In this document: positions 1 through 43,206 of the stretch, one piece after another
Layout: every line of letters begins with the position of its first letter
Numbering within the stretch: the first letter of the stretch is position 1
Virus record (IMG/VR): IMGVR_UViG_3300032020_000018
Span: 1-43,206 of that record
Direction: 5' to 3' (one strand)
From: a virus
Length of the DNA: 43,206 nucleotides
Made by a program: the position numbers and the translations under genes
Notes under the pieces: model-generated
Told to the model about the DNA's origin: nothing
What the model saw: the letters and a program-made list of their open reading frames with translations, nothing else
The model's database searches: none

Positions 1-1
1 G

Positions 2-283
2 GGAGCGCGGCCGAATTGTGTTCCCGGTGATCGACTCTATATCGTCTGCGAGAACAGATTGCGGGGCTATGCGCCGATCGTTCGGATGGAGTATGACGCA
101 GGAGAGATCGTGTTTGTTCGCCGCGGCGGTGCCGTAGCCGTGACCATAGACGAACGGATTCGGGGTTTTCAAGGCTGGCGGTATCGGTGGTGGTTCCGCG
201 AAAAGGAGCGGCCGTTCCCGGACTGGCGGGAATCGGCAGATCAGATTGTCAGGCAAGCGACCATGCTTGAGCGGATGAAGTGA
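2..283 (+). CDS. Hypothetical phage protein, 5' end missing
   Basis: The frame is open from the left edge of the window to the TGA at 281-283, so the gene begins outside; a TTG at 59 is only an internal codon. The visible part reads GDRLYIVCENRLRGYAPIV near the start and ends in a Trp/Arg-rich stretch (GWRYRWWFREKERPFPDW). A GDRLY-type turn is seen in ASCH-like small phage proteins, but the visible part is too short to assign. The next gene overlaps its stop codon (TGATG), so the two are probably translated together. Confidence 0.6.
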   Translation, partial: GARPNCVPGDRLYIVCENRLRGYAPIVRMEYDAGEIVFVRRGGAVAVTIDERIRGFQGWRYRWWFREKERPFPDWRESADQIVRQATMLERMK

Positions 284-810
284 TGCGTAAGCCGAACCAA
301 AGACAATTCACCTTTGCGTCGGAGTGCTCTTGCCTACGCTGCGAAGCGCCGTGCAAGGTCAACCCCATCCCCGGGTCCACAGCGAGGATGCTCAAGCGCG
401 CCGACGAACCCAAGGGTTTGTGCATCAACTGTGCCATGCACGATACACTCCGGTATATCTATCCGATCAATCTCATATATGCCCGTTCCGGCCCGAAGGC
501 ATTGAGATCCCCGGATATACAGAGGGGGGTTTTTGAGATCGTTCAGTTGCATGGGACCGATGCAGTGTTCGAGGAGATCGACTGGAATGCTGTCATTGCC
601 AACTGGGATCTGCCTTTCCCGACGCCCATCAAACGGACGGCGACCAATCCGGTGACAGAGGAAGAACTTGCCATGGCGCGGCTTGAGGGGCAGCAACGCC
701 GAGAAGGCACATGGAAGGAGCCGCTAACCGAGGAAGAGTACGAGGCCCACCGGCAGGCCGCGATAGAGGAATTCCTCGTGGCGGCGAAGAAAGGGCGGGC
801 GAAAGCGTGA
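283..810 (+). CDS. Hypothetical zinc-binding protein
   Basis: This 175-residue protein starts with ATG at 283, overlapping the previous stop; a GTG one codon earlier (280) is possible. The first 60 residues hold CSCLRC, a nearby Cys and CINC, which could bind one or two zinc ions. The C-terminal third is charged and helical (TEEELAMARLEGQQRR, TEEEYEAHRQAAIEEF). It sits directly before the DNA methyltransferase with a GTGA overlap, so it may be part of a DNA-modification operon. The function is not recognised. Confidence 0.65.
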   Translation: MRKPNQRQFTFASECSCLRCEAPCKVNPIPGSTARMLKRADEPKGLCINCAMHDTLRYIYPINLIYARSGPKALRSPDIQRGVFEIVQLHGTDAVFEEIDWNAVIANWDLPFPTPIKRTATNPVTEEELAMARLEGQQRREGTWKEPLTEEEYEAHRQAAIEEFLVAAKKGRAKA

Positions 811-1595
811 ATCCTGATATCCAGGCTGTTCTCGACGGCCACTCGCCGGGGTGTATCGTCTGTGCCCCATGCGAGGAAGTTCTGCCGACATTGCCGGACA
901 AGTCGGTGGATTTGGTCTGCACGGACCCGCCGTATGTTGGGCTGAAGGGAAAAACGACCGGATTTATATCGGGTGGGGTTGCCAAGCGAAACAGAGCATA
1001 CCAGAGTGTAGGTGATGAGTGGGGCGCCACGCTGGAATGGGTACCGGAAGGCTGGCGCATTTGCCGATGTGGCCTGATGTCGTTCTGTTCATATCACTTT
1101 GTCGCTGAGATTGCGGTCTTATTGCCAAAAGAGAGCCGTGTTGCCCTCTTTACGTGGGACAAGGTGACAAGCTCACTACCCATAAATAACGTGCCACAAT
1201 TCACAACGGAATTCGTCTGGGCATGGCGGAAAGAACCGGGTCTACAATGGCGGCAACTGCGAACAATACTACGAGAGACGAATCTGACGGCTGGGTGTAT
1301 ATCGACCGGTGAGCGATTTCTGAATCCTGACAGCACGGCCCTACACAAGACACAGAAGCCTTTGGCGTTGATGCTCAAACTGCTCTCCGTTGGCGGGGAT
1401 ACCGTGCTGGACTGTTTCTGTGGTACCGGCACGACCTGCGTAGCCGCGAAGATGCTCGGGCGCCGCTATATTGGCATCGACATCAGTGAGGAGTACTGCC
1501 GCATCGCCCGCGAGCGTCTGGCGGCGGTGGATCTTGGCATAAGCATCAAAGATATGAACCGCGGGCAATTACCCCTGTTTGGAGAAGCACTATGA
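807..1595 (+). CDS. DNA methyltransferase (N4/N6 type, beta-class order)
   Basis: This protein should methylate an exocyclic amino group of adenine or cytosine in DNA. The start is GTG at 807, overlapping the previous TGA, giving 262 residues (MNPDIQAVLDG). The catalytic motif IV, DPPY, is at about residue 37, and the AdoMet-binding motif I, FCGTGTT, lies in the C-terminal third. This DPPY-first order is that of beta-class enzymes. TQKPLALMLKLL just before motif I matches the usual motif X region. No restriction endonuclease is adjacent, so it is probably an orphan enzyme protecting or marking phage DNA. The following HNH gene starts inside its stop codon. Confidence 0.9.
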   Translation: MNPDIQAVLDGHSPGCIVCAPCEEVLPTLPDKSVDLVCTDPPYVGLKGKTTGFISGGVAKRNRAYQSVGDEWGATLEWVPEGWRICRCGLMSFCSYHFVAEIAVLLPKESRVALFTWDKVTSSLPINNVPQFTTEFVWAWRKEPGLQWRQLRTILRETNLTAGCISTGERFLNPDSTALHKTQKPLALMLKLLSVGGDTVLDCFCGTGTTCVAAKMLGRRYIGIDISEEYCRIARERLAAVDLGISIKDMNRGQLPLFGEAL

Positions 1596-2374
1596 GAAAA
1601 ATGGTCGAATGCCAGTGTCGGTACTGTGGACGCAAATTTCTTCGTAGAAACAGCAGGGTTCGTCTTGGGGAAACGGAATTCTTCTGCGGCCCCTCATGTA
1701 AGAGCCAATGGCTGAAACGTACCGAGCATAGCCTTGTTGGAAAACGGTTTAGCAGATTGACGGTTATGGCTCTGGCTGAGACGGGACGCGGGAAGTGCAA
1801 ATGGAAATGTCAGTGTGATTGCGGAAAGGTATGCACGCCACAGGAAGGGAATCTGTTAAGCGGACATACCAAGAGTTGTGGCTGTGGACATCCATGTGGA
1901 AAGAATCACCCGAACTATCTGCACGGAGCCACACATACCAGGACTTATCACATCTGGAAACACGTCTGGTCGCGTTGCACGAAGAAGTACAACAAGAAGT
2001 ACCAAGACTACGGTGGACGGGGGATCCACGTATGTGACAGATGGGCCTCCTTTGAGAACTTCTTGGCTGATATGGGCGAGGCCCCAGACGGAATGTCCAT
2101 AGACCGTAAAGACAAGGATGGGCCGTACTCGCCAGAGAATTGCCAATGGGCAGATGCCTTCCAGCAGGCAAACAATTCTCGCAAGAATCTACGAGTGACT
2201 ATCGGAAGAAGAACACAAACACTTGCCCAGTGGTGTCGAGAACTGAATCTGCCGTACAGAACTGTGTGGGCACGAATCAAGCGGGGTTGCCAGGCAAAGG
2301 AGGCTCTCAATCTACCCGTTCGAGAGGCTCGAATGGGCCAGCAGTCCCTGTTTCCCGTGGAGGGTCCGCCATGA
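1592..2374 (+). CDS. HNH-family endonuclease-like protein with N-terminal zinc fingers
   Basis: This 260-residue protein begins with an FCS-like zinc finger (CQCRYCGRKF then FCGPSC). A second zinc-ribbon-like block follows (WKCQCDCG, then SCGCG), then the HNH-like core YGGRGIHVCDRW, MSIDRKDKDGPYSPENCQWA and QANNSRKN. A C-terminal DNA-binding-like tail reads TQTLAQWCRELNLPYRTVW. The core and tail are clearly related to the leftward gene at 40973-41662, so the two are paralogues of a mobile HNH family. Unlike that copy, this one runs with its neighbours and overlaps both (ATGA at each end), so it may have been co-opted beside the methyltransferase. Confidence 0.8.
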   Translation: MRKMVECQCRYCGRKFLRRNSRVRLGETEFFCGPSCKSQWLKRTEHSLVGKRFSRLTVMALAETGRGKCKWKCQCDCGKVCTPQEGNLLSGHTKSCGCGHPCGKNHPNYLHGATHTRTYHIWKHVWSRCTKKYNKKYQDYGGRGIHVCDRWASFENFLADMGEAPDGMSIDRKDKDGPYSPENCQWADAFQQANNSRKNLRVTIGRRTQTLAQWCRELNLPYRTVWARIKRGCQAKEALNLPVREARMGQQSLFPVEGPP

Positions 2375-2622
2375 TAGACACCGGCCACAAATGGTTCGGG
2401 CAGAAGATTTTGCTGGAGTCCACCGGGGACCAGGAGACAGACGAAGCCCTGGTGTCCCTGTTCACGGACGAATGGGATGGGTCCGGCCCCCTGGAAATCA
2501 GCCGGCCGGATTCCCAGATAGCGTTGGCGTGGAGAAACCGTGGCGAGAACTCGCCGGAAGACGTACCCGTGGAAAAGCAGCGTGCCGGCCAAATGTCGCT
2601 ATTCCAAGAGAAAGTGAGTTGA
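2371..2622 (+). CDS. Hypothetical protein
   Basis: The start is ATG at 2371 inside the stop of the HNH gene (ATGA), giving 83 residues. The protein is acidic (TDEALVSLFTDEWDGSGPLE) and ends with QMSLFQEKVS. The two preceding genes end with similar QLPLFGEAL and QQSLFPVEGPP sequences. A Q-x-x-L-F tail is the kind of motif that binds the sliding clamp of DNA polymerase, so three consecutive proteins may share a clamp-binding peptide; this is inference. No domain is recognised. Confidence 0.6.
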   Translation: MIDTGHKWFGQKILLESTGDQETDEALVSLFTDEWDGSGPLEISRPDSQIALAWRNRGENSPEDVPVEKQRAGQMSLFQEKVS

Positions 2623-2624
2623 CC

Positions 2625-3005
2625 ATGACAGATGGATGGTATGGTGTTGATTTGGACGGGACGCTGGCTGTCTACGATCATTGGCGAGGCGAGGACCATA
2701 TCGGAGAACCGATTCCGGCAATGGTAGAGCGCGTGAAACGCTGGCTGGCCGAGGGTCGCGACGTGCGAATCTTCACGGCCAGGATGGACGGAGGGACGGC
2801 AGCGCTCGCATTGGGAGACCCGCACGGCGAGTTGTTTCGGAACAAGGAGAGGATCAAGGGCTTCATTGACGCATGGTGCATCAAGCATCTTGGCCGAACA
2901 CTTCCGGTCACGAACGCCAAGGACTATGGGATGATCGAACTTTGGGACGATCGCTGTGTTCAGGTTGAGACCAACACGGGTCGTCGCATGGATGGCAAGG
3001 AATGA
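2625..3005 (+). CDS. HAD-like phosphatase-family protein
   Basis: The 126-residue protein has the features of small phage HAD-superfamily hydrolases. Motif I is GVDLDGTLA at residues 7-15 (nucleophile and acid Asp), motif II is RIFTAR, and an acidic motif IV is ELWDDRCVQ near the C terminus. Such enzymes remove phosphate from nucleotides or small molecules; the substrate cannot be read from the sequence. It starts 3 nt after the preceding stop, and the next frame can begin at an ATGA overlap (3002). Confidence 0.8.
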   Translation: MTDGWYGVDLDGTLAVYDHWRGEDHIGEPIPAMVERVKRWLAEGRDVRIFTARMDGGTAALALGDPHGELFRNKERIKGFIDAWCIKHLGRTLPVTNAKDYGMIELWDDRCVQVETNTGRRMDGKE

Positions 3006-3019
3006 GGGAGGAAGCCCGA

Positions 3020-3241
3020 ATGACCACCGAAGAGGCTCCCAGCGTTGCCGCCATTGCCGATCTCCAGCAGCGGATGAGCGGCCTGGAGCAAGCTGTTGAA
3101 CAGGTGCACGACAGCGTCACGGAGTTGCTGGAAATGGTCAAGAGCGTGGTGGCAGATCGCGGCCACTTGGCGGTTCCGGAACGACCCAAGGAGGTCAAAG
3201 GTGGGTGCTGCAATAGTAGCCAACTGCCGACGCTGCCATAG
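3020..3241 (+). CDS. Hypothetical short coiled-coil protein
   Basis: The chosen start is ATG at 3020 behind GGGAGGAAG. An ATG at 3002 overlapping the previous stop is an alternative that adds six residues. Residues 10-50 form a heptad-like helix (DLQQRMSGLEQAVEQVHDSV) and the tail contains two adjacent cysteines. The last 41 nt overlap the next gene, whose own ribosome binding site lies inside this coding region. The function is unknown. Confidence 0.55.
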   Translation: MTTEEAPSVAAIADLQQRMSGLEQAVEQVHDSVTELLEMVKSVVADRGHLAVPERPKEVKGGCCNSSQLPTLP

Positions 3242-3629
3242 GCCATTCGGCGACAAGGTGCAGCGTAGTCGCAACTCCGCCAATCTGTGCGGTCCGTGTG
3301 ACACCCTTACCCGGCGGGAGCGGGCGCGCGTATGGCACCAGAAACAGCGGCAATTGAGAGGGACAGGAAAAAAGGAGGCTGTACAACTGGTCCCCGTAGG
3401 TACATGGTGCCTGTGCCTGCCGTCTCGCACTTGTGTTCGCCGTGAACCGCAGTGTTTCGACTTCAGTTATCTGGAGGGCTTGATCTCGCGGGTGGACGAT
3501 CCCGAATCATGCTGTCTGCTGTCGGCCAAGGATTCCGAGCAAATCCGCCTCGCGCTCGGCTATATCCGCGAGCGAGAGGAGGATCTCCAAGAGGCCCAAC
3601 GGGTCATTGAGCAGGTACACCATGACTGA
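3201..3629 (+). CDS. Hypothetical zinc-ribbon protein
   Basis: The start is GTG at 3201, supported by an AAGGAGG eight to ten bases upstream; the frame is open further 5' but that overlaps the previous gene. The 142-residue product has CRRC and CGPC (residues 9-34), a likely zinc ribbon, then a basic stretch. Its C-terminal helix is acidic (IREREEDLQEAQRVIEQ). This pattern suits nucleic-acid binding, but no family is recognised. Confidence 0.65.
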   Translation: MGAAIVANCRRCHRPFGDKVQRSRNSANLCGPCDTLTRRERARVWHQKQRQLRGTGKKEAVQLVPVGTWCLCLPSRTCVRREPQCFDFSYLEGLISRVDDPESCCLLSAKDSEQIRLALGYIREREEDLQEAQRVIEQVHHD

Positions 3630-3717
3630 TTTTGCGCTTGACAAACTGGTATTTGGAAGTAAGGTACGGGCTGATATGTTGACGCCCGAAAATTCACGTT
3701 TTGTTAAGGAGCATCGT

Positions 3718-4233
3718 ATGAAGCAGTATCTGATGTGTCTCATGTTGTGTGCTTTCCTGTGTGCCCCCCTCAGTGCCGCAGCGGTCCCGGCCGACCTCGG
3801 CCAGCCCGATTCCCAATGGTTTGCCACGCCACTGGCCGGCGTTGATACGGGTGTGGCCCGCGTCGGCTGGCGCAATGGGGCGGTGTCCATCTTCGGCCAG
3901 GGCGTCTGGCTCAAGGATGTCGATGGCGAGAACGTGGAGGCTTGGGGTACCCATGCGGGCGCGACCTACGATGTCGTCAAAGAAAACCCCGTGACGATCG
4001 CCACCTGGACCATTCCCGTAACCCTCTATTTGGGCGCCATTGCGGGTGCGGTCAAGCCCGAAAATAGCGGCTGGCAAACGAGCCCTGGAATCCTGCTCGG
4101 TTCCACGTTTGGCAGTGATAGAATCCGCGTGGCTGTTGAGGGCTGGTATTTACCCGGCGACTCCGTGGCTAGCGCCTTCGCCAACATCACCAGCAAGGGG
4201 CGACTGCTCGTCGGCGCAGAATTCCGTTGGTGA
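3718..4233 (+). CDS. Exported protein, possible small beta-barrel
   Basis: The start chosen is ATG at 3718, behind TAAGGAG, because it begins a clean signal peptide (MKQYLMCLMLCAFLCAPLSA). ATG 3622 in the same frame would place that segment inside the protein. The mature part is rich in alternating hydrophobic and Gly/Ser residues and ends in GRLLVGAEFRW, an aromatic C terminus like those of outer-membrane barrels. No family is recognised. An exported phage protein this far from the structural genes could be a host-surface or superinfection factor; that is inference. Confidence 0.65.
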   Translation: MKQYLMCLMLCAFLCAPLSAAAVPADLGQPDSQWFATPLAGVDTGVARVGWRNGAVSIFGQGVWLKDVDGENVEAWGTHAGATYDVVKENPVTIATWTIPVTLYLGAIAGAVKPENSGWQTSPGILLGSTFGSDRIRVAVEGWYLPGDSVASAFANITSKGRLLVGAEFRW

Positions 4234-4240
4234 AAATCCC

Positions 4241-4399
4241 ATGAAACGGAAACTGCCCGAATGTATTCCGGATGGCAAGGCCCCCTGCCCAACGTGTGCG
4301 GTCAATGCCAAATGCCGTTGGGGCCAACTCATGCATTTGAGTGACGCGGAGTTGAAACGTAAACTCCAGCGCTGGCGCGGGGCAGGAAATTCAGGCTGA
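4241..4399 (+). CDS. Hypothetical small Cys-containing protein
   Basis: This 52-residue ORF starts seven bases after the previous stop (ATG 4241), without a strong ribosome binding site. It has CIPDGKAPCPTCAVNAKC, four cysteines that could bind one metal ion, followed by a basic helix (DAELKRKLQRWRG). The function is unknown. Confidence 0.5.
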   Translation: MKRKLPECIPDGKAPCPTCAVNAKCRWGQLMHLSDAELKRKLQRWRGAGNSG

Positions 4400-4422
4400 C
4401 GTTCTGATTCTGAGAGGTGCTT

Positions 4423-4779
4423 ATGACATGGTGGACTGCTCTAAAGGCTGGCATCACGATTGTGCAGGAGGTCTATAAGTTCCTGCGCGAAGTGGAGAAA
4501 CAGGGACTGGCCCGGCTGGGACCCGAAGCATCACAACGGGACCGGCGACGGTTGCAACGTCTCGCCGTTTGGTTCCACGAGGGCGAGAACATCGGACTCC
4601 GCAGACTGACCAAACTGGACGATGGGGTCGATAAGTACCTTCGGGACCTGCTCCAGTCGGACCTGCTGGAAGTCTATCTGAGTGAGACTACCAGCACGTT
4701 GGATCGGGAGACGGCCCGAAAGGCAATCATGGCCGGGGCAGATGGGAAGGAGGAGCCGCGGGTGTACCCGGTTCATTGA
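4423..4779 (+). CDS. Hypothetical helical protein
   Basis: The start is ATG at 4423 behind GAGAGG, giving 118 residues. The N terminus (MTWWTALKAGITIVQEVYKFL) is amphipathic or weakly membrane-associating, and the rest is charged and helical. No transmembrane segment is convincing, so a holin role is not supported. It is the last gene of the first rightward operon, followed by two hairpins. Confidence 0.55.
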   Translation: MTWWTALKAGITIVQEVYKFLREVEKQGLARLGPEASQRDRRRLQRLAVWFHEGENIGLRRLTKLDDGVDKYLRDLLQSDLLEVYLSETTSTLDRETARKAIMAGADGKEEPRVYPVH

Positions 4780-4874
4780 TCCTGGGGTCACGCCGGGCCC
4801 CTCCCTGACGCAGATAAAGTGTGGGTTCGGGTTTGTTGCCTCCAAGCAAAGACAAGCCCGACTCTGGTACAACT

Positions 4875-4908
4875 GGGCCGTTCTCCTAAGAGGGCGGCCC
4901 TTCTTGTT
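4875..4908 (+). terminator. Rho-independent terminator of the first rightward operon
   Basis: GGGCCG (4875-4880) pairs with CGGCCC (4895-4900) across a 14-nt loop, followed by TTCTTGTT. A second hairpin just upstream pairs 4828-4836 with 4852-4860 (nine pairs, one G-U). Both lie between the last rightward gene and the end of the leftward operon, so this strip separates convergent transcription. Nothing else is seen between 4780 and 4920. Confidence 0.65.
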
Positions 4909-4920
4909 CCGCGGCGAGAC

Positions 4921-5262
4921 TCATTCCTTCCCGGCCAGCCGCACCTGTCCTTCCGGCTCCCGGCCTGCGGCGGGGTCGGCCTGGGCGAGAACAGTATGAG
5001 CCTTTGCGGTATCCGCTCGCTCTCTGTCTGTGACCGGCTCGGGTAGGATGGACAATGCCCAGCGCAGGGCGTCCACCAGTTTGTCGTGGCACTTAGTGGC
5101 CTGGAGCAGGAATTCGGCGTTCCGCTGGGCCTCGTCATAGTCTGGCGTCTCAGTGTCGAAGCAACCCACGCGGGCAATGCCGTGTCCATAGAGTTCCGTT
5201 GTGTCCTCGGTGGCGATCCAGAGTTCGTCCAGCTCGCCGAATAGCTTCCATTTCGTTTCCAT
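4921..5262 (-). CDS. Hypothetical protein
   Basis: The start is the ATG at 5262, with GAGGAG eight bases upstream; the longer frame to 5295 has no such site. The product is 113 residues with a Trp-rich start (METKWKLFGELDELWIATED) and a central helix (YDEAQRNAEFLLQATKCHDKL). It is the last gene of the leftward operon. The family is not recognised. Confidence 0.6.
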   Translation of the reverse strand: METKWKLFGELDELWIATEDTTELYGHGIARVGCFDTETPDYDEAQRNAEFLLQATKCHDKLVDALRWALSILPEPVTDRERADTAKAHTVLAQADPAAGREPEGQVRLAGKE

Positions 5263-5325
5263 GTTCTTCTCCTCAAAAGGCCCGCCCGGACCCATGCGGC
5301 ATCCGCGTAGGCGGACGAAAAAGGT

Positions 5326-5703
5326 TCAACTCTTGACGCTCAGAAACGCATCACGGTCATAGAAAGCCGCCTTATAGAAGATGCTGGCGCGAACCGTACC
5401 CTCCTTGTCAACGAGTTCGCTCCACATGGAATGATCTGTCGGCCGCACCTGCCAGCCCTCCGGCAACGTAACCGCGCAGAATAGTGGGTCGTCTTTGCTT
5501 GGTTCCCCGAAGACAATACCCGCGGTCTCAAGCAACTTCTTTCCCTCGGGTGGCTGTATCTTCATCGGCAATTGGGTGCTGGTGCATAACTCGTGCTGTC
5601 CGCGAGCTTCTTGCGCCTCAATAGCGTTTGGATTGCGTCCCATGAGCCATTCCGGGTGCACTTGCTCCTTCTGTGTGTTCGTGATCGGCTTACTGATTCC
5701 CAT
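5326..5703 (-). CDS. Hypothetical protein
   Basis: This 125-residue gene starts at ATG 5703 behind AAAAGGAG. The C-terminal half (FCAVTLPEGWQVRPTDHSMW, then LVDKEGTVRASIFYKAAFYD) looks like a small beta-rich domain found in some phage accessory proteins, but no function is known. A copy of the repeated CGAAACCGAAAC-like spacer lies upstream at about 5731-5740. Confidence 0.65.
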   Translation of the reverse strand: MGISKPITNTQKEQVHPEWLMGRNPNAIEAQEARGQHELCTSTQLPMKIQPPEGKKLLETAGIVFGEPSKDDPLFCAVTLPEGWQVRPTDHSMWSELVDKEGTVRASIFYKAAFYDRDAFLSVKS

Positions 5704-5789
5704 TGTCGATTCTCCTTTTTTCGTCTTTTCGTTTCGGTTCGCACGCTCAATACCGCCGGGCTCTCAGGGAGGGCCGGGCAGTGCGGGGC

Positions 5790-6203
5790 CTATGGTTGAT
5801 GGCTGGCCAAACGATACACACGTACTCGGCACACGCCAAATTCAGTCCTTCCGCCGTCCGCTGTGCCACGCCAGTACGATTCGATCTTGCCTGTCTTTGC
5901 AAGCTGTCGTAATGCTCGCAATCTGCGACGACGGATATGATCTACGGTCTTTTGGGCTACGATCTGGATAGGGAAAGGTGCGACTGAGCGCAGCAAGGCG
6001 TCGTAAACCTCCACCGCGTTCCTATCCGCAAGAAATCGCGCGAAGCGCTGATCTGCCGGCCAATCCCAGGATGTTTGGTGTTCGCCATTGCCGAGGTCGG
6101 AAAGGATGAAATCAGTATCCGTCATGTTCACACTCCGCGCACCCACGCCCACGCGGCGCAGGGCATAGGGGTCATTTGCCGGCGACCTGGGCGAGCGGTT
6201 CAT
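5790..6203 (-). CDS. Hypothetical protein, possible winged-helix
   Basis: The frame can start at ATG 6203, overlapping the stop of the upstream gene (ATGA), or at ATG 6125 (MTDTDFILSDLG) behind GGAGTG. The second may be the real start, because the first 26 residues look unstructured. The middle and end (RRRRLRALRQLAKTGKIESY, then basic strands) resemble a winged-helix DNA-binding fold. No family is recognised. Confidence 0.55.
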   Translation of the reverse strand: MNRSPRSPANDPYALRRVGVGARSVNMTDTDFILSDLGNGEHQTSWDWPADQRFARFLADRNAVEVYDALLRSVAPFPIQIVAQKTVDHIRRRRLRALRQLAKTGKIESYWRGTADGGRTEFGVCRVRVYRLASHQP

Positions 6204-6409
6204 ATCCCCAATTCCTGCCGGATGGCACGCTCGGCCTCCCCATCGAATGGATGCCCCCTATTCGGGCCGGCAAACCAACGCTTGTAGCCTTCGCCGGGCA
6301 GAATGGCCTCGACAAAGGTAAATCCGTGCTTACCAGCCACCCGCGCGTACCTTTTGGCGTCTTTGCGGCTCAACTTCTCGCGTGATACTCCGAACATGTA
6401 CTCGTTCAT
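6200..6409 (-). CDS. Hypothetical small basic protein
   Basis: The start is ATG at 6409 with GAAGGAG upstream; the longer frame to 6475 lacks a site. The 69-residue product has a basic N-terminal half (SREKLSRKDAKRYARVAGKH) and a Gly/Pro-rich C-terminal half. The function is unknown. Confidence 0.6.
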   Translation of the reverse strand: MNEYMFGVSREKLSRKDAKRYARVAGKHGFTFVEAILPGEGYKRWFAGPNRGHPFDGEAERAIRQELGI

Positions 6410-6488
6410 TATCGTCACTCCTTCAAAGGTTTCGACGTTCTCCGCGCCCGGGCCGTCCCGCAGGAACGACGGCATGGGGCGGGGATCG

Positions 6489-6695
6489 TCACAGGCTCTG
6501 TCGGTGATTTTTCTGGTACTCGGCCAACCCCAGGATTGCGGCCTCTACCATCTCGTCGCTGCACGGCTCCCCTGAGGCGCACCACGCATGCGCCTGGTCA
6601 CGGACATCTTGGTTGGTCATGTGCAGGATGTCCACGCCGGCACAATCCCCACAGATGCGGTCAAACGCATCCATATTGCTATTATACTCTACCAT
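6489..6695 (-). CDS. Hypothetical small protein
   Basis: This 68-residue ORF has a strong ribosome binding site (ATGGAGG) before ATG 6695. It holds CGDC and two further cysteines (AWCASGEPC), which could bind a metal ion. The spacer just upstream carries the repeated CGAAACCGAAAC motif of this operon. The function is unknown. Confidence 0.55.
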   Translation of the reverse strand: MVEYNSNMDAFDRICGDCAGVDILHMTNQDVRDQAHAWCASGEPCSDEMVEAAILGLAEYQKNHRQSL

Positions 6696-6714
6696 TGCTC
6701 ATACCTCCATTCGT

Positions 6715-6730
6715 GTTTCGGTTTCGATCA
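6715..6730 (-). repeat. Repeated operon spacer motif, copy 1
   Basis: Read leftward this is TGATCGAAACCGAAAC, placed just before GGAGG and the start of the 6489-6695 gene. Related copies occur at 7245-7260 (TTGATCGAAACGAAAC) and 6947-6959 (TCGAACCGAAACC), with weaker ones at 5731-5740 and 7685-7695. All lie in spacers of the same operon. Confidence 0.55.
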
Positions 6731-6754
6731 CAACTGCCAGCGTCCGGGTGGGGA

Positions 6755-6928
6755 TCAATAATGGCCGAATATCTTCATACGTCTGCGGCAGCGATCGGCC
6801 TCACGCACGGCTGCCGCATGAGACAAGCGGCGCGTCTGTTTCGGTTTGTGCCCGGTCAGCATGCCGTTCGCCCAGCGATTCAGGCCCGCGTTCATGTCAG
6901 TCAACTTCTGTTTGTCGTGCTCGTTCAC
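6755..6928 (-). CDS. Hypothetical small protein
   Basis: The start is GTG at 6928, supported by GGAGG upstream; a TTG upstream in the same frame overlaps that site and is unlikely. The 57-residue product is basic and helical (MNEHDKQKLTDMNAGLNRW, then READRCRRRMKIFGHY). The function is unknown. Confidence 0.5.
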   Translation of the reverse strand: MNEHDKQKLTDMNAGLNRWANGMLTGHKPKQTRRLSHAAAVREADRCRRRMKIFGHY

Positions 6929-6946
6929 GGCTCCGACCTCCAAAGC

Positions 6947-6959
6947 GGTTTCGGTTCGA
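6947..6959 (-). repeat. Repeated operon spacer motif, copy 2
   Basis: Read leftward this is TCGAACCGAAACC, followed by GCTTTGGAGG and the GTG start of the 6755-6928 gene. It matches the motif at 6715-6730 and keeps the same position relative to the ribosome binding site. Confidence 0.5.
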
Positions 6960-7006
6960 GACGGTCACTACCATGCCCCAGGGCTGCTGGGGCAAGGTGG
7001 AGATCG

Positions 7007-7225
7007 TCAGGCAGTTTGCGGCATTTGATCTACTGTGACGTGCTTATGCCCATTGTTTACGCAGTAGCCGTCCCAGTGAGCGTGTACTCGATCATTGTAG
7101 CATGGCTCATAGATTGCGTGTTCCCCGTAGGTCCCTCCGGTCATCGTCCATTGTGTGCGGACGGGATGAAACCACAATCGCAGGTTGCCGCAACGAGCCA
7201 TGATTCGTTTTTGTGCCGTTCCCAT
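7007..7225 (-). CDS. Hypothetical small protein
   Basis: This 72-residue ORF has GGAGG before ATG 7225. It is rich in His, Trp and Cys (HAIYEPCYNDRVHAHWDGYC), suggesting a metal-bound or compact fold. The function is unknown. Confidence 0.5.
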   Translation of the reverse strand: MGTAQKRIMARCGNLRLWFHPVRTQWTMTGGTYGEHAIYEPCYNDRVHAHWDGYCVNNGHKHVTVDQMPQTA

Positions 7226-7244
7226 TTGCTCTGACCTCCAGTCT

Positions 7245-7260
7245 GTTTCGTTTCGATCAA
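7245..7260 (-). repeat. Repeated operon spacer motif, copy 3
   Basis: Read leftward this is TTGATCGAAACGAAAC, then AGACTGGAGG before the gene at 7007-7225. Of the copies, this and the one at 6715 share the longest run, including the GATCGAAAC start. Confidence 0.5.
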
Positions 7261-7314
7261 GCCCGCCGCCGGTGCCTAAGCCGGTGAGCGTTCGGCGGGG
7301 GTGCGAGCATAAGA

Positions 7315-7599
7315 CTACAGGTACTTCTCGACAAACTTGCCCACGGACGCCACGATACGGTCCAGGGAGTCCAACTTGCCGTGTGTCGTGGTCTCATCGG
7401 CACACGAAACCTGCACGTCTCCGGTTTCGGTTTTCGTCACAATGACAGCCGGTTGCGGCAACACGGCCGCGCTGAATTCGGACGGCTCGGCGAACGGCAG
7501 GGCATCCATGAGCATTTTGTTTGCCCGATCTTTGGTCATATCAAAGCCATCATCAATCCAAACCTGATCGACCGTGAATTGCACAAGAAACTTTGCCAT
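7315..7599 (-). CDS. Hypothetical protein
   Basis: The start is ATG at 7599 with AAGGAG upstream; the longer frame to 7644 is not supported. The 94-residue product begins with alternating strand residues (MAKFLVQFTVDQVWIDDGF) and ends in a short helix (LDRIVASVGKFVEKYL). The function is unknown. Confidence 0.6.
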   Translation of the reverse strand: MAKFLVQFTVDQVWIDDGFDMTKDRANKMLMDALPFAEPSEFSAAVLPQPAVIVTKTETGDVQVSCADETTTHGKLDSLDRIVASVGKFVEKYL

Positions 7600-7628
7600 G
7601 ATCTTACTCCTTATGCTTTCAAAATAGC

Positions 7629-7709
7629 GGGCCGCGTTACTCACTGGGGTCTTGCCAGACGTGGAGTTTTCGCGCGGCCCATCTGTTTCGGTCTATTCTG
7701 GCAAGACCC
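7629..7709 (-). repeat. Interleaved inverted repeats, possible pseudoknot
   Basis: GGGCCGCG (7629-7636) is complementary to CGCGGCCC (7673-7680), and GGGTCTTGCCAGA (7647-7659) to TCTGGCAAGACCC (7697-7709). The arms alternate (A1, B1, A2, B2), so both helices together would make a pseudoknot rather than two hairpins. The region is the leader of the 7315-7599 gene and fills most of the 178-nt gap upstream of it. Confidence 0.5.
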
Positions 7710-7777
7710 ACGTTTCACAAAGCCCCCGCTCGCCATTGAAGGCAGCCGCCCACGATGCACGGCTGGGGGTGGATCTG

Positions 7778-8236
7778 TCAATGCTGCACGACTACGAATT
7801 GTGTACAGCTACACATGCCGCTTACCACGTCACCCATTGCCGCCAGTTCCTTTCGTATCCGTTCACGGTAGGCCGCAAAGCTGGCACTGTCTGCCGCTGC
7901 GATTGCTGCGCGAGCCATCGTCAATAACTCGCGGGGACGATACTGGCCACCCTTGGGCCTGCGCGGGCAATCTGCGGCTGTCTCTGCCGCTTGTGCCAGT
8001 TTACTTAAGCCGTGGCTGCTCCATGCCGTAGGCAGCATGTGATTGTCAAGGCCCTCGGCGTGTGTGCGGACCTCTCGCACCCAGGCCGGCAGGGTGCCAA
8101 TCTCCGGCCGATGCTCCCCCATGTATCGCAGGGCTATCACTTTGCCGTCTCGCACGGCCGCCCAGGCTTTGCCCGCGCCGTGATAATCACGGGCGAGAAT
8201 GCCGGGGGGAATGTCGTAGGTGGCAATCAGAGTCAT
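7778..8236 (-). CDS. Hypothetical protein, first gene of leftward operon
   Basis: The start is ATG at 8236 with AAGGAG upstream. The 152-residue product has a strand-rich N-terminal part (WAAVRDGKVIALRYMGEHRP) and a long C-terminal helix (SFAAYRERIRKELAAMGDVV). It is directly downstream of the strong leftward promoter and should be expressed early if that promoter is. The function is unknown. Confidence 0.65.
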   Translation of the reverse strand: MTLIATYDIPPGILARDYHGAGKAWAAVRDGKVIALRYMGEHRPEIGTLPAWVREVRTHAEGLDNHMLPTAWSSHGLSKLAQAAETAADCPRRPKGGQYRPRELLTMARAAIAAADSASFAAYRERIRKELAAMGDVVSGMCSCTQFVVVQH

Positions 8237-8287
8237 TGTTAGCTCCTTACTATGCTGTTGTGATGTTCTGTTCTTTACCCTATTCAT

Positions 8288-8316
8288 ACTCTACGAGCAT
8301 CTGTCGGCCGTGTCAA
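8288..8316 (-). promoter_or_regulatory. Sigma70-type promoter of the leftward operon
   Basis: Read leftward, the -35 is a perfect TTGACA (8316-8311), the spacer is 17 bp, and the -10 is TAGAGT (8293-8288). The leader to the ATG at 8236 is about 45 nt. About 100 bp away a second promoter fires rightward, so 8288-8443 is a divergent control region. Confidence 0.75.
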
Positions 8317-8415
8317 GAGATTCCATTAAGAAATGTAGCACTCATACTGTCCTGATTGCTATAAGTGGCCGTACATACAGGGGTTGTGTGAATATAAATT
8401 ATTACAAGATTATTC

Positions 8416-8443
8416 TTGCGTTAGCACCGTGACGTACTATACT
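8416..8443 (+). promoter_or_regulatory. Sigma70-type promoter of the replication operon
   Basis: TTGCGT (8416-8421), 16 bp, TATACT (8438-8443). The zinc-finger gene starts 23 nt downstream of the -10 and has an AGGAG. The 100 bp between this and the leftward promoter is AT-rich near 8390-8405 and holds no recognisable gene. Confidence 0.65.
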
Positions 8444-8465
8444 GATCCGAAATAGGAGATCGAAT

Positions 8466-8639
8466 ATGGGATACTGCTATCTATGCCGGGCCAGCCGCAC
8501 GGACTACATCCGCAAGCATAGGCTCTGCCGCAAACACTATAATCAACGCCGGGCGCAGGGCAAGCTCAATATCCGGCCGTACAAGGCCCGCAAACCCAAG
8601 AAGTCAGAGACGGGAGAGAAGGAGGGAATGACTCAGTGA
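8466..8639 (+). CDS. Small zinc-finger protein
   Basis: This 57-residue protein starts at ATG 8466 behind AGGAG. The N terminus carries CYLC and, 13 residues later, CRKH, a likely single zinc finger, followed by a very basic tail (YKARKPKKSE). The same arrangement (C-x2-C, then KH-x2-CRR, then RPY) ends the next protein, so the two share a domain. It is the first gene of the replication operon, and its stop overlaps the next start (GTGA). Confidence 0.7.
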   Translation: MGYCYLCRASRTDYIRKHRLCRKHYNQRRAQGKLNIRPYKARKPKKSETGEKEGMTQ

Positions 8640-9124
8640 ACAGATTCGTTTATATCCTCCATGCAGAAGGAACGGATTTCTACAAGATCGGCACGAGTTT
8701 TAAGCCGGAATCAAGGATCTCTGGCGTACAAAACGGCTGCCCTTTCCGTGTTCGTCTGGCGCAGAAGTTTGAGTGTGGTGATCCCGAATTGATCGAACGG
8801 AGCATTCATCACTTCCTGAAAGACCAGCGTCAGCGGGGAGAGTGGTTTGCCCTGACGCCCAACGAAGTCATCGCTATTAGTAGAGACATCCCTGTGCTCG
8901 CGGCGGGAGGGACTACACAGATCCCCATTTACGAGAGGCGCGAACCTTCTATCTCCCGCAGGTATCGACGGAAGACAAAAAACCCGTGCAAGGTCTGCGG
9001 CATACGAAAGGTCCAGGTGAAGAAGCACAAGGTCTGCCGCCGCTGCTATCAGTGGCTCAGGGACCACAATAAGATCACCTGCCGGCCCTATGTGACGCGG
9101 CCCAAGCCGCCGCAGGAGGGCTAA
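8636..9124 (+). CDS. GIY-YIG-like nuclease, T5orf172 type, with zinc ribbon
   Basis: This 162-residue protein starts with GTG at 8636. Residues 1-85 match the T5orf172 branch of the GIY-YIG fold: FVYILHAEGTDFYKIG at the start, RISGVQNGCPFRV, then LIERSIHHFLKDQRQRGEWF. The C-terminal 50 residues form a zinc ribbon (CKVCGIRK then CRRCYQWL) shared with the preceding gene. Members of this group are often mobile or DNA-processing nucleases in phages; here it sits in the replication operon, so a resolving or repair role is also possible. Confidence 0.75.
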   Translation: MNRFVYILHAEGTDFYKIGTSFKPESRISGVQNGCPFRVRLAQKFECGDPELIERSIHHFLKDQRQRGEWFALTPNEVIAISRDIPVLAAGGTTQIPIYERREPSISRRYRRKTKNPCKVCGIRKVQVKKHKVCRRCYQWLRDHNKITCRPYVTRPKPPQEG

Positions 9125-9127
9125 CCC

Positions 9128-10507
9128 GTGCCTCTGAGGGGATATCAGCAGATCGCCACCGATGCGGGCATGGAGGCCCTGCAAGGGAAGAAAAACGGCA
9201 TTCTGGTCCTGCCAACCGGCTCGGGCAAAAGCCATGTCATTGCCGATATGGCCCAACGGATCGACGGCCGCATGATCGTACTCCAGCCAAGCAAGGAGAT
9301 ATTGGAACAGAACTACGCCAAGCTGCGGGCCGCAGGCGAAATGGGTATCGGTATCTATTCGGCGTCCTGCAATCGCAAGTACACCGGCCGCATTACCTTC
9401 GCCACCATCGGGTCAGTGATTCACCGGAAAGACCTGTTCGCAGATTGCGCCTGCATCGTAGTGGACGAATGCCACCTTGTTAATTCCAAGGGCGGCAGGT
9501 ACGAGGACTTTATCACAAGCCTGGGCGTGCCCACCATCGGTCTGACGGCCACGCCGTACCGGCTCAGGCACTACAACCACCACGCCACGGGCGAGCACGT
9601 CGCCGAGTCGAGGATTCTCACACGGACCCGGCCCCGGATCTTCAATCGGATCGCCCATATCACTCAAGTCAAGGAGCTACTGGACGCGGGCTACCTGTCA
9701 CCGTGCCGGTATCAGCAGGACCAGGACTACCACGAGCCGGCCGTTCAGACGAATTCAACGGGCCAAGGTTACGACGACCAGGCCCTTGCCGAGTACAACA
9801 AGCGGCTGCGCCTTACCGAGAAGATCGCCGAGGAGGTACGGCAATCGACGGCCCGGCACGTTCTGGTATTCTGCCAGTTCCGGGCCGAGTCCGAGCGCGT
9901 CCTGTCGGCCCTCCATGCGGCTAATATCGACGCGGCAATCGTGGATGGGGAGACGCCCAAGGCCCAGCGCGAGTCCGTGCTGTCCGGTTTCAAGCTCGGA
10001 CGGCTCAAGACGGTGGTCAACGTGGGCGTGCTCACTGTGGGCTTCGACTTCCCGGCCCTCGACTGTATCGTCCTGGGCAGGCCCACGAAATCAGTAGCCC
10101 TCTACTACCAAATGATCGGCCGCGGCGTGCGGCCGGCGCCGGGCAAGGAGCATTGCCGGGTCGTTGACCTGTGCGACAACACACGCCGTTTCGGACGGAT
10201 CGAGACCTTCCATCTGTACGACCAGACGCCCGGACGTGGGCTCTGGCGGCTACGGTCCGGCGCCGGGCCGTTGACCGGGGTGGATATCGACACGAAAACC
10301 AACGTCGAGTCGGTCCCGCTCCAGCCCAAAATTGACGAGGTGGCCGATATCGAGATCACGTTCGGCAAGCATGAAGGGCAGACGTGCAAGGATGTGCCGC
10401 TGGGCTATCTCAAATGGGCCTGCGAGAAATTCGACACCGGCAAGTGGCGCAGCATCTTTCAGGCGGAAATCGAACGCAGGAGGGCCGTGGGGGTATTAAC
10501 GGAATGA
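9128..10507 (+). CDS. SF2 DEAD/DEAH-box helicase
   Basis: This 459-residue protein starts with GTG at 9128 behind AGGAGG. It has the helicase motifs in order: LPTGSGKS (Walker A, about residue 28), VVDECH (Walker B), LTATPYR (motif III), then in the second domain TVGFDFPALDC and QMIGRGVRP (motif VI). It belongs to the small phage helicases related to the UvsW/RecG-like and type III restriction-helicase groups. The C-terminal 70 residues are extra and may bind DNA. It should move on DNA with ATP, at replication or repair forks. Confidence 0.9.
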   Translation: MPLRGYQQIATDAGMEALQGKKNGILVLPTGSGKSHVIADMAQRIDGRMIVLQPSKEILEQNYAKLRAAGEMGIGIYSASCNRKYTGRITFATIGSVIHRKDLFADCACIVVDECHLVNSKGGRYEDFITSLGVPTIGLTATPYRLRHYNHHATGEHVAESRILTRTRPRIFNRIAHITQVKELLDAGYLSPCRYQQDQDYHEPAVQTNSTGQGYDDQALAEYNKRLRLTEKIAEEVRQSTARHVLVFCQFRAESERVLSALHAANIDAAIVDGETPKAQRESVLSGFKLGRLKTVVNVGVLTVGFDFPALDCIVLGRPTKSVALYYQMIGRGVRPAPGKEHCRVVDLCDNTRRFGRIETFHLYDQTPGRGLWRLRSGAGPLTGVDIDTKTNVESVPLQPKIDEVADIEITFGKHEGQTCKDVPLGYLKWACEKFDTGKWRSIFQAEIERRRAVGVLTE

Positions 10508-11112
10508 TTCCAACTGAGGCATTGCGGCAGGCTCTCGAACAGGCTATTAAAGCCGTCCAGACCCTCGATCGCGACAACGACTATATCGGGAATCGGCAAG
10601 TCTTCCTGTTGTGCCAGTACCTCCGGGGGGTAGTCAGTCCTACCAACTACGACAGTACGGCCCTGGAGTCCTACCTGACGGCCTTCTATGATGCGTCCAA
10701 AGACCTCCTGGTCGATGAGTACGGCGAGCCGATGGACTACGACACCGCCCGGGCCCAGTTCGTCTACATCTGGGACGGCAATAAAGTCAAATGGGCCAAG
10801 GGTGAGAAATTACAGAAGGCCGTTGAACTTGCCAAATCGCGGTCCACAAACCGCCCCGAACTCAAGCGCTACACCAATCCTGCCATTCTCCTGCTCGGCC
10901 ATACTTGCTACTCACTCGCCAAGCTCAATAACGACCACGGCACCTTCTATCTCACACAGACCGCCGCCGGGCAGATCATGGGCAAATCCCAGCCCACCGG
11001 CAGGTACACAATGGCAATGTTCTGCCGCGATGGCGTCCTCAGCCAGGAATATCAAGGTCATACCGGCCGAGCAGGGGAGTATACCTATCTTCCCCTAAAC
11101 CACAAAAGTTAA
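10504..11112 (+). CDS. Putative replication protein with C-terminal winged helix
   Basis: The start is ATG 10504, overlapping the helicase stop, giving 202 residues. The C-terminal third (LTQTAAGQIMGKSQPTGRYT, MFCRDGVLSQEY, then GEYTYLPL) looks like the winged helix that ends many phage and plasmid primase or replication proteins. The N-terminal part is helical and unrecognised. Downstream repeats at 11156-11300 resemble iterons, so this protein is a candidate origin binder; that link is inference. Confidence 0.65.
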   Translation: MIPTEALRQALEQAIKAVQTLDRDNDYIGNRQVFLLCQYLRGVVSPTNYDSTALESYLTAFYDASKDLLVDEYGEPMDYDTARAQFVYIWDGNKVKWAKGEKLQKAVELAKSRSTNRPELKRYTNPAILLLGHTCYSLAKLNNDHGTFYLTQTAAGQIMGKSQPTGRYTMAMFCRDGVLSQEYQGHTGRAGEYTYLPLNHKS

Positions 11113-11155
11113 GCGATTTATGAAAAAGTGGTCAATTTCCTACTACTTCCCTTAC

Positions 11156-11300
11156 CTTATAACAAGAGCACCAAGACCTACAGACGCACAAGACCTACAG
11201 ACGTACAAGACTTCCAAGAAGTACAAGAATCTCAAGAGTGATTTTCTGCTTATAACAAGAGCACCAAGACGCCCAAGACGCCCAAGACGCCCAAGAGTAC
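11156..11300 (+). repeat. Iteron-like repeat region, candidate origin
   Basis: A 22-bp sequence at 11156-11177 recurs exactly at 11249-11270 (core ACAAGAGCACCAAGAC). Between them are CAGACGCACAAGACCTA and CAGACGTACAAGACTTCC, and after the second copy a 9-bp unit CCAAGACGC is repeated in tandem (11265-11300, last unit diverged). The shared core is CAAGA. The region follows the helicase and putative replication genes and has no convincing gene; the rest of 11301-11400 shows nothing else. Confidence 0.55.
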
Positions 11301-11400
11301 CCCTGCTTCCCCGGTAGCCTCTTCTCCATAGGTAAAAACACCGTTCCGCGCCCAGCCCTCTGAACTTTTGTGCAATCGTGAGAATTTGCGCAGTTTACGC

Positions 11401-11430
11401 TTGACAAATACTTCCAAACGCCAGTATAGT
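11401..11430 (+). promoter_or_regulatory. Promoter of the small terminase gene
   Basis: TTGACA (11401-11406), 18 bp, TATAGT (11425-11430). The start codon is at 11438, about one base from the expected transcription start, and no ribosome binding site is present, so the mRNA is probably leaderless. The spacer contains an operator-like 16-mer. Confidence 0.75.
11410..11425 (+). promoter_or_regulatory. Operator-like 16-mer, copy 1
   Basis: ACTTCCAAACGCCAGT fills most of the -35/-10 spacer. It matches 13 of 16 positions of the copy at 16217-16232, which sits in the same place in another promoter, and 10 of 16 of the palindrome at 13052-13067. Confidence 0.5.
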
Positions 11431-11437
11431 CCCACTT

Positions 11438-12043
11438 ATGGCCAATCCAGACAATCCTCAAACAGCCAAACGGCTCGCAGAAGGGAAGAGCCTCGGAGGA
11501 AGACCAACAGAATACAGACCGGAATACTGCGAGTCCATCATCAAGTTTATGACCTACGAGAACTATGCCGAGGAAATCAAGGTCGAACACGTCAATAGCA
11601 AAGGTGATAAGTGGGTCGAGGTCAAGCGCATCCCGGCAGAGTTGAAATTTATCGAAGACTGGCTTTGGGAGAACGGAATATCTGCTCAGGCGGCAAGTGA
11701 ATGGAAGCAACGTTATCCCGAGTTTGGCGAATCGTATGCGCGTGCGCGACAATTACAGACTGCCCATTTGCTGAAATGTGGCTTTGCTGGCCTATCAGAT
11801 CCGACCATGACAAAGTTCGCCGCGGTCAATCTGACTGACCTTAGAGACAAGACTGACCTGGGCATTACTGTCTCGGCAGATCTCACCGCCGACGAGTGCG
11901 CCCAGCTTCGTGCGCAGGCCAGACAGGTAGTATCCACGGTGGTCAGGCCGGCCCTGCCCCCTGGTGAGCCGTCTCAGGTGCCGGATGTGGCCTCGGATGT
12001 GGCAAAACAGTCAGAATCGGTCCCGCAGGAGGGCAGATCGTGA
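11438..12043 (+). CDS. Terminase small subunit
   Basis: This 201-residue protein should recognise phage DNA and load it on the large terminase. Residues 20-30 read GRPTEYRPEYC, the usual start of this family. The helix-turn-helix region (LWENGISAQAASEWKQRYPEF, then YARARQLQ) is followed by LLKCGFAGLSDPTMTKFAAVNL and a KTDLG strand typical of phage small terminases. The Pro/Ser-rich tail is probably disordered. The large terminase is 1.3 kb downstream, separated by a leftward recombinase gene. Confidence 0.85.
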   Translation: MANPDNPQTAKRLAEGKSLGGRPTEYRPEYCESIIKFMTYENYAEEIKVEHVNSKGDKWVEVKRIPAELKFIEDWLWENGISAQAASEWKQRYPEFGESYARARQLQTAHLLKCGFAGLSDPTMTKFAAVNLTDLRDKTDLGITVSADLTADECAQLRAQARQVVSTVVRPALPPGEPSQVPDVASDVAKQSESVPQEGRS

Positions 12044-12159
12044 CCTTGTAGGCACTATTGATCGTCGGATTCTGCTTTCCACCCCTGTTTTTCGGTCAGA
12101 ATCGCGTATCTTCCACCATTTTCCCGCTTGTAAGTGGTGATTTTGTAAGCAGTTAGGGC

Positions 12160-12190
12160 AAAAACAAAGCCCGGTCATTGCGGCCGGGCT
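12160..12190 (-). terminator. Rho-independent terminator of the recombinase gene
   Basis: Read leftward, AGCCCGG (12190-12184) pairs with CCGGGCT (12174-12168), followed by TTGTTTTTG. It lies 30 nt beyond the recombinase stop and also marks the end of the small terminase transcript region. No gene is seen in 12044-12220. Confidence 0.7.
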
Positions 12191-12220
12191 GGAGTTCATT
12201 GATAACTCAAGAATCGTGTG

Positions 12221-12904
12221 TCAGAGTAGCCGATTGAGGATTCGTTCAACACTAGTAGCCGTCCACGGCTTGCCGGAGCGGGATTGCCTGCCCTCCCGAT
12301 TGAGTACCGTAGCGATTCGATGGTAGCCCATGCGTTTCTCGCCCTTGGGCTTGCGGTGCAGTTCGCGCATCCGCACGATGGTTTCCTGTTCACCTGGTCG
12401 CGCGCCAAACGGCTTGCGGCCCTCACAGCGGCCTTCCTGCTTACGCTTGCGGTCGCGTGCGGCGCGGAGCTTGAGTACAGTCACAGAGCGATCAAAGTGG
12501 GCAATGGCTGCCAGTACCTGTCGAATGAGTACGGCCGTAGGCTCATCATCGCCAGTGGTGAGATCGGAGCCTGCGTCTACCTCAAGTACTGTGCCACCCG
12601 CCGTGCGAAATCGGTCGAGGATGATCTCGCTAACCATTGCGTTGCGAGCGACACGGTCCGCACGTTCGACCAGGACGAGTTTGATGTTGCCCGATTCTAC
12701 AGCATCGAGTAGGGCTGCCAGTCCCTTGCGGCCTGCCAGTTCAGTCGTCCCACTCACGCCTTCGTCGCGGTACTCAGCGGCGATCTCGATGCCGTGGGCC
12801 TTGGCGTAGCGTTGGATGGACTCTCGCTGGCGGGGGAATCCATCCCCTTCAATTTGTCCCAGTCCCGAGACTCTGAGGTATGAGTACGCTTGTGTTTTTG
12901 CCAT
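12221..12904 (-). CDS. Serine recombinase (resolvase/integrase family)
   Basis: The start is ATG at 12904 (MAKTQAYSYLRVSG); the longer frame to 13030 has no site. The 227-residue protein has the catalytic Ser in YLRVSG (residue 12), DEGVSGT, and the arginine-rich VERADRVARNAMV of the active site. It ends with a helix-turn-helix (GYHRIATVLNREG then WTATSVERILNRLL). It is shorter than large serine integrases. It may integrate the phage or resolve dimers. TTGACA at 12975-12970 could be the -35, but the -10 is poor. It interrupts the terminase genes and has its own terminator. Confidence 0.88.
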   Translation of the reverse strand: MAKTQAYSYLRVSGLGQIEGDGFPRQRESIQRYAKAHGIEIAAEYRDEGVSGTTELAGRKGLAALLDAVESGNIKLVLVERADRVARNAMVSEIILDRFRTAGGTVLEVDAGSDLTTGDDEPTAVLIRQVLAAIAHFDRSVTVLKLRAARDRKRKQEGRCEGRKPFGARPGEQETIVRMRELHRKPKGEKRMGYHRIATVLNREGRQSRSGKPWTATSVERILNRLL

Positions 12905-13046
12905 AAGTGCCACTCTTTCACTGAGTTTACGTGATTGACTTACTCTTATTCTCCAGTAATAGTCAGGTTTGTCAAGCCCAATTCTGGGCGGGAATGCAGT
13001 TTTTCTGTGCAGGGTGCAGCCCCACCGCAAACCCGCAGGCTTGGCA

Positions 13047-13086
13047 GGCTTACTGGTAAGTACCAGTCGGGATGTCCCGGTAAGCC
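13047..13086. promoter_or_regulatory. Palindrome cluster, candidate recombination site or operator
   Basis: ACTGGTA-AG-TACCAGT (13052-13067) is a perfect inverted repeat with a 2-bp centre. GGCTTAC (13047-13053) and GTAAGCC (13080-13086) flank it in inverted order, and CGGGATGTCCCG (13068-13079) lies between. Serine recombinases cut at inverted repeats with a central dinucleotide, and the recombinase gene is adjacent. The palindrome also matches the operator-like 16-mers in two promoters. Confidence 0.5.
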
Positions 13087-13300
13087 CGGATCGGCCATCC
13101 TGCGCGGTTTAGAGTGCGTTCCCGGGCATGTGGCGCGACGTGGTAGGTTGTGCAGGCGTACCACAAGGCGTTGTCGTGCTGGGCCGGGATTGGCCACCCG
13201 GTGCACTCCGCAGCAATGCGGGAAGGAACCACGGCGGCGGGTCGCAGGCTGGACCTTGCCTGTTTTTGCCCCCTAACGCGATTCTTGGAGTTCTGTTTAG
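13087..13300. other. Intergenic region before the large terminase
   Basis: No supported gene. GTGGTA (13140-13145) and TACCAC (13159-13164) form another inverted repeat, and two imperfect direct repeats share a GGCCATCC / GGCCACCC core near 13092 and 13189. A leftward frame of about 60 codons (13050-13232) has plausible codons (GWPIPAQ and GWPIRAY) but no ribosome binding site. Confidence 0.4.
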
Positions 13301-13302
13301 GG

Positions 13303-13308
13303 TATAGT
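13303..13308 (+). promoter_or_regulatory. Possible -10 of the large terminase gene
   Basis: TATAGT ends five bases before the ATG at 13314, with only a poor -35 (ATTCTT at 13281). Transcription from it would start at the ATG itself, giving a leaderless mRNA as for the small terminase. No ribosome binding site is present. Confidence 0.4.
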
Positions 13309-13313
13309 CACGG

Positions 13314-15530
13314 ATGGCTCCAATAACTGACATAGTGCTGACCGACGCGCAGATACGCTACGCGGGGCGGAAGCTGCTGGAGTACCGGCCCCTGCCGGCG
13401 GCGGCGCAGTTCCATGCCTCGCTGGCCAAGAACCGGTGGTTTATCGGCGGCAATAGGTGCCTGGGCGGCGAGCAGGAAATCTATGATCCTGTAGCCGGCA
13501 AGTATCGGCGGGTGGACAGTATCAAAGGGCCGTGGCACGTCCTGGCGTGGGACGGGACGAAGTTGGTCACGTCTGAGGCGTCCGAGCCGTTCACGAAGCC
13601 TGCGCAGTGGATTCTTGATGTGGGTCTGTCAAGTGGAGAGCACATCGCTTGTTCTGGTACTCATCAAGTGTTAACCCTCGACGGCTATCAGCCACTTGGC
13701 GTAATGCGGTCAGGATGCGAGCTTTTCCGTCCGGTGTCCACTTTGGGCAGTGGCCAGAAAGTTCCTCATGTAGATGCTCACCGTTTGTTTGGTACACCGT
13801 CAGATTGTCCGGACGGTTACATTGCCGGCCCTTCCTCCCATGATGAACCACTTCGCCAGGCAATAGAGGGCGACCGAGCATCTTTTCTGCCACGAGGATA
13901 TGCTCGCACACGTACACGTTTCGTGGCTTACGCGCTCTCGGATGACCAGGGCGGTACACCAAAACATAGCCGTGTTTGTCGATTATCCGGCCTCCCTTCC
14001 AGTCAGGATGCCCCGTCCCACTTCGAGGGCCAGTTCTCTGGCACTGGATGCCGTGCTTCTTGCACACCTTCTGGATCAACTTTGCTGACACGCCCAACTG
14101 TTGACCGATCCAAGCTTGGGTCCCGCCCTCGTCAATCCACACCCGGATCTGTTCGACAGGGTAGTCCCAACATTTCAGCTTCTGCCCACGGTTACGAATC
14201 GGCAATCGACGTTCCATGTTCATGTTCCCCTATTCCCATATGTGGCACTATAGCGATAACCAGTCTGGAAGTCAAGAGAAAAGATGTTGTTTGGGATTTT
14301 GAAGTACCTGAATACCACAACTACCTTGCCGCCGGCGTCATTTCGCACAATTCAGGCAAGTCAGAGGCCAATATCGGTTGGGATTTATGCCGCTTCGCCC
14401 TCAACATTCATCCTGTCCGAGTGGCCCCGCCCAAGGCGATCATCTGGGCGGCCACCGACTCCTGGCCAATGGTCGGTAAGCTCTTGTGGGAAGAGAAGAT
14501 ACAGGCTTACATTCCCCCGGGCCGGATCAAGAAGATCATCTGGCACAACCAGGGGGCGGGCATACCCAACGAGGTCCGGCTGTCCAACGGGACCAAAATC
14601 GAGTTCAAGGCATATGAGCAGGGGAGAGACGCCTTCCAGGGCCGGGCAATTGACGCCTTCTACGGTGACGAGCAGTGCCCGTATGATTCGGAGGGCATCT
14701 GGCAGGAGATCCAGGCCCGGCTAATGGACCGCAACGGGTTCACGGCCCAATCCATGACTCCGATCCGGTTTCAGCCGTGGTTGGAGCAGCGGATTCGCAG
14801 CTTGCCGCCGACCGATGCGGTGTTCTACGCCGACTTGGAGGACAACCGCAAGAGCCGCGGCGGGCACGTGGACGACGCCGAGATCGACATGCTGATCGCG
14901 CAATGGCCGCCGGAGATCCAGGCAACGCGGGTCAAGGGCCGGTTTGCGGCGTTTCTGGGCGCCGTCTTCAAGACCTTCAGTCGTGAGGTTCATGTCTGTG
15001 CCCCGTTCAAGGTGCCCCCGGACTGGCCGAAGTGGCGCAGCATTGACTTCGGGTTCGCCAATCCGTTTGTCTGCCTCTGGTTGACCAGGGACCCCGACAA
15101 ACACTGGTACGTCTATGCCGAGCACTATCAGGCCCAGGAATCGATTGCCTTCCATGCCGAGCGGATCAAGGGTCTGAGTGGCAAGGAGCGGTATCGGTGT
15201 ACCTGGGCCGACCATGATGCCCAGGACCGCTACGAGCTGGAGAAGCAGGGTATCAAGACCGTGGCGGCGAAGAAGGATGTCCATGCGGGGATAGAGACCA
15301 TCCAGGCTTGCCTGAAGATTCAGCCTGACTGCCGGCCGAGGTTGCAGGTGTTCAATACTTGTCCGCACACGATTGAGGAAATTCAGGGTTATCGGTGGGC
15401 CGAGGGTGGCGAGAATAAGGACGCCAAGGACGAGCCCTTGAAGGTCCGGGACCACGCCGTGGATTGCGTACGCTACGGACTACTGGGTGCTGAGGGCGGC
15501 TACTACTTCACGGAAAGCGAGTTGAGTTGA
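13314..15530 (+). CDS. Terminase large subunit, interrupted by an intein
   Basis: The 738-residue precursor contains a 298-residue intein (residues 49-346). After splicing, the 440-residue terminase pumps DNA with ATP and cuts it. FIGGNR before the intein and SGKSEANIGWDL after it join to GGNRSGKS, the Walker A motif, so the host protein is inactive until the intein leaves. Walker B is FYGDEQ; the nuclease acids are in SIDFGFANPF, TWADHDAQDR and RDHAVDCVRY. The Ser after the intein (residue 347) supports splicing. The frame stays open through an antisense HNH gene in the intein. The next gene starts at its stop (TGATG). Confidence 0.92.
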   Translation: MAPITDIVLTDAQIRYAGRKLLEYRPLPAAAQFHASLAKNRWFIGGNRCLGGEQEIYDPVAGKYRRVDSIKGPWHVLAWDGTKLVTSEASEPFTKPAQWILDVGLSSGEHIACSGTHQVLTLDGYQPLGVMRSGCELFRPVSTLGSGQKVPHVDAHRLFGTPSDCPDGYIAGPSSHDEPLRQAIEGDRASFLPRGYARTRTRFVAYALSDDQGGTPKHSRVCRLSGLPSSQDAPSHFEGQFSGTGCRASCTPSGSTLLTRPTVDRSKLGSRPRQSTPGSVRQGSPNISASAHGYESAIDVPCSCSPIPICGTIAITSLEVKRKDVVWDFEVPEYHNYLAAGVISHNSGKSEANIGWDLCRFALNIHPVRVAPPKAIIWAATDSWPMVGKLLWEEKIQAYIPPGRIKKIIWHNQGAGIPNEVRLSNGTKIEFKAYEQGRDAFQGRAIDAFYGDEQCPYDSEGIWQEIQARLMDRNGFTAQSMTPIRFQPWLEQRIRSLPPTDAVFYADLEDNRKSRGGHVDDAEIDMLIAQWPPEIQATRVKGRFAAFLGAVFKTFSREVHVCAPFKVPPDWPKWRSIDFGFANPFVCLWLTRDPDKHWYVYAEHYQAQESIAFHAERIKGLSGKERYRCTWADHDAQDRYELEKQGIKTVAAKKDVHAGIETIQACLKIQPDCRPRLQVFNTCPHTIEEIQGYRWAEGGENKDAKDEPLKVRDHAVDCVRYGLLGAEGGYYFTESELS
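13591..14223 (-). CDS. HNH endonuclease, antisense inside the terminase intein
   Basis: This 210-residue protein has a helix-turn-helix N terminus (WIGQQLGVSAKLIQKVCKKH), then the HNH_3-type core: DWKGGR, KHGYVLVYRPGHP, CEHILVAEKMLGRPLLPGEV, VHHGRKGRQCNRPDNLTVY and a final GEH. The His/Asn set of the active site is present. It should cut intein-free terminase genes and so spread the intein. ATG 14223 is close to AGGGG; a second ATG at 14217 has better spacing. Its last 34 residues are antisense to intein block B and look unrelated to the family, so the gene may have extended to a chance stop. Confidence 0.85.
   Translation of the reverse strand: MNMERRLPIRNRGQKLKCWDYPVEQIRVWIDEGGTQAWIGQQLGVSAKLIQKVCKKHGIQCQRTGPRSGTGHPDWKGGRIIDKHGYVLVYRPGHPRARKPRNVYVCEHILVAEKMLGRPLLPGEVVHHGRKGRQCNRPDNLTVYQTNGEHLHEELSGHCPKWTPDGKARILTALRQVADSRRGLTLDEYQNKRCALHLTDPHQESTAQAS
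14247..14275 (-). promoter_or_regulatory. Promoter of the antisense HNH gene
   Basis: Read leftward, TTGACT (14275-14270), 17 bp, TATAGT (14252-14247): two hexamers with five of six consensus bases each at ideal spacing. The -10 is 24 nt from the ATG at 14223. The -35 overlaps the sense codons just before intein block F (EVKRKD), so this promoter is part of the intein coding sequence. Confidence 0.75.
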
Positions 15531-16192
15531 TGGCGGATTTGACGGTTGAAACAGCGGAACTCGGTCACGTGTTCACGGCCCTGGAGCTGCAGGAGCAGTG
15601 CCGGGCGATCGTTGGGGGTGTGGCCTGGCCGGGCAAGTGCGAGGGTTTCGCCTTGATCTTGTCGGTCACGGGCGAGCGTAAGGGTCCCTATGGGGTATAC
15701 CTGCTGGCCGAAGTGGAGTCGCCGGACCTGGCGGAGCTGATCCGGCAGTGTGACGTGCTGGACGGCCGGTATGTGCCGCACTGGTGGGTGGGCGACGGCC
15801 AGAAGCCCGTGGCGGCCAAGATCATGGGTGAGGTGGTCCGGGCGAAGGTGCCGGTTGGTGTCGATAGTGAGTTGGTGCGTGGCTTTCGGAGTCTGCGGCG
15901 GAACTTCCTGCTGGATGACGACGGCTTGTACGAGTACGCGATACCTATGCTCAAGTCGCTGCTGCTGCCGGAGGGCCGTCAATTATGGCTCAAGGGGAGC
16001 CGGGTCTGCGACTACATGAGTCAGATCAAGGCGGAGGAGTTGCCGTTTTTGCGGCGGGGCGATTATCCGGCGATTGAGGCGTTGATCTACGCGGTGCGGG
16101 AGGCCCTGGACTGGATTGCCATAGACCGGCGTCCGTCGCAGCGTGTCAATGCGTTGCAGGAGCGTATCCGTCACGATCCGATGGCGTTCTAA
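15530..16192 (+). CDS. Hypothetical protein following the terminase
   Basis: The start is ATG 15530, overlapping the terminase stop. The 220-residue product begins with a strand-rich half (FALILSVTGERKGPYGVYLL, then WWVGDGQKPVAAKIMGEVV) and ends with a helical half (EALIYAVREALDWIAIDRRP). Its tight coupling to the terminase suggests a packaging or head role, but no family is recognised. Confidence 0.65.
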   Translation: MADLTVETAELGHVFTALELQEQCRAIVGGVAWPGKCEGFALILSVTGERKGPYGVYLLAEVESPDLAELIRQCDVLDGRYVPHWWVGDGQKPVAAKIMGEVVRAKVPVGVDSELVRGFRSLRRNFLLDDDGLYEYAIPMLKSLLLPEGRQLWLKGSRVCDYMSQIKAEELPFLRRGDYPAIEALIYAVREALDWIAIDRRPSQRVNALQERIRHDPMAF

Positions 16193-16208
16193 TTTGTCAG
16201 GATTTTTC

Positions 16209-16237
16209 TTGCTCCTACTTCCAAGTACCAGTATGGT
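16209..16237 (+). promoter_or_regulatory. Promoter of the accessory gene cluster
   Basis: TTGCTC (16209-16214), 17 bp, TATGGT (16232-16237), 13 nt before the ATG at 16250. The spacer contains ACTTCCAAGTACCAGT (16217-16232), the operator-like 16-mer also found in the small terminase promoter. This may start transcription of the next 10 kb. Confidence 0.55.
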
Positions 16238-16249
16238 GATGACACAGTT

Positions 16250-16528
16250 ATGCGAAGGATCGCGCCCGTCAATGCCAAAATGGACACATTTCGGTTTCCT
16301 TCCCAACACTCATCCCTTTCTTTGCCCGTTAATTTGGTGTATTCCACCTCAGGCCGGGTCATTAAGTGGCTTTCCCCCCGTGAGTTGCGGCAGATGGGGG
16401 CGGGCTTGGTGCCGGGTGTTACTCGGCTGGACGTGACGGCGGCTGTGGAGGGTCAGGCGGAGGCCCGGATGCGCGGGTATGCCAAGCGTGTGATGTGGTG
16501 GGAAGCGGAAGATGGGAAAGGGAAATAG
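16250..16528 (+). CDS. Hypothetical protein
   Basis: ATG 16250 gives 92 residues but has no ribosome binding site, being close to the promoter start point; ATG 16280 (MDTFRF) is an alternative. The C-terminal half (WLSPRELRQMGAGLVPGVTR, then helix) looks folded. The function is unknown. Confidence 0.5.
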   Translation: MRRIAPVNAKMDTFRFPSQHSSLSLPVNLVYSTSGRVIKWLSPRELRQMGAGLVPGVTRLDVTAAVEGQAEARMRGYAKRVMWWEAEDGKGK

Positions 16529-16537
16529 GAGATTCGC

Positions 16538-17005
16538 ATGAGTGTACGAGTGGAGAAACAGCAGGACGATGCGGGGATTCCTGCCACAGAATTGCCTGAG
16601 GGTGGTTGGGGCTTTTATGATGTTGGTGGTGGGGCACCGATGATCGTCCGCAAGTTGTCAAATGGCATCGCCTCAATCAACACAGTTGGCTGTTGGCCTC
16701 TTGAGGGCCGTTTCGTGCGCCCCATCCCTCTCGGCACCCACTTGGTCGTCACCGAACGGGGTGTGGCCCTCGAAGAACACGAAATGGACGGCACGATTCC
16801 TGCGTCCGAGATGCGCGAAGGGCAGATTGCGGAGGTAGTAAGGTCTCCCATTGAATTACAGGTCGGGTGTGTCATGTGTCGAGTTGATAGCAACACCTTC
16901 CTGGCGTTGTGCAATCGCTGTACATGGCATCTGGCTGATGTAGGAGAAGATCGTGTCCGTCCCCTCCCGAACGGGACTAGACTGGTCGTGGAGGGGAATG
17001 AATGA
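16538..17005 (+). CDS. Hypothetical protein with an internal duplication
   Basis: The start is ATG 16538 behind AGGAG; the product has 155 residues. The two halves resemble each other: IPATELPEGG then FVRPIPLGTHLVVTERG, and IPASEMREGQ then RVRPLPNGTRLVVEGNE. Each half is about 70 residues of mostly strand, so the protein is probably a tandem two-domain fold. The second half adds CVMC and a further CNRC. The next gene overlaps by ATGA. Confidence 0.6.
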   Translation: MSVRVEKQQDDAGIPATELPEGGWGFYDVGGGAPMIVRKLSNGIASINTVGCWPLEGRFVRPIPLGTHLVVTERGVALEEHEMDGTIPASEMREGQIAEVVRSPIELQVGCVMCRVDSNTFLALCNRCTWHLADVGEDRVRPLPNGTRLVVEGNE

Positions 17006-17271
17006 AACTCCTGCCGAGGTGGAAGCGGTGGTTGTGGGGGATAGTGGTAGGGATTTCTCGGCCAGGAGAGCCTTCCTATTGTGAGATTGTTCTGAAAGAT
17101 GGAACTGAGGAACATCTGTTGTTCAATCACATGCAGGTCAACCGTTCTTATCCGCACAGATTTGGCTTATGGGATGAGGTCCTTGAGGTGGGCGTTAACG
17201 AAGAATCAGGTCTGGTTGTTCGTTGGGACGATGTGAAGTTGATTCGTTTCCGCAGGGAGGCGAAGTCCTGA
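17002..17271 (+). CDS. Hypothetical protein
   Basis: This 89-residue ORF overlaps both neighbours (ATGA, then TGATG). It starts basic and hydrophobic (MKLLPRWKRWLWGIVVGIS) and the rest is strand-rich (VLEVGVNEESGLVVRWDDVK). It may touch the membrane through its N terminus. The function is unknown. Confidence 0.55.
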   Translation: MKLLPRWKRWLWGIVVGISRPGEPSYCEIVLKDGTEEHLLFNHMQVNRSYPHRFGLWDEVLEVGVNEESGLVVRWDDVKLIRFRREAKS

Positions 17272-17546
17272 TGCCCAAGCCCTTGCACGTCCGTTCCCGC
17301 ACCTATCTGGTCCGCCCGCGTGGCCCCCTGTGGCTGACCTTCTGGCGGCATCAGTTCAACGGCTACGGTGAGGAACTGGTACTGGGTCCGGGTCCGATGG
17401 AGCGGGCCATGCGGTTCATTGCCGAGAGTGGTAAGTGCGAGGGCACAGTGCGGGTCCACTGGCGGCAGAATGGAGATTTGCAGGTGGTCGCAACGGCGGC
17501 GGCGTTCGTGCACATGAGCACGGCGCGGGAATTGTGCGGAGCGTGA
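17271..17546 (+). CDS. Hypothetical protein
   Basis: ATG 17271 overlaps the previous stop; 91 residues. The sequence is strand-rich and basic (MPKPLHVRSRTYLVRPRGPL). No motif is recognised. Confidence 0.55.
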   Translation: MPKPLHVRSRTYLVRPRGPLWLTFWRHQFNGYGEELVLGPGPMERAMRFIAESGKCEGTVRVHWRQNGDLQVVATAAAFVHMSTARELCGA

Positions 17547-17549
17547 AAA

Positions 17550-17906
17550 ATGAATCTTGGTGAACTCTATATCGGCAAACAAGGTCAGATCGTCCGTGTC
17601 GTGCTTCGTTGTGACCACCCGACGGCGATGGTGGAGGATGTAGTCACCGGAGAGAAGACCGGCGGTGCGCTCGGCTGTCGCAATCTGAGTGAATTCAGGA
17701 GGGTCGCAGAGATTTCACCGGACGAGTGTCTTGATGCCCTCCTATCCATAGCGCATCAGTGCGAGGACCTGCGACGGAAGTTGATGGAACGGACAGAAGA
17801 ACTCGCCGATACCAAGATGAGGTTGGTTGACATCAAACTGAAGGCACTGGACGCGCGGGAGTCCGAGCCTGTGCGCAAGATGGATGTGCCGAGCGAGAAG
17901 GTCTAA
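17550..17906 (+). CDS. Hypothetical protein with C-terminal coiled coil
   Basis: ATG 17550 gives 118 residues. The first half is strand-rich (LYIGKQGQIVRVVLRCDHP), and residues 70-105 form a likely coiled coil (LRRKLMERTEELADTKMRLV). The function is unknown. Confidence 0.55.
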   Translation: MNLGELYIGKQGQIVRVVLRCDHPTAMVEDVVTGEKTGGALGCRNLSEFRRVAEISPDECLDALLSIAHQCEDLRRKLMERTEELADTKMRLVDIKLKALDARESEPVRKMDVPSEKV

Positions 17907-17920
17907 TTTGAGGTGTAATG

Positions 17921-18466
17921 ATGGCAGAAGCGAAGGAAGGACAACCGGGAGCGCAAGAGACTGACGTTCAGTTACAGCAGAGACTGGAATCTGAGCGGCG
18001 GAAAGCGCAGATAGCGTGGGCGATGATGCAGGCGGAGGAGCACAAGCCAGATCCGCCTGAGCCGGAGGTGGAAGTAGGGTCTGATAAGGGTTCTAATCCT
18101 CCTTTCTGGTTCACCTCTTTTCTGGCATGTGTGGTTCTTACGGTTGGGTTCGTGCTCGGCTGGGTGGCATTTGGTCTTGAGGGGGGCCGGTTGACGACTC
18201 CCATTTACGAGAAGTCGTTCGCTTTTGAGCGTTTGGGGCCATTGAACAGGGAGATTTGGGCTCTGCGGGGGAAGTTGCAGGATGCGGAGACCGTTCAGGG
18301 TGAGTGGCAGCGTCGGGCGCGGCAGTTGGTGGGGCAATGGCCCACGGAAGTGGAACTTTCCGCAGATGTGTCTGGTGCGATCAAGATCACGGGTGCCGAC
18401 AACGTGACGATTCGGGATTCGACGTTCACGGTGACGGAGGCGACGCCATTCGTGGAGGTCAAGTGA
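17921..18466 (+). CDS. Hypothetical single-pass membrane protein
   Basis: Two adjacent ATGs (17918 and 17921) follow GAGGT; the second is used here (181 residues). An acidic cytoplasmic part precedes one membrane segment (WFTSFLACVVLTVGFVLGWV), then a helix and a strand-rich C-terminal part (DVSGAIKITGADNVTIRDST). The last part resembles a beta-helix rung and would lie outside the membrane. The function is unknown. Confidence 0.6.
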   Translation: MAEAKEGQPGAQETDVQLQQRLESERRKAQIAWAMMQAEEHKPDPPEPEVEVGSDKGSNPPFWFTSFLACVVLTVGFVLGWVAFGLEGGRLTTPIYEKSFAFERLGPLNREIWALRGKLQDAETVQGEWQRRARQLVGQWPTEVELSADVSGAIKITGADNVTIRDSTFTVTEATPFVEVK

Positions 18467-18621
18467 CGGCACGGTCTTCCGTGTCTGAAGGGGCGAAGTG
18501 GGTGACGGAGGCAGACTATCGCTGGAAGTGCCGGTGCGGTCGGCCGGGGTTCGTGATCGCCTTTGAAGGAGATTATCCGTGCATGGAGTGCTGGATGGAA
18601 CGTAGAAAGCAGGGGAAGTGA
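18463..18621 (+). CDS. Hypothetical small zinc-ribbon protein
   Basis: GTG 18463 overlaps the previous stop, giving 52 residues with CRCG and CMEC, a likely one-zinc ribbon. Its stop overlaps the next start (TGATG). The function is unknown. Confidence 0.55.
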   Translation: MTARSSVSEGAKWVTEADYRWKCRCGRPGFVIAFEGDYPCMECWMERRKQGK

Positions 18622-19022
18622 TGAAGTTGGCGACAGTCGGAGTTTATGACCTTGGCTCAGAATCTGTTGTCCTCATGCTGCGGAGTGGGACCGGCGCGGA
18701 CTTCAGTACCCGCTCCGGTACTCCGAAGGACAAGGCTTGTATCTGGGTCGGTGCGGATCAAGAGCAATGGGGGGCCGTGGTTTCCTCCCTGCTTCACGAG
18801 GCCAAGGAGTTCACGGAGATGCGTATGGGTTGCCGGTGGACCCCGGACATCGACTACGCCAGGGACGCGGCCGGTTATATGTTCCTTGAGACGCACGCCC
18901 AGCACTCCGAAGTCTGTGCCCGGGTCGGGTACTTTCTGAGCAACTGCCTGCCGAGTCTGGCCTCTGTTTGGAACAAATGGAAGAAACGCTGCAAGGCGGA
19001 TGAAAAGAAGAAAGGACAATAA
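18621..19022 (+). CDS. Conserved-looking phage protein with HEAKE motif
   Basis: This 133-residue protein contains SLLHEAKEFTEMRMGCRW then DAAGYMFLETHAQHSEVCAR. A His-Glu-x-x-Glu helix with later histidines is reminiscent of metal-binding sites, and proteins of this layout occur in phage accessory regions, but I cannot name the family. ATG 18621 overlaps the previous stop, and its stop overlaps the next start. Confidence 0.6.
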   Translation: MKLATVGVYDLGSESVVLMLRSGTGADFSTRSGTPKDKACIWVGADQEQWGAVVSSLLHEAKEFTEMRMGCRWTPDIDYARDAAGYMFLETHAQHSEVCARVGYFLSNCLPSLASVWNKWKKRCKADEKKKGQ

Positions 19023-19270
19023 TGAGAACTATCCAGCAGCCGAATCTACATGAGTACAACCGCAACGGAGGCAAAAAGTGGACGCCACAAAATGTACGCG
19101 ACTTGCGTTCCCTACTCATGCAGGGTTTTGGTGTGATCCCGATTAGCCTGAAATTGGGAAGGACGGAATCCGCTGTAGGGGCCAAGATCGTCGGTATGCC
19201 AGACCTGTCGCGGGCGTGGAACAAGTGGCACCAGAAGAAGCCCAAGGCGGGCGGAAAGAAGGGGAAGTGA
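19022..19270 (+). CDS. Small DNA-binding-like protein
   Basis: This 82-residue ORF overlaps both neighbours. It reads WTPQNVRDLRSLLMQGFGVI then LKLGRTESAVGAKIV, a pattern like the helix-turn-helix of GcrA or SANT-type proteins, with a Lys-rich tail. A DNA-binding role is likely, the target unknown. Confidence 0.6.
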   Translation: MRTIQQPNLHEYNRNGGKKWTPQNVRDLRSLLMQGFGVIPISLKLGRTESAVGAKIVGMPDLSRAWNKWHQKKPKAGGKKGK

Positions 19271-19863
19271 TGGCAAGTGCCTTTGAATTTGATGAAGTGA
19301 TTCCTGAACCCTTGCTGACGGAAGAGGGTTTTGTCAATCAAGCCTGCCTGAACGCTCTTGACGCAGCGATCGAGAAGATGCCGCCGACCTACGAGCGATT
19401 GGCTGGGGATGCGGAATGGGCGAAACCACGAGGAGTGTTCCGTGGCTGGATCACCGGGGCCTTGGCGAAGTGGGCTATCCGCCAGTCACCCTATCACATG
19501 CCGGAGCATCTGATGGAGGTAGTCGGCTATCTGGACGCCTGCCTGCGACGAGGTGTGACTTGGAACTCTGACGACTGGGCCGAATTGAGTTTGTGCCAAG
19601 TCAACAAACTCCTGCACGACATTCTAATGGATAAGGGGGTAACGTACTTCGATGCCTGGAACGTGCCGAAGAAGGGTACGCACAAGACGAAGTTTACCAG
19701 TGCCCACGATGATCCGCAAGACCCCGACTACGATTTCATCGACCTGCACGCCTTGCTGCGCAACGTCTGCTTGGACATCCGGGACGAACGCCGTAGGAGT
19801 GATGAATTTAACGCGCAGTTTGAGAAAGAGTGGGCCGAATCGCACCCGGAGGAGGCTTCCTGA
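19270..19863 (+). CDS. Hypothetical protein
   Basis: ATG 19270 overlaps the previous stop; 197 residues. The protein is helical and rich in Trp and Asp (RGVFRGWITGALAKWAIRQS, then WNSDDWAELSLCQVNKLLHD). No motif is recognised. Confidence 0.6.
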   Translation: MASAFEFDEVIPEPLLTEEGFVNQACLNALDAAIEKMPPTYERLAGDAEWAKPRGVFRGWITGALAKWAIRQSPYHMPEHLMEVVGYLDACLRRGVTWNSDDWAELSLCQVNKLLHDILMDKGVTYFDAWNVPKKGTHKTKFTSAHDDPQDPDYDFIDLHALLRNVCLDIRDERRRSDEFNAQFEKEWAESHPEEAS

Positions 19864-20258
19864 TGTTCTCCAACAGCAACGATCTTCCTGCTCCGATTCC
19901 CGATGACGCCACGGCTGCTCCCTATGAGTTGGCCCGGTCGGCGGGGGTCCTGTCGTTTTGGGACAAGGAGCCGGACCTGTACTCTTTGGAGGAACCGTGC
20001 ATGTGGCGTAAATTCCGTTCTCGATTACATCGGCTGCGTCTGCGGCTGGGGTTGTTCCGGGCCAAGAACTACGCTGAGCTTTTCCATTCCCAGACCAAAC
20101 CTGATATTTTCTATTGGCGATGGCGAGACACGGATAAATGGTGTGATGATTCGGAAATCTGGAGTGATAAAGATAATAAGCCAACGCCGGAGGCTTCCAC
20201 CCGCCATCGGGCCATTCGTCACATTCGCCGGTCTATCAAATTGGGAGTTAGGCCATGA
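19863..20258 (+). CDS. Hypothetical protein
   Basis: ATG 19863 overlaps the previous stop; 131 residues. A Pro/Ala-rich start precedes a very basic stretch (WRKFRSRLHRLRLRLGLFRA) and a Trp/Asp-rich part (RWRDTDKWCDDSEIWSDKD). The function is unknown. Confidence 0.55.
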   Translation: MFSNSNDLPAPIPDDATAAPYELARSAGVLSFWDKEPDLYSLEEPCMWRKFRSRLHRLRLRLGLFRAKNYAELFHSQTKPDIFYWRWRDTDKWCDDSEIWSDKDNKPTPEASTRHRAIRHIRRSIKLGVRP

Positions 20259-20407
20259 AGCCCCAGCCGGGACCACGGATCGAGGACTGGGACGACGAGT
20301 GCGATATCCATGAGTCCGCGCGGCGGGCGAAAGAGCGGATCTGGCGGTGGGACGATTCCCGCCTCGATATGGATGCGATAGAAGAGGACGAAGGGGTGTG
20401 GCCATGA
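20255..20407 (+). CDS. Hypothetical small acidic protein
   Basis: ATG 20255 overlaps the previous stop (ATGA), giving 50 residues: MKPQPGPRIEDWDDECDIHE at the start and an acidic end (DAIEEDEGVWP). Its stop overlaps the next start. The function is unknown. Confidence 0.5.
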   Translation: MKPQPGPRIEDWDDECDIHESARRAKERIWRWDDSRLDMDAIEEDEGVWP

Positions 20408-20580
20408 GCCAAGAAGGTGTTGAGCACCTCTGTGGTGCTTTGGATGACAAGATCAACTACTTCCGGCAGGAATACGATCTGACCTACGCGGAGGTGATCG
20501 GGGTTTTGGAGATCATTAAGGCGATCTTGTTACAAGAAGCTATTGAGGAAGAAGATAGCAACGGAAAGGAGACTGGCTGA
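20404..20580 (+). CDS. Hypothetical small helical protein
   Basis: ATG 20404 overlaps the previous stop; 58 residues, mainly one helix (IGVLEIIKAILLQEAIEEED). Translation is coupled to both neighbours. The function is unknown. Confidence 0.55.
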   Translation: MSQEGVEHLCGALDDKINYFRQEYDLTYAEVIGVLEIIKAILLQEAIEEEDSNGKETG

Positions 20581-20795
20581 TGGAATCACCCTCGCGTGTC
20601 TGGCAGGTGACTATCTCGGATCGCAGTAAATTCGGAACGCCGCAGGCAAAATATCAGTCTTTGCTTGGTCTGGCCCAGACGGCGGCCGATGCGGCCAATC
20701 GGGCCTGGAAAATCGTTTCTGACGGTGCCCCGGCACGAGCCATACAGAATCTGTACGTATCAACGGTGCAGGATATGGGCAAGGCGGAGTTTTGA
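20580..20795 (+). CDS. Hypothetical small protein
   Basis: ATG 20580 overlaps the previous stop; 71 residues with a short strand part and a helix (LGLAQTAADAANRAWKIV). No motif is recognised. Confidence 0.5.
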   Translation: MESPSRVWQVTISDRSKFGTPQAKYQSLLGLAQTAADAANRAWKIVSDGAPARAIQNLYVSTVQDMGKAEF

Positions 20796-20797
20796 GA

Positions 20798-21211
20798 ATG
20801 AAGCCAAGAAAACACAAAAGCCGTTTTTGGAAATCGCATACCCGAGAATGGGAAACGAAAGGGGCCGAGACTTTTCTGGACGCCGGTTGGGTTGAGACGG
20901 AAGGGACGGGCCTGAAAGACTGCCGGGGCACCGAGATCTATGAGGGAGACATTGTGCGGTCTACGCGACAGCACGGGGAGAAGACCCTGAACGGCAAGTT
21001 GCCTTCGCGCATCAAGGCCATCCGTAAGATGTTCGGGCAGTCGAGAATTCTCTGGGATGATGGTGGGTTCATCATCAAGAAACGAGGCAAACGTGGGTCC
21101 CAGAATCGCATGTGCAGTGTCGTCGTGCGATTCCTGAAACTGGAAGTTGTCGGGAACGTATTCGAGAATCCTGAGTTGCTGCGCCGGGATGTCCCGAAGA
21201 AAGGGGATTAG
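20798..21211 (+). CDS. YopX-family protein
   Basis: This 137-residue protein has the YopX signature: TGLKDCRGTEIYEGDIVR near residue 37, and VVGNVFENPELL at the C-terminal end. YopX proteins are common in phage accessory regions; their role is not established. The middle differs from the usual type by a basic insert (KMFGQSRILW, IKKRGKRGSQNR). It starts three bases after the previous stop. Confidence 0.8.
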   Translation: MKPRKHKSRFWKSHTREWETKGAETFLDAGWVETEGTGLKDCRGTEIYEGDIVRSTRQHGEKTLNGKLPSRIKAIRKMFGQSRILWDDGGFIIKKRGKRGSQNRMCSVVVRFLKLEVVGNVFENPELLRRDVPKKGD

Positions 21212-21213
21212 AC

Positions 21214-21606
21214 ATGACCACCATCTACACAGAGAGTGGAAGTTGGTACGGTCATTATGACAGCGCGAATCATTGGGTGGAATGGTGGCGGGACTGTACG
21301 ACGGCCGAGGATATTGAAGATGTCTCGATCTACTTGTCCACGGCGAATGAGCAGGCGGTCCCCTGGGAGGTTGTCCGCTCGGAGTTGGGATTGTCCTGTA
21401 AATGCGATGAGACTCCGCCGGCAACGATCGGCTGGGGGCCGTGGCGCAAGGACTGGTACAAGATATGTGGCGTTCATGGCAGACCCACCAAGGGATGTAG
21501 TGCGTGCCGAACCGGACACTACATCAATCGGTGGCGACACTTTCTGAGTCACTGCGTTTTCTGGCTCGCGCCCGGACTCTGGCGCCAGTGGGTCAATCGG
21601 GCATAG
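21214..21606 (+). CDS. Hypothetical protein
   Basis: ATG 21214 gives 130 residues, rich in Trp and Cys (WYGHYDSANHWVEWWRDC, then CKCDE, CGVHG and CSAC), so one zinc site is likely. The C terminus (HFLSHCVFWLAPGLWRQWV) may associate with membrane. The function is unknown. Confidence 0.55.
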   Translation: MTTIYTESGSWYGHYDSANHWVEWWRDCTTAEDIEDVSIYLSTANEQAVPWEVVRSELGLSCKCDETPPATIGWGPWRKDWYKICGVHGRPTKGCSACRTGHYINRWRHFLSHCVFWLAPGLWRQWVNRA

Positions 21607-21623
21607 AAGTGCGACAATACTGA

Positions 21624-21815
21624 ATGGGAAAGGACTGTTCTGTGACAGAAAAGGAAATGTATTCCCTGAAACGAGGCGACTGCGTCCGCCATGATGGGTT
21701 TTCTGATGTCTACGTTGTCACAGCCAACTACGGAACGCGAGTCACGGCCGTAGCTTCAGTGGATATCACGAATCCCCACGAATGGAAGTTGGCAGGCAAA
21801 CGAGAAAGGAAGTGA
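21624..21815 (+). CDS. Hypothetical small protein
   Basis: ATG 21624 gives 63 residues. No strong ribosome binding site precedes it; ATG 21657 (MYSLKRGD), 11 codons later, has an AAGGA and may be used instead. The core (RGDCVRHDGFSDVYVVTANY) resembles a small beta-barrel. The function is unknown. Confidence 0.5.
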   Translation: MGKDCSVTEKEMYSLKRGDCVRHDGFSDVYVVTANYGTRVTAVASVDITNPHEWKLAGKRERK

Positions 21816-21816
21816 T

Positions 21817-21972
21817 ATGAAGATTCGAGTATGGATAACGGCGGGGTCGCTGTTGGCACTGGGCGGGGTCCTGATTTTCTGGATGGGGCCTGGTCGGGAT
21901 GCGAGTACGGGACCGACGTTTCTGGTCGGTATAGTCCGCCCCCGGATTTCTTTGCCGGCACCGACAAGATGA
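21817..21972 (+). CDS. Small membrane or exported peptide, possibly a broken gene's 5' part
   Basis: ATG 21817 has AAGGAAG upstream and begins a signal or anchor (VWITAGSLLALGGVLIFWM). The frame ends at 21972 after 51 residues. A second frame (21831-22040), shifted by -1, has protein-like sequence where this one becomes Pro/Arg-rich. The two together look like one gene split by a frameshift. Confidence 0.45.
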   Translation: MKIRVWITAGSLLALGGVLIFWMGPGRDASTGPTFLVGIVRPRISLPAPTR

Positions 21973-22040
21973 TCGGTTTTCGGTCCGATGGTGTAGTGGT
22001 CTGGCGCAAGACGACGCCGGACGAACAACAAAGGTATTGA
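21831..22040 (+). CDS. Hypothetical protein, possibly a broken gene's 3' part
   Basis: ATG 21831 has no ribosome binding site, and the first 25 residues are Gly-rich and overlap the signal sequence of the other frame. The second half (PPPDFFAGTDKMIGFRSDGV then VVWRKTTPDEQQ) looks like real protein. It is more likely the continuation of the frame at 21817 than a separate gene. Confidence 0.4.
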   Translation: MDNGGVAVGTGRGPDFLDGAWSGCEYGTDVSGRYSPPPDFFAGTDKMIGFRSDGVVVWRKTTPDEQQRY

Positions 22041-22059
22041 GGAAGGAAAGGCTTTCGCC

Positions 22060-22146
22060 ATGAGAACTCTGTTATTGACATGTGTGCTGGCCCTCCTGTG
22101 CGGGAGCGGCAGTGCACCGAAACGATATTCCGAAAGGGCATTGTAA
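22060..22146 (+). CDS. Small exported peptide
   Basis: This 28-residue ORF (MRTLLLTCVLALLCGSGS at the start) is mostly a signal or lipoprotein sequence. The first 15 codons closely match, at DNA level too, the start of the gene at 22886. Its stop overlaps the next start (TAATG). It may be a remnant of a duplicated gene. Confidence 0.4.
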   Translation: MRTLLLTCVLALLCGSGSAPKRYSERAL

Positions 22147-22874
22147 TGAGAATTCGACTGTTGATGGTTGTTGTTGTGCTCACCATCCTATGTGGGATCG
22201 GTCTGAGCGGTGATGTAAACTGGAAATTCGATATTACCGACGCGGGGATTCGTTTTTTGGCCGCAGAGGGTCGCGTGTGTAGAGCCCTGGGCCTCAGTTG
22301 TCCCGGCTCCGTGCGGGAACGAAGCGGTCCGCCCGAGATCGTGATCCTGCTGGACCGCAGCGGCTCAATGGAGGATATGGAGTCCAAGATGGAGGAGGCG
22401 GTCGGCTCCTTTCTGACGAAACAGCGAGAGGCGGTCCCTATGGCCGTGGCGACGCTGGTACAGTTTGACGACCGCTACGAGCAAGTCTACGCCCGCAAGT
22501 CTCTGGTCGATCTGCCGCGGGTGGACATTCAGCCGCGCGGGCGCACGGCCCTTCTGGACGCTCTTGGCCGGACCATCAACGAAGTGGCGAAGGAGACGAA
22601 CGCCGCCAAGGTGATCTTTGTGGTCATCACAGACGGCCTGGAGAACGACAGCAAGGAATACAAGCGGCCGAAGGTCTTCGAGTTGATCCGGCACATGCGA
22701 GAACTGCATGGCTGGGAGTTTGTCTACCTGGGGGCGAATCAGGACGCCATCGCGGTCGCGGGCGACCTGGGGATTGTTCATTCGTGGAATTACGACCTGA
22801 CCAGTGTCAGTACCGTGGTCGATACGGCCGCGAACTTCACGACTCTGGCTATAACTGATCCGAATTGGAAGTGA
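22146..22874 (+). CDS. Exported von Willebrand factor A-domain protein
   Basis: The start is ATG 22146, which gives a signal peptide (MRIRLLMVVVVLTILCGIGL); 242 residues. The vWA fold follows: VILLDRSGSM is the MIDAS metal site (DxSxS), a Thr-containing loop is GRTALLDALG, and the third loop is VVITDGLEND. vWA domains bind metal ions and proteins. A phage copy that is exported would act in the periplasm or on the surface. It is followed by two other genes with export signals. Confidence 0.85.
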   Translation: MRIRLLMVVVVLTILCGIGLSGDVNWKFDITDAGIRFLAAEGRVCRALGLSCPGSVRERSGPPEIVILLDRSGSMEDMESKMEEAVGSFLTKQREAVPMAVATLVQFDDRYEQVYARKSLVDLPRVDIQPRGRTALLDALGRTINEVAKETNAAKVIFVVITDGLENDSKEYKRPKVFELIRHMRELHGWEFVYLGANQDAIAVAGDLGIVHSWNYDLTSVSTVVDTAANFTTLAITDPNWK

Positions 22875-22885
22875 AAGGAATCTCG

Positions 22886-23518
22886 ATGAGAACTCTATTC
22901 TGTTTGTGTGTGCTGGCCCTGCCGCTGGTAGTGTGTGGGAACGAAACCGACATTGACGGCGTATCGACCTCTTTTGAGACCGTCCCAACTGACATCCAAT
23001 TCATTTTGGAGCAAGAAGACGATCCTCTCCATCGTCTTATTTACTACATAAAGCAAGAGGTGGATGCCATTGCGAAGGACAAACCCATCGAGATCGCACT
23101 GGACGACAAGCCTCTTGTCTCCGTAACCCCATTGACGGGCATCATTGACGTAAATGCCCCTGATTGTCTCACCGACGCGTCGATACGGCGTATCTGTGAT
23201 TCCGGCCGGGTCTGCAAACTCATCGGCCATAGATGGATCACAGATGACCACCTTGGCGCATCGGAAGATGATGTTGCCTTGGACCAAGGGGACGTCACGT
23301 ACGGCTACTCCGGCTGGCAGGACCGCGAGTGCGCAGTCTGCGGTTACAAGCAGTCACGCCACTGGACAGAGTGGAGGTCTGATGCCCAAGTCGCCCAGGA
23401 TAACACCCAGGAGGAACTGCGCCGAGTGGAGGGCCAGCTACGGGAGTACACCGAGCAGGTCAAGCAGTTGACACGGAAGCTGGAGACCCTGAAGGGACAG
23501 ATGGAGCGGAAACCGTGA
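22886..23518 (+). CDS. Exported protein with coiled-coil tail
   Basis: ATG 22886 follows AAAGGAA and begins a signal peptide (MRTLFCLCVLALPLVVCG); 210 residues. Two Cys-containing blocks lie in the middle (ICDSGRVCKLIGHRW, ECAVCGYKQSRHW) and may bind zinc, although an exported zinc ribbon is unusual. The C-terminal 45 residues form a coiled coil (EELRRVEGQLREYTEQVKQL). The next gene overlaps by GTGA. Confidence 0.6.
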   Translation: MRTLFCLCVLALPLVVCGNETDIDGVSTSFETVPTDIQFILEQEDDPLHRLIYYIKQEVDAIAKDKPIEIALDDKPLVSVTPLTGIIDVNAPDCLTDASIRRICDSGRVCKLIGHRWITDDHLGASEDDVALDQGDVTYGYSGWQDRECAVCGYKQSRHWTEWRSDAQVAQDNTQEELRRVEGQLREYTEQVKQLTRKLETLKGQMERKP

Positions 23519-24354
23519 GCAAGCGAAGACGACAGCTCCCCTGTTTACTCAGGGCTTTGGTGGTTGTGGCCACTCTCTACAGTGCCTGCCTGGTGGTTCC
23601 GGCCTTCCTGGGCGGCAGTGTGTTGGACAAATCAAAGGATTCGTTCCGGGGCAGCATGACATTGGTGGGCGCGGGGACAATGAAGTGGCGCGCATGGCAA
23701 ACCGTTCACTGGACGATCTCTGCAATGGATCGAGTCCCCTTGAGCATGTGTGAGATTGGTCCTAGTCGTGGCGTACTCGCCCACGAGAATTATGCCATGA
23801 CATACTACGCGGTCGATCTTGACCCAGCCTGCCTTGCTAACGTAGTGAAACAGCGTCAGGGGACTCGATCTGCAACTTGCTATCTCTGCCGTGTTCCACC
23901 CTTACCTCCAGAAATGCCGAATGTTGATGTAGTCGTGGCCGAGAATGTTCTGGAACACATGGCAGACTACGGAGAGGCCAAGGCGTTTCTGGCTGGTTGT
24001 TTCGATAAGTTGCTGCCGGGCGGCTGCATTGTTCTGCGGTTCCCGGAGATTCGGGAGTCGGGCTGGCGGTTCTGGGAAGAGGCCCCGGACCATGCCTACG
24101 TGACGACCGGCCGGCGGGTGATGAACTTGCTGGGCGAAGTGGGTTTCCGCGTCCAGAGGCAGGGCTTGGCCCTGGATTGCTTCGATGGCTGGAAGGGTTG
24201 GATCATCGCGACGGGTCTGCGATGTTTCCCGTGGCAGACCATGCACGACCTGTGCTACGCTCCCTATCTATCAAGTCCGTGGTCGCGGTTGGCGGCCAAG
24301 ACAAGGCACTGCTACGTCGTGGCGGTGAAGAGTGAAGGGGAGCCGCCCAGATGA
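23515..24354 (+). CDS. Membrane-anchored SAM-dependent methyltransferase-like protein
   Basis: This 279-residue protein starts with GTG 23515. A basic start and one membrane segment (LLRALVVVATLYSACLVVPA) come before a class I methyltransferase core: CEIGPSRG (motif I), YYAVDLDP (end of the second strand), VDVVVAENVLEHM (motif IV) and LLPGGCIVLRFPE (motif V). The substrate is unknown. The orientation of the enzyme across the membrane cannot be told; if cytoplasmic, it may modify a membrane or envelope component. Confidence 0.75.
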   Translation: MSKRRRQLPCLLRALVVVATLYSACLVVPAFLGGSVLDKSKDSFRGSMTLVGAGTMKWRAWQTVHWTISAMDRVPLSMCEIGPSRGVLAHENYAMTYYAVDLDPACLANVVKQRQGTRSATCYLCRVPPLPPEMPNVDVVVAENVLEHMADYGEAKAFLAGCFDKLLPGGCIVLRFPEIRESGWRFWEEAPDHAYVTTGRRVMNLLGEVGFRVQRQGLALDCFDGWKGWIIATGLRCFPWQTMHDLCYAPYLSSPWSRLAAKTRHCYVVAVKSEGEPPR

Positions 24355-24407
24355 GCCGCGAAATCCCTCAACTCCCCATCCCTCATATAGGAGGCCATAC
24401 ACAATGA
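24351..24407 (+). CDS. 18-residue ORF, possible leader or remnant
   Basis: ATG 24351 overlaps the methyltransferase stop, and its own stop overlaps the next start, so it bridges two genes. It reads MSREIPQLPIPHIGGHTQ; the gene at 24930 begins MTEHPQLPIPRIG, so this is likely a duplicated gene start. Confidence 0.35.
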   Translation: MSREIPQLPIPHIGGHTQ

Positions 24408-24703
24408 GATCCGTTCGCTGTCGTCTTGGCATTCACCGATGGGAGCGCCGCGAGTCGTGCAACGGCAAGGACCATGAATCGTGGGTTCAATGCTCGCGCT
24501 GCCCCAAGCATCGACTTGGAACCTTCACGTCACGTTCCTGCACCACAGAATGTCCGCAGCATCGCAGTGAAGAGTTCTGGAGAAGAGCCATAGGGGACTT
24601 TGTCTCGTTTTTGTTTCCAGTCCCATGCGATCTACAAAAAGACCACAGCGGGGACAGCATTGAATTTAATCCAACACAACCCGCGCCGAAGGGGGATGAC
24701 TGA
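24404..24703 (+). CDS. Hypothetical Cys-rich protein
   Basis: ATG 24404 with AGGAGG upstream gives 99 residues. CSRCPKH, CTTEC and other Cys/His suggest zinc. RSVRCRLGIHRWERRESC at the start is like small phage proteins of unknown function. The next gene overlaps its stop (TGATG). Confidence 0.55.
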   Translation: MRSVRCRLGIHRWERRESCNGKDHESWVQCSRCPKHRLGTFTSRSCTTECPQHRSEEFWRRAIGDFVSFLFPVPCDLQKDHSGDSIEFNPTQPAPKGDD

Positions 24704-24930
24704 TGTCTGAGCAGTATTGGTACATCGAGTGGTGGGAACAAGAGTACGGGAAAGGCAAAGGATTCAGAACGCGGTCCAAGGATATCGTTGAAGGTTCCTT
24801 TGCTGATTGGTACTTGAAGGCGATCCATAAGTACGACAAGACGCACAAACATGGGATTACTCTCGTTGTGCCTCTAAAAAAGGAGGACTTTGAGAAACTG
24901 ACGGTCGCCGAAGTGGAGGGATGTGAGTAA
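24703..24930 (+). CDS. Hypothetical small protein
   Basis: ATG 24703 overlaps the previous stop; 75 residues, rich in Trp, Tyr and Lys (YWYIEWWEQEYGKGKGF). No motif is recognised. The next gene overlaps its stop (TAATG). Confidence 0.55.
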   Translation: MSEQYWYIEWWEQEYGKGKGFRTRSKDIVEGSFADWYLKAIHKYDKTHKHGITLVVPLKKEDFEKLTVAEVEGCE

Positions 24931-25391
24931 TGACTGAGCATCCCCAACTCCCCATCCCCCGCATCGGTTTCGGCTACACCGTGGATGTGGTGGCGGAATC
25001 GTACTGGCAGATCGGCGAATTAGCGACAGCCGAGAAACTGGCACTGTCACCCAGCCAGGTAGAGCGGGCGGTGAAGATGTGGGAAGAATGGAAGGTGACG
25101 AATCGGATGCACACGGAAACCCCGGTGGAGGTTACGGCCATGCCCTTGATGATTACGTGCGACAAATGCTGTTTCTGGACACTGGTCACAGAGGGGCGAT
25201 ATGCCAACATTGGTTTCGGGGATTGTGTCTGCGAGTCGTGGTGGACCGGTTATGGTCTTGCCCACTCAAGTCTTTCGCCCGCCGACGTGGTGGTTGAGGA
25301 TGATGAGGGCTGGGGCTTCTACGCTGGCCCGAAATTCGGTTGTATTCACGGGAGACCAAGGGAGATGGAGATGGCCCGTGACCCTCACTGA
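24930..25391 (+). CDS. Hypothetical protein
   Basis: ATG 24930 gives 153 residues. CDKCCFW then CVCESWW suggests a metal site. The start (HPQLPIPRIGFGY) matches the 18-residue ORF at 24351. The last 14 nt overlap the next gene. The function is unknown. Confidence 0.6.
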   Translation: MTEHPQLPIPRIGFGYTVDVVAESYWQIGELATAEKLALSPSQVERAVKMWEEWKVTNRMHTETPVEVTAMPLMITCDKCCFWTLVTEGRYANIGFGDCVCESWWTGYGLAHSSLSPADVVVEDDEGWGFYAGPKFGCIHGRPREMEMARDPH

Positions 25392-25551
25392 CGCCCAGGA
25401 GAAAGCCTACGAGTGGTTCGCCCTTCGCGAGCAGGCCCTCGTCAGTGGCGAACTCGGCAACGACTTCCTCAAGGACGCCGAGGACATCGAGCGGGAACTG
25501 GCGGAGGCGGGGTATGACGATCCACAAGCATTACTGGAAGGTGAAGTATGA
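25378..25551 (+). CDS. Hypothetical small acidic protein
   Basis: GTG 25378 behind GGAGATGG gives 57 residues, mainly helix (DAQEKAYEWFALREQALV then DFLKDAEDIERELAEAG). It overlaps the preceding gene by 14 nt. The function is unknown. Confidence 0.5.
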   Translation: MTLTDAQEKAYEWFALREQALVSGELGNDFLKDAEDIERELAEAGYDDPQALLEGEV

Positions 25552-25562
25552 CCGGGAATTTT

Positions 25563-25598
25563 CAAATCTTAGTCAGACCTAAGATTTGGTCTTGATTC
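25563..25598 (+). terminator. Terminator-like hairpin
   Basis: CAAATCTTAG (25563-25572) pairs perfectly with CTAAGATTTG (25579-25588) around a 6-nt loop, followed by GTCTTGATTC. The U-run is weak. It may stop or slow transcription after the 25378-25551 gene. Confidence 0.5.
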
Positions 25599-25663
25599 TT
25601 TCCCGTGGGATGATACAGAGTAAAGGTAATAGGTCACATTCTCGGAATCCATAAGGATCGAAG

Positions 25664-25744
25664 ATGGCCAAGGCGAAAAAGCCCAAGCATCCGAAGGTGT
25701 CGAAGAAGATCAGGAAACTCAAGGAGAAGGGGAGATGTCTGTGA
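25664..25744 (+). CDS. Small basic peptide
   Basis: ATG 25664 behind AAGGAT gives 26 residues, almost all Lys/Arg (MAKAKKPKHPKVSKKIRKLK). It overlaps the next gene by 10 nt. A nucleic-acid-binding role is possible. Confidence 0.45.
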   Translation: MAKAKKPKHPKVSKKIRKLKEKGRCL

Positions 25745-26145
25745 ACCGGCGTACCCTGCTCCAATCCGTTCTCGCGATCCCGGCCTTGCTGGCGGGAAAG
25801 GTATTTGGGTGTTGTGTGGAACCCAAATCTTTGGGGTCTGAGAATTCCTGGTCCGCAATCATGGTAAGGCATAAAAGCGAATGGGATATCATGCGCCAAC
25901 GGGAGGCTCGTTACCGAGATATATTGAGGGCCGTAGCTTTCCAGAGAGAGTCTCCTGATCCGATTCCGGCCCCGCCCTTGCCGGCAGTTTTCGTTCGCAA
26001 GATCGACTTTTACCGCAAGGAGCTCGCCGAGATTGCGAGTCTGCGAGCGGGGAGTCCTCCGGTTCCAGAAAACATGCGTTTGACGGACGAAGAGCGTGCC
26101 GAGTTGGCTATTGGATGGCCTGATGATTGGGAGGAAGACGAATGA
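25735..26145 (+). CDS. Exported protein with possible twin-arginine signal
   Basis: ATG 25735 follows AAGGAGAAGGGGAG; 136 residues. The start (MSVNRRTLLQSVLAIPALLA) has a twin-arginine-like motif, so it may be exported folded. The rest is charged and helical. The next gene overlaps by ATGA. The function is unknown. Confidence 0.6.
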   Translation: MSVNRRTLLQSVLAIPALLAGKVFGCCVEPKSLGSENSWSAIMVRHKSEWDIMRQREARYRDILRAVAFQRESPDPIPAPPLPAVFVRKIDFYRKELAEIASLRAGSPPVPENMRLTDEERAELAIGWPDDWEEDE

Positions 26146-26357
26146 ACCGTCATAACCTTCTGAAATCTCCCACTGTTGGCCTGCCGGTTCCGCTGGGATT
26201 GGCGACTGTGAAGAACGAAGCAAGGCCAAAGGATGATCTGGTGTTCGCCAACGGTACGGAGCGGGTGCGAGATTGGGACGTGGGGTTGAGACTTATCCGA
26301 AATATGGCGGTCGAGATCGAGAAGGCTGGCGGTATGGAAATGGCTGGTTGTAAGTAA
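26142..26357 (+). CDS. Hypothetical small protein
   Basis: ATG 26142 overlaps the previous stop; 71 residues (NLLKSPTVGLPVPLGLATVK, then a helix). It is the last gene before the RNA element and portal. The function is unknown. Confidence 0.5.
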   Translation: MNRHNLLKSPTVGLPVPLGLATVKNEARPKDDLVFANGTERVRDWDVGLRLIRNMAVEIEKAGGMEMAGCK

Positions 26358-26382
26358 GTGAGGGAAGTAACCGAGTAGCAAC

Positions 26383-26497
26383 GACAATCGAATAGCGGGT
26401 TCTCCTGACGGCCGGCCAGCCTGAGGGGGACGCAAGGCGAATATGAACGGCAGTCAGGTGCCTGACAACTTGACTGCCGTTTTTGTTTGCGCCCGCC
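26383..26497 (+). ncRNA. Repeated three-way-junction RNA element, copy A (before portal)
   Basis: P1 pairs GCGGG (26395-26399) with CCCGC (26492-26496). P2 pairs UUCUCCU (26400-26406) with AGGGGGA (26424-26430). P3 pairs CGGCAGUCAG (26448-26457) with UUGACUGCCG (26470-26479), followed by UUUUUGUUU. Between P2 and P3 is CGCAAGGCGAAUAUGAA, and GACAA before P1; both are shared with copy B at 31817-31933. P3 plus the U-run is a rho-independent terminator. The portal gene starts 22 nt downstream with no ribosome binding site. Confidence 0.65.
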
Positions 26498-26518
26498 CAA
26501 TTCGCCCAATGGTAAACG

Positions 26519-28582
26519 ATGCCGCAGATCGAAACTGACATTACGCCGGAACGCGAACACGAGATTATGACTCGTGTTACGCACTTCCAAGAGTCCGCAA
26601 TCACCCACAACGCGGATCTCATGGCGAGAATGGAGAAAGCACAGAGGTATACAGCGGGCGATCAATGGGACCCGACTATCAAGGAAGCGAATACCAAGCG
26701 TGCCAAGTTCTCCCTGACCATTCCCCTGATCCGCCCCCAGGTCAAGCAACTCGTGGGCTACTATATCCAGAATCCCAAGGACCCTTCTATCCGTGCCTAC
26801 CGCGGGGGCCTGCGGGTCCTGGCTGACCTGATTACCGCCCTGGTAATGCACGCCACCAAGGACGAGTCCGTGCAATTCGAGATCGCCCAGACTGTGGATG
26901 AGTGCGGGACTACGGGCCGGTCCTACATGGCCATGCTGCTGGACTACGAGCGGGACCCCATGTTTGGCGACCTGGAGATCAAGAAACTCGACTGCTTCGA
27001 TGTCTGGCCCGACCCGGCGTGCAAGGAGTACGACCCGAACAATCGTCACACAGGTGCCAAGTTTATGATCTGGCGGCCGTGGGTGGACAAGGACTGGATC
27101 AAGGCGAAATGGCCGGATAAGGCGCAGCGGCTCGGTATCGTGCAGGACGCCGTGGGCGGCGGCGGTGCCTGGAGTTGGTTCGGCCAGCATGTCAACTGGC
27201 TCGTGACGACGATCAGTGGCAGGCGCATGACCTCTGTGGGCTCGGCCTACGGCGGCAATTCAGAAGAGATGGTATTCTCTCGTTTCAAAGACCGGCTGGA
27301 CCATACCTGGTGGATCGAGTACAAGCCCATCTACTACTGGTACGATCTGCGGGATGAGCGGCCGGAAGCGTGGATTATCGTCACCGATGAGGAAAAGCAG
27401 CAGGCGGAACAGGCGGCGGAACAGTTCCCGGACACCTTCAAGATCGAGGAGTCCATTGCCCCGGTGATGAACCACACCGTTAGCCTCGGCAGCATCTTTC
27501 TGGAGAATAGCTTCGACGAGTTGAACCTGCTCGCGAGCGGCCAGACCTTGTACCCGATTGTGCCCTTTAACTGCTTCTTCAATAATGGCTACATCTCCGG
27601 GGTCGCGGAGGACCTGATTGGTTCGCAGGACTGGGTGAACCTGACCCGGTCCACGGTGGCCAATATCCTCAAGAAGCAGCCGAACCACGGGTACATGATC
27701 GGCGATGACAAAGAAGGCACCTTTAAGGATTGGCTCGCGGAGAACGGTGGCCTCGATGGCGTGGTAATCGACAAGTCGCGTGGCGGTGGTTTTGTTGAAG
27801 CGATCAAGCCCCCTCCCCTGCCGGCGGCGCACGCCCAGATGACGGAACTTGCGAAGGCGGAAATGCGGGAGATCAGCAATCTGCGGACAGAACAGCCGGA
27901 AGGGGCGGCCAAGGAGGGTTGGCAGACGGTCTCCTTGAAGCAGCAGGCGAGTTTGACGGGCGTTTCCCCGGTCCTGAGCAATATCGACTACAGTCTCCAC
28001 CTGCTCTACAACCTGATCGCCACGTCCGTGCGCTCCCTGCGGGTCTACAGCAACGCGGAAATCCGCCGGATCGTGGACGAGAAGGACCTGATCGACCCCC
28101 AGCTCCTTCAGGAAGCGAAACTGGTGGCGGCGCAGGCGTTGGGCGTTCCCTATCCGATCCCGCCGATCCAGATGAGCCAGGTGGTGATGATGCAGATGGA
28201 CCCCGGCGATTCTGAGATGATCCAGAAGAAACTGCACCAATTGGACATGCAGCGGGAGGCCCTGGAGGCTAAGTTGGAAGAGATTGCCAAGCCTTTGGCG
28301 ATCGACGCCCTGATCGACGCCCTGCACAATTCCCGCACGGGCCGGTACGAATGTACGGCAGCCACGGCAACGTCGTCCCCGACCTTCCGCATGGCGCAGT
28401 TCGGACAATTGATGGAACTTCAGGAGTACTTCGCCAAGACGGGCCAGATGCCGATCCCGCAGAAGTACATCATCGACGCGAGCGACCTGCCGAACAAGGA
28501 CGAGATCCTGGAGGACATGGAAATGGCGCAGCAGGCACAACAGAACATGGCTTTGGCGGGGGCGGGGGCGGGAGCGAAATGA
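26519..28582 (+). CDS. Portal protein (P22 gp1-like)
   Basis: This 687-residue protein should form the ring at the head vertex through which DNA passes. Length and start (ITHNADLMARMEKAQRYTAG, then QWDPTIKEANTKRAKFSLTI and RPQVKQLVGYYIQNPKDPSI) fit the P22-type portal family, as does its place between terminase and scaffold. The C-terminal part is helical (KKLHQLDMQREALEAKLEEI) and ends Ala/Gly-rich. ATG 26519 has no ribosome binding site. The next gene overlaps by ATGA. Confidence 0.85.
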   Translation: MPQIETDITPEREHEIMTRVTHFQESAITHNADLMARMEKAQRYTAGDQWDPTIKEANTKRAKFSLTIPLIRPQVKQLVGYYIQNPKDPSIRAYRGGLRVLADLITALVMHATKDESVQFEIAQTVDECGTTGRSYMAMLLDYERDPMFGDLEIKKLDCFDVWPDPACKEYDPNNRHTGAKFMIWRPWVDKDWIKAKWPDKAQRLGIVQDAVGGGGAWSWFGQHVNWLVTTISGRRMTSVGSAYGGNSEEMVFSRFKDRLDHTWWIEYKPIYYWYDLRDERPEAWIIVTDEEKQQAEQAAEQFPDTFKIEESIAPVMNHTVSLGSIFLENSFDELNLLASGQTLYPIVPFNCFFNNGYISGVAEDLIGSQDWVNLTRSTVANILKKQPNHGYMIGDDKEGTFKDWLAENGGLDGVVIDKSRGGGFVEAIKPPPLPAAHAQMTELAKAEMREISNLRTEQPEGAAKEGWQTVSLKQQASLTGVSPVLSNIDYSLHLLYNLIATSVRSLRVYSNAEIRRIVDEKDLIDPQLLQEAKLVAAQALGVPYPIPPIQMSQVVMMQMDPGDSEMIQKKLHQLDMQREALEAKLEEIAKPLAIDALIDALHNSRTGRYECTAATATSSPTFRMAQFGQLMELQEYFAKTGQMPIPQKYIIDASDLPNKDEILEDMEMAQQAQQNMALAGAGAGAK

Positions 28583-28986
28583 GTCAAGCATTGTGTAGCA
28601 AATGCGGCAAGAAACTGACGGGCAATACCGAGCGGGTCGTACCTGTCCCCGGTCACGATCCCGTGCTGGCCTGCCCGGAGTGCGAGCCGGAAGTCAAGGA
28701 AGGTGCCCACCGCATGGCCGAGGCGATGGCTTCTCGGCCCCGGGAACTGCGTGTGGCCCGGTGCGACACGATGTATCGGGCGATCATGGAGACGTGTTCA
28801 CCGATCGCGGCCTGCATCTACCTGTCCTCGTGCCAGAAGGACGGCATGATAGCAACGGCAGACGGCCTCGCCATGTACGAGATGGGGTTCGTGGACGCCG
28901 CGTGGTGCATCGCGCAGGGCGAACTGCGGATGGCAACAATGGAAAGAACGCCGGAACCGGCGATTCAGGAGGCAAATGGTGGCTGA
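28579..28986 (+). CDS. Hypothetical zinc-ribbon protein
   Basis: ATG 28579 overlaps the portal stop; 135 residues. CSKCGKKL and CPECEPE form a zinc ribbon at the N terminus; the rest is helical. The next gene overlaps its end by 11 nt. The function is unknown. Confidence 0.6.
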   Translation: MSQALCSKCGKKLTGNTERVVPVPGHDPVLACPECEPEVKEGAHRMAEAMASRPRELRVARCDTMYRAIMETCSPIAACIYLSSCQKDGMIATADGLAMYEMGFVDAAWCIAQGELRMATMERTPEPAIQEANGG

Positions 28987-29323
28987 CCTAAAGACTACCG
29001 ATGACTATAATCGCGAACTCCTTGAACTGCAAGCCCGGAATTTGCGAGTTGCTGTTGAGGGTGTTGAGGTAATGTGCAAGGCGTGGATCGAACCTCTTCC
29101 TCTCGCCGAGCCAGATGTTACCGCCGTGGCACTCAGGCAGATACAACTACTGCTCGCCGGTGTCGCCGCAACGCATGTCTGGATCATCTTTGACGCCAAC
29201 GGGCAAGTCTCGGAGGTCTGTACTTCACAGACGCACGCAGCGAACCAAACTGACTGGCTCAACAACAAGAAAGGTCCGGGGCATCACAAGGAAATCCACA
29301 AACTCTGTAGGGAGACCGAATAG
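28976..29323 (+). CDS. Hypothetical protein
   Basis: ATG 28976 gives 115 residues, with one long helix and a hydrophobic part (LRQIQLLLAGVAATHVWIIF). It is followed by the small PWDS fragment and the HNH insertion. The function is unknown. Confidence 0.55.
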   Translation: MVADLKTTDDYNRELLELQARNLRVAVEGVEVMCKAWIEPLPLAEPDVTAVALRQIQLLLAGVAATHVWIIFDANGQVSEVCTSQTHAANQTDWLNNKKGPGHHKEIHKLCRETE

Positions 29324-29333
29324 GAGATTCAAT

Positions 29334-29360
29334 ATGGTCCCGTGGGACAGCAATTCATTT
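29334..29360 (+). pseudogene. 5' fragment of a PWDS-type small gene, cut by an HNH gene
   Basis: An AGGAG and ATG 29334 begin MVPWDSNSF, which matches the start of the intact gene at 30008 (MSPWDSQSF). After nine codons the sequence is antisense to the HNH gene at 29355-29960. It is probably what remains of a gene start displaced when the HNH gene inserted. Confidence 0.55.
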
Positions 29361-29960
29361 GAAACGGCGCAGATATTCGCTGGCCTTTTGACATATCTCT
29401 GGGTCATCGTCAAAAAGTCCAAGTCCATTGTTACACTTCATGCAGAGCAGTGCCCTCACTTTTCCAGTCCTGTGGTCATGGTCAATATGAAGCAATCTGT
29501 AAGTGCCAAACCTCGTTGTTCCTGGAATCTCGCCACATATCGCACATCGGTTGCCTTGCTGTTTGACCATTTGGGTGAACTGTTCTTCCGTAAGATTGTG
29601 CCTTCCTATGACGGTTCTATGACTTTTCAACCTGACTCTGTCGGGATGATTCAATCTGTACTTCAGACCCCACTGTTGCACAAGTGGGACACGACAGGAA
29701 CGGCACCATACATGGAAACCATCTGGTCTGCACCTGTCTCGTACAAATTCCGAGATCGGTTGTACTCTTTTACATCTGGAACACCGTTTCTCAACAGGTT
29801 CAGGTTGCCCTTCTCGGCGTTGAATCCAGCGTTCTATGTATTCTCGTTCTCGTTTCTTACGACAGGACTTGCAATATGAACGCAACCCATCTTTTTGTTG
29901 ATTGTTCTTCTCGAAACATGTTTCAGGCAGGGTTTGATGGCATGTGATACAAGTTTTCAT
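29355..29960 (-). CDS. HNH endonuclease, endonuclease VII type, likely homing
   Basis: ATG 29960 (MKTCITCHQTL) gives 201 residues. Two zinc-finger blocks come first (CITC then YCKSC; CSRCKRV then WCRSC). The T4 gp49-like core then reads CAICGEIPG, LHIDHDHRTGKVRALLC and CNNGLGLFDDDPE. It runs opposite to the late genes and lies between a gene fragment and an intact copy of the same gene, typical of a free-standing homing endonuclease. Its promoter region is an inverted repeat; TTGACT at about 29996-29991 is the likely -35. Confidence 0.85.
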   Translation of the reverse strand: MKTCITCHQTLPETCFEKNNQQKDGLRSYCKSCRKKREREYIERWIQRREGQPEPVEKRCSRCKRVQPISEFVRDRCRPDGFHVWCRSCRVPLVQQWGLKYRLNHPDRVRLKSHRTVIGRHNLTEEQFTQMVKQQGNRCAICGEIPGTTRFGTYRLLHIDHDHRTGKVRALLCMKCNNGLGLFDDDPEICQKASEYLRRFK

Positions 29961-29990
29961 GCCGTGGAATGTATAGTGATACCACGGCAT
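29959..29990. promoter_or_regulatory. Inverted repeat over the HNH promoter
   Basis: ATGCCGTGG (29959-29967) and CCACGGCAT (29982-29990) are a perfect 9-bp inverted repeat with a 14-bp centre holding TATACA on the leftward strand and TATAGT on the rightward strand. TTGACT flanks it on the leftward side, 15 bp from TATACA. It may be an operator or a hairpin that controls the HNH gene. The HNH start codon lies in one arm. Confidence 0.5.
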
Positions 29991-30007
29991 AGTCAAGGAG
30001 AAAATGT

Positions 30008-30199
30008 ATGTCGCCTTGGGATTCTCAGTCATTCAGAAAACACAATAAGAAGGCAGGCAAGAAGCAGTTGAAAGTTGGTGCTGCGGAGGCGAACCGAGTC
30101 TTGAGAAAGACCGGCAATGAGGGTCTCGCGGTTCGTAAGGGCAACGCGGCCATCAAGGCCATGCGGAACAACGCGAAGAAGGCAAGGAAGAAGAAGTGA
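30008..30199 (+). CDS. Small basic PWDS-type phage protein
   Basis: ATG 30008 behind AAGGAG gives 63 residues, of a type common in phages and prophages (PWDSQSFRKHNKKA, then ANRVLRKTGNEGLAVRKGNA). The function is unknown. The Lys-rich C terminus (MRNNAKKARKKK) suits nucleic-acid binding. A fragment of a second copy lies at 29334. Confidence 0.7.
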   Translation: MSPWDSQSFRKHNKKAGKKQLKVGAAEANRVLRKTGNEGLAVRKGNAAIKAMRNNAKKARKKK

Positions 30200-30528
30200 A
30201 TATCGGCACAAACGACAAACTGGATACGTTTCCCGATCCAAGAGCCTCACGAAAAGCGGCGCGGAGTCTTGGCGGGTTTGACGATGCGACTCTGGAACGG
30301 AAGATCAATGAGGGTTTCCGGCCTAAGCACTGGTTGCATGCGGATGACCTGCTTCCTCCGACGATGCTGATACCTAAATCCGTCACAGGCCCCCAGAATC
30401 GAGATTGGGACTACTTATTGGAGGTGTGGACGGCCAAACCCGAAAGCGAAGAGCGCGACAAGATGATCGCGTTGTGCCGTAAGAAGATTGCGTTGAAGAA
30501 TAAGCAGCCCGTCGCTGCGCAACCATAG
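30196..30528 (+). CDS. Hypothetical protein
   Basis: GTG 30196 overlaps the previous stop; 110 residues with no recognised motif (FDDATLERKINEGFRPKHWL, then a basic helix). Confidence 0.55.
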   Translation: MNIGTNDKLDTFPDPRASRKAARSLGGFDDATLERKINEGFRPKHWLHADDLLPPTMLIPKSVTGPQNRDWDYLLEVWTAKPESEERDKMIALCRKKIALKNKQPVAAQP

Positions 30529-30562
30529 CGATAGAAATCGCAAAAGCATAGGAGCATCGACA

Positions 30563-30961
30563 ATGGCGTACACCAAGAAAGACACCGGCGCCAAGCCGGA
30601 ACGACCCATCGACCCGAACGATCCCGCCGTAATCGAGGAGCAACGCATGGCGCGGGACAATACTCAGGCTCAGGCCAGGTCGGAGGAAGAGCAGGCGAAA
30701 ATCACTCGCATTGCCGAAGAGGACCGCCAGAAAATCGCCACCGCAGCGCAGGCCAGAGAGGCGGAGGAAACGGCCATTCGGGAGCGCGAGAATGCCGCCA
30801 CTCGGGCGAGACTCAATCAACCTATCTCCGAAGAGGAGCAGACCGAACTGGATGGCCTGGAGATTGAGGCCCGGAGCGGCCGGCAGGTGGACCGTCCCCA
30901 GATGTTGCGCTTGGGTGAGTTGCGGACCCGCGCCGAGAATGTAAAGAAACCGAAGAAGTAA
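30563..30961 (+). CDS. Hypothetical long-helix protein
   Basis: ATG 30563 behind AGGAG gives 132 residues. Residues 25-75 form one very charged helix (QARSEEEQAKITRIAEEDRQ). It precedes the scaffold and coat genes and could be an internal virion or assembly protein; no family is recognised. Confidence 0.55.
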   Translation: MAYTKKDTGAKPERPIDPNDPAVIEEQRMARDNTQAQARSEEEQAKITRIAEEDRQKIATAAQAREAEETAIRERENAATRARLNQPISEEEQTELDGLEIEARSGRQVDRPQMLRLGELRTRAENVKKPKK

Positions 30962-30976
30962 CAAGGAGAATGCAGT

Positions 30977-31489
30977 ATGAAGAAGATCGAGATCCCGCTG
31001 ATCGCGGGCATTGTGACGGTTCTGATTATCGCCTTCGTAACTTCGATGGGGGCCTCCCCGGCCCAGCCGGCTACAGCGGATAAAGCCGCTGTGGCTGTGG
31101 CTCCAGCCACCCCCACTGCCGCGCCTGTGAAGAAGGTGGACTCTACCCCGGCAGCGAAACCGCCGTCGGTCCGACCCGTTCCGGCTCCGGTCGCCCCGGA
31201 AGCCGCACCCGCGACTCCACCGATCGAGGCGTACCTGCTGGAACCCACCGAAGCGTGGAAAAAGGCTTACCCGACCGTGCCGGCCAGTACGAGCAGACTC
31301 TACTACAACATCGCCAAGTTGCTTGAAGGTATCAATCTACAGGGCCGGAGTCTTGGAGAGACGATGAATCGGGTCCGCGTCCTAGAGGCGGTTGTGGCCA
31401 AACCGGCCGAGACGATCAATGCCCAGCCGGGGACGATCGACGGCAATGTGCAGACTTCACCAGCCCCAGTGATTACGGAGAGAAAATGA
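30977..31489 (+). CDS. Membrane-anchored Ala/Pro-rich protein
   Basis: ATG 30977 behind AAGGAG gives 170 residues. One N-terminal membrane segment (IPLIAGIVTVLIIAFVTSMG) is followed by about 60 residues rich in Ala, Pro and Val, then a helical end. A one-anchor, Pro-rich periplasm-spanning layout is seen in spanins, but no other lysis gene is nearby, so this is only a possibility. The next gene overlaps by ATGA. Confidence 0.6.
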   Translation: MKKIEIPLIAGIVTVLIIAFVTSMGASPAQPATADKAAVAVAPATPTAAPVKKVDSTPAAKPPSVRPVPAPVAPEAAPATPPIEAYLLEPTEAWKKAYPTVPASTSRLYYNIAKLLEGINLQGRSLGETMNRVRVLEAVVAKPAETINAQPGTIDGNVQTSPAPVITERK

Positions 31490-31809
31490 GTCTCGACGTG
31501 AACAAGTTGTCTGTGGCTGGATATGTGCCGGACCCGGAGTTTCAGGCATCTGATAATCAGATGCGGCAATGGGTTCGGGTGGTCGGGAACGCACGTTTTG
31601 TCATTGTTGAGATTGCGCGACCAGACAAGCAGCCAGAGCATATTTGGCACGGAATTGAGTACAGACTACGTGCCGAGGGTGTGTTTCATGGCAAGTGGAC
31701 TGACCTCAGTCGAGAGATGTGGAATCTGGTAGCCGAAGACATCAATGACCGTCTTGATTTGTACGAGCGGCTGATGTGTGTTGACTATTGGAACCTGAAA
31801 GCAGCGTAG
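31486..31809 (+). CDS. Hypothetical protein
   Basis: ATG 31486 overlaps the previous stop; 107 residues (WVRVVGNARFVIVEIARPDK, then a helical end). It is the last gene before copy B of the RNA element. No motif is recognised. Confidence 0.55.
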   Translation: MSLDVNKLSVAGYVPDPEFQASDNQMRQWVRVVGNARFVIVEIARPDKQPEHIWHGIEYRLRAEGVFHGKWTDLSREMWNLVAEDINDRLDLYERLMCVDYWNLKAA

Positions 31810-31816
31810 TTCCTTT

Positions 31817-31933
31817 GACAACTGAATAGGCGTGTTTCCGTTGCGGAGGCATCCAAAGCGGGACGCATAGGCAAATATGAAGCGGCAGTCAGGTGCCTGA
31901 CCATCTGACTGCCGCTTTTGTTTTGCGCACGCC
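31817..31933 (+). ncRNA. Repeated three-way-junction RNA element, copy B (before scaffold)
   Basis: P1 pairs GGCGUG (31829-31834) with CACGCC (31928-31933). P2 pairs UUCCGUU (31836-31842) with AGCGGGA (31857-31863). P3 pairs CGGCAGUCAG (31883-31892) with CUGACUGCCG (31905-31914), followed by UUUUG. The junction CGCAUAGGCAAAUAUGAA matches copy A except for two positions, while P1 and P2 differ in sequence but keep pairing. P3 plus the U-run is a terminator. The 165 nt after it, before the scaffold start, hold two small GC-rich hairpins (about 31947 and 31970) and no gene. Confidence 0.65.
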
Positions 31934-32100
31934 ATTTTTCCGTTTCGCCCGGCGGTTTTCGGGCGAGTCCTCCGGCCTTCGGGACCAACGAGAAGGTCTC
32001 CGCCTTACGGGGTCGCGGTGAGTGCCCCGTGTTCCGCCCATCGGCGGTTTCCGATGTCATCCGGCTTCCTTGCCCGGTGATGTCAAGGAGAACGTGTTTT

Positions 32101-33144
32101 ATGGCAACTGATCTAATGAAACAACTACTTGGAAGTGCGAATGTCACGGAGTCCCCCTATGGGACTCCCGCAGACGGTCCTGCTGCCGACGGTGCCAATG
32201 GTGCGCCGCCAGCGGGTGTGGATACGACGCCGGTCGAGCCGGTCGAGACTCCCGTGGTGGAGTCACCTTATGGCCCGATCCCGCCCATTGAAGAGAAGCC
32301 CGAAGCGGAGCCGACGCCGGAAAAGCCAGTTGAGACGCCCAAGCCTGAAGACTCGCGCGACGCCGCGTTTCGCGCTCTCGCCAAAGAGAAGAACGAGACG
32401 CGCCGGCAACTGCGACAGCTTCAAGCGGAAATGGCGACCTTGAAGGCGGCACAGAACAAGCCGCCCGTCGAGGAACCGGTCCCGGTGCCCGTGCAGCCTA
32501 TCGTGTTCAGCGAGCCGGACCCCGTTGAGGCATACATTGCTCAGAACGGTGGCGATCCCAACCAGGCTCTGCCCTGGCCTGAACAGCAGAAGCATGATGC
32601 GTGGTTCGCCCGCAAGATCGGGGCGGAGCAGGCGGAACGCGAACGGCAGGCGGCAGTCAAACACTCGGAGCAGGATGCACAGCGCAGGAAGCAGGAAGAC
32701 TCCACGGCACAAGCTGCACGGGATGCGACCTACAGCCAGGCGTTCGAGGAACAGGCAAGTGGTCCCCTCTCGGCGGAGAAGATCGGTGACGGTCTCGGCT
32801 TGGACGATGTTTCCGAATTGGCCAATGCCTATCTGACCACTGAGGACAAGCAACTGGTCCGCGCCGCCGGCGAGAAGCATGGTCCGACGCAGATGTGGAA
32901 GACCTACTACGCAGTGTGCGTCAAGCGGTTGGAGGGCAGTGGTACGCCCGAAGAGGCGACTCTCCGCGAGCGCGCCAAAGTCGCCCTGGCCCAGCGCAAG
33001 CCCCCGTCGCCAGCAGGCCCGTCTACGACAACGACACCCGCACCTTCCAAGACAAAAGTGGCACCGACACGTGCGCAGATATTGCAGCCGAACAAGCGGG
33101 GAGTGGCCATCCTCAGACGGATGGGCTTCCCGACCCCGGCTTAG
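32101..33144 (+). CDS. Scaffold-like head assembly protein
   Basis: ATG 32101 behind AAGGAG gives 347 residues. It directly precedes the coat gene and has the make-up of P22-type scaffolds: a long Pro/Glu-rich first third (KPEAEPTPEKPVETPKPEDS), charged helices (FRALAKEKNETRRQLRQLQA) and a basic end (PTRAQILQPNKRGVAILRRM). Scaffolds guide coat assembly and leave the head. The call rests on position and composition more than on motifs. Confidence 0.7.
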   Translation: MATDLMKQLLGSANVTESPYGTPADGPAADGANGAPPAGVDTTPVEPVETPVVESPYGPIPPIEEKPEAEPTPEKPVETPKPEDSRDAAFRALAKEKNETRRQLRQLQAEMATLKAAQNKPPVEEPVPVPVQPIVFSEPDPVEAYIAQNGGDPNQALPWPEQQKHDAWFARKIGAEQAERERQAAVKHSEQDAQRRKQEDSTAQAARDATYSQAFEEQASGPLSAEKIGDGLGLDDVSELANAYLTTEDKQLVRAAGEKHGPTQMWKTYYAVCVKRLEGSGTPEEATLRERAKVALAQRKPPSPAGPSTTTTPAPSKTKVAPTRAQILQPNKRGVAILRRMGFPTPA

Positions 33145-33185
33145 AAGTGCAGGTCTGACCGTAGGTGCCCGAAAGGGTGTACTAC

Positions 33186-34397
33186 ATGGGAGCAACAAGT
33201 TTTCCGACCACCGAACCCCTGGTCCTTGACCAGAGAGCGGACTATTGGTTCCCCTACACGATGCAGCTTTATCGACTGGCTGCCCTGTTGGGTGATACCC
33301 CGAATCACATCGGTCACGTCAATGTGGACTTGACCAAAAAGGCCGGTGAGACCATCTACTTCGCCGGCGGAAATCCCCTCAGTGAAGGTGGCAAAGGCGA
33401 CGACGGCGATACCGGGACCGGGGAGGCGATGGGCCAGCGCAACACGAACATTACGGTCCATGAGAACTCTCACTCCACCTCCAGTGCCGGTCCCATGTCG
33501 CAACAGCGCATGCAGGACTTCCGTACCATCGACCAGTTCCGGCAGCAAGGCGACCGGCACCTGGCTGAATGGCGCGCCGAGCGCATCGAGAACGACTCGA
33601 TCTGCGCCCTGGCCGGCCTCTACAATGAGAACTCCGGCGGCGCGGACATTCAGACGATCACTGAGATCTATCCGACCTCGACCCGCATCTATTTCGGCGG
33701 CCAGAGTATCGGGGCCAGTGCCGCATTGGGCACGAGGTACACCACGGACGCCGGCCTGACTGCCGGCACGCAAGCGAGCAACTACTTCGGCCGCCTGGTC
33801 GTTGAGGAAGTGCTCTCCCTGATGAAGACGGCGACCCCGCGCATGCGGCCGGGCATTTTTGCGCAACCCGATCCCGCGGCGGAAGGCAGTGTGGCGTTTA
33901 AGACTCCCGGCGAGATCATCGGCAATTTCTTCGTCGGCCTCATCAGTCCGCATCACTGGAAGAAGCTGCGGGGCGACTCGCAGTACGCCGACATGCTGGC
34001 GGCAGCCGAGAACCGGGGGCGCTTGCATCCCCTGCTCACGGGCGGCAATTGCATGTGGGAAGGCTGCGTACTGACCGAGTACGACCGCTGCCCGACGAGA
34101 ACGGGTGCCAACGGCACGACCCTGGCCGAGGGGTTTGCCCTGAATGCGGGGCGAACGGCGACCAGCGATGCCTGCGCCAATACGCGCAGTGTGGCCCGGT
34201 CCCTCATCCTGGGCGCTCAGGCATTCCTCTTCGCCTGGGCCATGAAACCGAGTTTCGCCGAGGAGATGATCGACGCCAACAAGCCCAAGATCAAGCAGTC
34301 GGCGATCTACGGCGTCTCGGTGGCCCGGTTCAACTATGCGGGGACCTCAACCCCGATGGCGGAGGAAGGCCGCTACGCGATAGACAGCGAGTACTAA
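33186..34397 (+). CDS. Major capsid protein (N4 gp56 / DUF4043-like)
   Basis: ATG 33186 gives 403 residues; GTG 33165 in frame is less likely. The key region, GPMSQQRMQDFRTIDQFRQQ then HLAEWRAERIENDSICALAG, matches the N4 gp56 / DUF4043 capsid family. FAGGNPLSEGGKGDDGDTG precedes it, and SPHHWKKLRGDSQYADMLAA and NYAGTSTPMAEEGRYAIDSE end the chain. This is the head shell. A stable hairpin follows the gene. Confidence 0.85.
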   Translation: MGATSFPTTEPLVLDQRADYWFPYTMQLYRLAALLGDTPNHIGHVNVDLTKKAGETIYFAGGNPLSEGGKGDDGDTGTGEAMGQRNTNITVHENSHSTSSAGPMSQQRMQDFRTIDQFRQQGDRHLAEWRAERIENDSICALAGLYNENSGGADIQTITEIYPTSTRIYFGGQSIGASAALGTRYTTDAGLTAGTQASNYFGRLVVEEVLSLMKTATPRMRPGIFAQPDPAAEGSVAFKTPGEIIGNFFVGLISPHHWKKLRGDSQYADMLAAAENRGRLHPLLTGGNCMWEGCVLTEYDRCPTRTGANGTTLAEGFALNAGRTATSDACANTRSVARSLILGAQAFLFAWAMKPSFAEEMIDANKPKIKQSAIYGVSVARFNYAGTSTPMAEEGRYAIDSEY

Positions 34398-34420
34398 TTC
34401 GCTGTTCACCAAACAATACG

Positions 34421-34454
34421 AGAGGGGCTGGCCCTCTGGGGTCGGCCCCCCTCT
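34421..34454 (+). terminator. Hairpin after the capsid gene
   Basis: AGAGGGG (34421-34427), a CU bulge and GGCC pair with GGCC and CCCCTCT (ending 34454). No U-run follows, so it may protect the 3' end of coat mRNA or slow polymerase rather than terminate. Confidence 0.5.
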
Positions 34455-34489
34455 GAAACACAAGAACCTCATCCGAAAGGATCATAACC

Positions 34490-37306
34490 ATGAGTAAGCG
34501 AGTATTTTTCGCAGCCCTTACCCTGACGTGCCTGGCCGGTTCGCTGGTCCAGGGTCAGGTGCAGAGGGGTTTTCTGAAACACGATGTCCAAGTTATGGAC
34601 GAACTGGGCAGGAAGGTGACGGGCGTCACGTCCTTCAACATCTACCTGTCCGACACCACCACGAATCCGGTCATTTACACGGATCGGGACCTGGCCAACG
34701 CCATTACCCTGCCCATGACCACCTCCAGCACGAACACGACGCTGGTGGACGGCCACTGCTACTGGTACGGACCGGACGGTTGGGACTACACCCTGACCGA
34801 CGGCACGCGAACGATCACCAATGCCTCCGGCCCGGTCCTGACCTCCGGTGTGGGCGAATTGGTGATGCCCACCTGGTTGGTGGCGGCGACCTCTACCGCC
34901 TATACCGATGTCCAGACCATTACGATGGGCACCGATAGCGACTGGGTATTCAATGGGGGTACTACGGCCAAGTTGCTGACGTTGACCCCGGCCGCCGACG
35001 CCTCAACCATCTATATCGGCAACGGCACCGCTTCGTCCGATGTCCGTATCTACGGCAGTTCCGCCGCCATCTACGCCCAGTTTGACGAGTCGAGCGATGG
35101 CCTGTTTATGACCCACTACGACGTGAATATGAACGACGATTCCCGTCTGTACTTCGGCACGGATCAGGATTGGTATGCCCAGTCGGGTACGACCAAGATG
35201 CTGGACCTGATCCCGGCTACCAGCGATGAGAGTTCGGCGGTCCGGATCGGGGCCAATAGCGCCGGGGCGGACCTGTACCTCTATGGGGCCACGTCCGGCG
35301 ACTATGCCCAATTCGATGCCAGCGGCAATGTGCTGCTGATGGAAGATATCAATATCGGCCTGGGCGATGGCACGAAACTCCTGTTCGGCGACACTATCGG
35401 CACGGGCGACTTCTCCATCAGCGATGAGTCGGACGTGCTGACCTTCGCCCAGATCGTTGCTGATGTGGGTACGATGGCGTGGGGTGCTGACAATGCCGGC
35501 ATCGACCAGACGTGGTACGGCGAGAGCGCCAGCGCCTACATGAAATGGGACGCGACCAGCGCGGACCAACTCATCATTGTCGGCGTGGACAGTTCCGGTA
35601 CCCTGCTCTCGATCACCAGTGCCGATACGACCGGCGATTCCGACACGGTTGCAATCACGCATAACAGCGGTGGCGACGGCATTCAGATTACGGATTCGGC
35701 CACGGATGGCACGGCCATCAATGCGATTTCGGCGGCAAGCCAAACGACCGCCGTAGTGAAGATCGACGGGGCCACGGGCAACTTCATCGGGGCCGACAAC
35801 GTGGGAGCCCTGCATATTACCGGCGATACGGCGGGTGCCCATGTGGGCGCTACGCTGATGTACGTGGCGAACAGTGCCCAGCCTATTGACGCCGCCGAGG
35901 GTTTCATGGCCCGCTTTGTCGATACCGGCACGGCCCGGACCACGGCCGCAGCGGTGGAGATCGAAACGACCAACACCACTCCGGCCCTCAAACTGAACAA
36001 TCAACTCCAGATCACCGGCGCTGACTCCACGGGCGTTCTGGCCGTCATCACGGGTATCAACACGACCGGTAACACTGACAGCGTCCAGATCGCTCATAGC
36101 GGCACTGGAGACGCTCTCCAGATTACGGCCAGCACGGCTACCGCCGTGGCCCTGAACTTGGTGGGTGCGACCAACCAAACGACACGATTGCAGACTATCG
36201 ACGGTGACACCGCCGAATGGATTGGCAAAGACAATGAAGGTATGCTTCAAGTTATCAAGGGGGCTACTGCCCTGGCGCACACCGGGTCTACTCAGCTAAT
36301 AGTCACGAATGGCGCGCAGCCTCTTTCTGGTGCGGAAGGTTTCATGGCCCGGTTCGTGGATACGGGGACGGCCCGAACGGACGCCTATGGCGTCGAGATC
36401 GAGACCACGAATACCACGCCAGCGCTGCACCTGAATAACCAGATGTTCATTGAAGGTGCCGATTCAACGGGCGTGCTGATGAAGGTCACCGGCATCGACA
36501 CTACCGGCAACAGCGATACCATGCGGATTGCTCATAGTGGTACGGGTGACGGTCTTCAGATCACCTGTACCGAGGCAGATAGCGTGGCCCTGAAGCTTAT
36601 TGCCGCAGCGGCTCAGACCACCAGTGCTATGAAGGTGGACGGGGCAACCGGGGCGGATTGGCGCGGGGCTGCCAACGTCGGCATGGTTCATCTAACCAGC
36701 GATGGTCCTTTGGCTGATGTGGCGGCCAGTCTTCTCTACATCAACAATACGGGCGTACCTACCAACGATTCGCGCGGCTCTTCGCTGCGGATCGTGGACA
36801 CCGGCAACGCGGCGGCGGGTACGGCGGGTTATGCCGTGTACATCAGTGCCACCGATGCCACCGTGGAAGCCCTCTACATTGACGATGGCAAAGTCCTGAT
36901 AGATGAGGCTTTGACGGTCGGCGGAACGATTACGTCCACTGCCGGGGTGCAAAGCGCTTCCGTGAGCGTGGCGGCCGATGCGGAGGCCACTCAAGTCACG
37001 ATTCCCGCCGGCACACGTTGGGTCAATGCCACGAACGCGGGCGCGGCAACGCAGGTCATTTGCCTTCCGGTAGGTGTCGTGGGCAACATCATCGACATCT
37101 ATTCGGCGGCGACCTGTGAGCTTCAGACAATTGCCGCCAGCAATGCCACGATCAATGGTGTGGATTGCGACGGCGGCAGTGAGTTGGTGCTCACGGCCAC
37201 ACAAACCTACCATCTCTGGTGTACTGCGGCGAACACTTGGGTCGCTACGGCTACTACGGCAGCGGGAGCGGCGGTTGCCACGTTGGTTCCTGATGCAGAT
37301 TCGTAA
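34490..37306 (+). CDS. Large repetitive virion or fibre-like protein with signal peptide
   Basis: ATG 34490 behind GAAAGGA gives 938 residues. The start is a signal peptide (MSKRVFFAALTLTCLAGSLV). The centre has three repeats of about 143 residues (starting near 35576, 36008 and 36443), each with ADSTGVL, then HSGTGD, then a conserved GFMARFVDTGTART in the first two. The Gly/Thr/Asp-rich strands suit a beta-helix fibre. It follows the coat gene, so a decoration or fibre role is likely. The signal peptide is unusual for a virion protein. Confidence 0.65.
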   Translation: MSKRVFFAALTLTCLAGSLVQGQVQRGFLKHDVQVMDELGRKVTGVTSFNIYLSDTTTNPVIYTDRDLANAITLPMTTSSTNTTLVDGHCYWYGPDGWDYTLTDGTRTITNASGPVLTSGVGELVMPTWLVAATSTAYTDVQTITMGTDSDWVFNGGTTAKLLTLTPAADASTIYIGNGTASSDVRIYGSSAAIYAQFDESSDGLFMTHYDVNMNDDSRLYFGTDQDWYAQSGTTKMLDLIPATSDESSAVRIGANSAGADLYLYGATSGDYAQFDASGNVLLMEDINIGLGDGTKLLFGDTIGTGDFSISDESDVLTFAQIVADVGTMAWGADNAGIDQTWYGESASAYMKWDATSADQLIIVGVDSSGTLLSITSADTTGDSDTVAITHNSGGDGIQITDSATDGTAINAISAASQTTAVVKIDGATGNFIGADNVGALHITGDTAGAHVGATLMYVANSAQPIDAAEGFMARFVDTGTARTTAAAVEIETTNTTPALKLNNQLQITGADSTGVLAVITGINTTGNTDSVQIAHSGTGDALQITASTATAVALNLVGATNQTTRLQTIDGDTAEWIGKDNEGMLQVIKGATALAHTGSTQLIVTNGAQPLSGAEGFMARFVDTGTARTDAYGVEIETTNTTPALHLNNQMFIEGADSTGVLMKVTGIDTTGNSDTMRIAHSGTGDGLQITCTEADSVALKLIAAAAQTTSAMKVDGATGADWRGAANVGMVHLTSDGPLADVAASLLYINNTGVPTNDSRGSSLRIVDTGNAAAGTAGYAVYISATDATVEALYIDDGKVLIDEALTVGGTITSTAGVQSASVSVAADAEATQVTIPAGTRWVNATNAGAATQVICLPVGVVGNIIDIYSAATCELQTIAASNATINGVDCDGGSELVLTATQTYHLWCTAANTWVATATTAAGAAVATLVPDADS

Positions 37307-37319
37307 TAGGTAGTTTCTC

Positions 37320-37346
37320 GGGGCCGGGCCAACTCGGCCCCCTTCT
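37320..37346 (+). terminator. Terminator-like hairpin
   Basis: GGGGCC (37320-37325) pairs with GGCCCC (37335-37340), followed by CTTCTT. It lies between the fibre-like gene and the glycosidase-like gene. Confidence 0.5.
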
Positions 37347-37367
37347 TCTCCTGAAAGGAGTCCCACG

Positions 37368-37433
37368 GTGGCAACGAAAAAGAAATGGATTCAAAAGTCG
37401 GTGCCCAAAAGTCGGTGCTGGGTACGAAGATGA
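37368..37433 (+). CDS. 21-residue ORF, frameshifted start of the glycosidase-like gene
   Basis: GTG 37368 with AAAGGAG upstream reads MATKKKWIQKSVPKSRCWVRR and stops at an ATGA overlapping the next start. A 14-bp tandem repeat (37391-37418) causes the shift: with one unit removed, this frame would run directly into the glycosidase-like gene. It may still act by coupling translation to it. Confidence 0.5.
   Translation: MATKKKWIQKSVPKSRCWVRR
37391..37418 (+). repeat. 14-bp tandem repeat at a gene start
   Basis: Two units of YCAAAAGTCGGTGC (37391-37404 and 37405-37418; the first base differs). Fourteen is not a multiple of three, so gain or loss of a unit switches the reading frame between the strong GTG start at 37368 and the downstream glycosidase-like gene. 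Confidence 0.7.
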
Positions 37434-39127
37434 AACGATTCCTGGCCCTCTTGTTGCTTCTTGTTATGGCCTTGCCGGGCCAGGGGGAGACGTTTTATTT
37501 TGGCTGGCCTCTTAACGACAATGCCGCAAGCACGACCGTGACGGGCACCTATGTCAACGGCACCTCGGTAGGATATAACACCTCAGCACTTGCGGCAACG
37601 CTCGGATCGGAGCCGGCGTTCCGATTGAACTACGACGGGGCCACTGTGCAGTACCTTACCGCCTCGCTGTGGGCCGTTCCGATCCGGGAGTGTGAGCGGA
37701 CCCGTCTATGGACGAAGTATGCCGGCAATCCCGTATTGGGCCTGTCTGCGGCCAGTGTGCATTACGGGCAACTGGCGGCTAATCCGGAGGGTGGCTGGTA
37801 CTGGTTCGGGAGCAACGGCGCCACGGGAGGCATTGACCGATGGTCCAGTGCTGACCTGATTACGTGGACGGGGCAAACGACGGCACTGGCCAAAGCCACC
37901 GCCGGCGCGTGGGACGGCACCAGTCTCAATGTGCCCTCCACCTTCCAGGACCCCCTCAACGACAATCAATGGATCATGCTCTATCGTGGTTATAACGGTG
38001 CTGCCTATCACATCGGTATTGCCTACAGCGACGATGGGGCGACGTTCACGCGAAAGGATAACGGCGGGGTTGATGATGGGCTTTTCCCACAATTCGGGGA
38101 TAACTATGACCCGACCGGGGTCATTCTGGTGGGCGACCGCTACTATGTCTACGTTAACGGCACTACGAACCGTCACGGGGTGACAAGCGTCTACTACTCC
38201 GACGACGACTGCGCGACGTTCACGTCCTACAGCGGCAATCCTATTTTTCAGAACAACATGTTTTGCCCGTGCGTCTGGCAGTACGGCGACTACTATTACA
38301 TGCTGATCCCGCGCGATGTTACTGTGGCCGGACAGGCCCTGTACGATCACGCCATCGCCCTGTATCGGTGCAGTGATCCCTATTTTGCTCTGGGGACTCG
38401 CGAGTTTTTAGGTTATCCCATCGTCAACGATCAGACGTATGACTCCAAGTATCTCGACACGCCGTCTCTTCCTGCAACGGATGTTTACCGCACCAGTTTC
38501 CCGGAGGCGTTCGGCGACACGCTGTATGTGCTCTATGACGGTCAGGCGACATACGGCAAGCAGTGTCTTGCCACTACGTCTCTCAGTGGGTTGGCGTCCC
38601 TGCCCGCCTTGACGGAGCCGCTCGGGTCTTTGCTGGGGGTTGGAGGCCGTACCACCTACAGTTGGTGGATGCAGTTCGATTCGCTCGCGCAAAATGACGT
38701 GCTCTTCGGCATCAGTTACAGTGGGGGCAACGTCCCCTATCACATCATCGTCCTGCTGCGTACCCTGGTTGCGTCCCAGTATCTGGCGGTCCGGTTGGCG
38801 GATGGCTATCATCTGACCTCGGCAGCGCTGAGTACGGGTACGCCGTACCATTTCGTCATTGTGGACGATGCGGGCGCGTATACCATCTATCAGAACGGCA
38901 GTTCGGTTGCTACCTTCACTGCCGCCCGGCTCGGCTGGTGCACCCAGACTCTCTATCTGGGCCGGGGCAACCCGGATCGCGACCTGCACGCGTACCTCCA
39001 GGACTTTCGCATCTACCCCCGGGTCTTGTCCCAGAATGAAGTAACCGCCCTGTATACCATCGGACCCACCCACCAACGTCCTGCCGCGGGTACGGGCGGG
39101 GGCATCGGCCGCGGCATTTTTCGCTAA
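37430..39127 (+). CDS. Tail-associated glycosidase-like protein with signal peptide
   Basis: ATG 37430 begins a signal peptide (MKRFLALLLLLVMALPGQG); 565 residues. The first domain resembles a five-bladed propeller glycosidase (GH43/32-like): WTKYAGNPVL, YWFGSNGATGG, FQDPLNDNQWIMLYRGY, IAYSDDGATF, YVYVNGTTNR, SYSGNPIFQN. A jelly-roll, LamG-like domain follows (STGTPYHFVIVDDAGAYTIY, then LGRGNPDRDLHAYLQDFRIY). It may degrade or bind host polysaccharide. A 14-bp repeat upstream could switch its longer form. Confidence 0.7.
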   Translation: MKRFLALLLLLVMALPGQGETFYFGWPLNDNAASTTVTGTYVNGTSVGYNTSALAATLGSEPAFRLNYDGATVQYLTASLWAVPIRECERTRLWTKYAGNPVLGLSAASVHYGQLAANPEGGWYWFGSNGATGGIDRWSSADLITWTGQTTALAKATAGAWDGTSLNVPSTFQDPLNDNQWIMLYRGYNGAAYHIGIAYSDDGATFTRKDNGGVDDGLFPQFGDNYDPTGVILVGDRYYVYVNGTTNRHGVTSVYYSDDDCATFTSYSGNPIFQNNMFCPCVWQYGDYYYMLIPRDVTVAGQALYDHAIALYRCSDPYFALGTREFLGYPIVNDQTYDSKYLDTPSLPATDVYRTSFPEAFGDTLYVLYDGQATYGKQCLATTSLSGLASLPALTEPLGSLLGVGGRTTYSWWMQFDSLAQNDVLFGISYSGGNVPYHIIVLLRTLVASQYLAVRLADGYHLTSAALSTGTPYHFVIVDDAGAYTIYQNGSSVATFTAARLGWCTQTLYLGRGNPDRDLHAYLQDFRIYPRVLSQNEVTALYTIGPTHQRPAAGTGGGIGRGIFR

Positions 39128-39136
39128 GGAGAACAC

Positions 39137-39784
39137 ATGAAACGGTTTTTAGTCATCACTCTGATTCTTGCCCTGACGGCCCCGGTATTCGGACTTGAGC
39201 TCGTCCGGCAAAAAAACGTCGCCACCATCATCACCTTTCCCATTCTGGATAGTGACGGGGACACCGTGACGGGAGCGGCCGGCCTGGACAGCGAAGAGGA
39301 CAACTGGTCGGACAGTGCGGCCCCCGATGGATTTGCGGATTGCACAAATGAAGCAACCGAGATCGGCACGACGGGCATCTACTATCTGAGCCTGACAGCG
39401 GCCCAGATGAACGTGCAGTACAAATATATCCAGGTCAAGACCTCGACGGTTGGGGCTAAGACCCAGCATATTCTGATCCGTACAACAGCAGGCGCTCCAG
39501 CCAATGCGGCTACGAACTTCTCTACTACCATTGCGGCCGGCACACACACGACCACCTCCTTCGTCCTCACGGATGGACCCACAGCGAACAACTGGTTTGG
39601 GAACCGTTACTGGTATGCCCACGTGATTGACGCAACTAATTCCATGCCCGCCTACGGCATGATTACGTCCTATGTCGGGGCCACCAAAACCGTGAAGATT
39701 ATTCCGGCCCTGCCCTTCACTCCAGAGGCTGACGATACAGTCTACCTCCTGCCGCTTGGGCCGTTCTATGCCCCCGGTTGGTAA
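39137..39784 (+). CDS. Exported or virion protein
   Basis: ATG 39137 behind AAGGAG gives 215 residues with a signal peptide (MKRFLVITLILALTAPVFGL). The strand-rich body (VRQKNVATIITFPILDSDGD, then YLSLTAAQMNVQYKYIQVKT) resembles small phage structural proteins. The function is unknown. Confidence 0.6.
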   Translation: MKRFLVITLILALTAPVFGLELVRQKNVATIITFPILDSDGDTVTGAAGLDSEEDNWSDSAAPDGFADCTNEATEIGTTGIYYLSLTAAQMNVQYKYIQVKTSTVGAKTQHILIRTTAGAPANAATNFSTTIAAGTHTTTSFVLTDGPTANNWFGNRYWYAHVIDATNSMPAYGMITSYVGATKTVKIIPALPFTPEADDTVYLLPLGPFYAPGW

Positions 39785-39811
39785 TCCACAATCAAGCAAA
39801 GGAGCAATACG

Positions 39812-40354
39812 ATGACCGTACTGACTGATACGAAGCCGAATACGAAACAGAAGCCCTGGATTCTCATGCGCCGGGTGACTACCGACGATACCCCGCTCGA
39901 TGCGACCACGAAAGTCTGGAGTACCGTGGCGGGCCTCTTCTTCCCCCTGCCCTTCGACTGGGAAAAGATGTTCCTGGCCTTCCTGTGCTACGGGGACGGC
40001 ACGGGCGGCGGCAATCCCGAAAGTGGAACCTTCAGTTTTAATATCTTGAGCGTCCGCGAGAACGGGTCGGCCCAGATCGTGGCGCAAGGGACGGCCGAGG
40101 TGGGCGCGTTGCGGGCCAGCCACGATCCCGTGAGCGGCCAACTGTTTTCCGATGCCAGCGAGCACAAGTGGGTACAGCAGCCGGTGATTACCCTGGATGC
40201 GTGGCGCACGCCCGTCGTGGCGTCGGGCACCTCCGACGACCTGGGTAATCTCTGCTGGTCGCCCCAGCATGATTACGGCGTGTTCGTGGAGATCACCAGT
40301 ATCGTCAGCATCACCTCCATTGACGTTTACGCCAGTGGGGATGAGGGTTCGTAG
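39812..40354 (+). CDS. Putative virion structural protein
   Basis: ATG 39812 behind AAGGAG gives 180 residues, strand-rich with no signal peptide (WSTVAGLFFPLPFDWEKMFL then VFVEITSIVSITSIDVYASG). It lies between the fibre-like genes and the adaptor. No family is recognised. Confidence 0.6.
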   Translation: MTVLTDTKPNTKQKPWILMRRVTTDDTPLDATTKVWSTVAGLFFPLPFDWEKMFLAFLCYGDGTGGGNPESGTFSFNILSVRENGSAQIVAQGTAEVGALRASHDPVSGQLFSDASEHKWVQQPVITLDAWRTPVVASGTSDDLGNLCWSPQHDYGVFVEITSIVSITSIDVYASGDEGS

Positions 40355-40362
40355 GGGGCAGT

Positions 40363-40959
40363 ATGAGCATTACCAAGGCGGAAATCTTAACCTTTGTCAA
40401 TTCCGTTCTGAATCGCACCGAAAGTGATGTGACCCAGGATATCCTACTCGTCCTCGATGAGTTGAGTGACGCGCACGTACTCAAGAGTTCCGACCTGACC
40501 CTGACCCTGACGTCCACCGACACCTACTTGGTCTATCCCGCCACGGCCTTGTCCGATGCGCAGGCCATCATCAGCATTGCCCTGACAGACGCGGCCGGTG
40601 ACCGCAAGTGGCTCCTGGCTCACTACCCCGGCGGCTGGCGGGAATACCAGCGCGGCATGTCCTCGTTCACGCGCGCTACGCCCGAGTATTACGTCTGCAT
40701 GGATCGCAAGGCATACCTTTATCCGCCGCCGGATGCGGACTACACGGTCGAATTGCACTTTTGGGCCAGACATGCCGCAGATGCGGACGCGATTACTTTC
40801 GGCGATGAGTGGAAACGAGCGATCTGGTTTGGCACGGCCTACGAGGTCGCGTGCAGAAGGAAGATGCCAGACGCAATAGCGATCTGGTCACAGAGGTATG
40901 CCATAGAGAAACAGAAACAACAGCATTTGCACGCCGATCACGTAAGCATTGTGGAGTGA
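40363..40959 (+). CDS. Head-tail adaptor (P22 gp4-like)
   Basis: ATG 40363 gives 198 residues. The helical start (SITKAEILTFVNSVLNRTES), the middle (LAHYPGGWREYQRGMSSFTR then YYVCMDRKAYLYPPPDADYT) and a helical C terminus fit adaptor proteins that join portal and tail. The position after coat agrees with the P22 order. An HNH gene follows on the opposite strand. Confidence 0.7.
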   Translation: MSITKAEILTFVNSVLNRTESDVTQDILLVLDELSDAHVLKSSDLTLTLTSTDTYLVYPATALSDAQAIISIALTDAAGDRKWLLAHYPGGWREYQRGMSSFTRATPEYYVCMDRKAYLYPPPDADYTVELHFWARHAADADAITFGDEWKRAIWFGTAYEVACRRKMPDAIAIWSQRYAIEKQKQQHLHADHVSIVE

Positions 40960-40972
40960 GTAAGTGGTTGCC

Positions 40973-41662
40973 TCAAGACATAATTCTTCTGTGGATTTCG
41001 TGAACAGGCTCGGAAAGGGCGCGTTCAGGGGACCAACCGTATCTGTTTATCCTGGCCGCAACTACCAAGTACCGAATTCCGTATCTCTTGGCCCATTCCG
41101 CCATTGTCATAGTCTCGTCATTGATCGTAATGCGACGGCTGCTGCGCCTATTGTTAGCCTGCTCGGTACGAGTGGCCCACTTACAGTTGAAGGGGCAGTA
41201 TGGACCGGAATTGTCGATTCGTTCAAGCGTGTAACCAACGGGTGGGTCATCCATATCCGTAAGGAAGACAGAAAAGGACTTACTCCAGGCAGGGCAGACA
41301 ATGATGCCTCTACCACCATAGCGAGGGTAATTCGGATCATGCTGGTCTTCGCATCTCCTTCTCATCTTCGCCCATACATTATAGAGTGGATGTCGCCCGC
41401 TTCTATGGGCATATCCATGCTTCAGGCTTCGGGTTGCAGTAATCTCACGGATAAGGCAACCGCAACTTTGGGTGTGGCCGTTGCGGAGATGCCCCTGTGT
41501 AACCACAACCAACTGGTCACAATCACACTGACATCTCCATCGGCGGCCATAGGGGCGACGCCGTTCTGTTTCTTCAATGACGACCAGCCTACCAAAACGC
41601 TGCCCGACAAGATCAAGCCTCTTGCGTTTCTGGGCTGGGGTCGCAATACTGGTATTAGACAT
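40973..41662 (-). CDS. HNH-family endonuclease-like protein, likely homing
   Basis: ATG 41662 behind AAGGAAG gives 229 residues. WRCQCDC then SCGC form a zinc ribbon, followed by [36 protein letters not shown] and QANNRRSS, then a helix-turn-helix ([20 protein letters not shown]). It is a paralogue of the gene at 1592-2374. It runs against the late genes, as do the two other leftward HNH genes. No consensus promoter is seen upstream; expression may start in the 41663-41760 spacer. Confidence 0.85.
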
Positions 41663-41695
41663 GGTGTTTCTTCCTTTTCAAGAACACTGTGTTTA

Positions 41696-41731
41696 GGGCG
41701 GCCGTTCCGGTCACGAGCCGGGCGGCCGTTC
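41696..41731. repeat. 12-bp direct repeat upstream of the HNH gene
   Basis: GGGCGGCCGTTC occurs at 41696-41707 and 41720-41731. The repeats could pair with themselves through their CGGCCG centre and form a hairpin in the HNH leader. They may mark the insertion boundary of the HNH gene. Confidence 0.5.
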
Positions 41732-41806
41732 GCTTGTCAATCTACCATACCTCTCCACCACAATGCAAGCGGAATTTTCCACTTTTCTCATAAGGAGGCT
41801 GCATAG

Positions 41807-42697
41807 ATGCGTAAAAACATGCAAATAGTCTTGCTCGTCCTGATCTGTTGGCTGCCCTGGATTTTTGCTTTTGTGTATTCTTTCGACACTGCCACTCCGC
41901 TCGGCTCTGACAAGGTTTCCACGCTCGATGATAAAATCCGCGAGGTCAAGGCGGCGGTCCAGGAACGCGAGAATGTAGACCATTACTGGCCTCTCACAGG
42001 AACGCAAGTCAGCGATGCCAGTGTCGGGAAACACCGCAAAACTCAGTTCTACGGTGTTCTGGCTGTCAAACCCACGCTCCTGACAGGTGAGTGTGCCATC
42101 TACTCCAAGACCGTTTCCGGTATCAGCGAACTTTTCTTCGAGGATTCCGGGGGCACAGAGAAACAACTGAGCACCAACGGTAAACTGAACGTGGCTGCCA
42201 CGGAAGCGGTTCTCCTGACCGGAAATCAGACTGTCGCCGGGGTCAAGACCTTCTCCAGTGCCCCGAAATCGTCCGCGAATGCCACGGCGACCGGGGAACT
42301 GGTCCGATTCGACCAGGCGGACGACTCAACCTTGCAAATTCTCGCCGGTGTACTCCAGTTGAAAGACAGTGGGACGACGTTCGCCAAGCTCGCCACGGGC
42401 GGCGTTCGCATGGCGACCGGCACGTATACGGGGACGGGCGTCGCCAGTCGGGCCATTACCGGAGTTGGGTTCCAGCCAAGCATTGTCTTCCTCTTCGATC
42501 TGACGCACGGCAGTGCCTTTGGCTGGGGATGCAAGACCGCCAACATGGCCACATTCACCCACTACGCGGCCGCTGGTTGGGCCTCCCAAATCATCGTATC
42601 TCTGGACGCAGACGGATTCACTTTGGGCACGAATCATGCGTTTGTGAACAATGCGGACGGTCGTACTTACAACTGGATCGCCATCGGGATCAAATAG
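41807..42697 (+). CDS. Tail-fibre-like protein with signal peptide
   Basis: ATG 41807 behind AAGGAGG gives 296 residues. The N-terminal segment (MRKNMQIVLLVLICWLPWIF) is an export signal. Then TPLGSDKVSTLDDKIREVKA, AAVQERENVDHYWPLTGTQV and VGKHRKTQFYG match the start of many phage fibre proteins. The C-terminal part (TGTYTGTGVASRAITGVGFQ then VSLDADGFTLGTNHAFVNNA) is a common tail-fibre receptor-type domain. Confidence 0.75.
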   Translation: MRKNMQIVLLVLICWLPWIFAFVYSFDTATPLGSDKVSTLDDKIREVKAAVQERENVDHYWPLTGTQVSDASVGKHRKTQFYGVLAVKPTLLTGECAIYSKTVSGISELFFEDSGGTEKQLSTNGKLNVAATEAVLLTGNQTVAGVKTFSSAPKSSANATATGELVRFDQADDSTLQILAGVLQLKDSGTTFAKLATGGVRMATGTYTGTGVASRAITGVGFQPSIVFLFDLTHGSAFGWGCKTANMATFTHYAAAGWASQIIVSLDADGFTLGTNHAFVNNADGRTYNWIAIGIK

Positions 42698-42706
42698 GGA
42701 CCCTTC

Positions 42707-43206
42707 ATGCCGCAGTTTGCCATTATCGGAGATCACTTCGGGGTCCGGGAAGATGTGCCCCGGATCAAGTTGTCCACGGCCTTTCTGGCGGCCGAATCGG
42801 ACAATGTGACCTACCACAACGGCGTACTGCAACGATTGCCGGGCCGCGGCGCGGAGTTCACGGACGCCGACGGCGATTCTGTGGTAATCCCGGACGGCAA
42901 TCCGATCATCCACTGGCACTACCATGCCGACCCGGCCGGACTCCAGTACTGCTTCGCCTACACGAAGGCCCATGTCTACCTGTGGGACAATGTTGCCAAA
43001 GCATGGGACTTGATGTTCATCTGTTCCGCGGACTGCACCCATTGGTCCAGTGCCAGTTTTAAGGACAAGATCATTTCCGTGAACGGGGTGGATTATGTCC
43101 AGGTCTGGGACGAGGATACCCCGGCCACCCTATTTGCTTCGCTTGGCTCATCGGCGGGGATCGACATCGGCAGTGCGGTTATGCTGACCACGGCGGCCTA
43201 CGTTAT
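42707..43206 (+). CDS. Putative tail or head-completion protein, 3' end missing
   Basis: ATG 42707 is followed by an open frame to the window end (166 residues). It starts MPQFAIIGDHFGVREDVPRI, then KLSTAFLAAESDNVTYHNGV, LQRLPGRGAEF and a strand-rich, Trp-containing part (HWHYHADPAGLQYCFAYTKA). Position after adaptor and fibre suggests the P22 gp10-like tail needle or stopper class or a tail nozzle, but the motifs are not decisive. No ribosome binding site is clear. Confidence 0.6.
   Translation, partial: MPQFAIIGDHFGVREDVPRIKLSTAFLAAESDNVTYHNGVLQRLPGRGAEFTDADGDSVVIPDGNPIIHWHYHADPAGLQYCFAYTKAHVYLWDNVAKAWDLMFICSADCTHWSSASFKDKIISVNGVDYVQVWDEDTPATLFASLGSSAGIDIGSAVMLTTAAYV

Follow-up and report, generated by a model that had tools for sequence, protein, structure and literature searches.

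An intein in viral terminase genes that probably carries its homing endonuclease as a separate gene on the opposite strand

Split inteins may have a free-standing endonuclease gene located between their two halves. The ShiLan elements lack a splicing domain; their HNH gene shares the strand of the host gene but not its frame, and the host gene stays open through the insert (PMC11855218). Antisense homing genes have been proven in group I introns, where both expression and cleavage were shown for I-DsqI in the Didymium intron L2066 (PMC9548176). The open-access papers searched held no precedent for an intein with its endonuclease on the antisense, i.e. opposite, strand, so the claim of the initial annotation that such an arrangement was undescribed holds for these papers; one 2025 preprint on actinobacteriophage inteins of non-canonical architecture may contain a related case.

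The window, i.e. the whole stretch of DNA analyzed here, is a virus record of 43,206 bases in which the terminase large subunit is encoded by a 738-aa ORF at 13314-15530 (+). Its N-extein (13314..13457, +) ends in ...WFIGGNR, residues that are also present in 23 intein-less relatives, and is followed by a contiguous intein of 298 codons running from C1 to HN (13458..14351, +), which was identified by its motifs, TIGR01443, the family alignment, and the predicted fold. The intein ends with ...VISHN at 14351 and S+1 stands at 14352, splitting the Walker A motif as GGNR / SGKS; the C-extein (SGKS..., 14352..15530, +) contains the Terminase_6 ATPase and nuclease according to Pfam Terminase_6N/6C and PHROG terminase matches. 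The N-terminal splicing half with blocks A and B (13458..13745, +; block B His codon 13662-13664) is delimited by the alignment and a predicted pLDDT of about 97, and the C-terminal half with blocks F and G (14235..14351, +; D280 codon 14295-14297, HN 14346-14351) by TIGR01443, alignment, and model, likewise at a pLDDT of about 97. Between them the sense product has a linker, residues 97-242 (13746..14183, +), which is predicted to be disordered and was characterized by substitutions, codon shuffles, and the model. The opposite strand of the same DNA carries an ORF of 210 aa (13591..14223, -) for an HNH protein of the homing endonuclease type, with candidate ATG starts at 14223 and 14217, and its last approximately 24 codons overlap block B. 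The initial annotation had reported C1 at 13458, the terminal HN, S+1, and the GGNR / SGKS split, together with a full antisense HNH gene from 14223 to 13591 and the lack of an endonuclease in the central sense codons, and all of these were borne out, the last by a Pfam profile search giving no family match for the middle of the sense product and by its predicted disorder.

Just upstream of the terminase gene a serine recombinase gene is found on the opposite strand (12221-13030, -; Pfam Resolvase 7.6e-25), and the unassigned ORF on its other side (11438-12043) could by position encode the small terminase subunit.

The antisense HNH protein was assigned by ORF, Pfam, PHROG, alignment, and structural model. 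Pfam HNH_3 is above the gathering cut-off in the window protein and matches 38 of the 38 aligned members, and PHROG HNH families match the window protein with values down to 1e-22. The protein consists of an N-terminal helix-turn-helix-like part followed by the HNH_3 domain, where the motif EVVHH ... N ... N ... H (13774..13845, -) contains the residues H125, H126, N134, N138, and H148 that are invariant in the alignment. The model has a mean pLDDT of 86. Since Foldseek against the PDB gave helix-turn-helix matches only and no confident match beyond these, the endonuclease assignment rests on the HNH_3 sequence matches; a PDB sequence search by the HNH profile gave nothing useful. By these matches the antisense product is a member of the HNH_3-type homing endonuclease family, and would be expected to cut the intein-less allele.

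IMG/VR was searched with the window HNH protein, resulting in 30 loci, and with 15 aligned HNH proteins, which gave at least 511 relatives, 80 of them being retained; the same alignment yielded 80 loci from bacterial and archaeal genomes. Profile HMMs built for the N and C halves of the intein and for the HNH protein were used to classify the loci, and in 109 entries, one of which (L031) is the window again, the HNH gene lies antisense inside one uninterrupted intein ORF. Two cultured phages, Pectobacterium phage Ymer and Pseudoalteromonas phage PHS3, share the arrangement, and with these included there are 110 loci, corresponding to 106 distinct records when each of the four contigs found by both HNH scans is counted once. 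The proportions from these searches do not reflect prevalence, as the loci were retrieved via HNH or intein similarity. Among the classified loci there was no split arrangement with the intein halves on two ORFs, and no sense HNH flanked by both halves. The loci form 45 clusters at 80% HNH identity, and all of them use the same antisense phase, in which sense codon position 1 is opposite HNH position 1 and sense position 2 is opposite the HNH wobble position. The usual insertion site is the Walker A motif of terminases (GGNR/SGK), six clusters being inserted further along (GK/T), and a few have helicase hosts, either SNF2-like (L114, L115, L141) or strawberry-notch-like (L121). In Ymer the terminase-intein gene is annotated as a 754-aa "hypothetical protein", and in PHS3 as a split terminase plus an HNH gene; the Ymer paper annotates the terminase by synteny and the words HNH, endonuclease, and intron are absent from it (PMC11445585). 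In one terminase ORF (L002:2608-5877, complement), the intein carrying the antisense HNH seems to be accompanied by another intein-like insert close to the C terminus of the ORF (CFVAGTMVRTSCGQIP ... ILVAN).

HNH relatives were also seen out of frame outside the intein family. Eight loci from viral contigs and bacterial genomes (L022, L023, L024, L025, L147, L178, L186, L189) have a same-strand out-of-frame HNH in DNA methylase-like ORFs with no intein endings, and look like further ShiLan-type elements. A Nitrospira MAG (L167:1523-4489) has an HNH relative antisense in a DNA methylase ORF where no HN[STC] intein ending was seen, possibly an antisense ShiLan-like form. In the methylase ORF L172:820-3255 an intein-like insert was recognized by eye (CLSEDTEILTING ... 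FITGN/SGFPKS) with a same-strand HNH in another frame; the intein part of this ORF gave no Pfam match.

The explanation that we find highly probable is that of a mobile intein with its homing endonuclease as a separate antisense gene having a promoter of its own. According to this model the HNH gene was overprinted, in antisense orientation, on the loop that joins splicing blocks B and F. Translation would run straight through the terminase gene with the long sense linker remaining passive, after which the Hint domain would excise itself and rebuild the Walker A motif, while the HNH protein would be made independently from the opposite-strand promoter inside the intein. The protein would then recognize the Walker A site where a terminase gene lacks the intein and cut or nick it, and repair following the cut would copy the whole unit of intein and HNH gene across.

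The comparison with related terminases bears on the proposed mobility. Of the closest terminases whose sequence covers the site (52-69% identity to that of the window), 23 of 23 have an empty GGNR/SGKS site; the terminases nearest to that of Ymer, from Klebsiella and Escherichia phages, were matched in two pieces, and the KW1E_UTAR terminase gene has the intein-less length. The intein N half as query retrieved 80 loci, of which 72 have the antisense HNH, seven are natural mini-inteins of 127-142 aa without HNH, and one is ended by the contig end, showing that the HNH part is dispensable; a sense HNH was found in 0 of these 80 intein relatives, so in none of them does a sense endonuclease occupy the corresponding place. 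A mini-intein (L233) and an intein with HNH (L107) are 86.6% identical at the nucleotide level outside the HNH segment. The gene of Acinetobacter phage vB_AbaM_ME3 annotated only as large terminase subunit (L196:2063-4351) has an apparent mini-intein of approximately 135 aa at the same Walker A site. Inteins can resemble each other more closely than do their host terminases; for the pair L073/L106 the inteins are 95.3% identical as compared to 76.0% for the C-exteins. HNH and intein distances are correlated (Mantel r.68; partial r.55 given the extein), more strongly than either is with the extein, and many members have the same partners in the HNH and intein trees. Horizontal transfer could also have taken place by recombination without HNH action.

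An alternative is that a free-standing HNH gene took up residence in a mini-intein, which serves it as a safe harbor, and that it cuts another site (marker exclusion or intronless homing) and hitch-hikes with the intein without driving intein homing itself. Such a history is suggested by the 80 free relatives of the HNH gene outside inteins, including the out-of-frame HNH genes in methylases, but we consider it improbable, as the HNH gene and the intein are co-inherited beyond the effect of the extein, the same HNH family is found inside inteins of several host proteins, and HNH-bearing inteins are more alike than their own exteins.

Whether the intein is still able to splice was judged from its conserved residues and predicted fold. 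C1, H69 of block B, D280 of block F, and N298 are invariant in the 38 aligned family members, and the residue at +1 is S, T, or C. The window protein scores 23.0 against TIGR01443 (intein C-terminus; cut-off 15.6) and 28.5 against Pfam Intein_splicing, which is under the cut-off of 35.8; 35 of the 38 aligned members reach E<=0.01 with the latter profile. The AlphaFold model of the intein, made from the 38-member alignment in which, as in all the structure work, the Ymer and PHS3 rows were left out, has pLDDT values of 92-98 for residues 1-90 and about 261-298, whereas residues 97-242 are nearly all below 50. The confident part resembles the Mtu RecA mini-intein with a TM of 0.82-0.86 by target length. 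The predicted fold is thus a mini-intein with a disordered linker at the position of the HNH gene, and motifs and fold together identify a Hint-type intein that would be expected to splice. The ShiLan elements without splicing domains (PMC11855218), a kind to which some of the HNH relatives found here belong, raise the alternative that splicing has been lost and that the element is an HNH gene plus an open frame through the terminase. This is very unlikely in view of the invariant catalytic residues and the S/T/C at +1, the insertion into the ATP-binding loop of the terminase, which requires restoration, and the fact that mini-inteins are kept.

All 45 clusters have an uninterrupted sense frame opposite the HNH gene, with neither a stop nor a frameshift in any member, and 0 of 45 are open in either of the two remaining antisense phases; of the 80 free HNH relatives, 8 are open in the phase that corresponds to the sense frame, over a core that is shorter. 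When the HNH codons were shuffled synonymously a mean of 7.0 sense stops appeared and the probability of an open frame was about 0.001 per member, compared to no stops in the real members. In 92 pairs, which share members and are therefore not independent counts, but show a similar pattern in nearly every pair (L072 left out), the substitution fractions at sense codon positions 1/2/3 were.198/.155/.410 for the N-intein,.165/.364/.122 for the HNH core,.149/.117/.331 for the C-intein, and.181/.149/.385 for the extein. The fast position is therefore the sense wobble position in the splicing domains and the extein, and the HNH wobble position over the HNH gene, showing that constraint falls on the sense strand in the splicing domains and on the antisense strand in the middle, with the sense linker required only to be free of stops. 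Selection for a functional sense linker is ruled out, as sense position 3 is the slowest over the linker. It is clear from these sequence comparisons that the dual coding is real and that both reading frames are under selection. The claim of the initial annotation, made from a single locus, of a contiguous intein with an HNH gene nested inside it on the antisense strand holds for 106 distinct records, and the arrangement is a real form of mobile element that has apparently not been described before. GC-rich DNA often has long antisense ORFs, but that the HNH frame is such a mirror ORF and the intein middle a decayed sense endonuclease has next to no probability given the HNH_3 domain in every antisense protein of the alignment, the invariant motif residues, the substitutions at HNH wobble positions, and the predicted disorder of the sense linker, and a mirror-ORF artefact is ruled out by codon-position substitutions, synonymous shuffles, and HNH_3 matches.

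Upstream of the HNH gene, within the intein coding sequence, the antisense strand contains a sigma70-like promoter, TTGACT-17-TATAGT (14247..14275, -), positioned 29 nt before the ATG at 14217 and identified by promoter score and a synonymous control; AGGGGAAC is found immediately upstream of the HNH ATG. Promoter scores of at least 10 occur in 62% of the 45 clusters as compared to 9% of antisense extein stretches, a control that ignores local coding. Synonymous recoding of the same intein codons gave a weaker but still significant signal, with p<0.05 for 15 of 45 members, a combined p=9e-11, and p=0.045 for the window promoter. In some members the distance from the -10 box to the start is 26-41 nt, and a strong Shine-Dalgarno sequence is present; in several others the -10 box is 6-9 nt before the ATG with no Shine-Dalgarno sequence, as expected for leaderless messages. 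We infer that the HNH gene has an antisense promoter of its own, which would be used for its expression. The promoter points into the terminase message, but a transcript acting mainly as antisense RNA to regulate the terminase gene, with HNH in a secondary role, is extremely unlikely because selection is seen on the HNH codons and not on the promoter alone.

Collectively, it appears quite probable that the mobile inteins with separate antisense endonuclease genes constitute a widespread two-strand form, having a fixed codon phase and an internal promoter for leadered or leaderless messages, with expression and evolution of HNH independent of splicing, and having moved between terminases, two Walker A positions, and helicase genes. 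This adds a third way for inteins to carry an endonuclease, besides the in-frame fusion and the free-standing gene, and offers a clear natural case, represented by many diverged members, of dual protein coding in antisense. It also separates splicing from homing, so that each is open to testing alone, and the cultured phages make the arrangement testable at once. Gene callers hide the arrangement, as seen in the annotated records inspected (Ymer and PHS3).

We regard the intein with an antisense HNH gene as a form of mobile intein and not as a separate kind of element. With the canonical mobile inteins of the PI-SceI type (LAGLIDADG) it shares the Hint domain, the insertion into a conserved catalytic site, the location of the endonuclease between blocks B and F, and a homing cycle with empty sites and mini-inteins; in contrast to these, neither the window intein nor the 80 relatives retrieved with the N half have an in-frame endonuclease, which is instead a separate opposite-strand protein, and the sense product contributes only a passive linker. 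The independence of the endonuclease gene from the intein protein is shared with split inteins having a free-standing endonuclease gene, but here N and C halves are on one ORF at all loci, and the gene is nested antisense in the coding sequence of a contiguous intein. As in the ShiLan elements, the phage host gene is open through the insert and the real product is an HNH protein in another frame; but they lack a splicing domain and have the HNH gene on the strand of the host gene, whereas the window element has it antisense inside an intact intein. I-DsqI is likewise an antisense homing endonuclease gene of a self-splicing element, but it belongs to an RNA intron in nuclear rDNA with only one strand coding for protein, while here both strands do so, suggesting that homing genes of the antisense kind, known from RNA introns, arose in protein introns as well.

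What the first reader, a model, noticed from the sequence alone, without database searches (positions are those of the whole stretch)
26383..26497. Duplicated structured RNA with covariation, copy A before the portal gene
Seen: a 115-nt intergenic element occurs twice. P1 and P2 differ in sequence between copies but stay paired (P2 UUCUCCU/AGGGGGA against UUCCGUU/AGCGGGA, including a G-C to C-G exchange), while the junction GGC-RAAUAUGAA and hairpin P3 are nearly identical. This pattern suggests a conserved RNA. P3 with its U-run is a terminator, but P1 needs sequence beyond it, so read-through is expected. The portal gene 22 nt downstream lacks a ribosome binding site. It does not match any riboswitch I know.
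Basis: partly seen in the sequence, partly recalled or inferred. Interest (0 to 1): 0.78.

Follow-up and report, generated by a model that had tools for sequence, protein, structure and literature searches.

The report
Phage attenuator with host Nus-type motif
A phage carries two copies of a folded RNA stop signal, headed by a short sequence that bacteria use in front of ribosomal RNA genes and riboswitches, just before its portal and capsid genes; an unrelated phage has the same arrangement, so it is probably a shared switch for head-gene expression.

Summary
The element occurs twice: A 26383-26496 before the portal gene, B 31817-31933 before the scaffold/capsid genes. Both fold as a three-way junction, and Rfam has no match. 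A motif search found a third copy (L073) before the capsid genes of an otherwise unrelated phage. This changes which parts count as conserved. P1, P2, P3 and the U-run all persist, with paired changes. 'RAAUAUGAA' is not a conserved junction but the 5' strand of a lower P3 helix that pairs with the U-run. The invariant unpaired parts are GACAANNGAAUAG at the 5' end and CGCA(U)AG between P2 and P3. The 13-mer GACAACUGAAUAG is a host signal: I found it in 16S leaders, a 16S-23S spacer and a 23S leader, and directly 5' of SAM, cobalamin, TPP and c-di-GMP riboswitches in several phyla. Terminator-like hairpins are enriched after it. Best reading: a phage attenuator family in which a Nus-type motif (probably bound by NusA) acts on the terminator that follows and sets read-through into head genes. 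Shown: anatomy, homologue, motif contexts. Inferred: NusA binding and regulation. With three sequences, support for P1/P2 is modest.

The parts
26383..26395 (+). copy A, 5' linear motif GACAATCGAATAG (Nus-type)
   Evidence: identical at 11 of 13 places in A, B and L073; exact 13-mer in rRNA leaders and before riboswitches
26395..26399 (+). copy A, P1 5' strand GCGGG (3' strand CCCGC at 26492-26496)
   Evidence: folds and pair table
26400..26430 (+). copy A, P2 hairpin UUCUCCU...AGGGGGA
26431..26436 (+). copy A, junction P2/P3 CGCAAG
   Evidence: same letters in L073, CGCAUAG in B
26437..26490 (+). copy A, P3 terminator hairpin; lower helix GCGAA/UUUGC, U-run 26480-26488
26492..26496 (+). copy A, P1 3' strand CCCGC, made only on read-through
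26519..28582 (+). portal gene downstream of copy A
   Evidence: phrog_156, E 2.7e-57
31810..31829 (+). copy B, boxA-like TTCCTTT followed by the motif GACAACTGAATAG (31817-31829)
   Evidence: compare GTTCTTTGACAACTGAATAGG about 200 nt before 16S rRNA in L149 and L150
31829..31835 (+). copy B, P1 5' strand GGCGUGU (3' strand GCACGCC at 31927-31933)
31836..31863 (+). copy B, P2 hairpin UUCCGUU...AGCGGGA
31864..31870 (+). copy B, junction P2/P3 CGCAUAG
31871..31926 (+). copy B, P3 terminator hairpin; lower helix GCAAA/UUUGC, U-run 31916-31924
31927..31933 (+). copy B, P1 3' strand GCACGCC
32101..33144 (+). gene in scaffold position downstream of copy B, ATG preceded by AAGGAG
   Evidence: position directly before the capsid gene; no family match
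33165..34397 (+). major capsid gene
   Evidence: phrog_334, Phage_capsid_3

Best explanation
The element is an intercistronic transcription attenuator belonging to a phage RNA family not in Rfam. As RNA polymerase leaves the upstream gene, the nascent RNA first shows the linear motif GACAANNGAAUAG, which most likely recruits NusA (in copy B with a boxA-like stretch, perhaps NusB/S10 too). P2 folds, then the long P3 hairpin followed by the U-run forms a terminator. The recruited Nus factors change how often polymerase stops there. Polymerases that read through enter the portal or the scaffold/capsid genes; in the read-through RNA the 3' strand of P1 closes the three-way junction, which would shape the start of the downstream message. 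The two copies set the output of the two head-gene blocks. Shown: the anatomy, the third homologue before another phage's capsid genes, the motif in rRNA leaders and directly before riboswitches, and enrichment of terminators after it. Inferred: NusA as the reader of the motif, the direction of its effect (more stopping or more read-through), and the purpose.
For: Same layout in three elements of two unrelated phages, always between genes and before head genes; U-run and hairpin kept in all three although P3 letters differ; A and B give the two longest terminator-like stems listed for 24-43 kb. The 13-mer alone: 13 of 44 unbiased genomic sites lie next to an Rfam leader or rRNA (SAM, cobalamin, TPP, L10 leader, rRNA spacer, 23S start), c-di-GMP-I as well; 16S leaders; terminator-like hairpins within 220 nt at 8 of 47 sites against 7 of 385 control windows, p 4e-5. 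rRNA antitermination signals and NusA binding of a boxC-like RNA: PMC10250234, PMC6614801.
Against: Only three members, two of them from one genome. No transcript, termination or binding data. Copy A has TC instead of CT in the middle of the motif, and A and L073 lack the boxA part. That NusA reads this 13-mer rests on similarity to a crystallised M. tuberculosis boxC-like RNA recalled from memory; E. coli boxC is a different string (PMC10250234). P1/P2 support is modest.
Confidence: 0.5

Rival explanations
1. A processive antitermination (nut-like) site: as in rRNA operons, the motif loads Nus factors so that polymerase ignores the P3 terminator and later stops, giving late head-gene transcription, perhaps helped by a phage protein.
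For: The 13-mer is part of rRNA leaders and spacers, where the signal is antitermination; copy B has a boxA-like stretch.
Against: boxA, the part needed for rRNA antitermination (PMC10250234), is missing in A and L073; a nut site would not need its own terminator, P2 and conserved CGCAAG; the motif also precedes riboswitches and bare terminators.
Confidence: 0.2
2. An ordinary strong intrinsic terminator between gene blocks, duplicated by recombination; the rest of the fold is incidental.
For: P3 explains most of the folding energy; P3 letters are nearly the same in A and B; P1/P2 topology arises in 11-15% of shuffles of that stretch.
Against: L073, in an unrelated phage, keeps the 13-mer, GGGACGCAAG, P1 and P2 but not the P3 letters, the reverse of what a plain terminator would keep.
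Confidence: 0.12
3. A riboswitch or protein-binding aptamer: the three-way junction with CGCAAG senses a ligand or a phage head protein and controls the downstream genes.
For: The same 13-mer sits directly before known riboswitch aptamers; the junction letters are kept while helices change.
Against: P1 closes only after the U-run, so a classical aptamer could not form before the termination decision; copy A contains no obvious alternative pairing; no ligand clue from the head genes.
Confidence: 0.12
4. An RNA processing site: the long P3 duplex is cut by RNase III, as at T7 intergenic sites (known from general knowledge), making separate head-gene messages.
For: P3 with its lower helix is a long near-continuous duplex in A and B; intercistronic position.
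Against: The U-run is kept in all three, which a processing site does not need; the 5' motif stays unexplained.
Confidence: 0.06

Closest known systems
rRNA-operon antitermination signal (boxA/boxC region of leaders and spacers)
   Same: GACAACUGAAUAG is found exactly in 16S leaders, a 16S-23S spacer and a 23S leader; copy B also has a boxA-like stretch
   Different: A and L073 lack boxA; the phage RNAs add P1, P2, a conserved junction and a terminator
Transcription-attenuating riboswitch leaders (SAM, cobalamin, TPP, c-di-GMP-I)
   Same: 13-mer directly 5' of a structured RNA, with terminators enriched downstream
   Different: no Rfam aptamer match; the terminator lies inside the closing helix P1
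c-di-GMP-I (GEMM) riboswitch RF01051
   Same: three-way junction with GGGACGCA(A)AG after the second helix
   Different: no match even at E up to 5-10; no GGCAAACC-type segment between P1 and P2
rimP leader terminator (PMC2965389)
   Same: a proposed NusA-linked attenuator built on a conserved terminator
   Different: a GGGc...gCCC stem signature; no larger conserved element reported
suhB 5' UTR boxA (PMC5725501)
   Same: Nus-factor control outside rRNA
   Different: acts through boxA and Rho in E. coli, no intrinsic terminator family of this kind

Membership tests
intrinsic (Rho-independent) terminator | stable hairpin followed at once by a U-run | tested here: met
   A and B; L073 by fold and letters
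intrinsic (Rho-independent) terminator | transcripts end at the U-run | not testable with these tools
   no transcript data
rRNA-type nut site | 13-mer GACAANNGAAUAG as in rRNA leaders | tested here: met
   (copy A deviates at the two middle bases)
rRNA-type nut site | boxA (UCUUUGA-like) just upstream | tested here: not met
   only copy B has a near match (TTCCTTTGA); A and L073 do not
rRNA-type nut site | binding of NusA or NusB/S10 | not testable with these tools
   needs binding assays
c-di-GMP-I riboswitch (RF01051) | covariance-model match | tested here: not met
   absent
any Rfam 15 family | match at the gathering score | tested here: not met
   L073
riboswitch | ligand-binding aptamer that controls an expression platform | not testable with these tools
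   geometry speaks against a classical one: P1 closes after the U-run

The most novel reading that the evidence does not exclude
GACAACUGAAUAG is a widespread NusA-loading signal that bacteria place at the 5' end of rRNA transcripts and of riboswitch-controlled attenuators, and phages with unrelated capsids have captured it to build their own attenuator family that gates portal and capsid expression.
Probability: 0.35. Interest if true: 0.8.

Novelty: new variant of a known kind. Interest (0 to 1): 0.6.

Why it matters
If true, phages set head-gene output with an RNA attenuator that reads a host elongation factor, placed between operon blocks and shared by phages with unrelated capsids. It also points to a linear motif common to rRNA leaders and several riboswitch classes, which would make it directly testable whether transcriptional riboswitches carry a dedicated Nus-factor loading site.

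Tried and rejected
Scan with ACGCA..GGCRAATATGAA: 53 viral loci, no further member on inspection, most of them look like coding sequence; that motif is P3a, not a family feature. P3-arm scans found none or chance hits. TerL relatives (65-68% identical) show no portal match and no element; of the window's proteins only TerL and the next gene match all four. Portal and capsid have no close relatives in IMG/VR, and the portal none in the phage collection at E 1e-5. blastn of the element against phage records: nothing convincing. c-di-GMP-I membership, suggested by GGGACGCAAG, was tested and rejected. A promoter reading of the 13-mer was set aside: no sigma-70-like site at either copy on the + strand, and the motif also sits in a 16S-23S spacer. 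A covariance model was not built: the MAFFT alignment of three sequences misplaces the P2 strands and the one attempt had a structure of the wrong length, so pairs were counted by hand placement. SSU rRNA search in four genomes gave nothing; the rRNA context was shown with other loci. The NusA-RNA crystal paper is not in the library.

Full report
Check of the observation. The element lies at 26383-26497 and again at 31817-31933. Both fold as a three-way junction, with energies far below dinucleotide shuffles (z -4.9 and -5.9). P3 dominates these scores: the P3 stems have 15 and 17 pairs and run straight into the U-run. Rfam 15 has no match at gathering scores, and permissive scans give only weak matches, mostly to generic microRNA hairpins.

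Surroundings. Copy A follows the upstream ORF (ending 26357) and precedes the portal gene (phrog_156), which has no purine tract before its ATG. Copy B starts 7 nt after the stop codon of the upstream ORF (ending 31809) and is followed by a 167-nt hairpin-rich leader, a gene in scaffold position (ATG 32101 with AAGGAG) and the major capsid gene. The window is an IMG/VR virus record.

A third member. A scan for GACAANNGAATAG followed by GGGACGCA found L073 (contig IMGVR_UViG_3300033064_000447): GACAACTGAATAG, P1 GGGU/GCCC, P2 UCCCGC/GCGGGA, CGCAAG, then a long hairpin GGGGCUUCC...GGAGCCCC with UUUUGCUU. The 13-mer overlaps the end of the upstream gene. Downstream are a 90-aa gene, a 382-aa gene in scaffold position and a capsid gene of another family (phrog_267; Phage_capsid_4; the window has phrog_334 and Phage_capsid_3). 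The 8.4-kb contig has no meaningful protein similarity to the window. L073 was chosen by letters alone, so its fold is an independent test.

What is conserved. Over A, B and L073, P1 has 3 of 4 compared columns changed on both sides, P2 has 1 of 6 on both sides and 3 on one side, P3a 3 of 5 and P3b 4 of 8 on both sides, and no compared pair is broken. The helices were placed by hand and three sequences do not give a significance test. A shuffle test puts the joint chance of the shared topology between about 5e-5 and 2e-3. The unpaired letters that persist are GACAANNGAAUAG and CGCA(U)AG.

The 13-mer is a host signal. A scan of one genome per species for the 13-mer plus GACGCA(N)AG gave 13 loci, five of them c-di-GMP-I riboswitches; that scan was biased by the shared GACGCAAAG. 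Sampling the 13-mer alone was not. In 117 genomes of the class of a Geomonas species it occurs 13 times against 5 for the reversed string; in 43 genomes of the phylum of an Armatimonadetes MAG 4 against 0; in 251 genomes of the phylum of a Chloroflexota MAG it occurs in 31 genomes against 5 reversed hits. Leaving out the seed loci, 13 of 44 sites have an Rfam leader or rRNA next to them: SAM (L139, L144-L146, L154, L163, L179), cobalamin (L133, L160), TPP (L167), L10 leader (L173), a 16S-23S spacer (L168) and the start of 23S (L169). L144-L146 are near-identical and should count as one. The gap to SAM and TPP aptamers is 2-9 nt; the cobalamin and L10 models overlap the motif. In two Acidobacteriota-phylum loci GTTCTTTGACAACTGAATAGG lies about 200 nt before 16S. 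Terminator-like hairpins follow within 220 nt at 8 of 47 sites against 7 of 385 control windows (p 4e-5).

Mechanism. In rRNA leaders this region is the antitermination signal, boxA being read by NusB/S10 and a boxC-like RNA being bound by NusA (PMC10250234; PMC6614801). From memory, the RNA in the M. tuberculosis NusA complex is GAACUCAAUAG, close to CAACUGAAUAG; this is a lead, not a test, and E. coli boxC is a different string. Since the motif recurs before riboswitches and before bare terminator-like hairpins (L137, L158), its common task is probably Nus-factor control of a nearby terminator. P1 can close only after read-through, so it cannot decide termination; it may shape the start of the read-through message. 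I commit to an attenuator with Nus-dependent read-through (0.5), with processive antitermination as the main rival (0.2).

Comparison. It works like an attenuator with a Nus-type recognition motif. It is not a member of any Rfam family, nor of the c-di-GMP-I riboswitches, although it shares GGGACGCAAG and a three-way layout with them. No paper in the searched library prints GACAACTGAATAG, and searches linking NusA, boxA and riboswitches found no report of such a motif; absence from an open-access library is weak evidence. Nus-factor control outside rRNA is known for suhB (PMC5725501).

Noticed in passing
L133, L139, L144-L146, L154, L160, L163, L167, L173, L179: GACAACTGAATAG lies directly 5' of SAM, cobalamin and TPP riboswitches and an L10 leader in several phyla; I found no report of this association.
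   Followed up: partly
L171, L172, L174, L175, just after the 13-mer at about 1501 (- strand): Four Chloroflexota-phylum loci share an unnamed leader: 13-mer, then GGGCTCAGCACGCA inside a short helix, then a hairpin that is often terminator-like; no Rfam match.
   Followed up: no
genome G487, L178: One genome holds 17 copies of the 13-mer, several as divergent pairs 99 nt apart, which looks like a repeat or mobile element that carries the motif.
   Followed up: no
window 31934-32100: The stretch between copy B and the scaffold-position gene is rich in hairpins (z -2.1).
   Followed up: partly
window 13314-15530: The terminase large subunit carries a probable intein (PF14890, below the curated cut-off); it interrupts the Walker A motif after GGNR, and viral relatives match on both sides of it.
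   Followed up: no
L047 1867-2110 (- strand): A viral contig with two tandem structured repeats that hold ACGCAGGGCAAATATGAATATTTGCTCCTG; no 5' motif, probably unrelated.
   Followed up: no
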